Assembly: GCA_020444175.1 (NCBI GenBank)
Contig: JAHLLM010000012.1
Span: forward strand, 62,001 to 126,000
Reading direction: 5' to 3'
Origin: Desulfobulbaceae bacterium
Lineage (GTDB): Bacteria; Desulfobacterota; Desulfobulbia; Desulfobulbales; SURF-16
DNA length: 64,000 bases
Shown: piece by piece, positions 1-64,000 of the stretch
Layout of the letters: every line of letters begins with the position of its first letter
Position numbering within the stretch: position 1 is the first letter of the stretch
The notes under the pieces: generated by a model
Told to the model about the DNA's origin: nothing
Databases searched by the model: none
Seen by the model: the letters and a program-made list of their open reading frames with translations, nothing else
Program-made: the position numbers and the translations under genes

Positions 1-1
1 C

Positions 2-760
2 CAGGTTCCCTCTCCGGTAAACACTGTGGAGTCGGTAGTTATCTCAGCAACCGTATATGCCTTTCAGTGCATCATGGGTGACGGTTTTCCAATAAACCAG
101 GGAAGTTATCGACCAATTACGATTGTAACACGCCGCGGGTCCATACTCAATGCCAAGCCCCCTGCCCCGGTGGCAGCAGGCAACGTTGAAACATCTCAAC
201 GAATTGTCGATACTCTTTTTGGAGCACTGGCCCAGGCCCTGCCGTTGAAAATTCCGGCTGCAAGCTGCGGCTCAATGAACAATGTCGCCATTGGAGGAAC
301 GAAGGGGCATACGGATCAACATTACACCTATTATGAAACAATCGGCGGCGGCATGGGAGCAAGACCAACAAAGGCAGGTCTTTCAGCGATCCATACCCAT
401 ATGACAAATACAATGAACACACCGATTGAAGCCCTTGAACACAGCTATCCGTTGCAGGTGGAAAAATACGCTGTGCGATATGGCTCCGGCGGCAAGGGCA
501 AAAAAAAAGGCGGGGACGGCATTATACGATCTTACCGCTTTCTCTCCGATGGTCACATTTCACTTCTCACAGAGAGAAGGACAATAGCGCCTTATGGGCT
601 TGAAGGGGGAGGCAACGGCAAAAAAGGTGAAAATCTTCTAACTCGCATGGGGCTAACCAGAAAATTAACCGGAAAAATCAACATAAAAGCCAAAAAAAAC
701 GACCTGCTCACCATTAAAACACCTGGCGGCGGCGGATGGGGCAAAGAACAGAAAAAATAA
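2..760 (+). CDS. Hydantoinase B/oxoprolinase family protein, C-terminal part
   Basis: The reading frame is open from the first bases of the window, so the gene begins upstream and only the last ~252 residues are present. The residues resemble the C-terminal half of HyuB/5-oxoprolinase B proteins: an NTVESVV-type segment, then a Gly-rich SCGSMNNVAIGG stretch, YYETIGGGMGA, HTHMTNTMNTPIE, and GGKGKKKGGDGIIRSY. The end is the basic, Gly-rich tail typical of the family (TPGGGGWG). These proteins usually pair with HyuA for ATP-dependent opening of hydantoin or oxoproline rings. The partner is not in the window, so the substrate is unknown. The stop is at 758-760, just before a convergent two-CW gene. 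Confidence 0.88.
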   Translation, partial: QVPSPVNTVESVVISATVYAFQCIMGDGFPINQGSYRPITIVTRRGSILNAKPPAPVAAGNVETSQRIVDTLFGALAQALPLKIPAASCGSMNNVAIGGTKGHTDQHYTYYETIGGGMGARPTKAGLSAIHTHMTNTMNTPIEALEHSYPLQVEKYAVRYGSGGKGKKKGGDGIIRSYRFLSDGHISLLTERRTIAPYGLEGGGNGKKGENLLTRMGLTRKLTGKINIKAKKNDLLTIKTPGGGGWGKEQKK

Positions 761-766
761 CGGGCA

Positions 767-1060
767 TCATTTCAAGCACTTCTTTTTCAGAATACAGATT
801 CCTTTTTTCTCTAAAATCGTTTCGATTTCTTCTTTGGAAAGTGTCGCATTCTCTTGCTTGCTCACATAAACAAGACAATCCGAACAAACGTTTAAAGCGG
901 TTCGATAATCCTCAAACTCGCTAGCAACCTCCCAACATGGCTTGTTTCCCTGTTTACGGGCAAGACATTCATCATTGTTGCATTGCATAATATTCCAGCA
1001 ATGCCAATCAGATTCTGAAGACATCTCAAACACCTCATCTACGACTCTCAATCCAAGCAT
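767..1060 (-). CDS. Two-CW domain protein (small Cys-rich protein)
   Basis: A 97-residue protein with two Cys-Trp pairs (CWNIMQC near residue 21 and PCWEV near residue 41) plus C-x4-C and C-x2-C (CSDC) pairs. This arrangement is found in the two-CW family of Desulfobacterota and Geobacterales, whose function is unknown. It probably binds a metal or an iron-sulfur cluster, as an inference from the cysteine spacing. A very good Shine-Dalgarno sequence (AGGAGG, 7 nt before the ATG at 1060) supports the start and argues that this short gene is real. It converges on the hyuB-like gene. A related CW...C...C signature occurs in the C-terminal tails of the two MerR-type regulators further on. Confidence 0.75.
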   Translation of the reverse strand: MLGLRVVDEVFEMSSESDWHCWNIMQCNNDECLARKQGNKPCWEVASEFEDYRTALNVCSDCLVYVSKQENATLSKEEIETILEKKGICILKKKCLK

Positions 1061-1091
1061 AACCCTTCCTCCTCAGAAAGTACTTTACCTA

Positions 1092-1225
1092 TCAGAATTT
1101 TTGACAGTTTCGCGAAAGCCATCTCAAGCGCAATAGACCGACTTGTAACTTAGAGTTGTTCCTCGGGTGAATGGACATTTTCATGTCTTTTCACCATTAA
1201 GGGCATAAATGCGAATTTATCAATT
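1092..1225. repeat. Short dispersed intergenic repeat with imperfect inverted ends
   Basis: The segment between the two-CW gene and engB is bounded by imperfect inverted ends: GAATTTTTGACAGTTTCGC on the left, and on the right a sequence whose complement reads AAAAATTGATAAATTCGC. Its right part (TTTTCACCATTAAGGGCATAAAT) resembles 52470-52505. Its left end resembles the complement of 52488-52507 and 53113-53123 (TTGACGGTTTCGT). This suggests a low-copy MITE or REP-like family. Matches were found by eye and are imperfect. Confidence 0.4.
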
Positions 1226-1257
1226 TTTTGGTGCTTACATTGAATTAGTAAAAACGA

Positions 1258-1848
1258 TCAAAGATACTGATCAAGCATCGAAATTAAATTATCTTTCCCA
1301 TCTCCTGTTTTGGCAGAAAAAAGCACCCTGTCAGTTTTGGAAATACCAAACCCTGCATCAAGAATGGATGCCTGCTGCCTTTTTTTGTTTGCAGTGAGCT
1401 TATCCTGTTTTGTGTAAACGATCAAAAGCGGTATATTTTCATTTTTCAACCAGGTAACGAGTTCCAGATCCTGGTCTTTTACTCCATGCCGAATATCAAC
1501 GATAACGACCACGCATTTCAGAGTTTGACGATTCAGAATATAAGAGGAAATCAATCCCTTCCAGTCATTCTGCACTTTACGTGGAACCTTGGCAAAGCCA
1601 TACCCCGGCAGATCGACCAAATAAACGTCCTCATTTACCAGAAAAAAATTAAGACTCTGTGTCTTACCGGGCCTGGAACTGATTTTAACCAGGTTTCTAC
1701 GATTCAACAACTTGTTAATCAGGCTGGATTTCCCCACATTTGATCGCCCGGCAAAGGCAAATTCAGGAAATTCAGGCTCAGGAAGCTGACTCGTCTTAAA
1801 GACGCTTTTAATGAATTGGGCTTGCCCCCCCTGCCATCGGTCTTTCAC
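1258..1848 (-). CDS. engB: Ribosome biogenesis GTPase EngB (YsxC/YihA)
   Basis: A 196-residue protein of the usual EngB length, carrying all TRAFAC GTPase motifs: G1 GRSNVGKSS near residue 34, G3 DLPGYGFAKV, G4 TKQDK, and G5 SAKTG. The family assists late assembly of the 50S subunit in the cytoplasm. The start is a GTG preceded by AGAAGGTGATAA. It is transcribed alone toward the two-CW gene, about 140 bp downstream of hisG. Confidence 0.96.
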   Translation of the reverse strand: MKDRWQGGQAQFIKSVFKTSQLPEPEFPEFAFAGRSNVGKSSLINKLLNRRNLVKISSRPGKTQSLNFFLVNEDVYLVDLPGYGFAKVPRKVQNDWKGLISSYILNRQTLKCVVVIVDIRHGVKDQDLELVTWLKNENIPLLIVYTKQDKLTANKKRQQASILDAGFGISKTDRVLFSAKTGDGKDNLISMLDQYL

Positions 1849-1986
1849 TTATCACCTTCTCTTATGAGTAACGACACAGGTCGATTAGCCTTTTAACCTG
1901 TCGACTTTTAGCAGAGACTTCATTCAGCTTCTCCAGGGTAACCGCAGAACCAGGACTCTCCACAGGAAAAATCCGGTTACAACAGC

Positions 1987-2859
1987 TTAAAGTACCTTGT
2001 TCAAGGCATATTCGACTATACCTTCTGCTCCAGCTTTCAGCAATCCTGGAATAAGGTCACGCACTTCATGTTCTGAAATAACTGTCTCAACCGAAAACCA
2101 TTTTTTATGATAAAGCGGGGCAACTGTCGGGGCATTCATGCTGGGCAGGATACCAATGACATCCCCCAGTTTTTCTTCCGGCACGTTCATCTTGAGCCCG
2201 ACAATATTTTCAGCTCTCAATGCCCCTTGCAGGAGCATAGCAATATTTTCAATTTTTTCACGTTTCCACGGATCTGCCCAGGCCTCTTTATTGGCAATAA
2301 ACTGGGTATTTGAAGTCATCAATTCATGAATAATCTTCAAACCATGGGCACGGATTGTAGATTCAGTTTCGGTTACCTCGACAATGGCATCAGCGAGTTT
2401 TGATACGACTTTTGCCTCTGTGGCTCCCCAGGAAAACTCAATTGAAACATTAATATTTTTCTCAGCAAAAAAACGTTCGGTATAACTCACCAGTTCCGTT
2501 GCAATTTTCTTCCCCTTGAGATCTTCCAGATTCTTGATATCAGAATCACCCGGCACGGCAATTACCCACCTTGTCGGTTTTCTGCTCACCTTGGAATAAA
2601 CAAGGTCCTCAATAACAACGACATCCGATTCATTTTCAAGAATCCAATCTTTGCCTGTAATACCGGCATCAAGGATACCATCCTCAATATATCGAGACAT
2701 CTCCTGAGGGCGACAGATTGAGCAGGACAATTCCGGATCATCAACCTCTGGAAAATAATTCCGGGAAGAAAGTTTAATTTGCCAGCCGGATTTAGCAAAG
2801 AGTTCGATAGTTGCCTTTTCAAGGCTTCCCTTGGGAATTCCGAGTTTTAACTGTTTCAT
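1987..2859 (-). CDS. hisG: ATP phosphoribosyltransferase, long form (HisG)
   Basis: Catalyses the first committed step of histidine synthesis, condensing ATP and PRPP. At 290 residues it is the long form with a C-terminal ACT-like regulatory domain (about residues 215-285), so it should not need HisZ. It begins with the typical [12 protein letters not shown]. The segment [16 protein letters not shown] corresponds to the family's PRPP-binding loop region. The ATG overlaps the hisI stop by 4 nt, indicating translational coupling. Confidence 0.96.
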
Positions 2860-3233
2860 GTTTTATATACCTCCTGCGGGTCAAACACAGGTTTATCCTT
2901 TATGACAAGTTCACCATCAACAACACGTCGAAAAAAACAGCTGGGATATCCTTTATGGCAAGCTGCTCCACCCAGTTGATCCACTTTGAAAACAACCGTG
3001 TCTTCATCACAGTCAACGAGAATATCTTTAATTATCTGTACATGGTTTGAAGATTCCCCTTTTAACCAGAGTTTGTTCCGAGAACGACTCCAGTAGTGGG
3101 CCTTTCCGGTTTCAAGAGTCTTTTCCCAAGATTCTTTATTTATGTAGGCCATCATGAGGACCTCGCCAGTTTTATAGTCCTGGGCAATGGCTGGTAAAAG
3201 GCCATTGCCTTTTTCAAAGTTCAGCATCTGCAT
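2856..3233 (-). CDS. hisI: Phosphoribosyl-AMP cyclohydrolase (HisI)
   Basis: A 125-residue monofunctional PRA-CH domain catalysing the third step of histidine synthesis, without a fused PRA-PH domain. The family signatures are present: ARW-like [26 protein letters not shown] for metal binding, and the zinc-site cysteines in [15 protein letters not shown]. It lies directly upstream of hisG with a 4-nt overlap and overlaps the small Cys-rich ORF at its 5' end by 20 nt. The start ATG at 3233 is followed two codons later by another ATG; either could be used. Confidence 0.95.
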
Positions 3234-3396
3234 CTTTATTCTCTTTTTGCTTCTTTTTCTGCTCCAATTTATGTTCCTTTTCCAGAAAATGAATCATACA
3301 GGAAGTACGGAACTTACAATATTCGCCTTCATGGGAACATTTGGCATCCCCGGAGGAGACTTTCTTTTTATATTTTTCACAAATTAATTCCACCAT
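3214..3396 (-). CDS. Small Cys-containing protein heading the hisI-hisG operon
   Basis: A 60-residue ORF ([13 protein letters not shown]...) with four cysteines, at residues 6, 20, 27 and 33. The spacing C-x6-C-x5-C could hold a metal. The C-terminal half is lysine- and glutamate-rich. Its end overlaps the hisI start, as expected for a translationally coupled leader gene, but its own Shine-Dalgarno is weak (TAGGTT). I do not recognise the family. Real gene or chance ORF remains open. Confidence 0.5.
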
Positions 3397-3456
3397 TTAA
3401 CCTATAGTTGGCGTATCTATTCAGCAAGGGCTCGAAATGGGCCTCAACTCCAGGTC

Positions 3457-3565
3457 GTAACTGTTCAGATGTGCCTTAGATTTGGACAAGCAGGCCTGCG
3501 AGGCTATAGCCCTTCTATGTGAGCAGGCCTGATCGTTCAAAGATGAGGTGCAGCTGAACAGTTAC
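3457..3565. repeat. Intergenic inverted-repeat element (GTAACTGTTCAG family)
   Basis: A 109-bp element with terminal inverted repeats: GTAACTGTTCAGATGTGCC at the left and the complement of GTAACTGTTCAGCTGCACC at the right (11 perfect terminal bases, similarity over ~22). An internal palindrome is built around two AGGCCTG repeats. Its right 39 bp (3527-3565) recurs in reverse orientation at 17278-17316 with only a few differences. Its ends also resemble 14041-14122. No clear target duplication is seen. Confidence 0.6.
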
Positions 3566-3919
3566 TAGTTGGCAACCTTAAAAACAGAATTCAAAAAGGG
3601 CTCAAATGAGAAAAAAATAATATTTTCAAATAAACGGTTTCCCAATAACCAGCTCACCCTCCGAATGTCAAACGCGCAAGTTGCTGAAATTACATGGAGG
3701 ATGGTGAGGTTTTCTTCTTCATCAAAATTCGAGGCTGCCTTAAAAACAAATTAGCAGGTTATGACTATCAGCTGACTTTGTCAACATTTTCTTTGCTATC
3801 AAGGCATTCAACGATAATTTCAGTTATTTTGAGGAAACTATTTTTTGCCCAAAAATATCAATCTTATTTCCTCTCTCTTTTTCTTTTAAAAAAAATTTGG
3901 TCATGATAAACTAATCTTT
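3566..3919. other. AT-rich non-coding stretch upstream of the HD-GYP gene
   Basis: No convincing gene, tRNA or terminator is visible. The sequence is AT-rich with short chance ORFs that lack ribosome-binding sites. It presumably holds the promoter of the response regulator at 3920, but I cannot point to a clear -35/-10 pair. Confidence 0.4.
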
Positions 3920-4987
3920 ATGGAATCACTTAAAAATAAACACAAAGTCCTTATTGTTGATGATGAAGATATTATCAGGGATACTTTTTCCAGGCTTCTT
4001 GGCTATGCAGGCTACGAGTGTGACACAGCCTCAAACGGCAAAGAAGCTTTGGCTCTTCTGGAAAAAGACAACTTTTCCCTGCTCTTGTCGGATATCAACA
4101 TGCCTATCATGAACGGCATCGAACTCCTTCGCCATTCATTAAAAAAGTTCAACGAACTTGCTGCCATAATGATAAGCGGTGTTGATGATCGGGATGTAGC
4201 TATCAGTTGTCTTGAACTGGGGGCTTACGGCTACATAATCAAACCGGTGCAGATGAATGAACTTGTCATCAATATCGCCAATGCCCTGCACCGCAGGGAA
4301 CTGGAGATCACCAATAAGAAATATAATACTCAGCTCGAAAAACTTGTAGCCGAACGCACCGAGGAATTAACCCTTGCCAAGGAAGAAACAATCATGACGC
4401 TTGGCAAGGCGGCTGAATTCAGGGACAATGAAACAGCGCAGCACACGTATCGCATGAGCCATTTTTGTTGGCTGCTCGCCCTCAAACATGGTCTCCCTGA
4501 GGAGCATTGTGAGCAAATCAGGCTGGCAAGCCCGCTGCATGACATTGGCAAAATAGGGATATCAGATACAATTCTTCTCAAACCAGGTCGCTTGACGGAC
4601 GAAGAATTTAAAATTATCCAGCAGCACTCGGAAATCGGCTATCGGATCCTTGCTGACGCCAAATCTGATCTTTTGCGCCTCGGCGCAACTATCGCCTATA
4701 CACATCATGAAAAATTCGACGGTAACGGCTATCCGCGACAACTGAAAGGAACGGAAATCCCAGTGGAAGGACGAATTGCTGCCATCAGCGATGTTTTTGA
4801 TGCCCTTACAACAAACAGGGTTTACAAGGACGCTATTCCCACGGATAAAGCCCTGGAAATCATGAAAGAAGGCAGGGGAAATCACTTTGACCCGGATATA
4901 CTTGATGTCTTTCTGGCCAACATAGATGATGTCCTGCTTATCAAAGAAAAATGTGCCGATCCTGAAGAAAATCCTCAGAAAAATTAA
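3920..4987 (+). CDS. Response regulator with HD-GYP c-di-GMP phosphodiesterase output
   Basis: 355 residues. An N-terminal receiver domain (residues 8-122) has the acidic DDE pocket, phospho-acceptor Asp58 in SDINMPIMNG, and a conserved KPV lysine. A short coiled linker follows (about 128-155), then an HD-GYP domain (about 160-345) with the HD pair in HDIGKIGISD at 207-208, HHEKFDGNGYP and SDVFDALTTNRVYK. HD-GYP domains hydrolyse cyclic di-GMP, so the protein likely lowers c-di-GMP in response to an unlinked kinase. It stands alone, ending at a bidirectional terminator shared with the convergent chemoreceptor gene. Confidence 0.93.
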   Translation: MESLKNKHKVLIVDDEDIIRDTFSRLLGYAGYECDTASNGKEALALLEKDNFSLLLSDINMPIMNGIELLRHSLKKFNELAAIMISGVDDRDVAISCLELGAYGYIIKPVQMNELVINIANALHRRELEITNKKYNTQLEKLVAERTEELTLAKEETIMTLGKAAEFRDNETAQHTYRMSHFCWLLALKHGLPEEHCEQIRLASPLHDIGKIGISDTILLKPGRLTDEEFKIIQQHSEIGYRILADAKSDLLRLGATIAYTHHEKFDGNGYPRQLKGTEIPVEGRIAAISDVFDALTTNRVYKDAIPTDKALEIMKEGRGNHFDPDILDVFLANIDDVLLIKEKCADPEENPQKN

Positions 4988-5036
4988 GAAGTCAGTCACA
5001 AAACAAACACATCACTGACTCCTTAATTCTCTTTTT
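4984..5036. terminator. Bidirectional terminator between HD-GYP and MCP genes
   Basis: TTAAG-a-AGTCAGT pairs with ACTGACT-c-CTTAA across a 17-nt loop and is followed by a CTTTTT run on the plus strand. It lies exactly between two convergent stop codons. Confidence 0.7.
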
Positions 5037-5058
5037 ACGCAGCTCTATTTCAACATAA

Positions 5059-7074
5059 TCAGGAAGCTATCTTGAATTTTTCCACGAGATTCTGCAGACT
5101 TGCAGCAAGATCAACAAGCTCGCTCGTTGAGGAACTGATCTTCTGCAATTCATCCCCGCTGCCCTTGATCTCCTGATCAATCTGCTGAATATTATCACCA
5201 ACCAAACTGGCACCAGAAGCCAGAAAGTTAATCGACTCGGCAACCTGATTCACTCCCATCTGAGATTGGGCTACCATGCCTGAAATTTCCTGGGTAATCC
5301 TGCTTTGCGACTCAACAGATTCAGAAATAGTCGATGAAGAGGTGTTGGCCTTCTGGACGATTTCACCCACATCAGCAATAGCCCTGACGGCCTCCTGGGT
5401 GTTTTTCTGGACATCAGTAATCTGGGCGGCAATACGATCAGCGGCCTGGGAACTCTGCAGGGCAAGTTCTTTTACCTCACCGGCAACAACGGCAAACCCC
5501 TTACCTGCCTCACCCGCCCTGGCCGCCTCAATAGTTGCATTCAAGGCAAGAAGCTTCGTCTGCTCGGTAATGTCATGGATCACTTTCGTAATTTCACCAA
5601 TTTCTTCCGTGCCGGCATTCAGTTTCTCCATTGAAACCCGAGCCTGTTCCGACATGCCCAGAGCTGTTTGGGTAATGGAAGCACCTTCAGTGGCATTCCG
5701 GCCGATTTCATTAACAGCCTCAGACATCTCCTGTGAAGAAGATACGACCTTCTCCATGTCCTTCAACATATCACCGGCGGTCAAAGAGGCTTCCTCAACC
5801 TGCCTGTTCATCTCACCTGCGGCCTCGGAAACTTTTGCAGAATGGGCTATCATGCCATCCGAACCGGAGGCGAGACGATTAACAACTTCTGTGAGCTGAT
5901 CCGACGACTCATTTAAACGTGAAGAGTTCATTTTGATCTGCTCAAGCATGCCGGAAAGATTACCGACCATTCGGCGCAGGGAGTTTCCAAGCAGGTCGTG
6001 CTCGGAATAAACAGCAACCTGTTGAGTTAAATCACCGGCCGCAATTGCTTCAGCCAGTCTGGCCCTCTGCCGTAATCCTATGATCATGAGGTCCATTGTC
6101 CGACCCAAGTCTCCCACTTCATCCTGCTGATTCATGGTGAGATTTTCACGAACATCACCCAAGGCAACGTTATCCGCAGCTGCAACACAGGCAAGAATCG
6201 GCCTGGTAATTGATGTGGCAATTACAATAGCGATTGCAATACTTATGAAAATTCCGGCGAGTCCCGCTATCACCATAACCATGGCAGCAGAATTTATCTG
6301 TTCTACAGTTTTTTGACCGATTTGATCCATGTGCTCCAAGCTTAGCCGAATATGGTCAGCCTGGAATGCACGCAATTTAGTCAATGTCTCCTGCAAGGTC
6401 TGCGTCGAATCAGTATGGAGTTTCAAGGATACCGCATCATACCCTGCCCATATATCAGAGAAATCCTCAAGGTTGTATCGCATATCCGTGGGCAAACCCG
6501 GCAAAATTTCGGCAAAAGCTTTTTCAATCTGCGTATCGAGTTCATCCTTGTGGCTTCTCATGTCAGCATTAACAAGATCAATGACATCAAGAATGGCGCT
6601 TGCTTTGTCCTGGGGCAGAGCAGCGAGTCCGCCCCGTATTTCATTAACAAGAGCGAGTGAAGATTTCTGCTGCTTGGCAAGAGATTCAAAACGGACAACC
6701 GCGGCATCAATGAGCTGTTCAAGCCTTGACAAAGCTTCTAGCACTCCCTCATCACCGGCAATTGCGTCAATAGCTTTCAAGTCGCCAATGGTTTTTTGGG
6801 CCTTATCTCTATCTTTTGGTTCCGCCGAAAAAAAATAACTGCTGGCTGTCTGTTGCGTCTGACCGATAAGAACGGTCAGCCTGTTCTCGGAATTCAAGGT
6901 ATCACCTGAACTGGTGATGATTTTTGCGACTGTATCACCAAGAGAGTTAAAGTTTTTATAACTCAGGGCAGCGATACCTATGAGGAAAAAAATGACAACA
7001 AATGACGGTGCCATAATTTTTGCTTTGATTGAAATGCGAAAATTAAATCTCGAAATAAACTTCTTTATATCCAT
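5059..7074 (-). CDS. Methyl-accepting chemotaxis protein
   Basis: A membrane chemoreceptor of about 671 residues. It has a short cytoplasmic N-terminus, TM1 near residues 18-40, a periplasmic four-helix-type sensor region (about 45-255), TM2 (IAGLAGIFISIAIAIVIA), a HAMP domain and a C-terminal signalling domain. The most conserved hairpin tip is present (KLLALNATIEAARAGEAGKG). The ligand cannot be read from the sequence. The start is placed at the ATG at 7074, preceded by CTGGAGTCTGGAAAA. A TTG seven codons upstream is in frame but lacks a proper site. No che genes are nearby. Confidence 0.94.
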   Translation of the reverse strand: MDIKKFISRFNFRISIKAKIMAPSFVVIFFLIGIAALSYKNFNSLGDTVAKIITSSGDTLNSENRLTVLIGQTQQTASSYFFSAEPKDRDKAQKTIGDLKAIDAIAGDEGVLEALSRLEQLIDAAVVRFESLAKQQKSSLALVNEIRGGLAALPQDKASAILDVIDLVNADMRSHKDELDTQIEKAFAEILPGLPTDMRYNLEDFSDIWAGYDAVSLKLHTDSTQTLQETLTKLRAFQADHIRLSLEHMDQIGQKTVEQINSAAMVMVIAGLAGIFISIAIAIVIATSITRPILACVAAADNVALGDVRENLTMNQQDEVGDLGRTMDLMIIGLRQRARLAEAIAAGDLTQQVAVYSEHDLLGNSLRRMVGNLSGMLEQIKMNSSRLNESSDQLTEVVNRLASGSDGMIAHSAKVSEAAGEMNRQVEEASLTAGDMLKDMEKVVSSSQEMSEAVNEIGRNATEGASITQTALGMSEQARVSMEKLNAGTEEIGEITKVIHDITEQTKLLALNATIEAARAGEAGKGFAVVAGEVKELALQSSQAADRIAAQITDVQKNTQEAVRAIADVGEIVQKANTSSSTISESVESQSRITQEISGMVAQSQMGVNQVAESINFLASGASLVGDNIQQIDQEIKGSGDELQKISSSTSELVDLAASLQNLVEKFKIAS

Positions 7075-7399
7075 TTTTCCAGACTCCAGTCTCAATAAAA
7101 CAGAATGTATTGCTCATGAAAATAACATGGCTTAATGAAGATTAAGGTACGAGGTAATACAAAATCACTGGGGAAATTTATTTTACCCACAAAACCGGAA
7201 GATCAGAAAATTCGCATTTTTCCTCTTCATATTTCGTTGTGGTAACTGATGGCCCATGTTGAGAGAGACAAGCTCCTTTTTTGGTAGTGTCATTAAGGAT
7301 ATCCCTATCGTTTGCGAATAATAGACAGTGCCATCACATTTCCCTTTGTACCACTCAGTATATCAAATTTTCCCTCCATTGAGCTATTTTCTTCATTAA
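7075..7399. other. Intergenic region between MCP and porin genes
   Basis: The MCP promoter must lie here, but I cannot assign a clear box pair. I see no gene or structured RNA before the porin terminator. Confidence 0.35.
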
Positions 7400-7438
7400 A
7401 AATAAAAAAACCGTTCATCCAGAAAGGCATGAACGGTT
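7400..7438 (-). terminator. Rho-independent terminator of the cytochrome-porin operon
   Basis: A perfect 10-bp stem (AACCGTTCAT/ATGAACGGTT, 10-nt loop) is followed on the minus strand by a run of seven T in TTTTTTTATTTTT. It lies about 70 bp after the porin stop. Confidence 0.85.
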
Positions 7439-7510
7439 CTCAGTCATCAATCCAAAGGACAAAACAGCCATTTCATCTGTCTTTCCCCGGCATTGATCTG
7501 ATAAAGCAGC

Positions 7511-9076
7511 CTAGAAACGAACATCCATTAAGAGGTAATAGTTATCCAGTTCCGCATCAGTTTCAACTGGTTGCCCCCGATGGTCGCCACTCCCTGTGTA
7601 ATCATATTCAATTTTTGTGTAACCGGCCCTGAAAAACAGATTCCTGCTGACAGGCTGAATATAATAGACTTCATAAGCATCGCCACGGGTAGCCAGCTTA
7701 TTGAACATTTCGGTACTGGCCATAGTCATGCTCATCCAGTATTTGGAGCCATGGTTATACTCAAAACCGATTTTGGGATCGTTGAGAAACGAGCAGGGAA
7801 TGTTATACCGTACACCGGCATAAATACTTGACCCTGAACGATCTTTTGTGCCATCCGAAAGCAATCCATAAAGCGGGAGTGAACCGGCTGGAAAGCCCAA
7901 AGGAACGGAATAATCAACAGCCTTTCCACTGGCATCGGTATCGTTCCCTGCCCAGGAAACAAAGACATCAAAAGGAGACGACATGATATTGCTTGCCTGC
8001 AGATGAATTCCGTACAGATCCATATCGCCAAGGTCAACAGGACCATCGTCCCCCAGGAAAGAACTTGCCAGATCACTGATGTGGGCATAGCTGAACACGA
8101 TCAAACTGTTTGCAACACCCGGAATCTGGCTTTCCAGGAAGGTGGCGTACATATTGGTGTCGCCGGCGTCATTGCTGTCATCAAAAAAGGAGAAGCTGGA
8201 GGAATCGTCTCTGTCGGAATGATAGCCCTTGCCATAGGCAAAACGCCATCCGGAATTGGTAAGTCCTGTATAGCGATCCAGGCCAAGGGTCACGACGATC
8301 CCATCATTTTCCGCATCAAAGAGTAAAGATGGGTATGTGGACTGCCGCTTCCGGTTTTCCCTGTACTCTATAGGAGGTCCTTCAGTTGACGGATGTCGAC
8401 CGATGGTGACAGCAATTGGCAGTACAAAATTAGGCACCCAGTCAACGTAGGCGCGGTCAAGTTTTACCCCACTTGTTCCAGGCCTATGGGCGCGATTAAT
8501 ATCATTATAGTTGGCCCAGGTGGTAATATCGGAGTCACCCCAGTTCTTGTAAACCGTCATCCGGCCATGGAAGCTTAAGGTTGGGCTGATTTTGGCATCC
8601 ATATTCAGACGGAAACGATTTGTCCAGTTATTGTCGTCTGAATCGTCATCATCCGGCATAAAAGTTGCCAAACCACCGGTGGCGGGATTTTTAACAATCA
8701 TCATGTCGGCCGCGCCAAGATCGGATAACTTATAATTGTCGACCCTTGTACGGAGTTCCGCTCCCAGGTTAATCCTGTCTTTTAAAGTTTTGGTTTCAAC
8801 AGTATCAAGGGTATCGTAAATGTTATCAATATCGCCTGTTATCCTGTCCAGATCCTCTCTTGTCACCTGCGGGGCAGGTGCAGCTGGCGTGGCAACGGGT
8901 CTCATGGGCGCCGCCTTTTCCGTCTCCAGAACATGCACCCTGTTCTGGAGAGCATCAAGCTTGTCAAGTATCGCCTTATAAGAGTCCGCCGGCAGGGTCA
9001 CAGTGTCTCCGGCACCGGCAAACGCTGCTCCAGTCCACAACAGCAAGGCTCCCGCTGTAAGTAAGCTTTTTTTCAT
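7511..9076 (-). CDS. DUF3373-family outer membrane porin-like protein
   Basis: 521 residues with an N-terminal signal peptide (MKKSLLTAGALLLWTGAAFA) and a short coiled coil (about 30-55) that resembles the trimerisation segment of some porins. A Pro/Ala linker and a long beta-strand-rich region follow, ending in aromatic YYLLMDVRF, as expected for an outer-membrane barrel. The barrel part matches the DUF3373 pattern common in sulfur- and metal-respiring Desulfobacterota. Transport substrate is unknown. It is preceded by a small c-type cytochrome gene (25-bp gap) and followed by a strong terminator, so the two likely form an operon. Confidence 0.82.
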   Translation of the reverse strand: MKKSLLTAGALLLWTGAAFAGAGDTVTLPADSYKAILDKLDALQNRVHVLETEKAAPMRPVATPAAPAPQVTREDLDRITGDIDNIYDTLDTVETKTLKDRINLGAELRTRVDNYKLSDLGAADMMIVKNPATGGLATFMPDDDDSDDNNWTNRFRLNMDAKISPTLSFHGRMTVYKNWGDSDITTWANYNDINRAHRPGTSGVKLDRAYVDWVPNFVLPIAVTIGRHPSTEGPPIEYRENRKRQSTYPSLLFDAENDGIVVTLGLDRYTGLTNSGWRFAYGKGYHSDRDDSSSFSFFDDSNDAGDTNMYATFLESQIPGVANSLIVFSYAHISDLASSFLGDDGPVDLGDMDLYGIHLQASNIMSSPFDVFVSWAGNDTDASGKAVDYSVPLGFPAGSLPLYGLLSDGTKDRSGSSIYAGVRYNIPCSFLNDPKIGFEYNHGSKYWMSMTMASTEMFNKLATRGDAYEVYYIQPVSRNLFFRAGYTKIEYDYTGSGDHRGQPVETDAELDNYYLLMDVRF

Positions 9077-9100
9077 CTCTATTCTCCCTTCCCTTATCTT

Positions 9101-9403
9101 TTACTTCGGAATTGCTGCCGTTTCCGGCTTATCACTGTCTGCGGCATAAGCCTGCAGGTAGCCCACCACACTTTCAAGTTCGGCACTACTCAAAGTGCCG
9201 GACAAATCGTCGTGTCGCCCCCTGTCAAAATACTTTTTCCAGACAACTGCTGCCTTATCTGCTGGATTTACAGGCGGAGCATCTCCACCTTTCTTGTGGC
9301 AAGAGCCGCATTTCTCTTTAAATAGTGTGCCGCCATCAGCATAAACACTACTGGCCGACAAGACTGTGGCCAAGACCAGGCAGCAACAAATTCGCCATTT
9401 CAT
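9101..9403 (-). CDS. Small class I c-type cytochrome (monoheme)
   Basis: About 100 residues: a signal peptide (MKWRICCCLVLATVLSASSVYA), then one heme-binding CGSCH near the mature N-terminus and a C-terminal helix (LESVVGYLQAYA), as in class I cytochromes c. The ATG at 9403 has a GGGGGG Shine-Dalgarno 4 nt upstream. An in-frame ATG at 9421 has none. Periplasmic electron carrier; partner unknown. Its tight linkage to the DUF3373 porin suggests both serve envelope electron or solute traffic. Confidence 0.85.
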   Translation of the reverse strand: MKWRICCCLVLATVLSASSVYADGGTLFKEKCGSCHKKGGDAPPVNPADKAAVVWKKYFDRGRHDDLSGTLSSAELESVVGYLQAYAADSDKPETAAIPK

Positions 9404-9427
9404 TTTCCCCCCCTTTTTCATAAGATT

Positions 9428-9457
9428 AAACTATCTTTTACGCAGTAAAGATAGTTT
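9428..9457. promoter_or_regulatory. Perfect inverted repeat upstream of the cytochrome-porin operon
   Basis: AAACTATCTTT and AAAGATAGTTT are separated by 8 nt, about 25-55 bp before the cytochrome start. No plus-strand gene ends here, so it is probably a 5'-UTR hairpin or an operator rather than a terminator. Confidence 0.4.
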
Positions 9458-9562
9458 TCAACCCAAAGAGGCCTGGCCTGAAAATAAATAAAACTGCGCA
9501 AAAGTCTTTTTTGCTTTTTTTATAATTAAATAGCAAGATATTTTGTTATATTATGCAGTTTG

Positions 9563-11065
9563 ATGCCTTGTCAAATTTTCATCACTCTTTTTTTAACCTT
9601 AACTCCATTTTTTTTACAAATGAGCACTTGCCCGGAAATTATTACATCAATCAAAGAATTTCTTTCTGAATGTCGGAAAGAAGCTCAGGATACCTTGACC
9701 GATCCTGTTGCAAGACAATGGCAGACTGTCCAAATAAACCATCATTCCCTGGTTCTTGAAAATTTTGGCATTGATCAGAAACAACTCGTCAAGGCAAGTG
9801 AAACGGTTTTGGAAACAGCAGACAAGCTTTTGAAAGAACAGACACGCTGGCAGAATCATTTAAGTAACATAGAAGCAGATATTCGCTTAAACAATCAATC
9901 TGAAAAAACGCTGTACAGAGTTCTTCTCAAAATGCAGACAGATTGCAGGGAGCTGAATCCACTCCTTGCAAATTTAAGAGAATCAAGAAAAATTCTCACC
10001 ACCACAGCTGATCTTATCCAAAAAAATCTCTCGCTCAATACAATTTTCACCCTTGCCCAGAACGAAGCTGCCAAATTAAAAAAACAAAAAACAATTTTTG
10101 AAGCAGGCCTGGAACTTTTCAGGACATTGACCAACGACCAAGACTGTCAGGACAGAGACAATAATATCCACACACTAATTGAACTCACTGAACGTATTGA
10201 ATTAAAATTTACCAAAATCGTAATTCCGGAAATGCCCGAGCTTGCCAAAGTTGTTGTCTATTGTCATATAGACACTTGCCTGTCAGCCGCATTGCAGATC
10301 AACAATTTCGTTTCTTTTATGCAGAACACCTTTAAGAGCGAAATGGACAAAGTTGCAGAGATAAAACTTGAATTACTACAATTAAAAGAAAAATCGTTTT
10401 CAATTATCCTTTCTTCGCTCAAAGAAGAAAGTACCAAATTAAAGAAAGTTATTAATGAATTTTACTACAAGGCGCATTTGATTGAAGAGATGAAAAAAAT
10501 CAATCTTCTCCTTGACTACATGCAGGTTTTTTATGAGTCGCTTCGCTATTTTTACCTGCCGTCTCTGTCCAAACGCACCATGGAGCCAAATTCCACCCTT
10601 CATCCTTATTTACTTGCTGAAACATTTGGAAAAAAATATTTCAGTGGACTGAAGGGACTCATGCGTCTTCTTAAACTGCAGCTTTTTGCGAAAGCGGAGC
10701 CCGGCTCTTCCCACTTAAAGCTTCTCACCGAGAAAATATATATTGCCCTGTCAACCTGCCCTTATTACTATTGCAGCAAAGAAACAGATACACAAAAAAT
10801 GATAAAATTTATCGAGAAGCTTGTTCATCATCTAAAAAAACCTTTCCCCTATGAAGATTTTTTTCTTATTTTGAAAAAGTCTATCGCTTTGTATGGATCA
10901 ATGATTGAGAAGGATTTTATTTCATTCCAGGCGGAAAGAAAACCTCCATGTGCAGAAAATGCATCAAAGCCACATCAGCTGCCAAGTCCCAAAATCCAGC
11001 TTGGTCGCCTGATATCTAAAATCGAAGTTCACACACAACACTTACAAAAATTACAGACAGGATAA
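9563..11065 (+). CDS. Unknown helical/coiled-coil protein, ~500 residues
   Basis: A long ORF coding almost entirely for charged, leucine-rich amphipathic helix. It has no recognisable catalytic motif and I do not recognise the family. A hydrophobic stretch (IFITLFLTLTPFFLQ) at residues 5-20 is included only if translation starts at the ATG at 9563; an alternative ATG at 9620 gives a fully soluble protein. Neither start has a clear ribosome site. It is followed after 18 bp by the SlyD-like gene, with which it may be co-transcribed. Cysteines are scattered, with CPYYYC near residue 395. Confidence 0.7.
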   Translation: MPCQIFITLFLTLTPFFLQMSTCPEIITSIKEFLSECRKEAQDTLTDPVARQWQTVQINHHSLVLENFGIDQKQLVKASETVLETADKLLKEQTRWQNHLSNIEADIRLNNQSEKTLYRVLLKMQTDCRELNPLLANLRESRKILTTTADLIQKNLSLNTIFTLAQNEAAKLKKQKTIFEAGLELFRTLTNDQDCQDRDNNIHTLIELTERIELKFTKIVIPEMPELAKVVVYCHIDTCLSAALQINNFVSFMQNTFKSEMDKVAEIKLELLQLKEKSFSIILSSLKEESTKLKKVINEFYYKAHLIEEMKKINLLLDYMQVFYESLRYFYLPSLSKRTMEPNSTLHPYLLAETFGKKYFSGLKGLMRLLKLQLFAKAEPGSSHLKLLTEKIYIALSTCPYYYCSKETDTQKMIKFIEKLVHHLKKPFPYEDFFLILKKSIALYGSMIEKDFISFQAERKPPCAENASKPHQLPSPKIQLGRLISKIEVHTQHLQKLQTG

Positions 11066-11083
11066 GTTGACAGGAGTATAGCC

Positions 11084-11581
11084 ATGCAAACAGCAAAACC
11101 AGGAGATACGGTTACAGTCATTTATGATGGGATATTGGAAAACGGTGAAATTTTTGAATCTTCCAAAGATACCGGCCCCCTTGATTTCCAAATCGGAAAA
11201 TCAAGCGTCATGCCCGGCTTTGAACAGGCGATTATCGGTATGAAAGCCGGTGAAACAAAAAAAATCATGGTGGAACCCAAAGAAGCTTACGGATTACGAC
11301 AGGATGAGCTCGTTCACACCCTAAGCCGCTCTTCATGGGATGCTTCAACCGAAATCAAGCCGGGTGTTGTGGTCGGCATGACCATGGAACATGAGGGAGA
11401 GCAGCACCAGGTCCCGGCTTTGATCACAGAAATTGATGGAGACGAAGTAACAGTCGACTTCAACCACCCCTTGGCTGGAAAAAAAATCATCTACCAGATT
11501 ACCCTGCAAGCCATTAATGGAGCTGGAAACACAGAACTTACAAATGACTGCTCCTCTGGAAGTTGCGGCTGTTCTTCATGA
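11084..11581 (+). CDS. FKBP-type peptidyl-prolyl isomerase, SlyD-like
   Basis: 165 residues. It opens with the SlyD/FKBP pattern (GDTVTVIYDGILENGEIFESS...PLDFQIGK), then an insert-in-flap chaperone region and the conserved VTVDFNHPLAGK. The C-terminus CSSGSCGCSS is a short metal-binding tail like that of SlyD, suggesting nickel or other metal handling as well as prolyl isomerisation. The ATG follows GACAGGAGTATAGCC. It lies between the coiled-coil gene and thiD with short gaps. Confidence 0.93.
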   Translation: MQTAKPGDTVTVIYDGILENGEIFESSKDTGPLDFQIGKSSVMPGFEQAIIGMKAGETKKIMVEPKEAYGLRQDELVHTLSRSSWDASTEIKPGVVVGMTMEHEGEQHQVPALITEIDGDEVTVDFNHPLAGKKIIYQITLQAINGAGNTELTNDCSSGSCGCSS

Positions 11582-11604
11582 TTTGAGCGAACTCACCTCA
11601 AAAA

Positions 11605-12465
11605 ATGCCAACCAACAACAAAAGGCCTCAAGCAGCACTTACAATTGCAGGCTCTGACCCCTCGGGTGGAGCAGGTATTCAGGCAGATATTAAGACCTTT
11701 ACCGTTATCGGTGTCTACTGCGGTGCAGTAATTACATCACTCACCGCTCAAAACACAATGGGGGTAGACTCTTATCTGCCTCTGCCTGCCTCTTTTGTGA
11801 AAAAACAGGCAGAGCTCGTCTTAGAGGATTTAGACATCAGCCACATCAAAATCGGCATGGTTGGCTCAACTGATATCGCGGAGGCCCTGGGAGAAATACT
11901 GCAACAGTTCAACGGGGAGGTTATTTATGACCCCGTTCTCAAATCATCGAGCGGCGCCTCTCTTTTTACCGAAAGCGACCTGACGGCTATTGCCGAACAT
12001 ATCATAAGCCGCGTCACGGTTCTCACTCCCAATATTTCAGAATTGGAAAGATTGACATCTCAGGACTGTACGGAGAGTGAAAAGGCCATTCAGGCATCTC
12101 GAAATCTGCTTATGGTTCACCCGCGCCTGAAAGCTGTCTGCCTCAAAGGAGGACATCTCAACGTACGGGACAAAACGGTAACCGATTTTTTAATCCGGAA
12201 AACAGAGCAGAAGGATTCGAAAAGTAAACAGATAGTCATAGACCAGGTTAACCACCCTCGCATCACCACAACAAACTCGCATGGAACGGGCTGCACCTTT
12301 GCCTCAGCCTACGCGGCGTTTCACATGCAGACAGAAAGTCGTTTAATGGCCTTCCAAAAAACCGTTCACTTCATGGATACGCTTATCAATAAAAGCCGGT
12401 CATACACCATGGGCCATGGCACTGGTCCGTTATTGCACTCCCTGTGGATGAAAAGCTTGAGCTGA
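11605..12465 (+). CDS. thiD: Hydroxymethylpyrimidine/phosphomethylpyrimidine kinase (ThiD)
   Basis: Performs two successive phosphorylations of HMP in thiamine synthesis. 286 residues of the ribokinase-like fold. Signatures are ALTIAGSDPSGGAGIQADIK at the N-terminus, PNISELERLT in the middle, and the anion-hole/catalytic NSHGTGCTFASA near residue 228. It begins 23 bp after the SlyD-like stop. No TPP riboswitch is visible upstream, in keeping with expression from an upstream promoter. A small stem-loop terminator follows. Confidence 0.94.
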   Translation: MPTNNKRPQAALTIAGSDPSGGAGIQADIKTFTVIGVYCGAVITSLTAQNTMGVDSYLPLPASFVKKQAELVLEDLDISHIKIGMVGSTDIAEALGEILQQFNGEVIYDPVLKSSSGASLFTESDLTAIAEHIISRVTVLTPNISELERLTSQDCTESEKAIQASRNLLMVHPRLKAVCLKGGHLNVRDKTVTDFLIRKTEQKDSKSKQIVIDQVNHPRITTTNSHGTGCTFASAYAAFHMQTESRLMAFQKTVHFMDTLINKSRSYTMGHGTGPLLHSLWMKSLS

Positions 12466-12497
12466 ATAGATACGAATCAAGAAGCTGAGAAGACTGA

Positions 12498-12520
12498 ACC
12501 TGATAAAATCAGGTATTTTT
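12498..12520 (+). terminator. Probable terminator after thiD
   Basis: ACCTGA-TAAAA-TCAGGT hairpin followed by ATTTTT, about 35 bp after the thiD stop. Confidence 0.55.
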
Positions 12521-12618
12521 ACAACGGTATCTTTGGTCACTTACCGGATATCGACAAGAGGACCACTGAGGAATGCAGCAAGGCGCAGGGACATAGGTCC
12601 GTCCTTCCTGGCAAAAAA

Positions 12619-12825
12619 TCAATACGTCATCCGTATCCGACCGCAGTCGGGACAGACCCAGGTCGGCCCATTGCTGATTCCCCAGATATTTTCCGAAAAA
12701 CAGTCCTCGCAAATCTGGAACCCGCATGGGCAGTTCATGCAGTAAGGTAATTTTTTTTTACAGCAATGGCAGAAATACTCTTTTACTCTACGCCGTGAAA
12801 ATGATTTTTTTTTCGCCTCTTTCAT
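12619..12825 (-). CDS. Small zinc-ribbon-like protein
   Basis: 68 residues, starting at the ATG at 12825. A basic N-terminus (MKEAKKKSFSRRR) is followed by paired cysteines CHCC, CMNC, CGFQIC and CEDC, then CPDC near the C-terminus, consistent with two zinc knuckles. Function unknown; such small proteins often bind nucleic acid or partner proteins. It follows the REC-kinase gene on the same strand with an 11-nt gap. A longer TTG-started version overlapping that gene is possible but less likely. Confidence 0.65.
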   Translation of the reverse strand: MKEAKKKSFSRRRVKEYFCHCCKKKLPYCMNCPCGFQICEDCFSENIWGISNGPTWVCPDCGRIRMTY

Positions 12826-12835
12826 GCAGCCAGCT

Positions 12836-13921
12836 CTAATGACTTGATATTCCCTCAATAGGAGTCAAGGGGACTTTGATCACAAAAGTAGCCCCGCTTC
12901 CAGGCTCCCCTTCTACGTGGATGCTGCCATGATGATAGTTAAGGATATAACGGCAGATTGCCAGGCTGATCCCCTGTCCCTTCTGATGATGGGCTACGTC
13001 CTTGATTGCAAACTCGTCAAAAATCTGGTCTCGCAAACCGCTATCAACCCCTTCGCCTTCATCTTTTACAGTCACCAGCAACATATCATCTTCGCTCCAG
13101 CTTCTGATTGAAATGCGTCCGTTTTTGGGCGAGAATTTATACGCATTATCTATGACAAAACGAAAAACATTGATAAGCAGCGGCCAATCAGCCTGCAGGA
13201 CAAGATTATCATCAAAATCCGTATCAACCACAATTTCGTCATCAAGGTGATTTTCCACAAGACCATTAATGACATTTGCCAACATAACATTGACCGGCTC
13301 AGGATTAAAATGAATTTCAAGCCCGGCTTTGAGCTTGCAGAGCAAAACAGCATTCTTCATAAACTGAAAAAGCTGCTGCCCTGACTTGGCAATGAGGGTT
13401 GCAAGCTCTTTGCCCTCTTCCGACAACGAAGGGTCATGAGCCAGCAACTCAGCACAGCCGATAATACCGCTTACAGGCGTTCTGGTCTCGTGGGTAATCA
13501 ACGTAAGCAGATCTCCCTTAACCTGATCCACCTCCTCTTTATTCTTCAGCTGAGCAAAAACCCGGACCTTTGCCAATAACTCTTCGTTATCAAATGGTTT
13601 GCCGATATAATCGTCAGCCCCCGACTCATAGCCTTTTAAGCGTTCATTAACACTGGCATTACCTGAAATCATAATGATTTTAATAAAGCGGTATTGATCA
13701 TCCGAACGTATAAATCGGCAGACAGCGTAGCCATCCATCTCAGGAAGCTGTATATCCAGCAGAATAAGGTCAGGCTTGAAAACAGGGAGTATTTCCAAAG
13801 CTTCCTCGCCGGACTCTGCTGTTTCAATGATATAATCGCCGGATTCCTTAAGCAGTTCCTGAATGTATAACAGAATAATCTGTTCGTCATCGACGATTAA
13901 TATTTTATTTTGAACTTTCAA
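12836..13921 (-). CDS. Receiver-histidine kinase hybrid (soluble)
   Basis: About 361 residues. A receiver domain with phospho-acceptor Asp56 (LLDIQLPEMDG) is joined directly to a HisKA domain (H144 in LITHETRTPVSG) and an HATPase_c domain (N box DNAYKFSP, GEGVDSG, GQGISLAICRYI). There is no membrane segment, so it senses through its receiver or an unseen partner. I place the start at a TTG (13921) because GGAGGAG stands about 8 nt upstream; upstream ATG codons in the same frame have no ribosome site. It is monocistronic or co-transcribed with the small zinc-ribbon gene. Confidence 0.88.
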   Translation of the reverse strand: MKVQNKILIVDDEQIILLYIQELLKESGDYIIETAESGEEALEILPVFKPDLILLDIQLPEMDGYAVCRFIRSDDQYRFIKIIMISGNASVNERLKGYESGADDYIGKPFDNEELLAKVRVFAQLKNKEEVDQVKGDLLTLITHETRTPVSGIIGCAELLAHDPSLSEEGKELATLIAKSGQQLFQFMKNAVLLCKLKAGLEIHFNPEPVNVMLANVINGLVENHLDDEIVVDTDFDDNLVLQADWPLLINVFRFVIDNAYKFSPKNGRISIRSWSEDDMLLVTVKDEGEGVDSGLRDQIFDEFAIKDVAHHQKGQGISLAICRYILNYHHGSIHVEGEPGSGATFVIKVPLTPIEGISSH

Positions 13922-14516
13922 ATTGTTCTCTCCTCCCTCCTCCGATTTCATGAAAAAGTTCAGAGTACCGGACAGAATAAAAGCCTTGATACATTCGCAT
14001 CTATTCACATAAGACACGAAACATGCTTAAATTCAGGGCTGTTACCTGTTCAACTGTGCCCCAGCTTCGTGCAGACAAACGAAACGAAGTGAAAACTCCG
14101 TGGGGTGCAGCGGAATTGGTACACAAACTCTTTCAATTTTACAGAGAGGAAGTCAACCAATATAATTTAACGTTTCCCGTATAACATATTTATAGTATTA
14201 TAGAATTATAGAATTATCACCTTGAAAAAAATTTGCAGCGACTTCACTGAAAATGACGCTCCACCCTAACATAATACTGCAACAACTTAAAAGCAAGCAA
14301 ACTTGTAAACCAGCGGCACTGGAACCGACCTGGGCAAATACAATGAATTGAGAATTGACCAGCCGACCTGCTGACAGAACACAAATTTTGAAGAATCGCG
14401 CCTCTTTCACATTTCCACAGGGCCCATGAAGCGGTGGCAAATAAGCCCGTTAAAAAGTTTTTCGGATTATCTCCGGATACAGACAAGAGCAGCAGCGCAA
14501 ACAGAAGGATGAAAAA
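13922..14516. other. Long divergent intergenic region before coaX
   Basis: About 595 bp between divergently transcribed genes. It contains a GTAACTGTTCAG-like repeat (14041-14122) and an AT-rich tract with short direct repeats of ATAGAATT near 14195-14215. No convincing ORF. Promoters for the kinase and for coaX should lie here. Confidence 0.4.
14041..14122. repeat. Diverged member of the GTAACTGTTCAG inverted-repeat family
   Basis: The left end GTTACCTGTTCAACTGTGCCCCA resembles the end of the 3457 element. The right end read in complement (GTACCAATTCCGCTGCACCCCA) is its imperfect inverse. TGTGCCCCA and TGGGGTGCA form the inner stem. Confidence 0.35.
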
Positions 14517-15290
14517 ATGCTCCTTGCAGTAGACATAGGCAACACTCACATGGTACTCGGCCTTTTCCAGGGAAAAGAGCTTGTTTGTGACTGGAGGGTG
14601 CAGACAAGGCGTGAAACGACAACAGATGAGCTGGCCACCGCACTTTCCGGACTGCTCCTCTTAAAAAAAAGATATTTTCAAGATATAAGCGGGGTCATTA
14701 TCGGCTCAGTTGTTCCGCCTCTGGATTCAGTCTGGTGTCAACTCGCCGAAAAATATCTCGGCTGTACCCCTCTTCTGGTTCACAATAAAAAAATGGACAC
14801 AGGAACGCCCATTTTAATCGACAACCCCGACGAGGTCGGGGCTGACAGGATAATCAATTCCGTTGCCGGTTTTACCCGCTACCAAAAAGAGCTGATTATA
14901 GTTGATTTCGGTACGGCCATCACCTTTGATTGTGTTTCCGGGGCAGGCGAATATATTGGAGGAGCCATTGCTCCCGGTCTTGGAATTTCATTTGATGCCT
15001 TGATCAGCAGGACAGCGAAACTGCCCCGCATAGATATCAGCGCACCGCCGGACGGACCTATTGGCAAAAATACGGAAAGCGCTTTAAAATCGGGTCTGCT
15101 CTATGGTTTCGGAGGTATGGTGGAAGGACTGATCCGCCAAATATCCTCACAATTTGCACCCAGCATCCCAAAGGTCATTGCCACTGGCGGTATGGCCAAG
15201 GTGATTGCACCTTTTGCGCCGTCCATAGAAAAAGTTGAGCCCATGCTGACCCTTGAAGGATTACAGATTCTCTATGACAGAAACAGATGA
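14517..15290 (+). CDS. coaX: Type III pantothenate kinase (CoaX)
   Basis: Phosphorylates pantothenate in the first step of CoA synthesis. 257 residues with the ASKHA fold motifs: DIGNTHMVLG at the N-terminus, VDFGTAITFDCV for phosphate and substrate binding, GGAIAPGLGIS, and ATGGMAKVI near the C-terminus. The ATG follows AGAAGGATGAAAAA. Its end overlaps the LD-carboxypeptidase gene by 17 bp, so the two are coupled. Confidence 0.95.
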   Translation: MLLAVDIGNTHMVLGLFQGKELVCDWRVQTRRETTTDELATALSGLLLLKKRYFQDISGVIIGSVVPPLDSVWCQLAEKYLGCTPLLVHNKKMDTGTPILIDNPDEVGADRIINSVAGFTRYQKELIIVDFGTAITFDCVSGAGEYIGGAIAPGLGISFDALISRTAKLPRIDISAPPDGPIGKNTESALKSGLLYGFGGMVEGLIRQISSQFAPSIPKVIATGGMAKVIAPFAPSIEKVEPMLTLEGLQILYDRNR

Positions 15291-16203
15291 CCAAGGAGAC
15301 CAGCTTTTAGCTCCGGTCTTGCGCAAAGGTGACACAATCGGCCTGGTTGCTCCGGCCGGCTCATGGCAAAATGAAGCCTTTGAACGCGGCATCCGCCTTG
15401 TTTCGGAATTCGGCTTTAAAACAAAATTTGCCAGGGACCTTTGTGCTCCAAACAGCTATCTGGCCGGATCAGATGAACACCGCAGCAGACTTTTCTACGA
15501 AACTTGGCACGATCCTGAAGTCATGGCGATCCTTGCCGTACGGGGTGGATACGGCTCGCTGCGAATGTTGCCTTCCGTTGATTTTGACAGCATAAAAGCA
15601 CAGCCAAAGATCTTTATCGGTTTCAGCGACATAACCGCCCTGCACAGCGGCCTCTTTCAAAAGACCGGCCTTGTTTCTTTTCACGGCCCCATGCTGACCA
15701 CTCTTGACCAGAGTGACAAAAAATCGGTACTCGCCTTTTTTAACACGCTGACCACCGGCTTCGTGCCCCCCATTAAAGCGGAATCGCTTGAAATACTGAA
15801 ACCCGGAAACGCCGAAGGACAACTTGCCGGCGGCAACCTGACAACGGCCACGCACCTCATTGCAACTCCCTATGAAACTCCATGGAAAAATAAGATAGTC
15901 TTTCTGGAAGATATAGGAGAGGCCCCCTACAGGATAGATCGCCTGCTCACACATTTAAAAACTGCTGAACGATTCAGGGGGATAAGCGGACTCATCCTCG
16001 GGTCATTTACAAACTGCGGGAGCCAGGAAATCATCTGGCAACGTGTACTTGAAATTTTCCAGGATGAAATGTTCCCCATATGGGCCAACTTCCCTATTGG
16101 GCACGGTGAACAAAACTTGATTGTACCATTTGGACTTGAAGCGCGAATGGACTCATCCCAGGGGCTGCTCACCTTTGACACACCCTGCTGTCGACTCCCA
16201 TAA
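15274..16203 (+). CDS. LD-carboxypeptidase (peptidase family S66)
   Basis: About 309 residues. Family features are the N-terminal LRKGDTIGLVAPAG, VRGGYGSLRMLP leading to the nucleophile-elbow region, GFSDITALH with the catalytic Ser, and the C-terminal Glu/His region (FPIGHGEQN). S66 enzymes cleave the L,D-bond of muropeptide tetrapeptides during murein recycling in the cytoplasm. The start is the ATG at 15274 inside coaX, preceded by GAAGGA. Confidence 0.93.
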   Translation: MTETDDQGDQLLAPVLRKGDTIGLVAPAGSWQNEAFERGIRLVSEFGFKTKFARDLCAPNSYLAGSDEHRSRLFYETWHDPEVMAILAVRGGYGSLRMLPSVDFDSIKAQPKIFIGFSDITALHSGLFQKTGLVSFHGPMLTTLDQSDKKSVLAFFNTLTTGFVPPIKAESLEILKPGNAEGQLAGGNLTTATHLIATPYETPWKNKIVFLEDIGEAPYRIDRLLTHLKTAERFRGISGLILGSFTNCGSQEIIWQRVLEIFQDEMFPIWANFPIGHGEQNLIVPFGLEARMDSSQGLLTFDTPCCRLP

Positions 16204-16241
16204 GCCTGCGGAGTTTCCCCTCCCTTCATCTCTCTGCAACA

Positions 16242-16958
16242 TCAAACCAACAGCTTGGCAACATCATTTTTGATCCGTTCTGCCAACTCATGTTTCTCTT
16301 TCACGGTGTAGTCACTTGTTGGTACGGGATTGCCAACCCGTATAACGACCCGACCAGGTTTTGCCAACAGTTTTCCTTTGGGAAGAATATCGAAAGTACC
16401 TGAAATTCCAACAGGAACAATTGGAACACCTGCCTTAATAGCCAACACCATACCTCCGGACTTGAAATCATGAAGTTTCCCATCCAGACTCCTTGTGCCT
16501 TCCGGGAAGAGAATAACCGAAGTGCCTGCGGCTATCCGCTTTGCCGCTTCCTGCAAACTTTTCAAGGCCTGCCGTCCCCGTGATCGATCAATGGGGATAT
16601 TCCCGGCCAACTGCAGAGCCTTGCCAAAAAAAGGTATTTCAAAGAGCTCTTTTTTGGCGAGCCAACGCCAGTTAAAATTAAAGTACCCCTGAATGGCAAA
16701 GATATCATATTGACTCTGATGGTTGGCAGCAAATATATAGGGTTTCGTCCTGTCAAGATTTTCTCCACCTTCGACCTTCACCGAAACACCGGTTGACGCA
16801 AGAATTATTCGCCCCCAAGTTTTCGGCAAGATCAACACTTTTTCCGGTGACCCCCGGAAAACGACAAGGAACAAAATTGCCAGCAGGCTGGTCAAAAGGG
16901 TGAGTAAAGGAACAAGGGCCAGCACAAAAACGCCCCTGAGAAAAACAATAAAATTCAT
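16242..16958 (-). CDS. plsC: 1-acyl-sn-glycerol-3-phosphate acyltransferase (PlsC family)
   Basis: 238 residues with N-terminal membrane segments (IVFLRGVFVLALVPLLTLLTSL). The acyltransferase motif I NHQSQYD (HX4D) is near residue 78, and motif III FPEGTRS near residue 151. Makes phosphatidic acid for phospholipid synthesis at the inner membrane. It converges on the LD-carboxypeptidase gene. Confidence 0.93.
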   Translation of the reverse strand: MNFIVFLRGVFVLALVPLLTLLTSLLAILFLVVFRGSPEKVLILPKTWGRIILASTGVSVKVEGGENLDRTKPYIFAANHQSQYDIFAIQGYFNFNWRWLAKKELFEIPFFGKALQLAGNIPIDRSRGRQALKSLQEAAKRIAAGTSVILFPEGTRSLDGKLHDFKSGGMVLAIKAGVPIVPVGISGTFDILPKGKLLAKPGRVVIRVGNPVPTSDYTVKEKHELAERIKNDVAKLLV

Positions 16959-17000
16959 ACGGATTATCCTTTAATCGTCTGACTGATTACAATTGGAAAT

Positions 17001-17154
17001 GAGTTAGTGTCCGTCCATAAATGGCCCTTTTGCCTGATATCTGCGTCATGCTTAAAAAATTATCCTCGGAATATCGCATATATGCCTCCGGTAATTTTTT
17101 TTCGCAGTCCTTGATCTCAAACAAAATGCCCTATTTCTGGACAGACACGAGTTA
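17001..17154. mobile_element. MITE-like palindromic element with a 6-bp target duplication
   Basis: A 142-bp core (17007-17148) has terminal inverted repeats GTGTCCGTCCATAAATGGC and the complement of GTGTCTGTCCAGAAATAGGGC. Both ends are flanked by a direct GAGTTA (17001-17006 and 17149-17154), as a 6-bp target-site duplication would be. The interior is also largely self-complementary, around AAAAAATTATCCTCGG and CCTCCGGTAATTTTTT, so the whole element can fold as one long hairpin. It encodes no protein. Confidence 0.7.
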
Positions 17155-17277
17155 AACTGAGCAAAAGCGGCTTTTGATCGGTTCATCCCGAGATCATCTA
17201 CATTTTTTCGACACGAATACACGGTTTGTGGTAATGAAATAGAGTTCATGGTATCTAAATGTTGACAAAGTCGCAAT

Positions 17278-17316
17278 GTAACTATCCAGCTGCACCTCAT
17301 CTTTGAACGATCAGGC
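17278..17316 (-). repeat. Second copy of the 3527-3565 repeat half-element
   Basis: 39 bp matching 3527-3565 in reverse orientation with only a few differences. It includes the GTAACT end and GATCGTTCAAAGATGAGG. The opposite end of the element is not clearly recognisable, so this is probably a truncated copy. Confidence 0.55.
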
Positions 17317-17441
17317 GAGGCAAGTTAGCCTTGTGACCCAGATGCATACCACGAAATCCATGAAGACTTTTTTTAATTTTCTCGTTTTTAAACGGATTGC
17401 GGAAAAATTGCCAGATGTTCTACGAGTAACTCTTTTGCCCC

Positions 17442-20400
17442 ATGTCCAAAAAAAATGATGATCCTTTCGGATCAATAAAAATATCTCCCGAAGAGGACAC
17501 AAGTATTGTCGACGCCAATACCGGTCCCAATCCGCCTGTGCCTGAAGAGGACACCCGCGATGACGACAGGTATCTGGAATTATCCTCCGATCCGGGCAGA
17601 CGCAAAATTCCGTCTCCCATAACAGGAAAGATCAAGGTGGCGGCACTTGTCTTTTTTATCTGCTTCCTGCTCTATAATGTCATCGGCTTTCTGGCAATTC
17701 CATATGCCCTGCGTACTGTTATCCCTTCCTGGATCACTGAATCAGTACATCGCCCGGTCACTGTCGGTTCAGCTCATTTTAACCCCTTCACCTTCCAGCT
17801 CAGGCTGCAAAATACCATTATAGGACCAGATCTCAGCAACCCGGAAGATCAAATTGACCCGCTTTTTTCAGCCTCAGTCATTGAAGCGAGCCTGTCACCC
17901 CTCTCTTTTATCCAAAAACGTGTTACCTGCAGACGCCTTTCCGTGGACGGACTTTTTCTTCATATTGTCAGAAATGACGCCGGCGCCTACAATATTTATG
18001 AAATCCTGAAATTGCAACCAACCTCAACATTTCCCTTTGTTGCATTTCCTTTTGCCTTTTCCCTGCATAATATCAGCATAACAAACAGTCGCTTGTTTCT
18101 TGATGACATGCCGGCCAAAAAGAAACACCGCATGGAACAGGTAAACATTATTCTGCCGCTTCTTTATCACTTCCCCCCTAACGGGCATGGCTTTCAGCAA
18201 AATTATTCGGCAAAAGGACAACTTCTCAATCCCAAATTTTCAGCCATCATCAACGGCAGCCCCATAGACTTAACCGGCAAAACCCAATTGGAAGGAGATA
18301 TATTTACGGCCAATCTCCAGTTGCAGCTCAACAATATCGACCTTCCCGACTACTTGTCCTACTTTCCCGGCAAACCACCCTTTTTCGTTGACAGAGGGCG
18401 AGGTGATATCCTCATGGAGCTCTCCTTCTCCACTGATGCCGACCAAAAGCCAAGTCTAAAAATTGAAACCGTCAGCCACTTTAAAGATGTCAGGCTCCGT
18501 GACCAATTCAACAATATCAGCCTTCTTCCTTCTGCCACGCTCAAAGGCACATTGGAGCCTCTTGCTTCCAGCTATTTTTTCAGTGAAATTTCCCTGGTGG
18601 AACCTGAAATCCACGTATCAAGACTTGCTGACGGGCAATGGACCCTTGCCGGAATTATCCACAACATGCCTTCAGACAGGCAGACAGGCAGTGAGCAGAC
18701 CTCTGCTGCACGCAGCAATCATTTATCAAGCGAGAATTTTATTATTGAAAATTTATCAATAACAAATGGGAAATTATCATTTATTGATAAAAAAACAGAT
18801 GGTGGTTTTGCAGAGAACCTCTCAGACGTCAACCTTACTTTACACAAGGACTCGTCACCAAACGCACAAGCTTTCCCTTTTTCACTGACAGGAGCAACCA
18901 GCCAGCAAAACAAAATTGCCATCAACGGGGAGCTTTTCTTTTCTCCATTTAAAATTATGGGTCGCCTGAGTGCAGACAGCTTTAGTCTCCAGCCATTCTC
19001 CAATTATTTTCCTTTTCCGGACAGGGTCAGATTAAAACAAGGAGAAATTAACAGGCTTGAAAGCCATTTTACCTTTGCTTCAAGCAGCGACAGGGACATG
19101 CCCTTATTGGTCTTTCAAGATGCTTCTGTAGATTTGACGAATTTTATACTGATTCAACAAAACACCAACTGGCTTTCCCTGCCCCAGGCACATCTTGACA
19201 TAAAGAAATTCGATCCGCTAAAAAGCACAATAACGGATATTGCGTTAAAAGCAGATGACCCGGAAATACTCCTCCAATGGGATCAGAATAATCACTTCAA
19301 CTGGCAGCTTTTTTCTCAAACATCCGAAGATAAGAAAAACCAGAAGTGGCACGTGACTTTTTCATCTCTCGACTTGCAGGATACCATTTTGCATATCCAA
19401 AATAATTTCCTGAATACTCCAATCACAAGCTCTGTGAAAAATGTGCATATCAAGGCGACAAATATTTCCACAGAACCGGACACGAAAGGAGAGTTTTCAC
19501 TGCAGACCCAAAACCTCACCGGGACAGACCTCTCTCTTACCGGCTCCCTTGGCATTTCACCATTTTCCGGATTTTTTTCTGTTAATCTGAAAAACTACCA
19601 GATTGCCTCTGCACCATCACTCATAACCGACTGGCTTGACCTTGCGGAAATTTCCGGAAGAATCAATGCAGCAGGAGACATTTCATTTCCCAAGCTCTCT
19701 TATAATGGAACCTTTTCACTGCATAACATCAATGCCTTCAGAGAAAAGGGAATGAAGCTCTTTTCCTGCACCCAGGCAGAAGCAAGAGGCGCTCATCTTT
19801 CATATCAGCCATTTTCCTTTAGGGCAGAAAATCTTGATCTCACAAATCCATCTCTTGACTGGATTATTGAGGCAGAAGACTCGACAAAACAGAAATCACC
19901 TTTTTTTAGAAACAAATCAGCTGACCAGATACTTCCCTTTAACCATGCAGGTCAAATAAACATAAATACAATTCATATTACCGGCGGCAAAGTGGCCTTG
20001 ACAGACAGGCGTCCAATCCCGGTTTTTACAACTCAAGTCAGCCTGGCTGGAACCCTGGACCATCTGGTCAATAATGACTCGGAGAAAATGCAGTTTGACG
20101 TGTCTTTTCAAGGCGAAAAGAAAATGCGGGGTGTTGCAAAAGGTGAAGCGAGGTTATTCGGCAGCGCGCATTATATTGACCTTTCAGCCAAGATAAGGAA
20201 CCAGTCAGTAGTAAAATTTTCTCCCTATCTTCAATCTCTCCTCGGACACAACATAGCTACAGGGCATTTCGACTTTTTTACTGACTACCATCAGGAGAAC
20301 GATGAAATCAATTCACAAAATACCATCCACGCTTCAGGGCTTATCATAGACAACCAATCACAATCAACTATCCAGCTTCCGCTCACCCTTGCTCTCCTGT

Positions 20401-21062
20401 CCAACCCGAAGGGTGAAATCACCTTCAATTTCCCGGTAAGCGGCACTCCTTCAGAACCTGCTTACTCCTTTCCGGCTGCCCTGGGAAGAGCGCTCCGAAA
20501 CCTGGCATTAAAAACCTCTGTTTCACCTTTTTCCCAATTAAATTCTTCTTTTCCGGAATTTGAAAAAATTCCGGATCACCTGCTTTTTCTTCCCGGCGAG
20601 GCCGCGCTTTCGACTGAAAACAAAAAATATCTGACAATTCTTTCACAAATTTTGGTACAAAGACCAAAACTTACCGTAACCCTGAAAGGCTTTGCCAGTT
20701 CAGGACAAGACAGAGAAGCCATTTTAGAGAAAAAAAAGGAGTACGCCCACAAACAGGAAATGCTCACCTTGAGCTCCAAGCTGTCCGAGCTTTCCAGAAA
20801 ATACGGGAAAGAAGAAATATCCCCCGTACCGAAACAGGACGAGCCTTTACCATCTTCACCAACCTCCTCCCTGACTGTGCAGAAAAGTGAACTCCTGAAA
20901 CTTGCTCAAAAAAGAGAAAAAACCGTGCTTGATTATCTTGTCACACATTTAAAAATCAATCCTTCACGCGTTATTCCAGATACAACAGGTTCTCTTGTCC
21001 CTCCCGATGCCCCGGGTCGCCCGGGTTATCGGGTCGATTTCAAACTGGGTTCTCTCGATTGA
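17442..21062 (+). CDS. DUF748-family (AsmA-like) envelope protein with OmpA-like C-terminus
   Basis: 1,206 residues. A polar N-terminus of about 60 residues is followed by one membrane anchor (VAALVFFICFLLYNVIGFLAI), then a very long periplasmic beta-rich region with repeated AsmA-like segments of the DUF748 type. Near residue 1045 an OmpA-like segment begins (LPGEAALSTENKKYLTILSQIL), with ALKGFAS-like TLKGFASSGQDRE. DUF748 proteins belong to the AsmA/TamB group thought to handle lipid traffic or outer-membrane assembly; that role is inferred. The gene stands alone after the MITE and is followed 32 bp later by prmA. Confidence 0.83.
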   Translation: MSKKNDDPFGSIKISPEEDTSIVDANTGPNPPVPEEDTRDDDRYLELSSDPGRRKIPSPITGKIKVAALVFFICFLLYNVIGFLAIPYALRTVIPSWITESVHRPVTVGSAHFNPFTFQLRLQNTIIGPDLSNPEDQIDPLFSASVIEASLSPLSFIQKRVTCRRLSVDGLFLHIVRNDAGAYNIYEILKLQPTSTFPFVAFPFAFSLHNISITNSRLFLDDMPAKKKHRMEQVNIILPLLYHFPPNGHGFQQNYSAKGQLLNPKFSAIINGSPIDLTGKTQLEGDIFTANLQLQLNNIDLPDYLSYFPGKPPFFVDRGRGDILMELSFSTDADQKPSLKIETVSHFKDVRLRDQFNNISLLPSATLKGTLEPLASSYFFSEISLVEPEIHVSRLADGQWTLAGIIHNMPSDRQTGSEQTSAARSNHLSSENFIIENLSITNGKLSFIDKKTDGGFAENLSDVNLTLHKDSSPNAQAFPFSLTGATSQQNKIAINGELFFSPFKIMGRLSADSFSLQPFSNYFPFPDRVRLKQGEINRLESHFTFASSSDRDMPLLVFQDASVDLTNFILIQQNTNWLSLPQAHLDIKKFDPLKSTITDIALKADDPEILLQWDQNNHFNWQLFSQTSEDKKNQKWHVTFSSLDLQDTILHIQNNFLNTPITSSVKNVHIKATNISTEPDTKGEFSLQTQNLTGTDLSLTGSLGISPFSGFFSVNLKNYQIASAPSLITDWLDLAEISGRINAAGDISFPKLSYNGTFSLHNINAFREKGMKLFSCTQAEARGAHLSYQPFSFRAENLDLTNPSLDWIIEAEDSTKQKSPFFRNKSADQILPFNHAGQININTIHITGGKVALTDRRPIPVFTTQVSLAGTLDHLVNNDSEKMQFDVSFQGEKKMRGVAKGEARLFGSAHYIDLSAKIRNQSVVKFSPYLQSLLGHNIATGHFDFFTDYHQENDEINSQNTIHASGLIIDNQSQSTIQLPLTLALLSNPKGEITFNFPVSGTPSEPAYSFPAALGRALRNLALKTSVSPFSQLNSSFPEFEKIPDHLLFLPGEAALSTENKKYLTILSQILVQRPKLTVTLKGFASSGQDREAILEKKKEYAHKQEMLTLSSKLSELSRKYGKEEISPVPKQDEPLPSSPTSSLTVQKSELLKLAQKREKTVLDYLVTHLKINPSRVIPDTTGSLVPPDAPGRPGYRVDFKLGSLD

Positions 21063-21094
21063 GTAACAACTCCCTTTAACACAGGTACATTATT

Positions 21095-21922
21095 ATGCTT
21101 CGCCCTCCCTATTCTTCGTATAAAAGACTGTATGTCTATCACCTTGACCTTGCCCGAATTCCCCAAGTAAACTCTCCGGACCTGATCGGAATATGGATGG
21201 AAGACAGAACTGCCGTGCTTTTTTTCCACACCCCGCAAAAAGAACTGATTGAAAATCTCTGCACCAGGGAAAACAGCAAACTCATATACGAAGCAGATCT
21301 GGATTATCAGGATTGGGAGGCTGGTCAGCTTATTTCCACTTTCACCGAGAATGGTCTGACCGTTGCCCCTGTATGGGAAGATGTCCCTGCTGATATTGTT
21401 CTTGACCCGAGCGTCATATTTGGCAGTGGGTTCCACCCAACCACCAGGGCCTGCCTGCAAATTTTACTCAAATACCTGAAGACACCGGAGATAAAAATTG
21501 ATTCTGCTATAGATCTTGGTACCGGCACAGGCTTACTCAGCATCGCAGCTGCTCATTTTGGTGTCCAAAGCATAACCGCAGTTGACAACAACCCTCTTGC
21601 CTGCCAGGTTGCAGCAAAAAACTGCAAGTTAAATAAAGTGGATGCCAATGTCACAGTCAAAGAAATCGATCTGCGCTCCGATCTGCCCAGCACAACAGGA
21701 TGCAATCTCGTTGTAGCCAATCTTTACCAGGGACTTTTAAAACAACTCATACAGACCCCTGATTTCTGGCTTGCAGACCTTTACATCCTGTCTGGTTTCA
21801 TATCCTCAATGGAAGCTGATCTGCTGGCCGAATTGCCCACTGAAAAAATCAGGTTCCTTGAACGTACGAGAGTTGACAACTGGTGCATCTGGGTGATTGC
21901 CAATAGAAACCTTGCCCAATAG
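21095..21922 (+). CDS. prmA: Ribosomal protein L11 methyltransferase-like protein
   Basis: 275 residues. The C-terminal half is a SAM-dependent methyltransferase with motif I DLGTGTGLLSIAAAHFG, an acidic AVDNNPLA and VVANLYQGLL. The PrmA-type pre-motif DPSVIFGSGFHPTTRACL matches the family's DPG-AFGTGTHPTT. The N-terminal half is consistent with the L11-recognition domain. The variant residues in these motifs leave some chance of another protein methyltransferase. Confidence 0.85.
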   Translation: MLRPPYSSYKRLYVYHLDLARIPQVNSPDLIGIWMEDRTAVLFFHTPQKELIENLCTRENSKLIYEADLDYQDWEAGQLISTFTENGLTVAPVWEDVPADIVLDPSVIFGSGFHPTTRACLQILLKYLKTPEIKIDSAIDLGTGTGLLSIAAAHFGVQSITAVDNNPLACQVAAKNCKLNKVDANVTVKEIDLRSDLPSTTGCNLVVANLYQGLLKQLIQTPDFWLADLYILSGFISSMEADLLAELPTEKIRFLERTRVDNWCIWVIANRNLAQ

Positions 21923-22003
21923 CTCTTTGAGTGAGGCTATAGCCCGTACGGCTGATGTCAAGGTTGCAGGATAAAACGAATAAGGGGTGATGGAGCGGAA
22001 ACT

Positions 22004-22528
22004 ATGAGGGCGAACAGATATTCACTAGACAAATTATATTACAGAGATGTCAGTCAGAAGCTCGCTACAGCCCGGGAGCTGTTTTCTGAACATGGCGATA
22101 TATTCATGAACGAGGCAGAGGTCAGAATAATGCTCGACAATCTCACCTCTCTTTCACTTAATCTGCAGAAACAAATGGCTTCAATGACAATGGGTTCACT
22201 TTGTCAGATATGCGCATCAAAACCTGAAGGCGGCTGTTGCAGCGCTTTTATGGCCAATGAAACAGATGCTGTTTTGTTACTTATCAACTTGTTGCTGGGC
22301 ATTGACGTTTGTCCCCAGCGGGACGATGATTTCGAGTGCTGCTATCTCGGTCCATCAGGCTGCACGTTGAAGGTAAAGCCCATTTTCTGCCTGAATTATA
22401 ATTGCCGGCACATCTTAACCGGCAATGGGGCTGGGGACTTAAAGGAACTTGATAAAGCCGCTTCCGCCGTTCTCAGGGAGCAGACAGCTTTGGAGGAAGT
22501 ACTGCTTAAGACAATTCGATCTCTTTAA
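22004..22528 (+). CDS. YkgJ-like Cys-rich protein (putative metal/Fe-S binding)
   Basis: 174 residues. A helical N-terminal half is followed by a cluster of cysteines: CQICASKPEGGCC, CPQRDDDFECC, GCTLKVKPIFCLNYNC. The pattern resembles YkgJ-type zinc- or iron-chelating domains. Role unknown. A GGAG site precedes the ATG. Its last 57 codons lie inside the 2.7-kb duplication; this copy is the intact one. It converges on the MerR-type gene with a 15-bp gap. Confidence 0.72.
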   Translation: MRANRYSLDKLYYRDVSQKLATARELFSEHGDIFMNEAEVRIMLDNLTSLSLNLQKQMASMTMGSLCQICASKPEGGCCSAFMANETDAVLLLINLLLGIDVCPQRDDDFECCYLGPSGCTLKVKPIFCLNYNCRHILTGNGAGDLKELDKAASAVLREQTALEEVLLKTIRSL

Positions 22529-22543
22529 AAAAGGCATTTGATC

Positions 22544-22909
22544 TCAAGCCGCACCGTCTGCTTTTTTCTTGCGTACAGGCTCTGCCAGATCAATCTTGCG
22601 CGGAACCAGACCGCTTGCCATAAAGGCTGTACACTGTTTGCGTTTTTCAAAGGGACAGTCGGCAATATTCCAACAGGGTGTATATTGCAGAAGTTTTTTG
22701 ATTGCCGCGATACTGATGCCGCCTTCATGGATCATGCCCCGCAGGCACTCAACCCACTTGATATCGTCCATGGTGAAGTAACGCCATTTCCCCTGACGCA
22801 TAGGCCGAATCAGATTCTCTTTCTCATAAATCCGTAAAGTTCGGGGATGAATGTTTAACATTTTCGCAGCTATTCCGATCGTAAAAATTGCCTTGTCGTC
22901 TGATATCAT
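22544..22909 (-). CDS. MerR-type regulator with Cys-containing tail (copy 1)
   Basis: 121 residues. An N-terminal winged-helix HTH of the MerR/HspR type (FTIGIAAKMLNIHPRTLRIYEKE) and a second helical half (residues 45-75) are followed by a tail with CWNIADCPFEKRKQC, a C-x5-C-x7-C arrangement. It is too short for a coiled-coil-plus-large-sensor MerR. The cysteines may bind metal or an Fe-S cluster, as an inference. It is the last gene of the small protein-NrfD-MerR transcription unit and probably feeds back on it. Confidence 0.83.
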   Translation of the reverse strand: MISDDKAIFTIGIAAKMLNIHPRTLRIYEKENLIRPMRQGKWRYFTMDDIKWVECLRGMIHEGGISIAAIKKLLQYTPCWNIADCPFEKRKQCTAFMASGLVPRKIDLAEPVRKKKADGAA

Positions 22910-22993
22910 TGTATTCCTCCAAACTCTCTCAAGGAAGGCCGGGGAATCTCTAAGATGCCCCGGCCCATGTCGGCTTTAATTCGTTACCTTCTC

Positions 22994-24178
22994 TTAGTGC
23001 TCGCCATGATCTTCAAACGCTTTCCCAAAGAACCTTTCGCCAAGCATGAAGCCTGCTCCGGCAACTCCAAGACCTGCCATGGTTACCAGAAGTTCTGACG
23101 TGGAAGGAATGTAGCTGAAGTAAGTCGGAAGATTATCCCATCCGCTGTACTGAGGTACGAGCTGACCGGCAACAACAAGGTCATAGCGGGAAAAGAACTG
23201 ACCGACCAGAACCATGATGGCTGCGGAGGTCATGGCAGGGATGCTTTTCATTTTGGTCATCACAAGAAGACCGATGGGGAACAGAAGACCGATGCACACT
23301 TCAAAGATCCAGAAGTTTGAGGCCAAGGGACCGCTGATCAAAGCTGTTGCTGCTGTACGACCGCCTTCGCTACCGCCAACATAGAAGGAGATGAAGCGCC
23401 AGGCGGTGGCAACGATGATCAGAAGAAGCATAAGGGTAACAACCTTGGCAGCGCTCTGAACGCCTTTGTATACGGTGTCACTCATTTTCTGTTTACGGAT
23501 GGCAAAGGCAAAGTTGGTAATCAGAACGGTTGCAGCAGCACCGGACAGGAATGAACTGGCCAGGAAGTAAATCGGCAACTGAGCGCCGTACCAGAAAGGA
23601 CGACCGCCGAGGGTAGCGAAAACCGCGCCAAGATTGGTATTGGCGGCAACCTCTGCCAGGGCTCCCAATACACCCAGGGTAATGGCAAGCTTGTACTGTT
23701 TGGTCAGGATCAGGAAGAACTCAAGAAACATGAAACCAACTGCCATGCCATAAAGAGTACCCATCCACCATATATTTGATGTCAGGTTAGGAGAGGTTAT
23801 ATTGTAGATGGCCATTCTCCAGGGACTTTCAAGCTCGACACCGATAAGGGTGAAACCACTTATAATTGTTATAATTGACATCCAGACCATCCTGTTTGCC
23901 AACGGGGCAAGACTGTTGCCGCCAAAGATGTGACTGATCGCCGCCAACAGGCAGAGGCCTGTGGAAGTGATGGCAAAGAAGGCGTAGGAGGAAATCAAAA
24001 TCCCCCAGGGCATTTCCCTTGTATTGTTATAAACATTGTGATGTCCGGCATAGAATGCATACAGTCCGGCACTGATCCCTACCACCGCCATCAACACAAA
24101 AACAAGTGTGGCTTTATTCAAGCCAGGTGTGGCAACTCTCGGCTCCGCAGTCGCTGCTAGTGAAAATCCGTTTGACAT
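22994..24178 (-). CDS. NrfD-family quinone-interacting membrane subunit (copy 1)
   Basis: About 394 residues with roughly ten membrane helices, of the NrfD/PsrC/DsrP superfamily that exchanges electrons between quinones and a periplasmic Fe-S/cytochrome partner. Conserved features include NNTREMPWG near the N-terminus and SPWRMAIYNITSPNLTSNIWWMGTLYG in the middle. The ATG at 24178 has GAGGAGGAAGAAC upstream; a GTG five codons earlier lies inside that site and is unlikely. The likely partners are the Fe-S protein and triheme cytochrome at 28.9-30.2 kb. It resembles the CbcU type more than NrfD proper. Confidence 0.9.
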   Translation of the reverse strand: MSNGFSLAATAEPRVATPGLNKATLVFVLMAVVGISAGLYAFYAGHHNVYNNTREMPWGILISSYAFFAITSTGLCLLAAISHIFGGNSLAPLANRMVWMSIITIISGFTLIGVELESPWRMAIYNITSPNLTSNIWWMGTLYGMAVGFMFLEFFLILTKQYKLAITLGVLGALAEVAANTNLGAVFATLGGRPFWYGAQLPIYFLASSFLSGAAATVLITNFAFAIRKQKMSDTVYKGVQSAAKVVTLMLLLIIVATAWRFISFYVGGSEGGRTAATALISGPLASNFWIFEVCIGLLFPIGLLVMTKMKSIPAMTSAAIMVLVGQFFSRYDLVVAGQLVPQYSGWDNLPTYFSYIPSTSELLVTMAGLGVAGAGFMLGERFFGKAFEDHGEH

Positions 24179-24365
24179 GTTCTTCCTCCTCACTTTTTAT
24201 TAGGTATTGAAACGTATATATTTTTCTCGACAGCCACGCTGTCAAACTCTTAAATCTCTTGCTTTATCTTACTCATCTCTGTACATAACAGGTGTTTTGC
24301 CCTGTGCACTGACATCAGACCGCCATCCGATTTTCAGTGCACCCGGGCCAGGCAACCAGGGCCTT

Positions 24366-24599
24366 TCAGCATCCTACAGGTTCAGGGCTCTTCTGATCCT
24401 TGGCGTTTGTTGACAGATGGTACAGACCGGCAACAACCGCGATGATTGAAAAAGGCCCCATGACAAGAAAAAGAACCAGGGAGAGAACGAACCAGAAGGC
24501 TTCGCTTAACCGGCTCATGGTTTTTGCCAGTTTCCCTACGATTGATTTGTTTTCGTTTTTCCTGTGATGATCTGCAAGCAAATGGATTAAGGCACTCAT
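24366..24599 (-). CDS. Small single-span membrane protein of the NrfD unit (copy 1)
   Basis: 77 residues: a basic, soluble N-terminus (about 1-33), one membrane helix (FWFVLSLVLFLVMGPFSIIAVVAGLYHL) and a short polar tail. An AAGGAGG Shine-Dalgarno stands 7 nt before the ATG. First gene downstream of the sigma-54 promoter. The diverged NrfD unit at 33.6-35.0 kb has a still smaller membrane peptide at the same place, suggesting a subunit or assembly role. Confidence 0.75.
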   Translation of the reverse strand: MSALIHLLADHHRKNENKSIVGKLAKTMSRLSEAFWFVLSLVLFLVMGPFSIIAVVAGLYHLSTNAKDQKSPEPVGC

Positions 24600-24664
24600 T
24601 TTTGGCCTCCTTATTCTTTCTCGTTCTTTGGCTAGGCTTTTTTCTCGTTTGACTAGTAACTAGA

Positions 24665-24679
24665 GCAAATGATATGCCA
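24665..24679 (-). promoter_or_regulatory. Sigma-54 promoter of NrfD unit, copy 1
   Basis: The minus strand reads TGGCATATCATTTGC: GG and GC are separated by exactly 10 nt, matching TGGCA(C)-N5-TTGC at -24/-12. It lies 66-80 bp before the start of the small membrane protein. Confidence 0.82.
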
Positions 24680-24850
24680 GACAGAAGTGAAAAAAGAATG
24701 AACCGAAAAACGCAACAAGCTAACTCCTCAAATTAACGAATAAATCGACACCTATAAATATTAATTTCCACTACTTTTTCTACAAAATCATAGCCACATA
24801 ATATGACACGCCGGGCTCAATTTACGCCCCACCCCACCCAGCACAAAGCT

Positions 24851-25033
24851 GCAAAATTCGCCCATTTTTGACTCATTTTTCGCCTTTCCTGCCGAACTTC
24901 CCCTTTCAAAAACACCCTCCCAAGAGCACTAAGTCAATAATATCAGCACGTTATACCTGCGACATTTTGCCCCAGAAGAATTATGCGCCTGCTTTTGAGC
25001 CCACAACTAGACCAAGCGCGCATTTTCCGCCCA
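24851..25033 (-). promoter_or_regulatory. Putative enhancer sites upstream of NrfD unit, copy 1
   Basis: GCAAAATTCGCC at 24851-24862 and, in the opposite orientation, GGGCGGAAAATGCGC at 25019-25033 resemble the shared motif GGACGCAAAATAMGCCC. They lie about 170-355 bp upstream of the sigma-54 promoter, the range expected for an NtrC-type activator. Weaker look-alikes occur near 24876 and 24959. The duplicated segment ends six bases beyond the last site. Confidence 0.55.
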
Positions 25034-25039
25034 CAATAA

Positions 25040-25917
25040 AGAGAAATCTTTATCACGAAAATTGACACTGCAGCCAAAAATATCATTTATATTCGGCATG
25101 TTAGCTAAACGTTGCTCAAAATGAAGAATATACGGACAAAATGGAATGTAAAAGCTGGAGAAGCAGTATATATGGACACAAAGAATCAAACCCGCGCAAC
25201 ACAGGTGAATATATCAATTTACAAGTTACAGTACAGTTATACCCAACAGTACTGTATATTCACTATTCCCAAACTGGCCATAGAACATGCAGCAAGAGGC
25301 TCCCTGGAACCTATTTCCGCAGCAACAAGCCCTGTGTCACACCAAACGACTCTTGTTGTTCCAGCTGGCCAGAAGACAACGAACAAAGCAAGACTCCGCC
25401 TCCTTCACGAAGCTGCAGAGTCGCCATGGGCAAAGGATGGGGACCGACACGCCATTTGAAGCTTTGGGATGACACGAACCAGGCAAACAAATGATTTCTG
25501 AATGCTTTAAAATAACTTCGCCAGCACAAAGGACGCAAAATAAGCCCCCCCCATACGCGAACTCTATTTGAACAACCCAAGACATCAACTAGAGAGAAAC
25601 AGCAAGCCGAACAGACAACTTCCACGAGCTGAAACTTCATTGCGAGCAATGGCTAAAGTCCATATCAAGGACACAACACAGGAGATGTACAATCTATACC
25701 CCTGATCGAACACAGCCAACAAGCAGCGAAACGCTTCCGCGGCCTCCCCATACGCTTTGACGGACCGACGCTCAGACCAATCATTAATCCAGGCAGACCG
25801 CTTCTCACAAATCACATATGTCAGGAATCTGATAGCAATTTCGGAAATAAAAAAAAACAATCTAAAACCACGTGAATAAATATGGACAGTATCAGGATTT
25901 TCTTGGGAAGGGATGGC
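25040..25917. other. Unique spacer S between the two repeat copies
   Basis: 878 bp with no credible gene. ORFs exist on both strands but lack ribosome sites and protein-like composition. It holds one strong copy of the shared motif (GGACGCAAAATAAGCCC, 25531-25547) but no sigma-54 promoter that I can see. No inverted ends, transposase or tRNA are visible. Confidence 0.5.
25531..25547 (+). promoter_or_regulatory. Shared enhancer-like motif inside the spacer
   Basis: GGACGCAAAATAAGCCC differs by one base from the complement of the site in the sigma-54 activator's leader (30494-30510). No promoter is recognised within 300 bp on either strand. Confidence 0.5.
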
Positions 25918-26090
25918 CAGGCTGCACGTTGAAGGTAAAGCCCATTTTCTGCCTGAATTATAATTGCCGGCACATCTTAACCGGCAATGGGGCTGGGGAC
26001 TTAAAGGAACTTGATAAAGCCGCTTCCGCCGTTCTCAGGGAGCAGACAGCTTTGGAGGAAGTACTGCTTAAGACAATTCGATCTCTTTAA
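25918..26090 (+). pseudogene. 3' fragment of the YkgJ-like gene
   Basis: The last 57 codons and the stop of the 22004-22528 gene, carried along in repeat copy 2. An upstream in-frame ATG in the spacer (25872, or 25882) gives a chimeric 72-residue ORF with no ribosome site. The YkgJ-like N-terminal half and half of its cysteines are missing, so it is treated as a remnant. Confidence 0.8.
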
Positions 26091-26105
26091 AAAAGGCATT
26101 TGATC

Positions 26106-26471
26106 TCAAGCCGCACCGTCTGCTTTTTTCTTGCGTACAGGCTCTGCCAGATCAATCTTGCGCGGAACCAGACCGCTTGCCATAAAGGCTGTACACTGTT
26201 TGCGTTTTTCAAAGGGACAGTCGGCAATATTCCAACAGGGTGTATATTGCAGAAGTTTTTTGATTGCCGCGATACTGATGCCGCCTTCATGGATCATGCC
26301 CCGCAGGCACTCAACCCACTTGATATCGTCCATGGTGAAGTAACGCCATTTCCCCTGACGCATAGGCCGAATCAGATTCTCTTTCTCATAAATCCGTAAA
26401 GTTCGGGGATGAATGTTTAACATTTTCGCAGCTATTCCGATCGTAAAAATTGCCTTGTCGTCTGATATCAT
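26106..26471 (-). CDS. MerR-type regulator with Cys-containing tail (copy 2)
   Basis: The 121-residue product is identical to that of 22544-22909: MerR/HspR-type HTH and a CWNIADC...C tail. The upstream gap to NrfD is the same as in copy 1. Both copies appear intact, so gene dosage is doubled unless one promoter is silent. Confidence 0.83.
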   Translation of the reverse strand: MISDDKAIFTIGIAAKMLNIHPRTLRIYEKENLIRPMRQGKWRYFTMDDIKWVECLRGMIHEGGISIAAIKKLLQYTPCWNIADCPFEKRKQCTAFMASGLVPRKIDLAEPVRKKKADGAA

Positions 26472-26555
26472 TGTATTCCTCCAAACTCTCTCAAGGAAGG
26501 CCGGGGAATCTCTAAGATGCCCCGGCCCATGTCGGCTTTAATTCGTTACCTTCTC

Positions 26556-27740
26556 TTAGTGCTCGCCATGATCTTCAAACGCTTTCCCAAAGAACCTTTC
26601 GCCAAGCATGAAGCCTGCTCCGGCAACTCCAAGACCTGCCATGGTTACCAGAAGTTCTGACGTGGAAGGAATGTAGCTGAAGTAAGTCGGAAGATTATCC
26701 CATCCGCTGTACTGAGGTACGAGCTGACCGGCAACAACAAGGTCATAGCGGGAAAAGAACTGACCGACCAGAACCATGATGGCTGCGGAGGTCATGGCAG
26801 GGATGCTTTTCATTTTGGTCATCACAAGAAGACCGATGGGGAACAGAAGACCGATGCACACTTCAAAGATCCAGAAGTTTGAGGCCAAGGGACCGCTGAT
26901 CAAAGCTGTTGCTGCTGTACGACCGCCTTCGCTACCGCCAACATAGAAGGAGATGAAGCGCCAGGCGGTGGCAACGATGATCAGAAGAAGCATAAGGGTA
27001 ACAACCTTGGCAGCGCTCTGAACGCCTTTGTATACGGTGTCACTCATTTTCTGTTTACGGATGGCAAAGGCAAAGTTGGTAATCAGAACGGTTGCAGCAG
27101 CACCGGACAGGAATGAACTGGCCAGGAAGTAAATCGGCAACTGAGCGCCGTACCAGAAAGGACGACCGCCGAGGGTAGCGAAAACCGCGCCAAGATTGGT
27201 ATTGGCGGCAACCTCTGCCAGGGCTCCCAATACACCCAGGGTAATGGCAAGCTTGTACTGTTTGGTCAGGATCAGGAAGAACTCAAGAAACATGAAACCA
27301 ACTGCCATGCCATAAAGAGTACCCATCCACCATATATTTGATGTCAGGTTAGGAGAGGTTATATTGTAGATGGCCATTCTCCAGGGACTTTCAAGCTCGA
27401 CACCGATAAGGGTGAAACCACTTATAATTGTTATAATTGACATCCAGACCATCCTGTTTGCCAACGGGGCAAGACTGTTGCCGCCAAAGATGTGACTGAT
27501 CGCCGCCAACAGGCAGAGGCCTGTGGAAGTGATGGCAAAGAAGGCGTAGGAGGAAATCAAAATCCCCCAGGGCATTTCCCTTGTATTGTTATAAACATTG
27601 TGATGTCCGGCATAGAATGCATACAGTCCGGCACTGATCCCTACCACCGCCATCAACACAAAAACAAGTGTGGCTTTATTCAAGCCAGGTGTGGCAACTC
27701 TCGGCTCCGCAGTCGCTGCTAGTGAAAATCCGTTTGACAT
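26556..27740 (-). CDS. NrfD-family membrane subunit (copy 2)
   Basis: Identical at the protein level to 22994-24178, with the same ATG and GAGGAGGAAGAAC site. This copy is closer to the cytochrome and Fe-S genes (28.9-30.2 kb), but a sigma-54 promoter and a hairpin terminator separate it from them, so it is not simply the third gene of their operon. Confidence 0.9.
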   Translation of the reverse strand: MSNGFSLAATAEPRVATPGLNKATLVFVLMAVVGISAGLYAFYAGHHNVYNNTREMPWGILISSYAFFAITSTGLCLLAAISHIFGGNSLAPLANRMVWMSIITIISGFTLIGVELESPWRMAIYNITSPNLTSNIWWMGTLYGMAVGFMFLEFFLILTKQYKLAITLGVLGALAEVAANTNLGAVFATLGGRPFWYGAQLPIYFLASSFLSGAAATVLITNFAFAIRKQKMSDTVYKGVQSAAKVVTLMLLLIIVATAWRFISFYVGGSEGGRTAATALISGPLASNFWIFEVCIGLLFPIGLLVMTKMKSIPAMTSAAIMVLVGQFFSRYDLVVAGQLVPQYSGWDNLPTYFSYIPSTSELLVTMAGLGVAGAGFMLGERFFGKAFEDHGEH

Positions 27741-27927
27741 GTTCTTCCTCCTCACTTTTTATTAGGTATTGAAACGTATATATTTTTCTCGACAGCCACG
27801 CTGTCAAACTCTTAAATCTCTTGCTTTATCTTACTCATCTCTGTACATAACAGGTGTTTTGCCCTGTGCACTGACATCAGACCGCCATCCGATTTTCAGT
27901 GCACCCGGGCCAGGCAACCAGGGCCTT

Positions 27928-28161
27928 TCAGCATCCTACAGGTTCAGGGCTCTTCTGATCCTTGGCGTTTGTTGACAGATGGTACAGACCGGCAACAACC
28001 GCGATGATTGAAAAAGGCCCCATGACAAGAAAAAGAACCAGGGAGAGAACGAACCAGAAGGCTTCGCTTAACCGGCTCATGGTTTTTGCCAGTTTCCCTA
28101 CGATTGATTTGTTTTCGTTTTTCCTGTGATGATCTGCAAGCAAATGGATTAAGGCACTCAT
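27928..28161 (-). CDS. Small single-span membrane protein (copy 2)
   Basis: A 77-residue product identical to that of 24366-24599, with the same AAGGAGG site. One central membrane helix. First gene of the second sigma-54-controlled unit. Confidence 0.75.
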   Translation of the reverse strand: MSALIHLLADHHRKNENKSIVGKLAKTMSRLSEAFWFVLSLVLFLVMGPFSIIAVVAGLYHLSTNAKDQKSPEPVGC

Positions 28162-28226
28162 TTTTGGCCTCCTTATTCTTTCTCGTTCTTTGGCTAGGCT
28201 TTTTTCTCGTTTGACTAGTAACTAGA

Positions 28227-28241
28227 GCAAATGATATGCCA
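28227..28241 (-). promoter_or_regulatory. Sigma-54 promoter of NrfD unit, copy 2
   Basis: The same TGGCATATCATTTGC as at 24665-24679, with 10 nt between GG and GC. The enhancer-like sites are duplicated with it at 28413-28424 and 28581-28595. Confidence 0.82.
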
Positions 28242-28601
28242 GACAGAAGTGAAAAAAGAATGAACCGAAAAACGCAACAAGCTAACTCCTCAAATTAACG
28301 AATAAATCGACACCTATAAATATTAATTTCCACTACTTTTTCTACAAAATCATAGCCACATAATATGACACGCCGGGCTCAATTTACGCCCCACCCCACC
28401 CAGCACAAAGCTGCAAAATTCGCCCATTTTTGACTCATTTTTCGCCTTTCCTGCCGAACTTCCCCTTTCAAAAACACCCTCCCAAGAGCACTAAGTCAAT
28501 AATATCAGCACGTTATACCTGCGACATTTTGCCCCAGAAGAATTATGCGCCTGCTTTTGAGCCCACAACTAGACCAAGCGCGCATTTTCCGCCCACAATA
28601 A

Positions 28602-28892
28602 GATGACCTTTAAAACAATGACAAGACGAGTGGATTTCATATGCTTAACTTGAGTTATTTACTGGAACTACAGGATGTTACAGTAAAAGCACAGAGAGGG
28701 ATGCCACAAACAGCAGCAGGAATAAATGGGAGAATTATAAAAAATGAAAAAAGAAGAAAAACTGGAAAGGAGTATTAAAGAGACTGAAAATGAAACCTGC
28801 AAAGAGCAGCTTACAAAGTATGGTCTTAACCTTACCTTATATAAGGTGCCTAAAGGGGATTGCGAATGAAGTGAAAAAGAGGAGAAAAAGAC
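28602..28892. other. Non-coding segment T between repeat copy 2 and the cytochrome terminator
   Basis: AT-rich and purine-rich. Short ORFs only, with no ribosome site or protein-like composition. I see no promoter motif or repeat end that explains the duplication boundary. Confidence 0.35.
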
Positions 28893-28927
28893 CTGCAAAG
28901 AATGACTTCAAAAATCATTCTTTGCAG
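28884..28927 (-). terminator. Terminator after the Fe-S/cytochrome operon
   Basis: A perfect 13-bp stem (CTGCAAAGAATGA/TCATTCTTTGCAG) with a 9-nt loop, followed on the minus strand by GTCTTTTTC. It lies 35 bp after the cytochrome stop and should isolate this operon from NrfD copy 2. Confidence 0.7.
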
Positions 28928-28961
28928 ATCGAGAGAATCGGGCAGGATTTCCACAGAGAAA

Positions 28962-29393
28962 TCAGTGGTTTCCGCCACTATGGGAATCAGTCTTTGGGCT
29001 TCCAAACATGCGATCAAAACCCTTTACACCAATATGACACACCGTACAACGAGTGTCTGATGCAAAAGCGGTGTCTCCGTCGTGGCAGGCACCACAGTAT
29101 TTTCCATCATAGAGAGACTGCATGGTATAGTCGCCATTGGCCTCAGCAGAGCCTATTTCCATCTCAAAAATTTCATCGTGGCAACTGTCGCACTCAAGTC
29201 CCACATCCATGGTATGAAGTTTATGGGTAAAAATGACGGCTTTCACAGGGGAAGTGAAAACAATCGGCGCCTCAGGACCATATGTGTCTTCATCATATTC
29301 CTCAGAAACAGCATTGCCGGCAAAGCCCAAAAGCACACCTGTAAAGGCAATTGCACTTAAAAAACCTGTAACACGCTTATAGTCAAATTTCAT
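28962..29393 (-). CDS. Triheme c7-type cytochrome
   Basis: About 143 residues: a signal peptide (MKFDYKRVTGFLSAIAFTGVLLG...), then three CXXCH heme sites (CDSCH, CGACH, CTVCH) and several free histidines, including FTHKLHT, for bis-His ligation. The layout is that of c7/c3-like triheme domains. The ATG at 29393 has AGAGGA upstream; a longer in-frame start overlapping the Fe-S gene is unlikely. With the Fe-S protein and an NrfD subunit it would form a menaquinol-linked periplasmic oxidoreductase resembling the Cbc type of Geobacter (family knowledge, not proven here). Confidence 0.87.
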   Translation of the reverse strand: MKFDYKRVTGFLSAIAFTGVLLGFAGNAVSEEYDEDTYGPEAPIVFTSPVKAVIFTHKLHTMDVGLECDSCHDEIFEMEIGSAEANGDYTMQSLYDGKYCGACHDGDTAFASDTRCTVCHIGVKGFDRMFGSPKTDSHSGGNH

Positions 29394-29415
29394 TGTAATC
29401 CTCTTATAATGGCAA

Positions 29416-30171
29416 TTAGTCATTCATATAGTAAATATTGGGAAGGGCACCAGTCTCAGGGCGAAGAACCCAGACAACCTTTTCAGGTGAATGAATGAGC
29501 TGGTAAACCCTGCTACTTGTATCAGCCAAATCGCCAAAGACTCGAACATCAGCAGGACATGCTGCAGCACAGGCCGTTTCTGTCTCTCCCTTGGACAGGC
29601 GAGTATCATAGCAGAAGTTACATTTATCGACTGCTCTGTTTTCTTCCTTAAAATAGCGGGCACCATAGGGACAAGCAGCCATACAGGTTTTACAACCGAT
29701 ACATTTTTTGTATTCCATCTTAACAATACCGGTTTTTTTGTCTTTAAATGTTGCCTTGGTCGGACAAACGCGGACACAGGGAGGTCGATTACAATGATTA
29801 CAAAGTACAGGCATAAAAATGCGCTCTGTTTCATTTGGACCAACTTCTCTCTCCTGTTCAAGAATCCTTGTTCTGTATCCATATGAAGGAACGTGGTTGG
29901 TTTTTACACAGGCCTCCATACAACGTTCACAATCGATACAGCGATTTTGACGTATAACCATTGTATAATGGGGACTATAGGGGAATTTCTGGGCTTTCGG
30001 CATGGTACCCAGCGCACCCTGAGCATTACGAGCTGAAGTCAAAGACAACACGGAACCACCAAGAAATACTCCTGTAACAGAGAGGCCAAACTTCAAAAAA
30101 GAACGCCGCTCATCTGAGGGAAGGCTTTCAACACCCTCATTTTTGAGTTTTTCCAAATCTTTAATTCTCAT
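29416..30171 (-). CDS. Periplasmic four-cluster [4Fe-4S] ferredoxin-like subunit (DsrO/HybA type)
   Basis: 251 residues. A twin-arginine-type signal (RRSFLKFGLSVTGVFLGG) is followed by four Cys clusters: CIDCERCMEAC, CNHCNRPPCVRVCP, CIGCKTCMAACP and CNFC with CAAACP. This is the electron-transfer subunit that normally docks on NrfD proteins. It starts the cytochrome operon; the cytochrome ATG is 22 bp downstream of its stop. A GGGAGA site precedes the ATG. I found no sigma-54 promoter ahead of it. Confidence 0.92.
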   Translation of the reverse strand: MRIKDLEKLKNEGVESLPSDERRSFLKFGLSVTGVFLGGSVLSLTSARNAQGALGTMPKAQKFPYSPHYTMVIRQNRCIDCERCMEACVKTNHVPSYGYRTRILEQEREVGPNETERIFMPVLCNHCNRPPCVRVCPTKATFKDKKTGIVKMEYKKCIGCKTCMAACPYGARYFKEENRAVDKCNFCYDTRLSKGETETACAAACPADVRVFGDLADTSSRVYQLIHSPEKVVWVLRPETGALPNIYYMND

Positions 30172-30405
30172 TATGAATCTCCCTCGAAAAAATAATTAAA
30201 AGGCTGTCACCCTGGGGGAGCAAGCAGCCAATGTTTAAATGTTATTTAGTAGGCAAACTGCTTTCTAATATAAACAGAAAATAAAAAATAACCAGCTTAA
30301 ACAGTCAAAAAAGACACACTTATGTAGCAGCCAGAAAACACACTCTAGCTTAACTGTCAAGTCAAATTTGGTTTTTTTGCCCATTTTTATGGCAAAAGTT
30401 GCTGC

Positions 30406-30434
30406 TTGACTGTCGCTGCAGGAGCGACTAGATT
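30406..30434 (+). promoter_or_regulatory. Sigma-70-type promoter of the sigma-54 activator gene
   Basis: TTGACT and TAGATT are separated by 17 bp. The expected start near 30441 gives a leader of ~90 nt containing a copy of the shared motif. Confidence 0.55.
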
Positions 30435-30493
30435 AGGTGTTTATACCAATTAAACCAGTAGTTTTTAACACTCAAATTACACTACAAAAAGCA

Positions 30494-30510
30494 GGGCGTA
30501 TTTTGCGTCC
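30494..30510 (-). promoter_or_regulatory. Shared motif in the activator's leader (possible autoregulation site)
   Basis: The complement reads GGACGCAAAATACGCCC, the best match to the motif found upstream of the NrfD and sRNA sigma-54 promoters. It lies downstream of the predicted promoter and 22 bp before the start codon, a position suited to repression by the bound protein. Confidence 0.55.
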
Positions 30511-30531
30511 GCAGACAGCTTTAAAAACAAC

Positions 30532-32913
30532 ATGACCAATCAAGCACCACCCGCCGCAATCCATTTGACACTCGCGATTTTTACCGTTGACTCCAATTGG
30601 ACAATTACCTCCTTTACTCCTGAAGCAGAAGTCCTGACAGGCATGAATGCCGCTGACATGATCGGTCAGAACTGCTCTGATTTCTTCACAGAGGATCAAC
30701 ATTTCAGCATCCTGTGCAGCAGCAAACTATCCAACGGACAGACAACAACATTTAACTCTGTCATCACGAACGTCGACACGAATAAACAAAAGGATATCCA
30801 GGTAAACATTATCCCCGTTCCAGACCTGGCTGGCAATATCAGTGGAGCCGTTATCAGTTTCCAGGAAACTTCAAAATCGCACTTGGTCAGCCAACTGGTT
30901 TTTGATTCTGTGGCAGACGGTGTCTTCACTGTTGACAGTCAATGGAAGATTACATCCTTCAATAAGGCCGCTGAAAAAATTACCGGTTGGACACGCGAAC
31001 AGGCACTTGGCAAATCATGCCGAGAAATCTTTCACTCAAATGCATGTGGTGACTCATGCGTCCTTGCCCAGAGCGTGCAACAGGGCAGACCGGTTTTTGA
31101 TCGATCAATCTTTATCCAGAGCAAAGACGGTACAACCATACCGGTAAGCATCAGCGCAGCTCCCCTTCTTGACCATACGGGTAAGACAATCGGCGGGGTT
31201 GAAACGTTCCGTGATATTACCAGCATTATCAGCAAGGACCTCATATTCGACTCCATCGCCGACGGCGTATTCACAGTAGACAGGAACTGGAAAGTGACTT
31301 CTTTTAACAAGGCCGCCGAATCAATTACCGGTTGGACCCAGAAAGAAGTCATGGGTAAATCCTGCAGCAGTATTTTTCACTCAAATATCTGCGGCAACGA
31401 TTGCGTCCTTGCCCAAAGCGTCAAAAAGGGCAAAAAAATTACAGACAGACCCATTTTTATCAAGAAAAAAGACGGCTCAACAATTCCGGTCAACATAAGC
31501 GCAGCCCCTTTTCTCGACCATGAAGGAAAAGTAATCGGCGGCATTGAAACCTTCCGTGACATTACCAGCATCATCAGGAACGATCTTATTGTCGACTCTG
31601 TCGCAGATGGCGTTTTTTCCGTTGACAAAAACTGGAAGATAACCTCCTTTAATCGTGCTGCAGAAAAAATAACCGGCTGGACAAGCGAACAGGCCCTTGG
31701 CAAATCATGCAGCGACATCTTCCACTCAAGCATATGCGGCAAAAATTGCGCCATTGCCCAATGTCTTTACACCGGCAAAACAATTTCAAACCGCTCAATC
31801 ACCATTACCAATGCAACAGGTGAAAAAATCCCGATCAGCATCAGCGCCGCTCCGCTCATCGATCCGGATGGCAACATTATCGGCGGTGTTGAAACATTCA
31901 GGGACCTCACAGCCATTACCAGCCTCAGAAAACAACTGACGCAAAGTTATAATTTCGACGCCATCCTCAGCAAAAATGCCGCCATGCAGCGAATATTCAA
32001 AATATTGCCGGATATTGCCAAAAGCCCCAGTACTGTTTTGATCCTGGGAGAAAGCGGTACAGGAAAAGAGCTTGTGGCACGCGCCCTCTACAATGAAAGC
32101 ACCCGCAGCACAAAACCTTTTATAGCCGTTAACTGCGGAGCACTGCCCGAGACATTGCTTGAGTCTGAACTCTTTGGTTACAAGGCTGGTGCATTCACTG
32201 ACGCCAAAAAAGACAAAATGGGTCGTTTTGCAGCAGCTGAAAAAGGCACCCTGTTTCTGGATGAAATCGGAGACATCCCCCAGGCGCTTCAAGTCAAACT
32301 TTTACGGGTTTTGCAGAACAAGGTCTACGAACCATTAGGCTCGAACGCGCCAGTCAAGGCCGATGTCCGGATTATCACGGCCACAAATCGTAATCTCCAG
32401 GAACTGGTGAACCAGGGACTTTTCAGGGAAGATCTTTTTTACAGGCTCAATGTGGTCAAGATCCAACTGCCCCCTCTGCGGGAAAGACGCGAAGACATCC
32501 CTCTGCTGACCGAACATTTCATCAAACAGTTCAGCGCCCAGCAGGGAAAGGATATTATAGGCATATCCAGCCCGGCCTTGAACCTTTTGATGCATTATGA
32601 TTATCCAGGCAACATCAGAGAACTTGAGAACATAATCGAGTATGCCTTTATTCTCTGTGACGGCGGCCTTATCCAACCCGAAGACCTTCCCGAGCCTTTT
32701 TTCGTCCCTGAACAAACGGCCACAAAGGTTACCCGAGCCAAAGACGGGTTCCTCACCCTTGAAGAAACTGAAAAACAGGCAATCATCCTTTCTCTGGAAC
32801 GAAACAAATGGAAACGCATGGCGACCTGTCGGGAACTGGGAATCTCCAAAGACACACTCCGTCGCAAGATCACCCGATACGGATTAGCAAATCCCCTCTT
32901 AGACGAAAACTGA
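30532..32913 (+). CDS. Sigma-54-dependent activator with four PAS domains, three carrying Cys triads
   Basis: 793 residues. PAS1 is residues 8-118. Three tandem, very similar PAS units of 115 residues start at 122, 237 and 352. Each of these has GKSC and CG-x2-C cysteines, at 163/172/176, 278/287/291 and 393/402/406, which could form a redox or Fe-S sensing site (inference). The AAA+ domain (about 475-705) has Walker A GESGTGKE, Walker B FLDEIGD and GAFTDA, a variant of the sigma-54-contacting GAFTGA. The C-terminal Fis-type HTH ends near RRKITRYGL. It is divergent from the Fe-S/cytochrome operon and flanked by NrfD units, so it is the likely regulator of both and of the nearby sRNA. Confidence 0.93.
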   Translation: MTNQAPPAAIHLTLAIFTVDSNWTITSFTPEAEVLTGMNAADMIGQNCSDFFTEDQHFSILCSSKLSNGQTTTFNSVITNVDTNKQKDIQVNIIPVPDLAGNISGAVISFQETSKSHLVSQLVFDSVADGVFTVDSQWKITSFNKAAEKITGWTREQALGKSCREIFHSNACGDSCVLAQSVQQGRPVFDRSIFIQSKDGTTIPVSISAAPLLDHTGKTIGGVETFRDITSIISKDLIFDSIADGVFTVDRNWKVTSFNKAAESITGWTQKEVMGKSCSSIFHSNICGNDCVLAQSVKKGKKITDRPIFIKKKDGSTIPVNISAAPFLDHEGKVIGGIETFRDITSIIRNDLIVDSVADGVFSVDKNWKITSFNRAAEKITGWTSEQALGKSCSDIFHSSICGKNCAIAQCLYTGKTISNRSITITNATGEKIPISISAAPLIDPDGNIIGGVETFRDLTAITSLRKQLTQSYNFDAILSKNAAMQRIFKILPDIAKSPSTVLILGESGTGKELVARALYNESTRSTKPFIAVNCGALPETLLESELFGYKAGAFTDAKKDKMGRFAAAEKGTLFLDEIGDIPQALQVKLLRVLQNKVYEPLGSNAPVKADVRIITATNRNLQELVNQGLFREDLFYRLNVVKIQLPPLRERREDIPLLTEHFIKQFSAQQGKDIIGISSPALNLLMHYDYPGNIRELENIIEYAFILCDGGLIQPEDLPEPFFVPEQTATKVTRAKDGFLTLEETEKQAIILSLERNKWKRMATCRELGISKDTLRRKITRYGLANPLLDEN

Positions 32914-32950
32914 TCAGACCGCCTCCCCTCTTCTACGCAATTAACCCAAT

Positions 32951-32992
32951 AAAAAAAAGCGGACATCTCCCTACTAAGGAGAAGATCCGCTT
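32951..32992 (-). terminator. Terminator of the NrfD2-MerR2 unit
   Basis: AAGCGGA and TCCGCTT with inner TCTCC/GGAGA form a hairpin. On the minus strand it is followed by eight T. On the plus strand it may also stop the activator transcript. Confidence 0.75.
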
Positions 32993-33114
32993 ATTTCAAT
33001 GCAATGCTGCTGGAACAGGTAAATACTTTTTTCACCTGACTGCTACCTGTCATCCACACAACTTCCGCTTTTCATCCCCATATTCTCCAGAGACTCGGCG
33101 AGATCGGTGGAAGT

Positions 33115-33558
33115 TCAACCAGGTGATACTTGCTTTTTTTTGGCACCAGCTTTTTTCTTTTTTTCCTGATCAGCAAGCTTGGCTTCACGCTTTGCAACTT
33201 CATCACCGACCTGATGCAAGGTTCTCGGCACAGACCAGTCAACTCTTGCAGAACAGCTCTCACAGATATCTTCAGGACAGTCTTTAACCTCCCAGCAGGG
33301 AATCAGCGTCAGCAACTTTTTCAAGCCCGGAATACTGATACCCTGGTCATGGATCATCGAACGCAGACACTCGATCCACTTTATATCATTCGGAGAGAAC
33401 ATCCTACGCGATCCGCGGTGGGCGGGTTTAATCAACCCTTCAGCTTCATATATACGAAGTGTTCGCGGATGAACGTTAAGCAACCTCGCGGCAACACCTA
33501 TGGGATAGATTGGTAAATCCGGCCGCAAAGGCTGAATGTCAGTCTTTTTTCTGGCCAT
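33115..33558 (-). CDS. MerR-type regulator with Cys-containing tail (paralogue)
   Basis: 147 residues, a diverged relative of the duplicated MerR. The HTH reads IGVAARLLNVHPRTLRIYEAE. The tail has CWEVKDCPEDICESC, conserving CW-x3-DCP and the third Cys of the duplicated protein. A lysine-rich C-terminal extension follows (EKKKKAGAKKK). It is the last gene of the second NrfD unit. Conservation of the tail in both paralogues suggests it binds a ligand or metal. Confidence 0.83.
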   Translation of the reverse strand: MARKKTDIQPLRPDLPIYPIGVAARLLNVHPRTLRIYEAEGLIKPAHRGSRRMFSPNDIKWIECLRSMIHDQGISIPGLKKLLTLIPCWEVKDCPEDICESCSARVDWSVPRTLHQVGDEVAKREAKLADQEKKKKAGAKKKQVSPG

Positions 33559-33662
33559 ATCATCCTCCTTTAATTTTATGGTCCTGCTGCTTCATTTTAT
33601 TAAATCAGCAGGCAAGGCAAGGGAGATATCTCCCCTGCCTTTCATGGGGCCGCATACAACAA

Positions 33663-34859
33663 TTAGTGATCTTCAGACAGATGGCCTTTAAACAGGCGCT
33701 CACCCATGAGAAAACCCATGACACAGAGAGACATGCCGCCCACGACAACCATAATTTCGTGCAGGCTTGGAGTATAAGACCAGAGGTGAGGCTGACCAAC
33801 GATGCCCAACTCATGGAACTGAGGAACGATCATACCAACGACAACCAGGTCAAAGCGCATAAAGAAGATACCAATAACACTTGAGGTAGCCGCAACCATC
33901 AGAGCTGTCAGATTTTTAGCGCGTACTGCAAGGATGATGCAGAAAGGAATTACCATACCGAGCATAACTTCGCCAATCCAGAAATTCACTGCATAAGGAC
34001 CGCTGAGGATAGCCTGCATTGCTTCGTATTTTCCTGGCGGATGACCACTTACACCGGAGATTACTTTCCAGCAGGTGAAAAACATGATAACGGTCATCAA
34101 AAGAGCACCGAGTTTAGCAGTGGACTGCAGGGAACTCTCAAGAGCAGGGCTCATTTTCCAGCCATTTGCCTTATAACCGATCCAGTGAAAGAAAATAACA
34201 GCTGCGCAACCGGACATCATTGCAGAGGTGATGAAGTAAATAGGCATATAAGGACCATGCCAGAACTCACGACCGTTGAGCAGTCCGAAAACCGCACCCA
34301 GGTTACTGTGAGCAGCAACACCAGCGACCACACCGGACAGGCCGAGGTACCCAGCCAGTTTATGCTTGCCGGCCTGGAGCAGAGCAAACTCGATGAGCAT
34401 GAAGAAAAGATATGCTCCATAGAGTGTACCCATCCACCAGATGTTCGACGTCAGGTTGGGGGAAGTAATGTTGTAAATGGCCATACGCCAGGGATTTTCG
34501 ATCTCAAACGCAATGACAAGAAAACCGGCTATAATGGTTGTAATCGCCATAAAAACGGAACGCTTGGCAATAGGTTTGAAAGCGTCGACGTTAAAGACAT
34601 GACCAATTGATGATACAAGACAAAGACCTGTTGAGGTAACAACAAAAAAGACATAGGTGGCAATCAGAAGTCCCCATGGAACTTCGCGGGTTACATTATA
34701 TGCATTGTGATAGCCCTGAAAAAAGGCATGCACGCCAAAGGCAACACCGGTAATTGCCAACAAACCACTCAAAGCGATAGCAGCATTATAGCCGCTTGAA
34801 GCTTTTACTGCTAAGCCCTCACCTTCCTGGGGCAGAATATTTGCTAATATATTGTTCAT
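33663..34859 (-). CDS. NrfD-family membrane subunit (diverged paralogue)
   Basis: About 398 residues, clearly homologous along its whole length to the duplicated NrfD (shared WRMAIYNITSPNLTSNIWW, ANLGAVF-like SNLGAVF, VTREVPWG). Roughly ten membrane helices. The start is the ATG at 34859, preceded by AAGGAGTGAGTTCA. Between a small membrane peptide and a MerR paralogue, it has the same gene order as the duplicated unit. It has no dedicated Fe-S or cytochrome partner in the window, so it may share those at 28.9-30.2 kb. Confidence 0.9.
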   Translation of the reverse strand: MNNILANILPQEGEGLAVKASSGYNAAIALSGLLAITGVAFGVHAFFQGYHNAYNVTREVPWGLLIATYVFFVVTSTGLCLVSSIGHVFNVDAFKPIAKRSVFMAITTIIAGFLVIAFEIENPWRMAIYNITSPNLTSNIWWMGTLYGAYLFFMLIEFALLQAGKHKLAGYLGLSGVVAGVAAHSNLGAVFGLLNGREFWHGPYMPIYFITSAMMSGCAAVIFFHWIGYKANGWKMSPALESSLQSTAKLGALLMTVIMFFTCWKVISGVSGHPPGKYEAMQAILSGPYAVNFWIGEVMLGMVIPFCIILAVRAKNLTALMVAATSSVIGIFFMRFDLVVVGMIVPQFHELGIVGQPHLWSYTPSLHEIMVVVGGMSLCVMGFLMGERLFKGHLSEDH

Positions 34860-34919
34860 TGAACTCACTCCTTCGATTTTTGTTTCATGGTTCACAGACA
34901 TTCAGTTAAGAACATGTGA

Positions 34920-35036
34920 CTAGGAAAAATCACTCTCTTCACGCACTGCACGAAGCACTGGTTTGACCTTGAGATCAAAAACCGTATGGAGCGTAGCACA
35001 ACCTAGCCAAAAAACGAGAAATAATAAGCCGTCCAT
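34920..35036 (-). CDS. 38-residue single-span membrane peptide
   Basis: A short ORF (MDGLLFLVFWLGCATLHTVF..., ending in a charged tail) with an excellent AAGGAG site 6 nt before the ATG. It sits 60 bp upstream of NrfD2, the position held by the 77-residue membrane protein in the duplicated unit. Probably a small subunit or assembly factor. It is easily missed because of its size. Confidence 0.6.
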   Translation of the reverse strand: MDGLLFLVFWLGCATLHTVFDLKVKPVLRAVREESDFS

Positions 35037-35488
35037 TTGCTTCTCCTTAATAATTGAGACATTAATATGTCCTTTTTCTACTTACTCTCCGGAACAAATT
35101 GGCGGATCCATTCCAGACAGTACACTCTCTTCCTTTTCCACCTCCTTTTCAGTTAACGATGTATTGTTTTATCTGTTGCATTATTTGAAACACAAAACTA
35201 TAAATTAAAACTTTTTTCACATTAAACTGTGACAATGTGCCACATGCTTAATGTAACTAAATGTATAAAATGGGACATGCCAATTGTCAAGAAAAAATAT
35301 CATACGAATTACAACTTAAACGCAAAATAGCAGCATCAGATTAAGCGGACAACCACAATGTGGCATTTATTTCACAGCAATCCACTCTTAAATTTTTTAA
35401 TAAAATTGAATAGTTATAAATATTGAGCATTTCACACCCCCTCCAAAAACAGCCAAATTAAAAAAACTGACACTTTTTACACCATAAA

Positions 35489-35532
35489 GCAAAATTCGCC
35501 CACTAGAAAATCCAGAGGGCGCAAAATAAGCC
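35489..35532 (+). promoter_or_regulatory. Pair of enhancer-like sites upstream of the orphan sigma-54 promoter
   Basis: GCAAAATTCGCCC (35489-35501) and GGGCGCAAAATAAGCC (35517-35532) are 28 bp apart, same orientation, 113-156 bp upstream of the sigma-54 promoter at 35645. This spacing fits an NtrC-type activator dimer pair. Confidence 0.65.
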
Positions 35533-35644
35533 ATCACCCTCAGAAGACAGCTCAATATGCTCCATGAACCAAGAAGCGGATAACAGCTTAATATGATAAG
35601 AAAAACAAGAAACACCCTTTACCGGCACTCCACACTCACACACT

Positions 35645-35659
35645 TGGCACAAGTCTTGC
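35645..35659 (+). promoter_or_regulatory. Orphan sigma-54 promoter (near-perfect consensus)
   Basis: TGGCACAAGTCTTGC matches TGGCAC-N5-TTGC exactly, with 10 nt between GG and GC. No annotated-size gene follows on this strand before the terminator at 35804-35835. Confidence 0.85.
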
Positions 35660-35670
35660 TGTAAAATAAA

Positions 35671-35835
35671 TGCATTAGCTTGCTCATCAAAAATGCCAAA
35701 AGACGAGACAGCTTCTTCCTTACTTTCCTCTCGGGTGGCGGCCCGAGAGGTTAAAAAAAATCAGAGTTCATTGACGAGCCTGAAAACATAACTTCTCCTT
35801 TGTAAAACCTGGGTCTATGGCCCAGGTTTTTTTTT
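35671..35835 (+). ncRNA. Candidate sigma-54-dependent small RNA (~165 nt)
   Basis: Bounded by the sigma-54 promoter (start expected near 35671) and a strong terminator. It contains a perfect 9-bp hairpin (CCTCTCGGG/CCCGAGAGG, 35727-35750), flanked by two C/U-rich single-stranded-looking segments, CTTCTTCCTT (35712-35721) and CTTCTCCTT (35792-35800), that are complementary to Shine-Dalgarno regions. CTTCTCCTT pairs over 9 bp with the AAGGAGAAG site of the 38-residue peptide. TTCTTCCT pairs over 8 bp with the AGGAAGAA before the duplicated NrfD ATG. A 32-codon ORF (35693-35791) lies inside but has no ribosome site, so a short peptide is possible but less likely. Confidence 0.5.
35804..35835 (+). 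terminator. Rho-independent terminator of the candidate sRNA
   Basis: AAAACCTGGG/CCCAGGTTTT stem with a 7-nt loop, running into nine T. It has no protein gene upstream on this strand to serve. Confidence 0.88.
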
Positions 35836-35964
35836 ATTTCCCTTACAAGCATTTCATGTCGAATAGCCTCTTTACCTTTCTTAAAAGTTGTGTTTATATC
35901 TTCTGGCAATTTTGTCTTGATGCCCCTCATTTCACGTGGCAACAATTGCCTGACCATCCCAATA

Positions 35965-35980
35965 AGACGCAAAATTCGCC
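35965..35980 (+). promoter_or_regulatory. Shared motif upstream of ftsH
   Basis: AGACGCAAAATTCGCC, 48 bp before the ftsH start. No sigma-54 promoter lies between, so if functional it may act as a repressor site or belong to the sRNA region. Confidence 0.4.
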
Positions 35981-36027
35981 TTATTTTTAATGAAACACCT
36001 TACCGAATCACCTAAGGAGGTCTTTGC

Positions 36028-37818
36028 TTGAAATATTTTTACAAGAACCTTTCAATCTGGCTCATAATCGGACTTGCCTTCATTCTGCTTCTCAATTTTT
36101 TCAAAAAAGCACCTGAAGACATAAACCATATTCAGTATTCCGATTTCTTAAAGAGAGTAAAAAGCGGTACCATCTCTGACATCAGTATCAATGAAAACAC
36201 CATTACCTGGACCAACTCAAACGGGGAGAAATTCAAGAGCATAGCTCCGCAAAAACCGGAATTAGTATCACCGCTCCTCGCTTCAGGTATTAATGTAGAG
36301 GTTCAGCAGACCAAAGAACCCCATTGGTTTTTTAAAACCCTTCTTTCATGGGTTCCTTTTATATTGATAATAGTCCTCTGGTTTTTCTTTATGAAACAGG
36401 GAGGCGGCAAAGGTGGCGGCAAGGCAATGGCCTTCGGGAAAAGCAAGGCCAAGTTAATCGACGGACAAAAGTCCAAGGTTAAATTTAAAGATGTCGCAGG
36501 CGTCCAGGAGGCTAAAGACGAATTGGTCGAGATTGTTGATTTTCTCAAAGACCCTACAAAATTTACTGATGCCGGAGCCCGTATTCCAACAGGTGTCTTA
36601 CTTTATGGCGAGCCTGGAACCGGAAAAACATTACTCGCAAAGGCAATTGCCGGTGAAGCGGGAGTCCCCTTTTTCTCAATAAGCGGCTCAAGCTTTGTGG
36701 AAATGTATGTCGGCATCGGCGCGTCCCGTGTTCGTGACCTTTTTAAAGAAGGGAAGAAAAAAGCGCCCTGTATCATTTTTATAGATGAAATTGACGCTGT
36801 TGGCCGTCATCGCAGTGCAGGAGGAGGCGGAGGCAATGATGAAAGGGAACAAACCCTGAACCAGCTCCTTGTTGAGATGGACGGTTTCGAGGGTAACGAG
36901 TCTGTCATTATTATAGCAGCCACCAACCGCCAGGATATACTTGATCCAGCCCTCCTGCGACCGGGACGCTTTGACCGTCAGGTTATGGTGCCTGTTCCCG
37001 ATGTAGGCGGTCGCGAGCAGATTTTAAAAGTCCATGCCGCAAAAATACAGGTAGCTGACGATGTTGACTGGAAGGTCATTGCCAAGGGAACGCCGGGATT
37101 TTCCGGTGCTGAGCTGGCAAATATGATTAATGAGGCGGCTCTGCTGGTAACTAGAATGAAAAATGCCTCCAAGGTGACCATGAATATTCTGGAAGAGGCC
37201 AAAGATAAAGTAATGATGGGAGCTGAAAGGCGCAGTCTGATTATCACCGACAAAGAGAAAAGGATCACCGCTTTTCATGAAGCAGGCCACGCACTTGTTG
37301 CCTGGATGCTTCCCGGCGCTGATCCTGTACACAAGGTAACTATTATACCCCGCGGCAAAGCCCTGGGTCTGACCATGCAACTTCCGGAAGAGGAAAAACT
37401 CTCCCATCCCAGATCATATCTCCTCAATAACCTCTGCATTCTGCTTGGAGGCAGAATTGCCGAAGAGATTGAGTTTAAAGATATGACCACCGGGGCCGGC
37501 AATGACATTGACCGGGCTTCAAATATGGCCAGAAAAATGGTCTGCGAATGGGGCATGAGTGAAGAAATCGGTACAATTTCCTTTAAAGGAGATCCTGCCC
37601 AGGGAGGCCAGGGACCACTGATAAGCCAGAAAACTGCTGAAAAGATTGATAGGGCCGTGGAATCTCTCATTGCCCAAGCTTACAGTACAGCAAAAAACAT
37701 ACTCACGGAAAACAGCAAAACTTTAGATGCGATGTCCCAGGCTCTGCTTGATGTTGAGACAATCTCACATAAAGACATCAAGAAAATTGTCGAAGAAAAC
37801 AGCCCGCATGTCTCTTGA
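36028..37818 (+). CDS. ftsH: ATP-dependent zinc metalloprotease FtsH
   Basis: Membrane-anchored AAA+ protease for quality control and regulated degradation. 596 residues. TM1 near 8-25 and TM2 near 105-122 flank a small periplasmic domain. AAA+ domain with Walker A GEPGTGKT (194-201), Walker [12 protein letters not shown] and the [21 protein letters not shown]. Zinc site HEAGH near residue 416. The start is a TTG at 36028 with a strong AAGGAGG 7 nt upstream. It precedes tRNA-Lys. Confidence 0.97.
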
Positions 37819-37859
37819 CGACTTGCAGTTCATGTGATAAAAGATCTTCTTTATCCAAC

Positions 37860-37935
37860 GGGCCGTTAGCTCAATTGGTAGAGCATCTGACTCTTAATCA
37901 GCAGGTCCGGGGTTCGATCCCCCGACGGCCCACCA
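37860..37935 (+). tRNA. tRNA-Lys (anticodon CUU)
   Basis: Complete cloverleaf: acceptor GGGCCGT/ACGGCCC, D arm GCTC-AATTGGTA-GAGC, anticodon loop CTCTTAA with anticodon CTT, T arm ending in GGTTCGATCC, and an encoded CCA end. The 27-43 pair is a mismatch; the rest of the anticodon stem pairs. Confidence 0.95.
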
Positions 37936-37944
37936 GAAATCTCA

Positions 37945-37980
37945 AGCACCTGGTCTTCAAAAAACCAGGTGCTTTTTTTT
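37945..37980 (+). terminator. Terminator after tRNA-Lys
   Basis: AGCACCTGGT/ACCAGGTGCT stem with a loop of 8-9 nt, followed by eight T. Confidence 0.9.
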
Positions 37981-38036
37981 GAGCGATCTACTCGGCACAA
38001 ATTCTAATTGAACTCATTTCTCCACCCTTATCCTGC

Positions 38037-39740
38037 TTAAGACTCTTTTTTCAGAGACACACTTTCATATTCTTCAGGATAATGCTTTTTCAAACAAGCA
38101 GGACAAATCGTGTGACTAAAATCCACTCCCGAATGTTTGTGGATATATTTTTCGATTCGCTCATAATAACCTTCATCGTTTCGGATATTTTTACAAAAGG
38201 AGCAAATTGGCAGTATTCCACGCAAGGTTTTTATCTCTGATAGCGCTTTTTCAAGTTTTTCAATTAACACATCTTTAACCAACTCATCTTTTTTACGATC
38301 CGAAATATCGGTTGCAACCTCAAATCGGACAATTCGACCATCTGTCCATTCTATTGCCCTGTCGTGGGCCCGAAACCACTTTCCAGTGACAGTATTCTGA
38401 CTCTCGGAAATATAAACACCTGTCGGGTTGCCGTCGTCATCCAGAAGATATTTGTTTGTACAAAACTCGCACGGTCCGACTTGTCCCTGCTGGATACTTT
38501 GCCAACAAATTTTATTGGTAATATCTCCAAAGACTTTTTTCCCATATTCATTGATAAACACTATTTCATAGGTGTCCATGTCTGCTACATAAACGAGCGC
38601 ATCCAGACTATCTGTCAGAAGACGAAATCGTGCTTCATTCTCACGCAGCGTCTTTTGGTTCTTTGCCAGAGCATCAGCCATATTATGAAAAGCCATGGTC
38701 AATGTACCGACCTCATCCGAGAGGGTTGCTTGCGTACCGTCAACCACAAAGTCTCCTTTGGCAAATTTCTGTGTCATGGTCACAAGATTTTTAATTGGAG
38801 AAATGAGTGTATTTTTGCCAATGAGCCAGGCAAAGAAAAGAGCCAAAACCGTGGTGATCAAAAAAAATGACAGATTCCTGGTCAAAGCTGCGTAGGCAGG
38901 TGCAAAAACATGGGATTCTGGTATTCCTGTCCACACATAAAGATAAGGAGTGCCCCCGGGAACAAGGCGAACCTGCTCAAAGGAAAATATCCGGCGAACT
39001 CCGTCAGAGCCTCGACCCATAAATGTTCCCGGTCCTTTCGACTTGCTGGCCTTTTCCCAAGAAGCAACTTTAATCGGTTTGCCGATGGGGTTGGAATCTT
39101 GCATGGGGGGATAATAAAATAGCCGAATACCCTGGTAGTCGGTCACGCCTATAAAGGATTTTTCAGGCAGATTTGAAAGTTCATGGAAGCGGGTAAAATA
39201 ATCAAGTTTGATTACCGCACTCAACACGGCTTTGAGCTTCTTATTTTTATCAAATACCGGATAAGCAAAAGCAAAGGCGGGTGCCTTGGATTCAACCCTG
39301 GATATTATATATTCACCAACGGAAAATTTTTTCTTGTCCAAGGTTTCACGGACATGTTTGCGGTCCCCCAAATTTGCTACGCTCAGTGGCTGTGCCGAAG
39401 CTAACACCTCTCCATTGGTATCCAACAGGGCTATATTGAGATAATCCGGATTCTGATCTAACAAAGTCTCAAAAATCTCGCTGCATGTCTGCAGATGCAA
39501 GGATTGAACTTCAGGCATCAGAGACAGGGTGGAGAGCATTTGCCTGGTAATGCTGGTTATATCCTTCTGAACTTCGGCCATCGTATGGCTCAAAAGCAGA
39601 ACTTCATGTTTGGCATTTTCAATGGAATGACGCCGCTGCTCAAGGCCGGTATAGAGGAGAACAACCAGAACAGGAAGAACGGTCAAGATTACCAACAACG
39701 CAAGATTTCTTGTTATCGATCCTAAGCTGAAGGATTTCAT
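38037..39740 (-). CDS. Membrane sensor: Cache-HAMP-PAS protein without kinase domain
   Basis: About 567 residues. TM1 near 10-30, a periplasmic Cache-type sensor (about 35-275), TM2, HAMP (about 300-355), and a PAS domain (about 365-490). The end is a Cys-containing segment with ICSFCKNIRNDEGYY and HTICPACLKKHYPEEY, a cap often found after PAS domains in Desulfobacterota sensors. No HisKA, HATPase, GGDEF or EAL domain follows, so the output partner is unknown. The ATG at 39740 has AAGGGAGAAGC upstream. Confidence 0.82.
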   Translation of the reverse strand: MKSFSLGSITRNLALLVILTVLPVLVVLLYTGLEQRRHSIENAKHEVLLLSHTMAEVQKDITSITRQMLSTLSLMPEVQSLHLQTCSEIFETLLDQNPDYLNIALLDTNGEVLASAQPLSVANLGDRKHVRETLDKKKFSVGEYIISRVESKAPAFAFAYPVFDKNKKLKAVLSAVIKLDYFTRFHELSNLPEKSFIGVTDYQGIRLFYYPPMQDSNPIGKPIKVASWEKASKSKGPGTFMGRGSDGVRRIFSFEQVRLVPGGTPYLYVWTGIPESHVFAPAYAALTRNLSFFLITTVLALFFAWLIGKNTLISPIKNLVTMTQKFAKGDFVVDGTQATLSDEVGTLTMAFHNMADALAKNQKTLRENEARFRLLTDSLDALVYVADMDTYEIVFINEYGKKVFGDITNKICWQSIQQGQVGPCEFCTNKYLLDDDGNPTGVYISESQNTVTGKWFRAHDRAIEWTDGRIVRFEVATDISDRKKDELVKDVLIEKLEKALSEIKTLRGILPICSFCKNIRNDEGYYERIEKYIHKHSGVDFSHTICPACLKKHYPEEYESVSLKKES

Positions 39741-40161
39741 GCTTCTCCCTTCTTTACTGATGAGCAACAGCCTTTTCATCCGCACTGCAAAAAATAAAAA
39801 CCGGACTCAAAGCCGTCTAAAAAATTTTACAATCAAATGCAGCTCCCTCAGTTCCAACTGTCTTTTCCAAAGACAACCAACAAAAACAAGTCAGAACCCT
39901 ACTCTTCATGATGCAATTTTATGGGGTGCAAAGGCAAGGTGAAAATAGAAATACGCAGAAGGGAATTAGCCAGGCAAGGGTGTCTGGAAGCAAAAAATAA
40001 CGAGGTCGTTCACCATGTTTTTGCCCAGCTTTATTGATACAGGCTCAAACCTGCTTTTGGCCTTTGCCGCGTTTCGTATGGCGGATTATTGAAAGGAATT
40101 GGACACGACATCAAATCTCTTCTCTTTGTCCATTGCGAAGTTTCATTTGATCCTATTGAAT
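39741..40161. other. Intergenic region between sensor and srkA-like genes
   Basis: The sensor gene's promoter should lie at the left end. No gene, RNA or clear repeat is visible in the remaining ~400 bp. Confidence 0.35.
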
Positions 40162-41157
40162 TCATCGCAAAACAGCTGTTTTAATTCGTTCAAGCTGATC
40201 AGCAAGGTCGGCAATCCTCCGCTGCCAGTAGCTATGGGTGCCGAAGTCCGGCACAACACGAGCCTCGCCGTCCTCATCCATCTGACGGGCACACCATGCG
40301 GCGTAGTGGATGAAACGCATGGCGCGTAACGGCTCTATCAGCCGCAGGGAACGCCTGTTAAAATCATGAAAAGTCTCATAGCCTTCCAGAAACATCTCAA
40401 TCTCTGCCAGAGAATCTTTCTGATAGCCGGGCAGCAGCATCCAGAAATCCTGTACCGGAGGCCCCACAGCCATATCGTCAAGATCAATGATGTAAAAAGA
40501 TTCATGGGGTCTGTATATAAGATTGGAAAAATGGCAGTCACCGTGGATGCGAATCAGGTCCATGCCGTCAAACAGCGGAGTCGTCATTGCGATCATTTCA
40601 TCGGCCAGCCCGCAAAAAGCAGGCAAAAGGTCCGACGGAATAAAACTGTTGTGGATCAGATAATCAAGCTGCTGCCGGGTGGAACAATCCGGCGTCATGG
40701 TTATCCTGTCCTGGGGCAGATGACGGGCACCCACTGCATGAAAGCGGCCGAGCAGACGGCCAAGTTGCAGCCACTGGTCATCCGAGAACTCATCAAAACT
40801 GCGACCGCCCATCTTGGGAAACAGGGCAAAATAGAAGTCCCCGCCATACCCAAGAGTATTGTTGTCCTTAAGCTTCAGCGGTGCAATCACCGGAATTTCC
40901 TGGTCAGCCAGTTCGATAAGAAAATTATGTTCATCCTGCAGCCCCTGCGCAGACCAACGATGAGGCCGGTAGAATTTGGCGATAATGGTGGGACCGTCTT
41001 CGATTTCCAGCTCATAAACCCGGTTGATATAGCTCATCAGCGAGCGGCAGAGATTAGTGCAGCGAATTCCAAGGGCGGTTTCGGCCAGGGTAATCACCGT
41101 GTCCGGGGTCAAGGATTGAAACGGTGTCTGATAATCCGATTGTTCCATTCTATTCAC
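40162..41157 (-). CDS. srkA: Stress response kinase SrkA (YihE/RdoA)-like protein
   Basis: 331 residues of the aminoglycoside-phosphotransferase/choline-kinase-like fold: IIAKFYRPHRW holds the ATP-site lysine, HGDCHFSNLIYR the catalytic loop, and IDLDDMAVGP the metal-binding Asp. The family phosphorylates Ser/Thr and protects against envelope stress. The start is a GTG with GGGAGA upstream; an ATG three codons later is an alternative. Not close enough to its neighbours to suggest an operon. Confidence 0.88.
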   Translation of the reverse strand: MNRMEQSDYQTPFQSLTPDTVITLAETALGIRCTNLCRSLMSYINRVYELEIEDGPTIIAKFYRPHRWSAQGLQDEHNFLIELADQEIPVIAPLKLKDNNTLGYGGDFYFALFPKMGGRSFDEFSDDQWLQLGRLLGRFHAVGARHLPQDRITMTPDCSTRQQLDYLIHNSFIPSDLLPAFCGLADEMIAMTTPLFDGMDLIRIHGDCHFSNLIYRPHESFYIIDLDDMAVGPPVQDFWMLLPGYQKDSLAEIEMFLEGYETFHDFNRRSLRLIEPLRAMRFIHYAAWCARQMDEDGEARVVPDFGTHSYWQRRIADLADQLERIKTAVLR

Positions 41158-41358
41158 AAGGGGTTCTCCCGTGGTTGAACTGAAGTATGCAGAGACTGAA
41201 AATTACTGTAGCAATCGCTTCAGTTTTTTGTCCCGATCACAATAATGCCCGCTTGAGTCCTCGGATGGAAGTCAAAAGGAGGAGACGACGTTACTCCTTC
41301 TTGTATCTACTTTAAGATCATACGGGTTGGCAAGGTTATGTTTTTTTTGATTGGCTTT

Positions 41359-41826
41359 TTAATTTTTGAACAGGGAGGGACGTTGTGCATAGAAAATAAA
41401 AACAGCGCCACAGGTCTCGATGATAAGGGTCCAAATGACAATAGCCTTGAGCACGCGGCCCATGTCAAAAGTTTTGTCATGCAAGATGGCTTGACCAAGT
41501 GCGATCCGGTCAGTCAATGAAAAACCGTTCCGTATACAATAAAAAACCAGGCTGGTAAAGGTCAAAATACCAAGGCCGCCGATCTGGATGAGCACCGGAT
41601 TGACATTCTGGCCAGATCGGCTGAAAAAAGAGCCTGTATTTACTCCAGTGAGACCTGTGACGCACACAGCCGAAGTTGCGGTAAAAAAACGCATCCGGCC
41701 ATGAAAGGTGCTCACAGTTATTTCGGCTGGCCGGGAGATGGAGGAGGAGAGCCCCTATGCAAATGGCCAGACCGAAAAAATGACAGGCAGCACAATGGGA
41801 GGCATGAGCTTTGGCCTGGTCACCAT
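41359..41826 (-). pseudogene. Truncated, frameshifted TrkH/KtrB-type potassium transporter
   Basis: From the ATG at 41826 the product reads VLPVIF, shifts frame at a 6-A run (41775-41780) into FGLAICIGALLLHLP...LSWPDAFF, and shifts again at a 7-A run (41683-41689) into TATSAVCVTGLTGVNTG and IQIGGLGILTF, which are signature TrkH pore-region motifs. It stops at 41359 after ~155 codons, whereas the family has 450 or more. The two shifts compensate and could be sequencing errors in homopolymers, but the missing C-terminal two-thirds shows that the gene is broken. It follows the universal stress genes on the same strand. Confidence 0.8.
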
Positions 41827-41915
41827 GTCGCTGTGAGCATTCGTTTAAAGATGAAGGGAGGAGGGCTGGCGCTGCTGGCAGCAATTTGCCGAACTCCTTT
41901 CATCTTATATGTAAG

Positions 41916-42785
41916 TTATCGCAAAATCATAACAGACGATTGACTGGTATTGACAAGTTTGCCCACCAGATCGCGGGAAAAAATCTTGCCGAGCAGGGAT
42001 TTTTTTCCCATCCACAAGGCGATCATGCCCTGACGGCTCGCCTGGGCAACGTATTCCTCCAGGTCTTCCAGACGAACCAGCTTGATCCAGGGGTTAAGTT
42101 CCAAATCGGCATAATATTTCAATATTTCCGCCATTTTGTTCTCGACACCCTCCTTGCCGCCAGCCTTCAAGCTGTCGGTGAGACCGACGATTTTCAATTC
42201 AGCCTGATGCAGGGTAACCATCTGATTGATCATTTCAAGGGAGGACTGGCTGACCTGGTCCTGATCAAGGCAGCAGGAAATGGTGTCCGTTGTTTTTCTC
42301 TCTTTAATAACCAGAACCGAGTAATCCGCCTTTTGGGCAATTTTCCTTGGCAGGTCGATTTCACCCTGCCACTGACAATCAAGCCCTTTCGTGCAGCCTA
42401 TGATGATAAGGTCGCATTCCTGCTCCCTGGCTTCAGCCAGGATTTCCTTGGTGGCATCACCCACTCGTATCTTGACATGCAGTTTCTTTCGGAATTCGTT
42501 TTCCTTGTCATCGCCGGTAAGCAGAAATCCGCCATTTTGCGAGGTGAATTTTCCAGCACCCTTCACACCCCCATAAGGATTATCGCCTTCGTTGAAACGA
42601 CTTAGAAAACTTTTCCTGTACTGCCTGAGTCTCTTTTCAAGATCCGTGTCCGGCATGTCCCCGGAAGAGGATGGCTGCACTCCCAGCATGGTAATATCCG
42701 CCCAGGTGTTTGCCGCAAGCTTTGCCGCTTCGCTGACAATAGCCTCGCTATATGAATGTGTATCTAAAGCTATTACAATTCTCAT
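41916..42785 (-). CDS. Universal stress protein, tandem-domain
   Basis: 289 residues with two UspA-like halves. The first starts MRIVIALDTHSYSEAIV and ends with LIIIGCTKGLDCQWQGEIDLPRKIAQKADYSVLVIK, resembling the G-x2-G-x9-G-S/T nucleotide-binding signature. The second ends with LVNTSQSSVMILR. Cytoplasmic, probably ATP-binding. Its ATG overlaps the stop of the preceding Usp gene by 4 nt. Confidence 0.85.
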   Translation of the reverse strand: MRIVIALDTHSYSEAIVSEAAKLAANTWADITMLGVQPSSSGDMPDTDLEKRLRQYRKSFLSRFNEGDNPYGGVKGAGKFTSQNGGFLLTGDDKENEFRKKLHVKIRVGDATKEILAEAREQECDLIIIGCTKGLDCQWQGEIDLPRKIAQKADYSVLVIKERKTTDTISCCLDQDQVSQSSLEMINQMVTLHQAELKIVGLTDSLKAGGKEGVENKMAEILKYYADLELNPWIKLVRLEDLEEYVAQASRQGMIALWMGKKSLLGKIFSRDLVGKLVNTSQSSVMILR

Positions 42786-43612
42786 GATTTTTCCCCCTGT
42801 TTAGCAGATTTCATGAGCAGAACCGGTGAAGGACATTGGGCAAGCAATTCCAGTCTCGGGCTCTTTCTGAGCGGAAATGCAGAAGCCACCATTTTGTATT
42901 TTTTGAGTAGCCTGGCAACGCTTTCCGGTGTGCCGGAGATGACTTGAGTGTTCAATGGCTTAAGATTTTCGTTCTGCAATAATGCCTCTGCTTCCTGGAG
43001 CGCGGAACCCGCTTCATCCTTGTTTTCGGAGATGGTGGCCTCGCTTTCCATGTATCGATAAAAAATCAGATCAAAATCAAGACCATTGCCGCTTAGCAGG
43101 CTGAGTGTCCTGGGGATGACCGATTTATGGTCAACACCGTCTCCACAGAGCAGGGCTATGGTATTGCTTGACACCAAATTTTTAACGACCAGAATCGGGC
43201 ACGGTGTTTTAGTGTAAAGCGGTGAAGAAATCAGGCTGTCAAAATCCATGACATCCGAAGTATTCAGATTGCCTTCAATAAACAGGTCGTAATGACCATC
43301 AGTCAATTCTTCAAGCAGGGCATCATCGCGTTCCCCGATAAATACCTTGGGGTAACCGATAAAGGGACAGGGAACTTTTTCGGTGTTGAGCAGCCTTTGG
43401 ATTGCCTGCTGCCCAGCCTCTATCAAGCCGCGTTCCCAGGTGCGGCGCACCCATCCTTTTCCGGCGGAATGATGTTTATTATCAGGAACTTCAACATGCC
43501 CTGCCTGAAGCTGCAAAGGCAGATTTTCCACCAATCGAGAAGCATACCTGAGGGCAATACTGGAAGCCAAATTTTCGTCGAGGGCAAGAAGCCCTTTATT
43601 CATTTTTATCAT
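42782..43612 (-). CDS. Universal stress protein, tandem-domain
   Basis: 276 residues with Usp-like alpha/beta halves (MIKMNKGLLALDENLASSIALRYA; YDLFIEGNLNTSDVMDFDSL; PCPILVVKN; final CPSPVLLMKSA). It is preceded by GAGG about 9 nt before the ATG, 40 bp after the lone receiver gene. Part of the PEP-synthase-like/receiver/Usp operon. Confidence 0.83.
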   Translation of the reverse strand: MIKMNKGLLALDENLASSIALRYASRLVENLPLQLQAGHVEVPDNKHHSAGKGWVRRTWERGLIEAGQQAIQRLLNTEKVPCPFIGYPKVFIGERDDALLEELTDGHYDLFIEGNLNTSDVMDFDSLISSPLYTKTPCPILVVKNLVSSNTIALLCGDGVDHKSVIPRTLSLLSGNGLDFDLIFYRYMESEATISENKDEAGSALQEAEALLQNENLKPLNTQVISGTPESVARLLKKYKMVASAFPLRKSPRLELLAQCPSPVLLMKSAKQGEKS

Positions 43613-43652
43613 GTCAAATACCTCTTCGGAGCATTCCTTTGAAGAAAGTGTG

Positions 43653-44039
43653 TTAAGAAGATTGTTTCAATTTTTGTTCCGCTTTTTTGATGACCTCGCT
43701 TATTTCGCCGATCTTGAACGGTTTGGCGAGGAAATCAAAGACTCCCTTCTGGAAAGATTCCTTGGCTGTTTCCATGGTTGCGAAACCGGTGATTACAATA
43801 ACCTCGGTGCTGGGCGATTTTTCCTTAACATCAGTGAGAAAATCCATTCCATCCAGACCTTCCATTTTCAGGTCAGTGATAACGATGTCAAATTGTCGTT
43901 CATGGGTTCGCTTTAGAGCCGCCGCACTGCTTGTGAAGGTTTCCACTTCATAGCCCCTTTTTTCCAGGGATGGCTTGAGCCTTTTGCTCACTATGGGTTC
44001 ATCATCCAGAATCAGGATGCTGGTTTGTTGATTGTTCAT
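43653..44039 (-). CDS. Stand-alone response regulator receiver
   Basis: 128 residues, one receiver domain only: acidic DDE at 12-14, phospho-acceptor Asp56 (VITDLKMEG), the Thr of VITGFA and KPF. There is no output domain, so it acts by protein contact. Its start overlaps the PEP-synthase-like stop by 4 nt, which suggests that it modulates that enzyme or is phosphorylated by the histidine kinase at 50.9-52.3 kb. Confidence 0.92.
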   Translation of the reverse strand: MNNQQTSILILDDEPIVSKRLKPSLEKRGYEVETFTSSAAALKRTHERQFDIVITDLKMEGLDGMDFLTDVKEKSPSTEVIVITGFATMETAKESFQKGVFDFLAKPFKIGEISEVIKKAEQKLKQSS

Positions 44040-46603
44040 TCAGTCACCTCTATGAGTATGTTGAATTTATCGATATATTTATCTATGTGCTGCTCGCTCA
44101 GCATCTTCACATCAAGTTGCCGGGTAAAACCGACCAGCAGGCCAAGCAGATAAAGCCTTTTTAACATGCTGTCTCTGTCTAATTTTTTGATCCTGGCCAC
44201 CACAAGGTCATCACGCAGTTCGACCAGAAAATCATGGCGGGACAGCACCTTTGCCAGAAATTTTGTACGCCGCCCGCGACGGGTAGAGTCGGTGACACCT
44301 CCGAAAAAACGAAAATAGGCATAATTGTCATTTATATTCCTGGATACATAACTGTCGATCACGGTGAAATGATACCCCAGTCGAAAACTTATATTGGCAT
44401 ATTCTTTCGAGATAACCGCCAGGTTCTGCCCAACATATTTAGGTGTGGCCAGTTCCGGAGAAAATGTCCTGGTCAAACTGGACATAAAACTCTTCATATC
44501 CACTGACATGGGTTCATTGTCCCATGCCTGGGGGTGAGCAAGACCCTTCAGCAGGTAGCGCATAGGTACAGAGGCAATACCCTCGGGCGGAACTTCCCCT
44601 TTCTTGAATCCAGGTTTTATCCCCCCATCAATATCGATCAACACCAGATCAAGGGGAATATTCCATCGCAATTTTCCGGCCGCTGTGTTGGGATCATGAT
44701 GGTGATAATAATTGCGGTCTATGAGCTCCTCGACCGCCTTTTCATGCACAAAGCGCGTAATGTCATGCAGGGTACGGCAGGCGGCCGGAGTAAAATTTTT
44801 CTCAGCCGGGTCCAGCAGATTAAGCGGGGCAATATTCTTCAGCACCCTTCGCAGCAATCGATACTCAGAAGTCTCTTCAATGGCGTCCTCAGTCAGTTCG
44901 TAATAACAGAGTTCATCGACAAGCCCCTGGTAAATAACATTGGCTTCGGCGTCCACGGTGATTTCCTGCCCATGCTTTACTATCTCTGTTACATTGCCGG
45001 TATTCAGGATGCAGGGCACCCGAAATTCCCTGGCAATGGTTGCCAGATGCCCGGTGGTGGAACCGACATCGGTCAGAATGGCACTGGCTTTTGCCATGAC
45101 CTTGGCAAGCATGGGTGAGGCAAACCGGGTCACCAGGATGGAACCGGCTGGAAAATCCCTCAACTTTGTTTTATCTGTGTGCAAAAAGACCGGCCCCGTG
45201 GCAATACCTTTCTGGGCAATTTCGCCCTGATCCTGGAAAAACACCGGATATTTCTTAAGCACCTCGGCAAGCTCAGGCGCCCTCGGTGTTGCGGCCGAGC
45301 TGATATGCAGCGGTCTGGCCTGGAGAATTATCAACTCACCCTGCCGGTTAAAAGCAAACTCAATATCCTGCGGTTTCTTGAAATATTTTTCTATCAACAG
45401 GCCGGCCTGGGCTATCTGTTCAACCTGACTTTTGCTGAGACAGGCCTGGGTCTGCAGATTCGTTTCCACGGGGATCAAACGAGTTCCGCCTTCCTCCCGG
45501 AGTTGCAGCATTGTTTCCTTACGAACCAGTTCCATTTCCCGTAAACGCAGAGGTGAACGTCTGTCCACAATAAAATGATCCCCCCGTACCTTGCCGGAAA
45601 CGACAGGGGCGCCCAGCCCCCAGGTACCATTGATCCGCATGGTCTGGACATGGCCCTTTTGGGGATCAAGTGTATACAGAACTCCGCTTGACACGGCATC
45701 CACCATAACCTGGCAGGCAACGGCCATGGCCACTTCACTTTCATGAAAGCCGATCTTCTGCCGATAAGCCAAGGCCGTTTCGCTGTAAGCACTGGCAACT
45801 ACCTGGCGGTAGACATTGCCAACATCACTGACCGGAACATTCAGGAAGCTTTTATACTGTCCGGCAAAGCTCCGTTCACCATCTTCCCCCCAGGCACTGC
45901 TGCGCACAGCCAGGAAAATGGTCTTATTGCCATGCTCTTCCTTGAGCTTGGCCAGACATTTGGCCAGTCCCTTCTCAAGATGAACAGGCAGGGGACTACC
46001 AATAATGAGCTGACGGATACTAGCGGCAGCCTTTTCAAGGGACAGTCTCCCTTCCTTCCAGGAGGAAAGAAGAGCTTCAATCTTCTGCCGCAGATCGTTT
46101 GATTCGAGAAATGCGTAAAAAGCAGCGCTTGTTACGGCAAAACCATTGGGTACTCGCAAGTCGAGGAATTTCTGGATTTCCGTCAGGCTGGCATTCTTGC
46201 CGCCCACGACTTCCGCAAAATTGTGTTCAATGTCTTTATAAGGCAGGACAAATGCCCCCACAGGACAATGAGGCCGTCCGGCAAGGTCTTTCTCTATATC
46301 AGCCTGTATCCTGCGAAATGCATCATGCAGAGGCAGGTATTTCCGTGGAGCCAGGGTATTGAGGTCATGAACAAGTTTAAGCACCAGATCAGATATGTTT
46401 TGACAGGTTGTCTCGATGTAATGTCGATCAAAGATATAATCCCCGCCCAACTTGTCATTTGCCTCGGCAATCAACTCAATAATTCTGTTGTTGACCGTCA
46501 GAATTTCCTGAAACCTGGCAAACAGAACCGTAAAGGATACGGCTGATTCGGCCTCGCGATTCAGGGAAAAGAAACGGCTGACATGTTTGAATATCTTCTT
46601 CAT
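44036..46603 (-). CDS. PEP-synthase-like phosphotransferase with unusual C-terminal domain (paralogue 1)
   Basis: About 855 residues from the ATG at 46603 (GGAAGAG upstream; an upstream ATG at 46765 would add 54 residues with a poorly spaced site). An N-terminal helical region of ~130 residues is followed by an ATP-grasp PPDK_N domain (VGGKNASLTEIQ; AVRSSAWGEDGERSFAGQY) and a phosphohistidine swivelling domain (ASAILTDVGSTTGHLATIAR). After that, where PEP synthase has its TIM barrel, comes an unrecognised ~320-residue domain (CRTLHDITRFVHEKAVEE ... RLGYHFTVIDSYV). It is therefore unlikely to be a normal PEP synthase. First gene of the receiver/Usp operon. Confidence 0.8.
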   Translation of the reverse strand: MKKIFKHVSRFFSLNREAESAVSFTVLFARFQEILTVNNRIIELIAEANDKLGGDYIFDRHYIETTCQNISDLVLKLVHDLNTLAPRKYLPLHDAFRRIQADIEKDLAGRPHCPVGAFVLPYKDIEHNFAEVVGGKNASLTEIQKFLDLRVPNGFAVTSAAFYAFLESNDLRQKIEALLSSWKEGRLSLEKAAASIRQLIIGSPLPVHLEKGLAKCLAKLKEEHGNKTIFLAVRSSAWGEDGERSFAGQYKSFLNVPVSDVGNVYRQVVASAYSETALAYRQKIGFHESEVAMAVACQVMVDAVSSGVLYTLDPQKGHVQTMRINGTWGLGAPVVSGKVRGDHFIVDRRSPLRLREMELVRKETMLQLREEGGTRLIPVETNLQTQACLSKSQVEQIAQAGLLIEKYFKKPQDIEFAFNRQGELIILQARPLHISSAATPRAPELAEVLKKYPVFFQDQGEIAQKGIATGPVFLHTDKTKLRDFPAGSILVTRFASPMLAKVMAKASAILTDVGSTTGHLATIAREFRVPCILNTGNVTEIVKHGQEITVDAEANVIYQGLVDELCYYELTEDAIEETSEYRLLRRVLKNIAPLNLLDPAEKNFTPAACRTLHDITRFVHEKAVEELIDRNYYHHHDPNTAAGKLRWNIPLDLVLIDIDGGIKPGFKKGEVPPEGIASVPMRYLLKGLAHPQAWDNEPMSVDMKSFMSSLTRTFSPELATPKYVGQNLAVISKEYANISFRLGYHFTVIDSYVSRNINDNYAYFRFFGGVTDSTRRGRRTKFLAKVLSRHDFLVELRDDLVVARIKKLDRDSMLKRLYLLGLLVGFTRQLDVKMLSEQHIDKYIDKFNILIEVTE

Positions 46604-46968
46604 TAATAACTCTTCCGATCCCTTAAGCCAGGAAAGACTGTGGGACCCGACTGGTGTTATTTGCTCGCCAAGTGCAATTCCCTTCCTGAGCAGCGCCGGC
46701 ATGACGCTGAATTTCAGTTCGTTACTCTGGAGGTTATTATTGGGAGTTGCGGTTATCACTTTCATATCCTGCTATGATTCGATCAGGCAAATTCAGGTTT
46801 AATTGAACGTTTCATTGTACGAGAAGCTCTTCTCTCCGTCTGCGTCGTCAGCAATTTTTTGCACACGACGACGCAAACGAGAGGGAAAAATTTCTCTGCA
46901 ATTTCGGCAATTTTGAATCACCGAAAGGTCAGGTATTAAGTCTCTATCAAAAAGGAACACTGGTTAAA
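46604..46968. other. Region upstream of the PEP-synthase-like operon, with a long imperfect hairpin
   Basis: Around 46833-46882 TCTCCGTCTGCGTCGTC and GACGACGCAAACGAGAG form an imperfect stem around GCAATTTTTTGC. It may terminate the TIGR02186 operon or act in the leader of the following operon. No sigma-54 promoter is recognised. Confidence 0.4.
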
Positions 46969-47739
46969 TCAGTGCGCTCCTCCTTTATCCTTGAACATGA
47001 GTCCCATGAAAAGTCCGGCCATGAGTGCAATGACAACAGACATGATTCCATACCAGAGTGCATGTCCGAAGGCCATGGCTGAAAGCTGTTCAGGGAAGCC
47101 GATCTGTTTTAGGTTCAAACTGCTGCTTGAAGTACCGACTATGGTATCATTCTGCACGGCTACCACATCAACAGCATACGCTCCCTGGGTCATGCCTGGT
47201 GGAATGTCAATGGTACCGGTATACGATTTCATCCCGCCTTCTGCCGCGCCATAACTGATGGTTCCAGGCATAATTCCGTACATCCCATCTTCCGTTTTAA
47301 GTCGGACAAATTCCTTCAGCAGAAAATCCGTTTCCCCGTTATCCGGTGATATTTCAATTCGGTTCTTCAGGGCAGTAAAGCCGTAATTCCGCGCAGCAGA
47401 GTTATCAAGATCATTGGTACTGGCATCAGTGAGAAGCTTGTAAACATTCGGGGCATTGTGGTAGGTAAGGTCTCCAACATTCATCCATAACACGCCACCT
47501 ACTTTGCCCTTTCTCTTCAGATGCAGATCTTCACCTGCGCCGCTTAGCCGTATGACTGCTTCAGCTCCTGCCGGAATACTGCCGCTGATCGTTACAGTGG
47601 TGCCGTTGTAAAAGGTGCCTATTTGAACGGTTTGCGGGGCAATATCGACAGTAACATTATCTGCTGCCGAAACATTTTCGAGCTGGAAAAATAAAAGACC
47701 AAATACAGTTACCACAAGGGTTTTGAAAATATTCTTCAT
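46969..47739 (-). CDS. TIGR02186-family membrane-anchored protein
   Basis: 256 residues: a signal peptide (MKNIFKTLVVTVFGLLFFQLENVSA), an Ig-like beta-rich periplasmic region, and a C-terminal membrane helix (HALWYGIMSVVIALMAGLFMGLMF). This family commonly sits beside TauE/SafE permeases, as here (1-bp gap). Probably a periplasmic partner of the exporter; function otherwise unknown. Confidence 0.82.
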   Translation of the reverse strand: MKNIFKTLVVTVFGLLFFQLENVSAADNVTVDIAPQTVQIGTFYNGTTVTISGSIPAGAEAVIRLSGAGEDLHLKRKGKVGGVLWMNVGDLTYHNAPNVYKLLTDASTNDLDNSAARNYGFTALKNRIEISPDNGETDFLLKEFVRLKTEDGMYGIMPGTISYGAAEGGMKSYTGTIDIPPGMTQGAYAVDVVAVQNDTIVGTSSSSLNLKQIGFPEQLSAMAFGHALWYGIMSVVIALMAGLFMGLMFKDKGGAH

Positions 47740-47740
47740 T

Positions 47741-48682
47741 TTAGTGTCCTCCCTTCATGGCAATCATAAAATCAGGGGTCATAAGGAGTCCGGCAAGCAT
47801 CTTTACGCAGACTATAAGTACGAGAGATGCCAGCAGAATTTTGAGCTGGTCGCCTTTCATTTTTTTGCCGACCTTGGTTCCGACCTGAGCACCGATGGTT
47901 GAGCCGAGCAGCAACAGAACTGCCAGCACAAAGTCAACGGTATGGTTACTTTTGGCCTGCATTATGGTTACGTTGACACAGGTAAAGAGTATCTGAAACA
48001 GGCTGGTTCCAACGACCACATGCATGGGCATGCGTAGAAGATAAACCATGATCGGCACCATAATAAAGCCGCCGCCTACACCCATGATTGCCGCAAGAAC
48101 TCCAACGAGAACCCCCAGAAAAAGAGGTATCAGCATGGATATCTCAACTCCTGATTTTGCAAACCGACTCTGCAGGGGCAGTTTCTTGAGCATCCTTGCG
48201 TAAGTTGATTCCTTTTTCGCAGGAGCTTCTTTTGAGGTTTCATCCTCTTCTACGTTCTTCGACTTTTTCAGCCCCTGGAGGCTTTCGAGGAACATATATC
48301 CACCTACCCCGCCAAGCATCAGGACATACGTAATACTGATCAAAAAATCAGCATTACCCATGGCGCGAAGGATCTTAATGATTTGAACGCCGACCGTGCC
48401 TCCGAGAACACCGCCGATCAAAAGCAGGATACCCATTTTGACATCAACATTTCCAAGCCGCCAATGGGCCAGGGTGCCTGAAGTGGAGGCTCCCACAATC
48501 TGGTTTGAATCCGAGGCAGCCGCCACGGTAGCTGGGATGCCAAACATGATGAGCAGAGGGGTCATAAGAAAACCGCCTCCGACACCGAAGATTCCCGACA
48601 ATAAACCGACGAATCCGCCAAGCCCGAATATCGCCAGGATGTTTACACTGTTACCCGCAATGGGAAGGTACATGTGCCACAT
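47741..48682 (-). CDS. TauE/SafE-family sulfite/sulfonate exporter-like permease
   Basis: 313 residues, eight or so membrane helices in two homologous halves, each opening with a Gly-rich motif (GLLSGIFGVGGGFLMTPLL and GVLAAIMGVGGGFIMVPIMV). A charged cytoplasmic loop lies between them (KKSKNVEEDETSKEAP). The family moves sulfite, sulfonates or related anions across the inner membrane. It has an AGGAG ribosome site and forms an operon with the TIGR02186 gene. Confidence 0.9.
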   Translation of the reverse strand: MWHMYLPIAGNSVNILAIFGLGGFVGLLSGIFGVGGGFLMTPLLIMFGIPATVAAASDSNQIVGASTSGTLAHWRLGNVDVKMGILLLIGGVLGGTVGVQIIKILRAMGNADFLISITYVLMLGGVGGYMFLESLQGLKKSKNVEEDETSKEAPAKKESTYARMLKKLPLQSRFAKSGVEISMLIPLFLGVLVGVLAAIMGVGGGFIMVPIMVYLLRMPMHVVVGTSLFQILFTCVNVTIMQAKSNHTVDFVLAVLLLLGSTIGAQVGTKVGKKMKGDQLKILLASLVLIVCVKMLAGLLMTPDFMIAMKGGH

Positions 48683-49372
48683 TTTCTCTTTGCTCCTTTT
48701 TTGGGTTCATTCTTCAATAATAAAAGCTACTTTGTCTCGCATAAGTGTGTTTCGCGACTGATAGCCGCTGACGTGCCTTTGACTATTGATTATGGCAAAG
48801 TCTATGCCGTCCTGAGAAAAAGCATATTTCGTGCAAACACCCACAAAGCAAAAACAGTGCTATATCAATATGTTACCTGCATAAAAAAAATTACTATGCA
48901 GGAGTACCGTCAAAAAAATCACGCAACAGCAATAAACAGGAACCTATTGAGCCCGAAAAGTTACACATCCGCATCTCCCTGTTTTATCGTTATAATTTAT
49001 CTATTAATGAAATTTAAAAGATATGCCTGCCCGAGAGGAAAGTGTTTCAGAATGAAAAGATTAACACGATAACACCTGAACAATCAGGCTACGAACAGAT
49101 GCTACGAGCGAATAGCCGGTCTCCAAGCAGGCGTGTTTCAAGTTGAAACGCGACAAAAATCAAAGAGCAGACATTCAAAGTGTTAAGTAGGTTAGGTAGT
49201 GTTTCTGAAGAGTTAGAGCTGAGCGTGGAGAAAAGATGCCGGCAAGGCATGATTGAAGCAAACCTTTTCATCAGGAATGCAAAAACAGGGGGACATCCTG
49301 TAACATTATATAGGAGTGATTATCAGGGGCGCACTGTTTCAAATTGAAATGCCCCCTGATATTTAAGGTTCT
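48683..49372. other. Gene-poor region with hairpins
   Basis: About 690 bp without a credible gene. Two hairpin sequences centred on TTTCAA-rTTGAAA occur: 49131-49153 (GTGTTTCAAGTTGAAACGCG) and 49321-49361 (TATCAGGGGC...GCCCCCTGATA, with TTTCAAATTGAAA inside). No T-runs follow, so these may be repeats rather than terminators. Confidence 0.4.
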
Positions 49373-49524
49373 AACGACTCGTGTCATGTAAAGCTTCAAT
49401 TGCCATGTAGGCCGCCATACCCATGGCCACTCTTCGCTGTCGGGAAGGGCTCGCAGTCTCTCCTTGTTCGCTATCTCCCGACCTTTAGTTGTTCCAAAAG
49501 TCATTTGACATGACACTAGTCGTT
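49373..49524. repeat. Inverted-repeat-bounded segment overlapping the 3' end of the sigma-54 regulator gene
   Basis: AACGACTCGTGTCATGT at 49373-49389 is repeated in inverse at 49508-49524 (complement AACGACTAGTGTCATGT, one mismatch). The right arm contains the last codons and stop (AAC GAC TAG) of the regulator gene at 49516. The interior of ~118 bp has no gene. Could be a MITE-like insertion or a long terminator. Confidence 0.5.
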
Positions 49525-50883
49525 ATCCGCCTCGTCTTCGGATTGGAACAGACGGTATTTCTTCATGCGACGCCAGAGAGTGGTTCGGGGCAGGTTGAGA
49601 ATCACGCTGGCCAGATTTTTATTATAGTGGGTTTTTTCAAGCACCGTGGCAATATGTCTTTTTTCCACTTCCTCCAGGGGCATCATTTGTTCCGCATCGT
49701 CCGCCTGCTGCTCTGCAAATTTCTGGAGCCTGCTGGGCAGATCGCGGAGCTGGATCCGTTCGCTGTCGGCAAGGGCAACTGCCCTCTGGATAATATTTTC
49801 CAACTCCCGGACATTGCCTGGATATTCGTAGGCGGTCAAAATATCCATTACCTGTGGAGAGACGCCCTTGACTTCCTTGCTAAAGGCCCGATTAAACTTG
49901 TCTATGAAATGTGAAATAAGCAGCGGGATATCGTCCTGGCGTTCAGCAAGTCTTGGCAAATGAAGCCCGACAACATTAAGGCGAAAGAAAAGATCTTCAC
50001 GGAAGTCCCCTTTTTTGACAGCTTCCTGCAGATCCCTGTTGGTAGCGGCAAGGATGCGGATGTCAAGGTCAATATGATGCGTACCGCCCACCCGCATGAT
50101 CTGACGTTCCTGCAGGACGTTGAGCAGAGTCACTTGCATGGAGGGTGGCATTTCTCCAATCTCATCAAGAAGAACAGTGCCTCCCTCCGCTGCTTCCAGG
50201 AGACCGATCTTGGTTTTCGAAGCACCAGTGAAGGCCCCTTTTTCATGTCCGAAAAGCTCACTGCTGATCAATTCTTCGGTAAAACCGCCACAGTTAAAAT
50301 AGATAAAAGGATGGTCTTTGCGGGGGCTCAAGGCGTGGATTGCCCGGGCCACCATCTGTTTACCGGTACCTGTTTCCGCCTGCAAGAGAACATTACAGTT
50401 GACCATTGCCAATTTTCTTATCAAAGCAAAAATTTTCTGCATGGCAGGGCTGGCACCGACAAACCCGGAAACAAGGTTGTCTTTGCCCATGGCCAGTCTC
50501 AACCTTTTGTTCTCTTTGCGCAACTCGATCCTTTCCTTGGCCCGGGAAGCAAGCAGTCGGATGTCGTGGCGTTTGCACGGTTTATGAATGTAGTGAAAGG
50601 CTCCCTTCTGGGTAGCGTCCAAGGCGGTTTCCACCGAGCCGTGCCCGGTAATGATAATCGCCTCGGAATCCTCGTGTATTTTCTTCACCTCATTCAATAT
50701 ACTGAGTCCGTCTATATCCGGCAGTTGCAGGTCGATAAAGACAATGGGAAACGGATTCTGCCGCATACGAACCAGGAAAGGTTTGCCGGCCTGGAAAAAC
50801 TCCACCTCAAATCCTTCCTGTTCAAGCACTCGCTTGACAAGCTGGCCTGCAATCTTTTCATCATCAATGACTGCTACTCGCAT
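49516..50883 (-). CDS. NtrC-family sigma-54 response regulator
   Basis: 455 residues. Receiver with Asp51 (VFIDLQLPDIDG); AAA+ domain with Walker A AETGTGKQ, canonical GAFTGA and Walker B VLLDEIGEMP; Fis-type HTH at the C-terminus (LASVILNLPRTTLWRRMKKY). Co-transcribed with the histidine kinase just upstream (3-bp gap). Targets unknown; the PEP-synthase-like genes on either side are candidates, though I found no sigma-54 promoter ahead of them. Confidence 0.95.
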   Translation of the reverse strand: MRVAVIDDEKIAGQLVKRVLEQEGFEVEFFQAGKPFLVRMRQNPFPIVFIDLQLPDIDGLSILNEVKKIHEDSEAIIITGHGSVETALDATQKGAFHYIHKPCKRHDIRLLASRAKERIELRKENKRLRLAMGKDNLVSGFVGASPAMQKIFALIRKLAMVNCNVLLQAETGTGKQMVARAIHALSPRKDHPFIYFNCGGFTEELISSELFGHEKGAFTGASKTKIGLLEAAEGGTVLLDEIGEMPPSMQVTLLNVLQERQIMRVGGTHHIDLDIRILAATNRDLQEAVKKGDFREDLFFRLNVVGLHLPRLAERQDDIPLLISHFIDKFNRAFSKEVKGVSPQVMDILTAYEYPGNVRELENIIQRAVALADSERIQLRDLPSRLQKFAEQQADDAEQMMPLEEVEKRHIATVLEKTHYNKNLASVILNLPRTTLWRRMKKYRLFQSEDEADND

Positions 50884-50886
50884 GGC

Positions 50887-52341
50887 TCATACCTCTGACT
50901 GATTTTCTGAAGCGATCGGCAGAAAAATCGAAAAGGTGGTGCCGATATTCATCTTGCTCTTTACTTCGATATAGCCGCCGTGCTTTTTCACTATACCATA
51001 AACGATTGACAGGCCAAGACCCGTTCCTTTGCCCACCTCCTTGGTCGTATAAAAAGGATCAAAGATACGTTCAATATTTTTGGGATCAATGCCCGTGCCT
51101 GTGTCATTGATATTGATCCTCACATAGCCGTCAGGTTCTATCCCTGCATCCATGTAGATCAATCCACCTTCGGTCATAACGTGGACTGCATTCACAAAAA
51201 GATTAAGAAAGACCTGCTGCAGTTTCTGCAGATCTCCCTGCACCAACGGAAGCGTCTCTGGTACGTAGTCCTCCATCCAGATGGCATTTAAACGAAGTTC
51301 GTTGGCAATCAATTTTTTTGTGGAATTAAGAACATCCTTGATATTAAGCAGTTCCGATGATGGTGCTTTATCCCGTGAAAAATCAAGCAGGTTTTTCACC
51401 ACATTGGAGGCTCGGTCGGTCTGTGTAATGATATCAGCAATAATTTCTTTTGCCTCTTCCTCAGAGAGATATGAGAAATCTTCAAGCAGGGTATCGGCTG
51501 ACAGTGAAATGTTATTGAGCGGGTTGTTCAGTTCGTGGGCGATTCCGGATGAAAAAGTACCGATGGAGGCAAGCTTCTTGGACTGAATGAGCATCTCCTG
51601 TCTGTTGTCAAGTTCGGAGGCCATTGTGTTAAAGGCATCAATCAGATCGGTTATCTCATCCTCTTTGGCGCTATGGGAATTGATAGGTTCAAAATTGCCC
51701 TTAAGCACATTCCTGGTTGCCTGATGCACAAAACCGATCCGTTTGAGAATACTTTTGGCCTGCAGGTGCAACCCTATAATAATAAACACAAAAAACTCTC
51801 CCGTCAGGACAATGAAGCCGATAATTATCATCTTCAGACTGTTACGGATACTCTGCTGCTTGTCATCGCGAAGCATCTTGGCAAAACCCACCATTTCCTT
51901 GCCTTTAGCACGCACCTTGACGGCATTTATCATGGGTCTCGTAATATCTTCCGTATTCTCGTAAATAACGGTATGCGGAGTGGAAAATATGTCACGGTAT
52001 CCAGTTAAAATGGAACGAAACTCAAGAAATTTCCTTTCCCCGCTCACTCTGATGATATTCTCCTTTTGTCTTTTGATGTCTTCGTCAATTGAGTCAAGAT
52101 ATTCCAGAATCGTATGGATGTTTTCAGAACCGACACCCAGGAGGTAATTTTTTTCGTAGCGGCGGACCTCGAGTACGTTGTCAAAAATATCATAAAAATC
52201 CTCTAAGATTAATAGATTCTTCTCCATGGAAAAAAACTGCAGAGTATACGCCAACATTAGAAAACCGATAAAAGCAAAAACCAGAATGTTGAGCATTTTC
52301 ATTCTTTTTCTAATTGTTGTCGTCTTTTTTGATGATGGCAT
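50887..52341 (-). CDS. Membrane sensor histidine kinase, cognate to the sigma-54 regulator
   Basis: About 484 residues. TM1 near 18-40, an extracytoplasmic helical sensor region with no recognised ligand domain, TM2 (MIIIGFIVLTGEFFVFIIIGLHL), HAMP, HisKA with the phosphorylated His in SGIAHELNNPLNN, and HATPase_c (NLFVNAVHVM, DTGTGIDPKN, GTGLGLSIVYGI). The ATG at 52341 follows GGAAGTGAATAGC; a TTG 13 codons earlier is in frame. Confidence 0.93.
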   Translation of the reverse strand: MPSSKKTTTIRKRMKMLNILVFAFIGFLMLAYTLQFFSMEKNLLILEDFYDIFDNVLEVRRYEKNYLLGVGSENIHTILEYLDSIDEDIKRQKENIIRVSGERKFLEFRSILTGYRDIFSTPHTVIYENTEDITRPMINAVKVRAKGKEMVGFAKMLRDDKQQSIRNSLKMIIIGFIVLTGEFFVFIIIGLHLQAKSILKRIGFVHQATRNVLKGNFEPINSHSAKEDEITDLIDAFNTMASELDNRQEMLIQSKKLASIGTFSSGIAHELNNPLNNISLSADTLLEDFSYLSEEEAKEIIADIITQTDRASNVVKNLLDFSRDKAPSSELLNIKDVLNSTKKLIANELRLNAIWMEDYVPETLPLVQGDLQKLQQVFLNLFVNAVHVMTEGGLIYMDAGIEPDGYVRININDTGTGIDPKNIERIFDPFYTTKEVGKGTGLGLSIVYGIVKKHGGYIEVKSKMNIGTTFSIFLPIASENQSEV

Positions 52342-53127
52342 GCTATTCACTTCCAGGTTTTCATTTTCAGGGGTTGCCAAAATTGATAATATCGCAAAAA
52401 GCTCTGTAGCTGACCATCCGCCAACGGAGGATCAACAAATTACATACGCGTCGGCGGCGGTTGAGTGTTTTTTCACCCTAAAGGGCATAAATACGAAACC
52501 GTCAAAATTCTCTTTGATGTGTGCAGTTCTGCTTGAGTCATTTCAATTATGAATTATTGCAAGACTGCCATACATCAGCGACGTAGACGATTCCTTGGCA
52601 TATCGTATTTTATCCGGCCAGCTCGTTCAAACGGCAGCACTCCGAAGTAATGATGGAAACTCGCGATCTTTGTCTCGATGGGGGATTCGATTTGGCAAGG
52701 TCGTGGTTTGCGGTCACATTCCTTTGACAGGTACTGCTGTCTACACCGTTAAAAATCGACAATGCTACCTGTGAGGATGTGGCAATATGGTGGCTGCCCT
52801 GGCATGAGTGGGCTGTTTTCTGCTCCCGACATACTACTTTTGTCTGCAAGCCGAACGAATTAAACTTACCTGACGGACTTCTCTATTTCAAGATGATATT
52901 TGTCATTAACAGCAAGATGCAGGAACGGCTTATGTCGATCCAACGTCTGTCAGGACGGTATGAAACAACATGATCACGTGAGCAAGTTTATCCCTATCAA
53001 ATAATTTTTTTTTCAAAATTTGCGAGGAGACGCCTTCGGTATTCTGCAGATCAGGCCGGATACATGATTCATGAATCTTAATGAACTCGTAAAAAGTCCT
53101 GAAGCTGATCATCCGCCTACGAAACCG
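52342..53127. other. Long intergenic region with repeat fragments
   Basis: About 790 bp, no convincing gene. It contains a TTGACGGTTTCGT-bounded repeat (52382-52507) and a partial one (53085-53123). A promoter for the histidine kinase is expected near the left end. Confidence 0.4.
52382..52507. repeat. Dispersed repeat related to 1092-1225
   Basis: The right part (TTTTCACCCTAAAGGGCATAAAT) resembles 1185-1208. Read in complement, the right end is GAATTTTGACGGTTTCGT, close to the left end of the 1092 element. The left end AATTGATAATATCGC is its imperfect inverse. Confidence 0.4.
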
Positions 53128-55617
53128 TCAATCTTGATCTGTAGTTATGGCACCAGCAAGAAATTTTTCTAATAAGCGATCAATGGTACCGTCGCTCTCC
53201 ATTCGGACATCAAGCTGTCTGGTAAACGCTATGAGTTGACCAAGCCGCCCGAGTATATTTTCAGCCTGTTCGACAGTGAGTATATTTATCCTGCCGGTCA
53301 CCATATCACCCTGAAGGTCTGTTTTAAAATTAAGTCCGTTCAGGATAGTAGTGATGAGCTGCGCCCTGCGTGCCCGACGGGCGGCATCAGCCATGCCGCC
53401 GATGAAACGAAAATATATATAGTTATCAGCCGGGTCGGATGATATAAATGCGTCAATGACATTGAAGTGATAGCCGAGCTGCAGGCTGAGATTGACATAT
53501 TCTTCGGCAATAATCGCCAGATTTTCACCAGTCAAAGAAGTGTTGCCGGGTACGGTCAGAGGAGTAGCCAGAGCGCCGGACAGTAAATCCCGGATGCCCA
53601 GGGAAACAGGCTCGTTTTCCCAGATCCCCCTGAGCAGCATGCCCTGGAGGATGGCCTGCAGAGGAAGGCTTGCCACATCTGCCAGGTCAATCTCTTCCTT
53701 TTCCAGTGGTTTCAAACCGCCGCCCAGATCGACGAGCCTGATTTTCAATGGCAGAGGCAGCAACAACGTCCGGTCTTCCCGGGAACGTCTATCCCAATTC
53801 TGAATCCCGGACATGATTTCCACCGCCTTTTCATGGCAGAAACGGATGATATCATGCAGGGTCCGACACTGTTCCGGGCTGCATTCGGAAGAGTCATGAA
53901 GGTGAAGGGGCCTGATCATTCGCAGGAGCCGGCGCAGCATGCGCATTTCGACATTGTCGGCAAGGGGTTCACTCTCCAGACACTGCAACATGCTCAGTGA
54001 CTTGATGTACCCGGCATAAATTGTCTTTTTTTCAACATCCACGGTTACGAACTGACCGTCAGCAAGAACATTTGCGAGATCACCGCATCCGAAGAGAGCC
54101 GGGGTCCGGTATTCTCTGGCAATGGTTGCCAGATGGCTGGTGGGACTTCCTACCTCGGTGAGGATTGCAGCCGCCCGGCGGATAACCACGGACAGGGCCG
54201 GATCTGCAGTACGACAGACGGCAATGGCGCCCACTGGAAAATCCAGTGGAGGATTCCTGCTGTCGACATACACAACCTCGCCGCTTGCTACACCAATCTG
54301 GGCAGGATGACCACAGCCGCTCAGGATAACATTGGCATCGGCAAGTTCCTTTCGAAATGAAATAAGATCAAGAGATGGCTGCTCCGCCGTATAAAGTCTG
54401 CGGCACTGCAAAATGAAAATGACATTATTTTTATCAATTGCCCATTCAATATCCTGTGGATAGCCAAAATATTTTTCAATGAGCATTGCAGTTTCGGCCA
54501 GTTCCGTTAACTGATGCCGGGACAGTAAAAGCTCCCCCTGTTCCATATCCACTTCCTGCGGGGATCGGCTATTGAGGGACTCAGGGGTATATTCCCTGCC
54601 GTGCCCAAGGATACTCTTTTTCAGGGCAAAAGGGGCACGGCGGCTGACAAAATATTGATCGCTGTCTACTTCACCGGAGACAAGCCTGCTGCCGCTTCCC
54701 GGCACGGCACTGATGAGCAGCGTATCCTCTTCCAGGCACAAGGGATTACTGGTGTAGATAACGCCGCCTGCCATGGTGTCAATCATAGTCTGCACGCCAA
54801 CCGCCACCGGGAACTCCCGGCAGGCAGCATCAGCCACCGAACTCTGCAGGACACAGACGGCAAATCGTGAAGCCATCACTTCCAGGCAACGCTTTGAGAC
54901 TTCCTCTACCGGAACATGAACAAAACTAGCAAACTGTCCGGCAAAACTTCTTGTGCCATCTTCGCCGACTGTACTGCTGCGCACGGCAAAAATATTTCCC
55001 CGGTCAGAACCAAGTTTCCTGACACCTTCTTCAATTGCCTTCCCCAAAGGGTCTGGCATGTTTTCCAGGATAAAAAAATCGGCAATGCGCCTTGTCAGCT
55101 CCTGGGGACTGAGATCAACAAAGGCTGCAATTTTTTCAGGTATTGAGTTTGCTTCAAGAAAAAGGCCATAGGCTTGGGTGGTGAGTGCAAAACCCTGCGG
55201 GATACGGATATTGAGCATATTGCCTATTTCGGCAAGCATGGCATTTTTGCCACCAACAGATTCATCCATATCCATATTGATGTCGGAGTAAGGAACGGCA
55301 AGTCGTTTCTGTCCAGCGCGTCTGCCGGCAATCAACCTTTCAAGCCGATCGAGAATTTCTTCAAAACGGTCAAAAAGGCTGAAGTACCGATCCCCTGCCA
55401 TGGCATTCAGGTGATCAATGTCCTGATGGACCAGTTCTGCAATGTCGGCTACAGAACTCGACAGAAAGGCACTGTCAAAAATAAATCCCCCCCCCAGAGC
55501 CTGTTCCATTCGGGCTGTTTTTGCCAGTACATCATTGTTAATGGAAAGTATTTTTTTAAAATGATCAAAAACTGTACGGGAGGATTTTCTTTTTTTGCGG
55601 CCCAAAAGAAATTTCAT
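53128..55617 (-). CDS. PEP-synthase-like phosphotransferase with unusual C-terminal domain (paralogue 2)
   Basis: 829 residues, homologous end to end to the 44036 protein: N-terminal helical region, PPDK_N nucleotide-binding domain (VGGKNAMLAEIG; AVRSSTVGEDGTRSFAGQF), phosphohistidine domain (AAILTEVGSPTSHLATIAR, where the TSH motif is closer to the PEP-synthase consensus), then the same unknown C-terminal domain (CRTLHDIIRFCHEKAVEI; NYIYFRFIGGMADAARRARR). No TIM barrel. It is transcribed alone, just downstream of the lipA end of the pdh operon. Substrate unknown. Confidence 0.8.
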   Translation of the reverse strand: MKFLLGRKKRKSSRTVFDHFKKILSINNDVLAKTARMEQALGGGFIFDSAFLSSSVADIAELVHQDIDHLNAMAGDRYFSLFDRFEEILDRLERLIAGRRAGQKRLAVPYSDINMDMDESVGGKNAMLAEIGNMLNIRIPQGFALTTQAYGLFLEANSIPEKIAAFVDLSPQELTRRIADFFILENMPDPLGKAIEEGVRKLGSDRGNIFAVRSSTVGEDGTRSFAGQFASFVHVPVEEVSKRCLEVMASRFAVCVLQSSVADAACREFPVAVGVQTMIDTMAGGVIYTSNPLCLEEDTLLISAVPGSGSRLVSGEVDSDQYFVSRRAPFALKKSILGHGREYTPESLNSRSPQEVDMEQGELLLSRHQLTELAETAMLIEKYFGYPQDIEWAIDKNNVIFILQCRRLYTAEQPSLDLISFRKELADANVILSGCGHPAQIGVASGEVVYVDSRNPPLDFPVGAIAVCRTADPALSVVIRRAAAILTEVGSPTSHLATIAREYRTPALFGCGDLANVLADGQFVTVDVEKKTIYAGYIKSLSMLQCLESEPLADNVEMRMLRRLLRMIRPLHLHDSSECSPEQCRTLHDIIRFCHEKAVEIMSGIQNWDRRSREDRTLLLPLPLKIRLVDLGGGLKPLEKEEIDLADVASLPLQAILQGMLLRGIWENEPVSLGIRDLLSGALATPLTVPGNTSLTGENLAIIAEEYVNLSLQLGYHFNVIDAFISSDPADNYIYFRFIGGMADAARRARRAQLITTILNGLNFKTDLQGDMVTGRINILTVEQAENILGRLGQLIAFTRQLDVRMESDGTIDRLLEKFLAGAITTDQD

Positions 55618-55688
55618 GGCAATCTCTTTCCCGACAATAATATTAAATAAAACTCAATGGAATTTGTTATTGCCACTGTTTTTCCCCT

Positions 55689-56570
55689 TCATCCTTTCCA
55701 TAAAACATTTTCCGCGTGATATGAGCTTCTTACAAGAGGTCCGGCCTCAATATGCTGAAAACCCATTCCCATTCCTTTCCTTTTGAAAGTCTCAAATTCC
55801 CCTGGCTCCAGGTAGCGTACAACCGGCAGATGCTTCTTTGACGGCTGCAGATACTGACCAAGGGTGACAATGTCACAACCAACCTCGCGAAGTGCAGACA
55901 TGACACTCTCCACTTCCTGCGCCGTTTCCCCCAGCCCCAGCATAAGACCGGATTTGACCAGAATCCGGCCTGAATATCCTTTGGCCCCTTTCAATATCCC
56001 CAGGGAGCGTTCATAACTGGCTCCGGGCCGCACCTTCCCGTACAAACGGGGAACTGTCTCCAGGTTATGGGACAGGATATGGGGCCGTGCTTCAAGAACC
56101 ATTTCCAGAGCCTGTACGCCTCCGCCAAAATCTGGAATCAAAACCTCGACAGTGCATGGTGGACATCTTTCATGTAAAAGCAAGATAACCTGAGCATAGC
56201 ATGATGCCCCTCCATCCTCAAGGTCATCCCGGGTTACCGAAGTGACAACAACATGGCGCAGCCCCATGTCCTTCACAGCAGCTGCGAGCCGCTGCGCCTC
56301 TTTTTGATCAAGGGGTAAGGGCTCGCCGCTTCTGACTGCACAAAAACGGCAATTCCTGGTACAGATATCTCCCATGATGAGAAAGGTGGCTGTTCCCCTC
56401 TGCCAGCATTCTCCCCTGTTGGGGCAACGGGCTTTCACACAGACGGAATGAAGATCATGACCGCGCAGAAGATCTGCCACGCGCCCGCTCTCTTCGCCAC
56501 TCGGCAGACGCACTCTAAGCCACGAGGGCTTTGTCGATCTGCCGCACTTCACAGGGGATGAAATCAACAT
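55689..56570 (-). CDS. lipA: Lipoyl synthase (LipA)
   Basis: Radical SAM enzyme inserting two sulfurs into protein-bound octanoate. About 293 residues with the auxiliary-cluster cysteines CVKARCPNRGEC, the radical SAM cluster CTRNCRFC, and the C-terminal RSSYHAE motif supplying the serine ligand of the auxiliary cluster. The start is the ATG at 56570 with AAGGAG 4 nt upstream, inside lipB (56-bp overlap). Confidence 0.95.
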   Translation of the reverse strand: MLISSPVKCGRSTKPSWLRVRLPSGEESGRVADLLRGHDLHSVCVKARCPNRGECWQRGTATFLIMGDICTRNCRFCAVRSGEPLPLDQKEAQRLAAAVKDMGLRHVVVTSVTRDDLEDGGASCYAQVILLLHERCPPCTVEVLIPDFGGGVQALEMVLEARPHILSHNLETVPRLYGKVRPGASYERSLGILKGAKGYSGRILVKSGLMLGLGETAQEVESVMSALREVGCDIVTLGQYLQPSKKHLPVVRYLEPGEFETFKRKGMGMGFQHIEAGPLVRSSYHAENVLWKG

Positions 56571-57234
56571 TAAACTCCTTTGCAAAGGCGCTGATCAGTT
56601 GCGCTTTTACATTATCCATGGCAAGCTCACGACCTTTGACCCAAGCCATTGAAACAACGCCGCTCTTTTCCAGGCCGCAGGGAACAATTTTTTTAAAATA
56701 ACCTAAATCCGTGTTCACATTAAGGGAAAAACCGTGGGAAGCCACTCTGCGGTGATCAACATTGATGCCGATGGAGCCGATCTTTGCATCACCAACCCAG
56801 ACTCCTGTCACATGCTTTTTCGAGGACTGCTCCGTCTTTTCCTGCCCTTGAATTCCATAGCTCTGGAGTGTCCGGATGAGCACGGCTTCCAGCATCCGGA
56901 TATAGCGTCCTACCTGCATATTCTTGTGATCCAGTTGAATAATAGGATAACCGACAAGCTGTCCCGGCCCATGATAGGTTATTTCACCACCCCGATCAAC
57001 GTTGTGCACGGCAACTTTCCCTTGCGTAATCCACTCTGGGGGCACGTTAAAATGTTTTTTTCTGCTTTTGGATCCCAGGGTATAGGTGTGCGGATGTTCA
57101 AGGAGAAGAAGGGTATTGGGAATTTTATCTTGCTGACGCAGAACAACCAGTTTTTTCTGCAGACAGAGCGCCTGCCGGTATTCAACGATACCAAGGGAAT
57201 AGAGATGCCAACAGGAATCCGGCTGCACTCTCAC
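56515..57234 (-). CDS. lipB: Octanoyl-[ACP]:protein octanoyltransferase (LipB)
   Basis: Transfers octanoate from ACP to lipoyl domains. 239 residues with RGGEITYHGPGQLVGYPI, the catalytic Cys in VPCGLEKSGVVS and the Lys in GDAKIGSIGI. It starts with a GTG that overlaps the lpd stop (GTGA). Part of the pdh operon, so E2 is modified by co-expressed enzymes. Confidence 0.94.
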   Translation of the reverse strand: MRVQPDSCWHLYSLGIVEYRQALCLQKKLVVLRQQDKIPNTLLLLEHPHTYTLGSKSRKKHFNVPPEWITQGKVAVHNVDRGGEITYHGPGQLVGYPIIQLDHKNMQVGRYIRMLEAVLIRTLQSYGIQGQEKTEQSSKKHVTGVWVGDAKIGSIGINVDHRRVASHGFSLNVNTDLGYFKKIVPCGLEKSGVVSMAWVKGRELAMDNVKAQLISAFAKEFNVDFIPCEVRQIDKALVA

Positions 57235-58649
57235 CTCACGATAAAATGCGTTGAACTGCCCATAAAAATCTCCGCTGCTTCCGCTTCGGTTTCCGTAAGC
57301 GAAGGATGGGGATGAATTGAAAAGGCAAGGTCCTCTGCCAGGGCTCCCATTTCAATGGCCAGAACATTTTCTGCAATAAGGGCTTCGGCGCCACGGCCCA
57401 CAATACCGGCGCCAAGCACCCTTCCGGTATCCGGCTCAAGGATCAGTTTGGTCATCCCCTCTTCAAGGCCCATGGTCGTTGCTCTTCCCGAAGCGCTCCA
57501 GGGAAAACGCACCACCTTGACAGCAATCTCCTGTTGCCGGGCCTGATTTTCGGTAAGACCGCACCAGGCAATTTGCGGATCTGTATAAACAACTGCCGGG
57601 ATGGCCCTGACATCAAAGGCGGAAGGTTTCCCTGCAATGATCTCTGCGGCGATTTTCCCCTGCCTCATGGCCTTGTGGGCGAGCATGGGTCCTTTGACAA
57701 CATCGCCTATGGCAAAAATATTCGGCTCAGCAGTCCGCTGCTCTTCACTCACCTCAATAAAGCCTTTTTCATCAATTTTTACACCGGTATTGTCAAGACC
57801 GAGCTTATCAGACACAGGGGAGCGGCCTGCTGCAATTAACACGCGGTCGAATTTTTCCTCGATCTTGTTTCCATCCTTGTCTTTCAACACAACGGAAACA
57901 GAATCCTCATTCTCCAGGAGGGACTCAATCCCCGTCTGCAGATAAATGGACTCACAAAGAGCTTTCATCCTTCCGGCCAGGGGTTTCACCAGGTCTTTAT
58001 CAACACCCCGCAGAAGTTCACTGCGCACTGCCAGACTTACCTTGCTGCCGAGGGAAGCATACACCTGTCCGAGTTCAAGGGCGATGTAACCGCCCCCAAC
58101 AATAAGGAGCCTTGGCGGAATATCTTCAAGAGCCAGAGCACCTGTTGAATCCATTATTCTGCCACCTGGCGAACCTTCAATTCCTTGGGGAATTACCGGC
58201 CTGGAGCCTGTGGCAACAATGGCGGAATGAAATTTTATGTGGGCCACGTCCGAGCCGATAAGCCGAACGGAATTGGAACTTTCAAAAACGGCCCTTGCTT
58301 TTAACCATTGTACGTTGCGCTTTTCAGACAAACCCCGGAGGCCTGCGGATAATCTCTCGACAACAGTACTTTTCCACTTCCGCAGAGCGACAAGATCTAT
58401 CTCGGGCCTGCTGAAGGAAAGACCCATTTTTCCAACCCGACCTGCATCATGGATCAGTTCGGAAAGATAGAGTAAGGTCTTAGAGGGTATACAGCCTTCA
58501 TACAGGCATACTCCTCCCAACTCCTCTCTTTCATCAACCAGGGTTACATCCAGACCGAGATCAGCCGCTCGAAAGGCGGCAGCATAGCCGCCAGGTCCGG
58601 CGCCAACTATCAAAAGATCAGTACGCAGGCTGATTTCTCCGACAACCAT
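57231..58649 (-). CDS. lpdA: Dihydrolipoyl dehydrogenase (E3)
   Basis: 472-residue FAD-dependent enzyme that reoxidises dihydrolipoamide. FAD-binding GAGPGGYAAAFRA, redox pair CLYEGC in GGVCLYEGCIPSK, NAD-binding GGGYIALELG, and the C-terminal active-site HPHPSLTE. An AAGGAG site precedes the ATG. It follows pdhC in the operon with a 57-bp gap. Confidence 0.96.
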   Translation of the reverse strand: MVVGEISLRTDLLIVGAGPGGYAAAFRAADLGLDVTLVDEREELGGVCLYEGCIPSKTLLYLSELIHDAGRVGKMGLSFSRPEIDLVALRKWKSTVVERLSAGLRGLSEKRNVQWLKARAVFESSNSVRLIGSDVAHIKFHSAIVATGSRPVIPQGIEGSPGGRIMDSTGALALEDIPPRLLIVGGGYIALELGQVYASLGSKVSLAVRSELLRGVDKDLVKPLAGRMKALCESIYLQTGIESLLENEDSVSVVLKDKDGNKIEEKFDRVLIAAGRSPVSDKLGLDNTGVKIDEKGFIEVSEEQRTAEPNIFAIGDVVKGPMLAHKAMRQGKIAAEIIAGKPSAFDVRAIPAVVYTDPQIAWCGLTENQARQQEIAVKVVRFPWSASGRATTMGLEEGMTKLILEPDTGRVLGAGIVGRGAEALIAENVLAIEMGALAEDLAFSIHPHPSLTETEAEAAEIFMGSSTHFIVR

Positions 58650-58706
58650 TGCAACTCCTTATTTCATTGATAGGCGAGCTTTCAAAAAGGGAAAGCTCTT
58701 GTCACA

Positions 58707-59999
58707 TTACTGTTCAAAAAACAGCATCCGTGACGGTCTCTCCAATGTCTCTTTCACATCATTAACAAACCGGGCGGCCTCGGCACCGTCAAGCACTCGG
58801 TGATCAAAGGCAAGAACAAGGGGCAGCATGAGGCGCGGCTCAAGGGAGAATTCATCGTTTTTACCAGAAAAACTGACCACCGGCTGCCAGCGCGCTCTTC
58901 CCAGGCCCAGAATGGCAACCTCGGGGAAGTTTATGATGGGCTGGAAACCCGTGCCGCCGATGGATCCAATGTTGGTGATGGTGAAAGTGCCCCCGGTTGT
59001 CTCCTCAAGACCCAGCTTTGCTTCACGGGCCTTCTGACTGATTTGTGACAGTTCCCGGGCAAGCTCCAGCATATCCTTATGGTTGACATCCCGGATGACC
59101 GGCACCACAAGACCGCGCTCCGTATCGGTTGCCACCCCGATATGACAATACTTTTTAATAATGATTTCCCCTCGCTCCATATCGAGACTGGAATTAAAAC
59201 GGGGAAAGGCCTCCAGGGCGGCAGCCGCTGCCTTTAAGGCAAAAACGGTCAGCGTCAATTTTCCGTGGTGCTCTTCCACCTCTTTTTGATTTTGCTTTCT
59301 GATCTTTTCAAGGTCAGTGATATCAGCCTGGTCCTGATGGGAGACGTGGGGAATCTGGGACCACGACAGAGCCATTTTTCGGGCGATCACCTTTCTGATG
59401 GAACGAAGCGGCACCTGTTCGACTGGCCCCATTTTTGAAAAATCCGGAAGCGTCGGAGAAGGAGGAGGCTCTAAAATGGCTTCTGCCTTGCTTGTTTCTG
59501 CTTCCACGTCAACGCCTTTTTGCGGTGTTTTGGCATAGGCCCTGACATCTTCGGAAGTGACAAGTCCTCCCGGACCTGAACCCGACACATCGTGAAGATC
59601 AACCCCCAGTTCCCTGGCAAGTCTTCTTGTAGCCGGAGAGGCAGGGACGGGACCTTGTTTTTTGGCTGATGCCCCAACTGCTGCGGGAGGTTTCATTTTT
59701 TCCTTTTCCGGCGGCGCGGTTTTTTCTTTTTTTGTCTTCTCCGCCCCGGCTTCTTTGCCGTTCGAGACCTCATAGACAATCATCACCTCGCCGACATGCA
59801 CAACATCACCGACACCCACCCGAATCTCCAGCACTGTGCCGGTATAGGGAGAGGGAAGCTCAACCGCGGCCTTGTCCGTTTCAACAACCAGAACGACATC
59901 GCCTTCCTTTACCGCATCACCGGCTGCAACATGCACTTCAAGGATCTCTCCCTCGTGTATGCCCTCGCCTAAATCCGGTAGAATGAAATCTTGCAGCAT
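58707..59999 (-). CDS. pdhC: Pyruvate dehydrogenase E2 (dihydrolipoyl acyltransferase)
   Basis: 430 residues. One lipoyl domain (modified Lys43 in ETDKAAVELPSP), an Ala/Pro/Lys-rich linker, an E1/E3-binding domain (PASPATRRLARELGVDL) and a catalytic domain with DHRVLDGAEAARF near the C-terminus. The E1-alpha/beta context and the following lpd support pyruvate; a branched-chain 2-oxoacid complex has the same architecture and is the main alternative. Confidence 0.93.
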   Translation of the reverse strand: MLQDFILPDLGEGIHEGEILEVHVAAGDAVKEGDVVLVVETDKAAVELPSPYTGTVLEIRVGVGDVVHVGEVMIVYEVSNGKEAGAEKTKKEKTAPPEKEKMKPPAAVGASAKKQGPVPASPATRRLARELGVDLHDVSGSGPGGLVTSEDVRAYAKTPQKGVDVEAETSKAEAILEPPPSPTLPDFSKMGPVEQVPLRSIRKVIARKMALSWSQIPHVSHQDQADITDLEKIRKQNQKEVEEHHGKLTLTVFALKAAAAALEAFPRFNSSLDMERGEIIIKKYCHIGVATDTERGLVVPVIRDVNHKDMLELARELSQISQKAREAKLGLEETTGGTFTITNIGSIGGTGFQPIINFPEVAILGLGRARWQPVVSFSGKNDEFSLEPRLMLPLVLAFDHRVLDGAEAARFVNDVKETLERPSRMLFFEQ

Positions 60000-60015
60000 A
60001 AAATTCTCCCCTTTT

Positions 60016-60996
60016 TTATGACTCTAAAGTTTGTAGAACTGCCCCCACAACTTTTTGGGTATTCGGCATATAGGCCGTCTCGCGGGCAGCAAGAGGGAAA
60101 ACAATGTCATAGCCAGTCACGCGTTTGATCGGCGTTTCAAGGTAATAAAAAGCCTTTTCAACCAAACGGGCCATTATTTCGGCACCAGGCCCGAAACTTC
60201 TGGGGGCCTCATGCACAACCACAGCCCTTCCTGTTTTTTTGACCGAGGCTACAATCAACTCATCATCAAGGGGTGAAATCGTCAGAAGATCAATGACCTC
60301 TATTTCAACCCCATGCTTTTCCTGCAGTTCATCGGCAGCTTCCATGACAGGAAACATCATGGCTCCATAGGCTACGACAGTGACGTCTTTTCCCTCTCTA
60401 GCAAGCTGGGGAACGCCGAGTGGCATGGTTTCTTCCTCATCCGGAACCTCTTCCCGAAAAGCCCTGTAAAGAGCTTTGGGTTCAAAGAAAATCACGGGAT
60501 CCGGGTCGCGGATGGCACTGAGCAAAAGGGCGCGGGCATTCCGTGGACCGGATGGGATCACCATCTTGAGACCCGGGGTATGGGCAAAATATGCCTCACG
60601 GCTTTCAGAATGATGTTCCAGAGCCCTTACCCCTCCGCCATAAGGAGTACGGACAACAAGAGGAACCTGATAACGCCCCTGGGAGCGATGTCGAAGACGG
60701 GCGGCATGGGCTTCGAGTTGATGGAAGATATAATAGGAAAATCCAGAAAACTGAATCTCGCAAACAGGGCGCATTCCGTAAACCGCCATACCGATAGCCA
60801 CTCCGACAATGCCGGATTCGGCAAGAGGCGTGTCCATAACCCTTTTTTCACCAAACTGATCAAAAAGTTTATCCGTAACCCGGAATACCCCGCCATCAAC
60901 ACCCACATCCTCACCCAGAATGACAACGTTGTCGTTTTTTTCCATTTCCTGTTTCATTGCCAGGTTCAAGGCCTGGACCATATTGAGCTTAGCCAT
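60016..60996 (-). CDS. pdhB: Pyruvate dehydrogenase E1 beta subunit
   Basis: About 326 residues, transketolase-type pyrimidine-binding and C-terminal domains (ALNLAMKQEMEKND, LGEDVGVDGGVFR, DTPLAESGIVGVAIG, HEAPRSFGPGAEI). The ATG at 60996 has AAAGGAGGTGGACC upstream and overlaps the pdhA stop by 8 bp. Confidence 0.94.
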   Translation of the reverse strand: MAKLNMVQALNLAMKQEMEKNDNVVILGEDVGVDGGVFRVTDKLFDQFGEKRVMDTPLAESGIVGVAIGMAVYGMRPVCEIQFSGFSYYIFHQLEAHAARLRHRSQGRYQVPLVVRTPYGGGVRALEHHSESREAYFAHTPGLKMVIPSGPRNARALLLSAIRDPDPVIFFEPKALYRAFREEVPDEEETMPLGVPQLAREGKDVTVVAYGAMMFPVMEAADELQEKHGVEIEVIDLLTISPLDDELIVASVKKTGRAVVVHEAPRSFGPGAEIMARLVEKAFYYLETPIKRVTGYDIVFPLAARETAYMPNTQKVVGAVLQTLES

Positions 60997-62095
60997 GGTC
61001 CACCTCCTTTTTTCCCAAAGATGAGTCACGCAGCATCTCTTCACGCTGCTCAACCAGAGTCGGAGGCAACTCGGCAAAGATATGATGAAACATATCCGCT
61101 GGATCCACCTCTTCTTTCATCAACTGTTCAGCCTGGTCAACAACGTCCTGCACCTCTTTGGCGATTTCAGCCTCAAGTTTTTCAACCGCCTCGTCGGTCA
61201 GAAGCTTTTTTGTCTTAAGATAGGCGGCAAAACGGCTGATCGGATCCCGTTTCTCCCACTCCTTCACCTCTTCCTCGCTTCTATATTTCTTGGGATCATC
61301 TGCTGTGGTATGGAGACTCATCCGGTAGGTAAAACACTCTATCAGAGTCGGGCCGTCTCCTTTGCGAGCCCGCTCCACCGCCTCACGGGCAGCAGAGTAG
61401 ACGGCGAGTACGTCATTGCCGTCAACCTGTATGCCCGGAATGTCATGGGCAACGGCTTTCTGGGCAAGTGTCTTTGAATGGGTCTGTTTTGCCCTGGGTA
61501 TGGAAATAGCCCATTGATTATTCTGGCAAACAAAAACCACAGGGGCCTGGAAGACGCCGGCGAAATTAAGGGCTTCATGGAAATCACCTTCAGACGTGGC
61601 GCCATCACCGAAAAAAGTCATGGCCACCTGGGGCTGTGCCTTATATTTCATGGCCATGGCGATGCCGACAGCATGCAGCATCTGGGAGCCCACCGGCACC
61701 GATATGGGCAAATCATTTCGATCATCCTCGACCTTGCTCCCCTCATCATAGCCCGCGTAATACAGCAGGAAATTTTCCATGGGCTTTCCCCGCCAGATCT
61801 CAGCCAGGGTTTCCCGAAAAGCCGGCACCATCCAGTCTGCGGCTTCCAAAGCGGCAACAGCCCCCAACTGTGACGCCTCCTGGCCCTTTATGGGGGGGAA
61901 AGTACCGATACGTCCCTGTCGTTGAAGGTGAAGCATTCTCTCATCAAATCGCCGGCCTGCCAGCATGGCCTTAAACAGCTTTAAGAGCAGATCGTCAGGC
62001 ATATCCGGTTCAAGTTCTTTATCAACATTACCGTCCGCATCCAGTATAGAAAGGTATTCAATACGATAGGGAAGTTCAATTTCTTTACGAGGCAT
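60989..62095 (-). CDS. pdhA: Pyruvate dehydrogenase E1 alpha subunit
   Basis: About 368 residues. ThDP-binding GDGATSEGDFHEALNFAGV...NN, the regulatory-loop-like region MSLHTTADDPKKYR, and an N-terminal KAMLAGRRFDERM. The ATG at 62095 follows AAAGGAGGTTTT; upstream in-frame codons are not needed. First gene of pdhA-pdhB-pdhC-lpd-lipB-lipA; no specific operator is recognised. Confidence 0.94.
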   Translation of the reverse strand: MPRKEIELPYRIEYLSILDADGNVDKELEPDMPDDLLLKLFKAMLAGRRFDERMLHLQRQGRIGTFPPIKGQEASQLGAVAALEAADWMVPAFRETLAEIWRGKPMENFLLYYAGYDEGSKVEDDRNDLPISVPVGSQMLHAVGIAMAMKYKAQPQVAMTFFGDGATSEGDFHEALNFAGVFQAPVVFVCQNNQWAISIPRAKQTHSKTLAQKAVAHDIPGIQVDGNDVLAVYSAAREAVERARKGDGPTLIECFTYRMSLHTTADDPKKYRSEEEVKEWEKRDPISRFAAYLKTKKLLTDEAVEKLEAEIAKEVQDVVDQAEQLMKEEVDPADMFHHIFAELPPTLVEQREEMLRDSSLGKKEVDHG

Positions 62096-62343
62096 AAAAC
62101 CTCCTTTGCTGTGTTCAGCTATCTTCAACTGTGAGGATTCTTTTTGGCCATCTGCCCGGTCTGAATTCATTTTCAGCAGAAAAACATGTGACCAATGCTC
62201 TTATAAATGGTAAGTTATTGCCATATAATATTTTCTCATAAATTCACTCTATTCATTTTTGCCTGCTGAAACAAGAAAAAGGCTCTAACTTTTTCTTTCC
62301 TTATATGTAATTAAATATATTTGGAATCAAACAAAAAAATTTT

Positions 62344-63420
62344 ATGAATAATCTCATACATAAGCGTATGCCCGCCCCCTTCTCTTATCTTCGTGTTCGC
62401 AACCTCGCATATTTCTTTTTTTTCTGTCTTTTCATGCTTCTGGCTTCCTGTGACAACATAAAGGAGCCCCAGGAAACGTATACTCTGAACGGCTCGACAA
62501 TGGGAACGACGTATCTTGTCAAGATAGCTGACAGTGCCCCGCAAATATCAGCGGAAAATCTGCAGGCGGCCATCGACGCAGAGCTTGAAAAAATCAATAA
62601 TCAGATGTCCACTTACAGACCATTGTCTGAAATTTCACAATTCAACCAGGCTACTTCTTTTATATGGGTTCCTGTCTCGGAAAGCACTGCCCAGGTTGTT
62701 ACATTTGCTCTTGGAATATATAAGAAAACAAAAGGAGCCTTTGACATTGCTGTTTATCCCCTTGTTAGGCTCTGGGGCTTTGGACCAGAGGCAAAAATGG
62801 AAAGAAAGGTCCCTGATCCGAGAAAGATTTTCGAATTAAGACAATTCTCAGACAGCCAATTTGTTAGAACCCGTTTCGACCCTCCTTCACTTCGCAAAAG
62901 CCATTATGATATTGAGGTGGATCTTTCCGCTCTTGCCAAAGGTTTTGCCGTTGACCAGATTACGGCATTATTAAAACAACATGGCATAGAAAATTTTCTC
63001 ATCGAAATCGGCGGCGAGATACGAGCCCAGGGAAAGAAGAAAAATGGTACTGCCTGGATCGTCGGTATTGAAAAGCCGTCCCCTGATGCAAGGAAGATAG
63101 AAGAACTCATTGCACTCCAGGACCGTTCATTAGCTACTTCAGGAGATTATCGGAATTTTTTTGAAGAGAAAGGACATCGTTATTCGCATCTGATTGATCC
63201 CAGGACAGGCAGACCCATAACCCATAATCTTACTTCGGTAACAGTCATTGCTGACGAATGCATGACGGCGGATGCCTGGTCAACAGCTCTCATGGTTCTC
63301 GGACCGGAAGAAGGTTATTCTGTGGCTGTGGACAATAACCTTGCTGCTCTTTTTATAACAAGAGCAAGAGATGGGTTCGAAATAAAGACAACTCCCCTCT
63401 TCCCCAAACAAGTTCAATAA
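62344..63420 (+). CDS. apbE: FAD:protein FMN transferase (ApbE), lipoprotein
   Basis: 358 residues. A signal peptide with lipobox (LFMLLASCDN; lipidated Cys near residue 36) is followed by the ApbE domain with GSTMGTTYLVKI, DLSALAKGFAVDQ, GGEIRAQG and TSGDYRNFFE. C-terminal motif SHLIDPRTGRPI. It attaches FMN covalently to threonines of NQR/RNF-type subunits in the periplasm. The neighbouring NqrF-like gene fits that. The start is uncertain: no good ribosome site at 62344; an ATG at 62368 is possible. Confidence 0.9.
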   Translation: MNNLIHKRMPAPFSYLRVRNLAYFFFFCLFMLLASCDNIKEPQETYTLNGSTMGTTYLVKIADSAPQISAENLQAAIDAELEKINNQMSTYRPLSEISQFNQATSFIWVPVSESTAQVVTFALGIYKKTKGAFDIAVYPLVRLWGFGPEAKMERKVPDPRKIFELRQFSDSQFVRTRFDPPSLRKSHYDIEVDLSALAKGFAVDQITALLKQHGIENFLIEIGGEIRAQGKKKNGTAWIVGIEKPSPDARKIEELIALQDRSLATSGDYRNFFEEKGHRYSHLIDPRTGRPITHNLTSVTVIADECMTADAWSTALMVLGPEEGYSVAVDNNLAALFITRARDGFEIKTTPLFPKQVQ

Positions 63421-63484
63421 GACGCGTTTCAAAGAAAAAATAACGAATCGCCCGGCCGATATAGGCACAATCTGCCATTGGCTT

Positions 63485-63515
63485 CTGACACGAAAGGCAA
63501 GGCCTTTCCCGTTTT
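63485..63515 (+). terminator. Possible terminator after apbE
   Basis: A short AAAGGC-AAG-GCCTTT hairpin followed by CCCGTTTTATT, between the convergent apbE and NqrF-like genes. Weak. Confidence 0.35.
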
Positions 63516-64000
63516 ATTCAAACTTGTCAAAACAAATATTCTCCTGGGGAATTCCCTTTTGCAGGAGAAGATCATTACACGATTGAACCATGGCGGGAAC
63601 GCCGCAAATATACACCTCAATCCCGCTGTTATCAGGGATGTATTTGCGGATCAAGTCTGTCACCCTTCCTTTTTCACCGTCCCACGTATCCTCCTCTGTA
63701 GTCCGGGACAGGGTTGGAATATAGGTAAAACTCGGATGAGTTTTATCAAACTCATGAAGCTCATCGTAGTAAATGAGATCTTCGGGCTTTTTATCGCCGA
63801 AAAACAGGGTGATTTTCCTTTTTGCACCCTCACGATAGATTTTATGCAGCATAGACCGAATGGGTGCAAGCCCTGATCCTGTGGCAATCATCAGCATATC
63901 TTTTTCTGATTCGCGCAGGCAGAACTCACCGAAAGGACCGCGAGCAATCAACTCATCGCCAACCTGAAGATAATCATGCACATATGTTGAAACAACCCCG
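63514..64000 (-). CDS. NqrF-like NADH-dependent flavoprotein reductase, C-terminal part
   Basis: The gene runs off the right edge; only the last ~162 residues are present. They hold the end of the FAD-binding domain (GDELIARGPFGEF) and the ferredoxin-reductase NAD-binding domain (MIATGSGLAPIRSML, TLFFGDKKPEDLIY, VYICGVPAMVQSC, final ICFDKFE). This is the layout of NqrF and related oxygenase reductases; proximity of apbE favours an NQR- or RNF-like complex, but the upstream genes are not visible. Confidence 0.8.
   Translation of the reverse strand, partial: GVVSTYVHDYLQVGDELIARGPFGEFCLRESEKDMLMIATGSGLAPIRSMLHKIYREGAKRKITLFFGDKKPEDLIYYDELHEFDKTHPSFTYIPTLSRTTEEDTWDGEKGRVTDLIRKYIPDNSGIEVYICGVPAMVQSCNDLLLQKGIPQENICFDKFE

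Follow-up and report, generated by a model that had tools for sequence, protein, structure and literature searches.

A predicted sigma-54-dependent small RNA with complementarity to the leader of a divergent nrfD message in Desulfobulbaceae

Among the small regulatory RNAs (sRNAs) depending on sigma-54, Qrr1-5 of Vibrio are short transcripts possessing their own -24/-12 promoter, upstream activator sites and a terminator; they are activated by LuxO, an AAA+ protein of the NtrC type, and act together with Hfq. GlmY/GlmZ and CrcZ are sigma-54 sRNAs of enterobacteria and pseudomonads which act through RapZ/Hfq/Crc. RNAIII, on the other hand, belongs to the agr system and is a long RNA with multiple targets. 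In Staphylococcus aureus, its interaction with the rot and coa mRNAs combines loop-loop kissing with pairing at the ribosome-binding site, without a clear need for Hfq (PMC3861533). The RpoN-dependent CJnc230 (FlmE) of Campylobacter jejuni is mainly processed from a flagellar mRNA and represses translation of flgM and Cj1387c at the ribosome-binding site (PMC11187230). From the sulfate reducer Desulfovibrio vulgaris, Dv_sRNA2 has been described, which is bound and presumably controlled by the neighbouring response regulator DVU0679 and whose function is unknown (PMC3333781). A literature search for sRNAs of Desulfobulbales did not reveal any.

From a 64,000-nucleotide stretch of Desulfobulbaceae DNA (the window), a sigma-54-dependent gene can be deduced that probably encodes a trans-acting sRNA controlling the divergent nrfD1 message next door (Table 1). 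This assignment, in which we have good confidence, is based on genome comparison, where a conserved promoter and structure, complementarity, co-occurrence and covariation are observed.

Table 1. Coordinates of the predicted sRNA gene, its proposed target and associated features in the window.
Feature	Position	Strand	Remark
NrfD2 operon (77-aa ORF and second NrfD, 399 aa), proposed co-activated paralogue	26556..28161	-	
Sigma-54 promoter TGGCATATCATTTGCT of NrfD2 operon	28226..28241	-	
Degenerate palindromes at NrfD2 promoter	28376-28390 and 28410-28424		
Sigma-54 activator, proposed activator of sRNA	30532..32913	+	PAS repeats, AAA+ with GAFTDA, Fis-type HTH
NrfD1 (412 aa, PF03916), proposed regulated gene	33663..34901	-	
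38-codon ORF MDGLLFLVFWLGCATLHTVFDLK..., first gene of nrfD1 message	34920..35036	-	28/28 readable loci
Shine-Dalgarno AAGGAGAAGC of leader ORF, proposed target of sRNA seeds	35039..35048	-	
Leader hexaloop CCGCCA (35100..35105) in hairpin	35088-35117	-	complement of sRNA loop
TTGACA (-35), sigma-70-type promoter of nrfD1 message	35285..35290	-	
Enhancer-like palindrome 1 AAAGCAAAATTCGCC (consensus GGCGCANNNTGCGCC)	35486..35500	n/a	position kept in relatives
Enhancer-like palindrome 2 GGCGCAAAATAAGCC (consensus GGCGCANNNTGCGCC)	35518..35532	n/a	position kept in relatives
Sigma-54 -24/-12 promoter TGGCACAAGTCTTGC of sRNA	35645..35659	+	unique in own genome; position kept in 20/20 loci
Predicted sRNA, ~165 nt	35671..35838	+	ends inferred from promoter and terminator; covariance model matches in relatives
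Hairpin 1 AGCTTGCTC ... GAGACAGCT	35677..35713	+	alignments; CUC/GAG pairs invariant
Seed 1 GCTTCTTCCTT	35711..35721	+	complementary to leader-ORF Shine-Dalgarno, one bulge
Hairpin 2, invariant hexaloop UGGCGG (35736-35741)	35727..35750	+	compensatory changes, 8/9 stem pairs
Seed 2 ACTTCTCCTT	35791..35800	+	CTTCTCCTT, perfect 9 bp with same Shine-Dalgarno
Intrinsic terminator	35804..35838	+	12-bp stem 35804-35830, then T-run
ftsH, conserved downstream neighbour	36028..37818	+	

The full -24/-12 match asserted by the original prediction was recovered as a 15-mer occurring only once in the 5.4-Mb assembly. A match 26-33 nt upstream of the conserved RNA core was present in all 20 loci scored, a score reached at a same-sized position in only 0.6% of shuffled cases. 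rpoN (PF04552) is found in the own genome and in 16 of the 17 genomes tested, and the locus shows those marks of sigma-54-dependent sRNA genes that can be read from sequence, namely an own -24/-12 promoter at fixed distance, rpoN and an adjacent activator gene. The two enhancer-like motifs likewise proposed upstream turned out to be degenerate copies of the palindrome GGCGCANNNTGCGCC, which most relatives carry about 120-165 bp upstream of the sRNA promoter, mostly in two copies separated by 30-34 bp.

For the predicted RNA, a fold of -52.3 kcal/mol was calculated (z = -4.0), better than those of all 200 shuffles. Besides promoter and palindrome pair, the conserved parts of the locus comprise hairpin 1, a C/U-rich single strand and hairpin 2 with the loop UGGCGG, five in total. 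The latter hairpin, CCTCTCGGG-TGGCGG-CCCGAGAGG in the window, is indeed flanked by two C/U-rich stretches as had been claimed, and in 18 of 28 relatives it is directly followed by a T-run, thus representing itself the terminator there. In the window's lineage this T-run is lost and transcription would run on to the terminator at 35804, whose stem and T-run agree with the strong terminator previously assigned; only this lineage has the longer RNA form, which includes a second C/U stretch. Among 30 aligned sequences, 96.6% of the cells are paired, and 90 cells are changed on both sides versus 28 ± 4 in shuffles and 7-21 in slid controls. These counts, however, lean towards the structure, as the alignment was fitted to it.

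The conservation pattern of a protein gene would have refuted the sRNA interpretation, and a 32-codon ATG ORF does lie within the window's RNA. However, start, frame and length of this ORF vary between relatives, several of which do not have any, a search across relatives did not find a conserved ORF inside the sRNA, and the base changes follow the pattern of paired bases. A protein-coding function is rejected on these grounds and retains practically no probability. With promoter, hairpin and most terminators kept in relatives and without conservation of an ORF, the interpretation as small RNA is supported, albeit transcription has not been shown.

BLASTN of the locus against the family gave clear matches only in four relatives, all between nrfD and ftsH, and hence a covariance model was built. 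Model R1, constructed from five sequences, extended the occurrence of the RNA to additional genomes of both family and class. Model R2, derived from 30 sequences and run on 251 genomes, gave hits in 45 of them at E ≤ 0.05 and in 38, belonging to the class, at E ≤ 2.1e-4, with one strong match each. The sampled phylum genomes outside the window's family contributed a single weak match, and 33 of 47 pattern matches in the genome collection were not confirmed by the covariance model and were taken as chance. As the named relatives bearing the RNA are Desulfobulbaceae, Desulfobulbus and unclassified deltaproteobacterial MAGs, the order concerned can be inferred to be most likely Desulfobulbales. 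A search of the whole window against Rfam returned only a single tRNA, the sRNA locus giving nothing at the gathering threshold and only sub-threshold chance matches (MicX, PsrR1, PyrR) at E ≤ 5; the covariance models of Qrr and GlmY/GlmZ did not match the sRNA under either setting. The sRNA is a new RNA family.

A model match in another genome (G007, L121:8139-8215) concerns an element that resembles the sRNA and has a -24/-12 promoter, but carries the loop CCGUGG. It is found at an unrelated locus, in a genome without a close NrfD, and was set aside, unexplained.

In nearly all genomes, the locus is arranged in the order cytochrome c7, Fe-S protein, sigma-54 activator, nrfD1, sRNA and ftsH, and the sRNA was located between nrfD and ftsH in 19 of 20 inspected loci. 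An exact TTGACA precedes nrfD1 in 25 of 28 loci. For the 38-codon ORF at the beginning of the nrfD1 message no Pfam match was obtained; its product is membrane-like and kept across the order, and could belong to the NrfD complex as a small subunit. Upstream of this ORF, the leader forms a hairpin whose loop reads CCGCCA or CCGCUA in all 28 readable loci and is therewith the exact complement, or the complement with one G-U, of the sRNA loop UGGCGG. All six loop bases are unpaired in each of the 28 folds, and the leader stem covaries (75 versus 36 cells). When strictly demanding the exact hexaloop, 26 of the 28 nrfD1 leaders are positive, while 269 other upstream regions of these loci, serving as controls, are all negative. 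The leader additionally harbors a strong Shine-Dalgarno-like AAAAGGAGGTGG (35138-35149, minus strand), which is kept in many relatives without a start codon at proper spacing and is possibly a ribosome standby site.

The same neighbourhood admits a reading in cis, with the RNA being the attenuated leader of a sigma-54 ftsH transcript and its hairpins acting on that transcript, since the RNA is followed by ftsH, a gene of the same strand, in 19 of 20 loci and a third palindrome (35966-35980) is situated about 50 bp upstream of it. Yet in most lineages the terminator intervenes, ftsH has its own CTTTACCTTT element upstream, conserved in many relatives, and neither the complementary hexaloops nor the covariation of seed and Shine-Dalgarno sequence with the divergent nrfD leader would be explained. 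For these reasons, an ftsH leader is judged very unlikely, and the sRNA is further regarded as acting on nrfD1.

The second predicted contact is at the Shine-Dalgarno sequence of the small ORF, and complementarity to the nrfD leader at two sites makes the connection to the NrfD module stronger than originally proposed. In the window, pairing energies of -14.7 kcal/mol for seed 1, with its one bulge, and of -15.6 kcal/mol for the nine perfect pairs of seed 2 including flanking pairs were calculated. Seed 2 is restricted to the window's lineage, with CAGCTTCTTC(C/T) at its place in G017 and G019-G021. A pair found elsewhere among the relatives consists of the seed GCUUCUCC and the Shine-Dalgarno sequence GGAGAAGC, and where the latter is changed the seed is often changed too, as in G107 (GGACAAGC with seed GCUUGUCC), G108 (GGAGGACAAGC with seed GCUUGUUCUC) and G112 (GGACAGGC with seed GCUUGUCC). 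Cognate pairs are stronger than those obtained by swapping between genera, with P = 0.006 for 13 genera (one genus being without usable seed) and P = 2e-5 for 14 genera (four pairs added by hand), while a control region of the sRNA gave P = 0.31. These tests ignore kinship between the genera, and the P values are consequently optimistic. Pairing is weak in G085, G092 and G051. With complementary apical loops and a second contact at the ribosome-binding site, two of the elements of an RNAIII-type interaction are found.

As the pairing of seed 1 with 3 of the 45 other gene starts in the window is as good or better, further targets are possible. The C/U-rich seeds match many Shine-Dalgarno sequences, and it might even be that the RNA is a general anti-Shine-Dalgarno sRNA acting on many mRNAs, nrfD1 being merely one of them. 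We regard this as a minor but by no means negligible possibility, against which it speaks that the hexaloop partner is present only in the nrfD1 leader and in none of the 269 controls, and that sRNA and leader element are jointly missing in several genomes. Thus, the members of family f7 encode nrfD and the small ORF, whereas 30 NrfD loci of this family are without model match and the CCGCCA leader loop is missing from nearly all of them; in G063 and G070, too, neither sRNA nor leader loop is present. For f8, G232, the hexaloop pair and the sigma-54 promoter are kept while hairpin 1 is altered. Exceptions are G073, where the leader loop is kept and the sRNA loop has diverged, and G213, which has the leader loop while no sRNA was detected at the locus.

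The gene for the proposed activator is adjacent in nearly all loci, with G044 and G051 as exceptions. All activator orthologues seen at this locus show GAFTDA in place of the usual GAFTGA. Binding of the activator to the palindromes is inferred solely from location. Upstream of the NrfD2 operon, the sigma-54 promoter scores at least 24 in all 16 complete regions versus 5% of shuffles and is in most cases accompanied by two palindromes spaced by about 33 bp; sigma-54 promoters were also sought upstream of the Fe-S/cytochrome operon, where none was found. Perfect palindromes, identified in 13 genomes, mostly fall within this module, where they lie upstream of the sRNA and of NrfD2 and in the vicinity of ftsH. 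Since G149 possesses the palindromes before NrfD2 and belongs to f7, the family in which no sRNA was found, the sRNA might be a later addition to an older activator circuit.

In the window, a 2,684-bp sequence is present twice as exact direct repeats (22356-25039 and 25918-28601, 3,562 bp apart) that include the complete NrfD2 operon together with its sigma-54 promoter; this is either a recent duplication or an assembly artefact. In G214 (L182:1579-1624), a GGGTGGCGGCCC hairpin is present in the NrfD2 leader on the same strand, downstream of the sigma-54 promoter, and might act either in cis or as a decoy.

Taken together, a regulatory sequence can be envisaged in which the PAS-type activator encoded beyond nrfD would bind the paired palindromes and fire the -24/-12 promoter. 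The RNA would then fold into two hairpins separated by the C/U-rich single strand, as supported by covariation. Complementarity, co-occurrence and covariation suggest that its hexaloop kisses the CCGC(C/U)A hexaloop of the nrfD1 leader and that the seed pairs with the Shine-Dalgarno sequence of the 38-codon ORF. Ribosome entry might thereby be blocked, resulting in repression of the small ORF and the coupled nrfD1. Because NrfD2 has both the sigma-54 promoter and the palindromes in common with the sRNA, with a promoter of the sigma-70 type preceding nrfD1, NrfD1 would probably be swapped for NrfD2 when the activator is on. Transcription, activator identity, repression, the paralogue switch and the signal are all inferred in the absence of transcript data. 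We slightly favor the complete picture of a paralogue switch without Hfq, in which one sigma-54 activator turns NrfD2 on and NrfD1 off via a kissing-loop and Shine-Dalgarno-covering sRNA, the six-base loop being invariant and each contact either conserved or co-evolving throughout the order. Hfq (PF17209) was not found in any of 97 genomes of the class, positive controls having worked, and the hexaloop kiss together with a seed of 8-10 bp would be suited to chaperone-free pairing.

In several nrfD1 leaders, the Shine-Dalgarno sequence is predicted to be already partly paired, and in some largely so (unpaired probability of 0.06-0.15 in G040, G041, G002, G003 and others), and therefore an activation of nrfD1, for example by refolding a leader with occluded Shine-Dalgarno sequence, is not excluded. 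Its chance appears small, however, as the seed covers the Shine-Dalgarno sequence itself and the bound state would hide it as well. Repression thus remains our preferred outcome of the pairing.

Few riboregulators are known in a class without Hfq, and for the new RNA family a target and a candidate activator can be named, with two contacts being supported by comparative evidence. If the proposal is true, a sensor of an unknown signal is coupled to the selection of one or the other of two membrane NrfD subunits, in bacteria of central importance for the sulfur cycle, and a natural series of kissing-loop pairs becomes available for study.

Compared to the systems described above, GlmY/GlmZ and CrcZ have only sigma-54 dependence in common with the window's sRNA, their sequence, structure and genes being unrelated. 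CJnc230 is similar as an RpoN-dependent sRNA acting at the ribosome-binding site, where repression is inferred for the RNA presented here, but differs in its processing from flagellar mRNA and in its targets. Dv_sRNA2 resembles it as an sRNA of a sulfate reducer with a regulator encoded nearby, that regulator, however, being a two-component response regulator; in the sampled phylum genomes outside the window's family, the RNA model gave no more than the one weak match. In contrast, Qrr1-5 correspond in being short sigma-54 sRNAs with own promoter, activator sites, terminator and an AAA+ NtrC-type activator. The analogy to Qrr and GlmY/Z originally drawn hence holds for the sigma-54 kind and fails for an Rfam match, which is lacking here as it is for CrcZ, as well as for the Hfq partner of Qrr, absent in the window's class; activator subtype and target are also different from Qrr. 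The proposed mode of pairing resembles that of RNAIII, which combines loop-loop kissing with pairing at the ribosome-binding site and does not clearly require Hfq. With the window's sRNA being short, sigma-54-dependent, encoded beside its target and without match to Rfam, this is a likeness of mechanism, not of descent.
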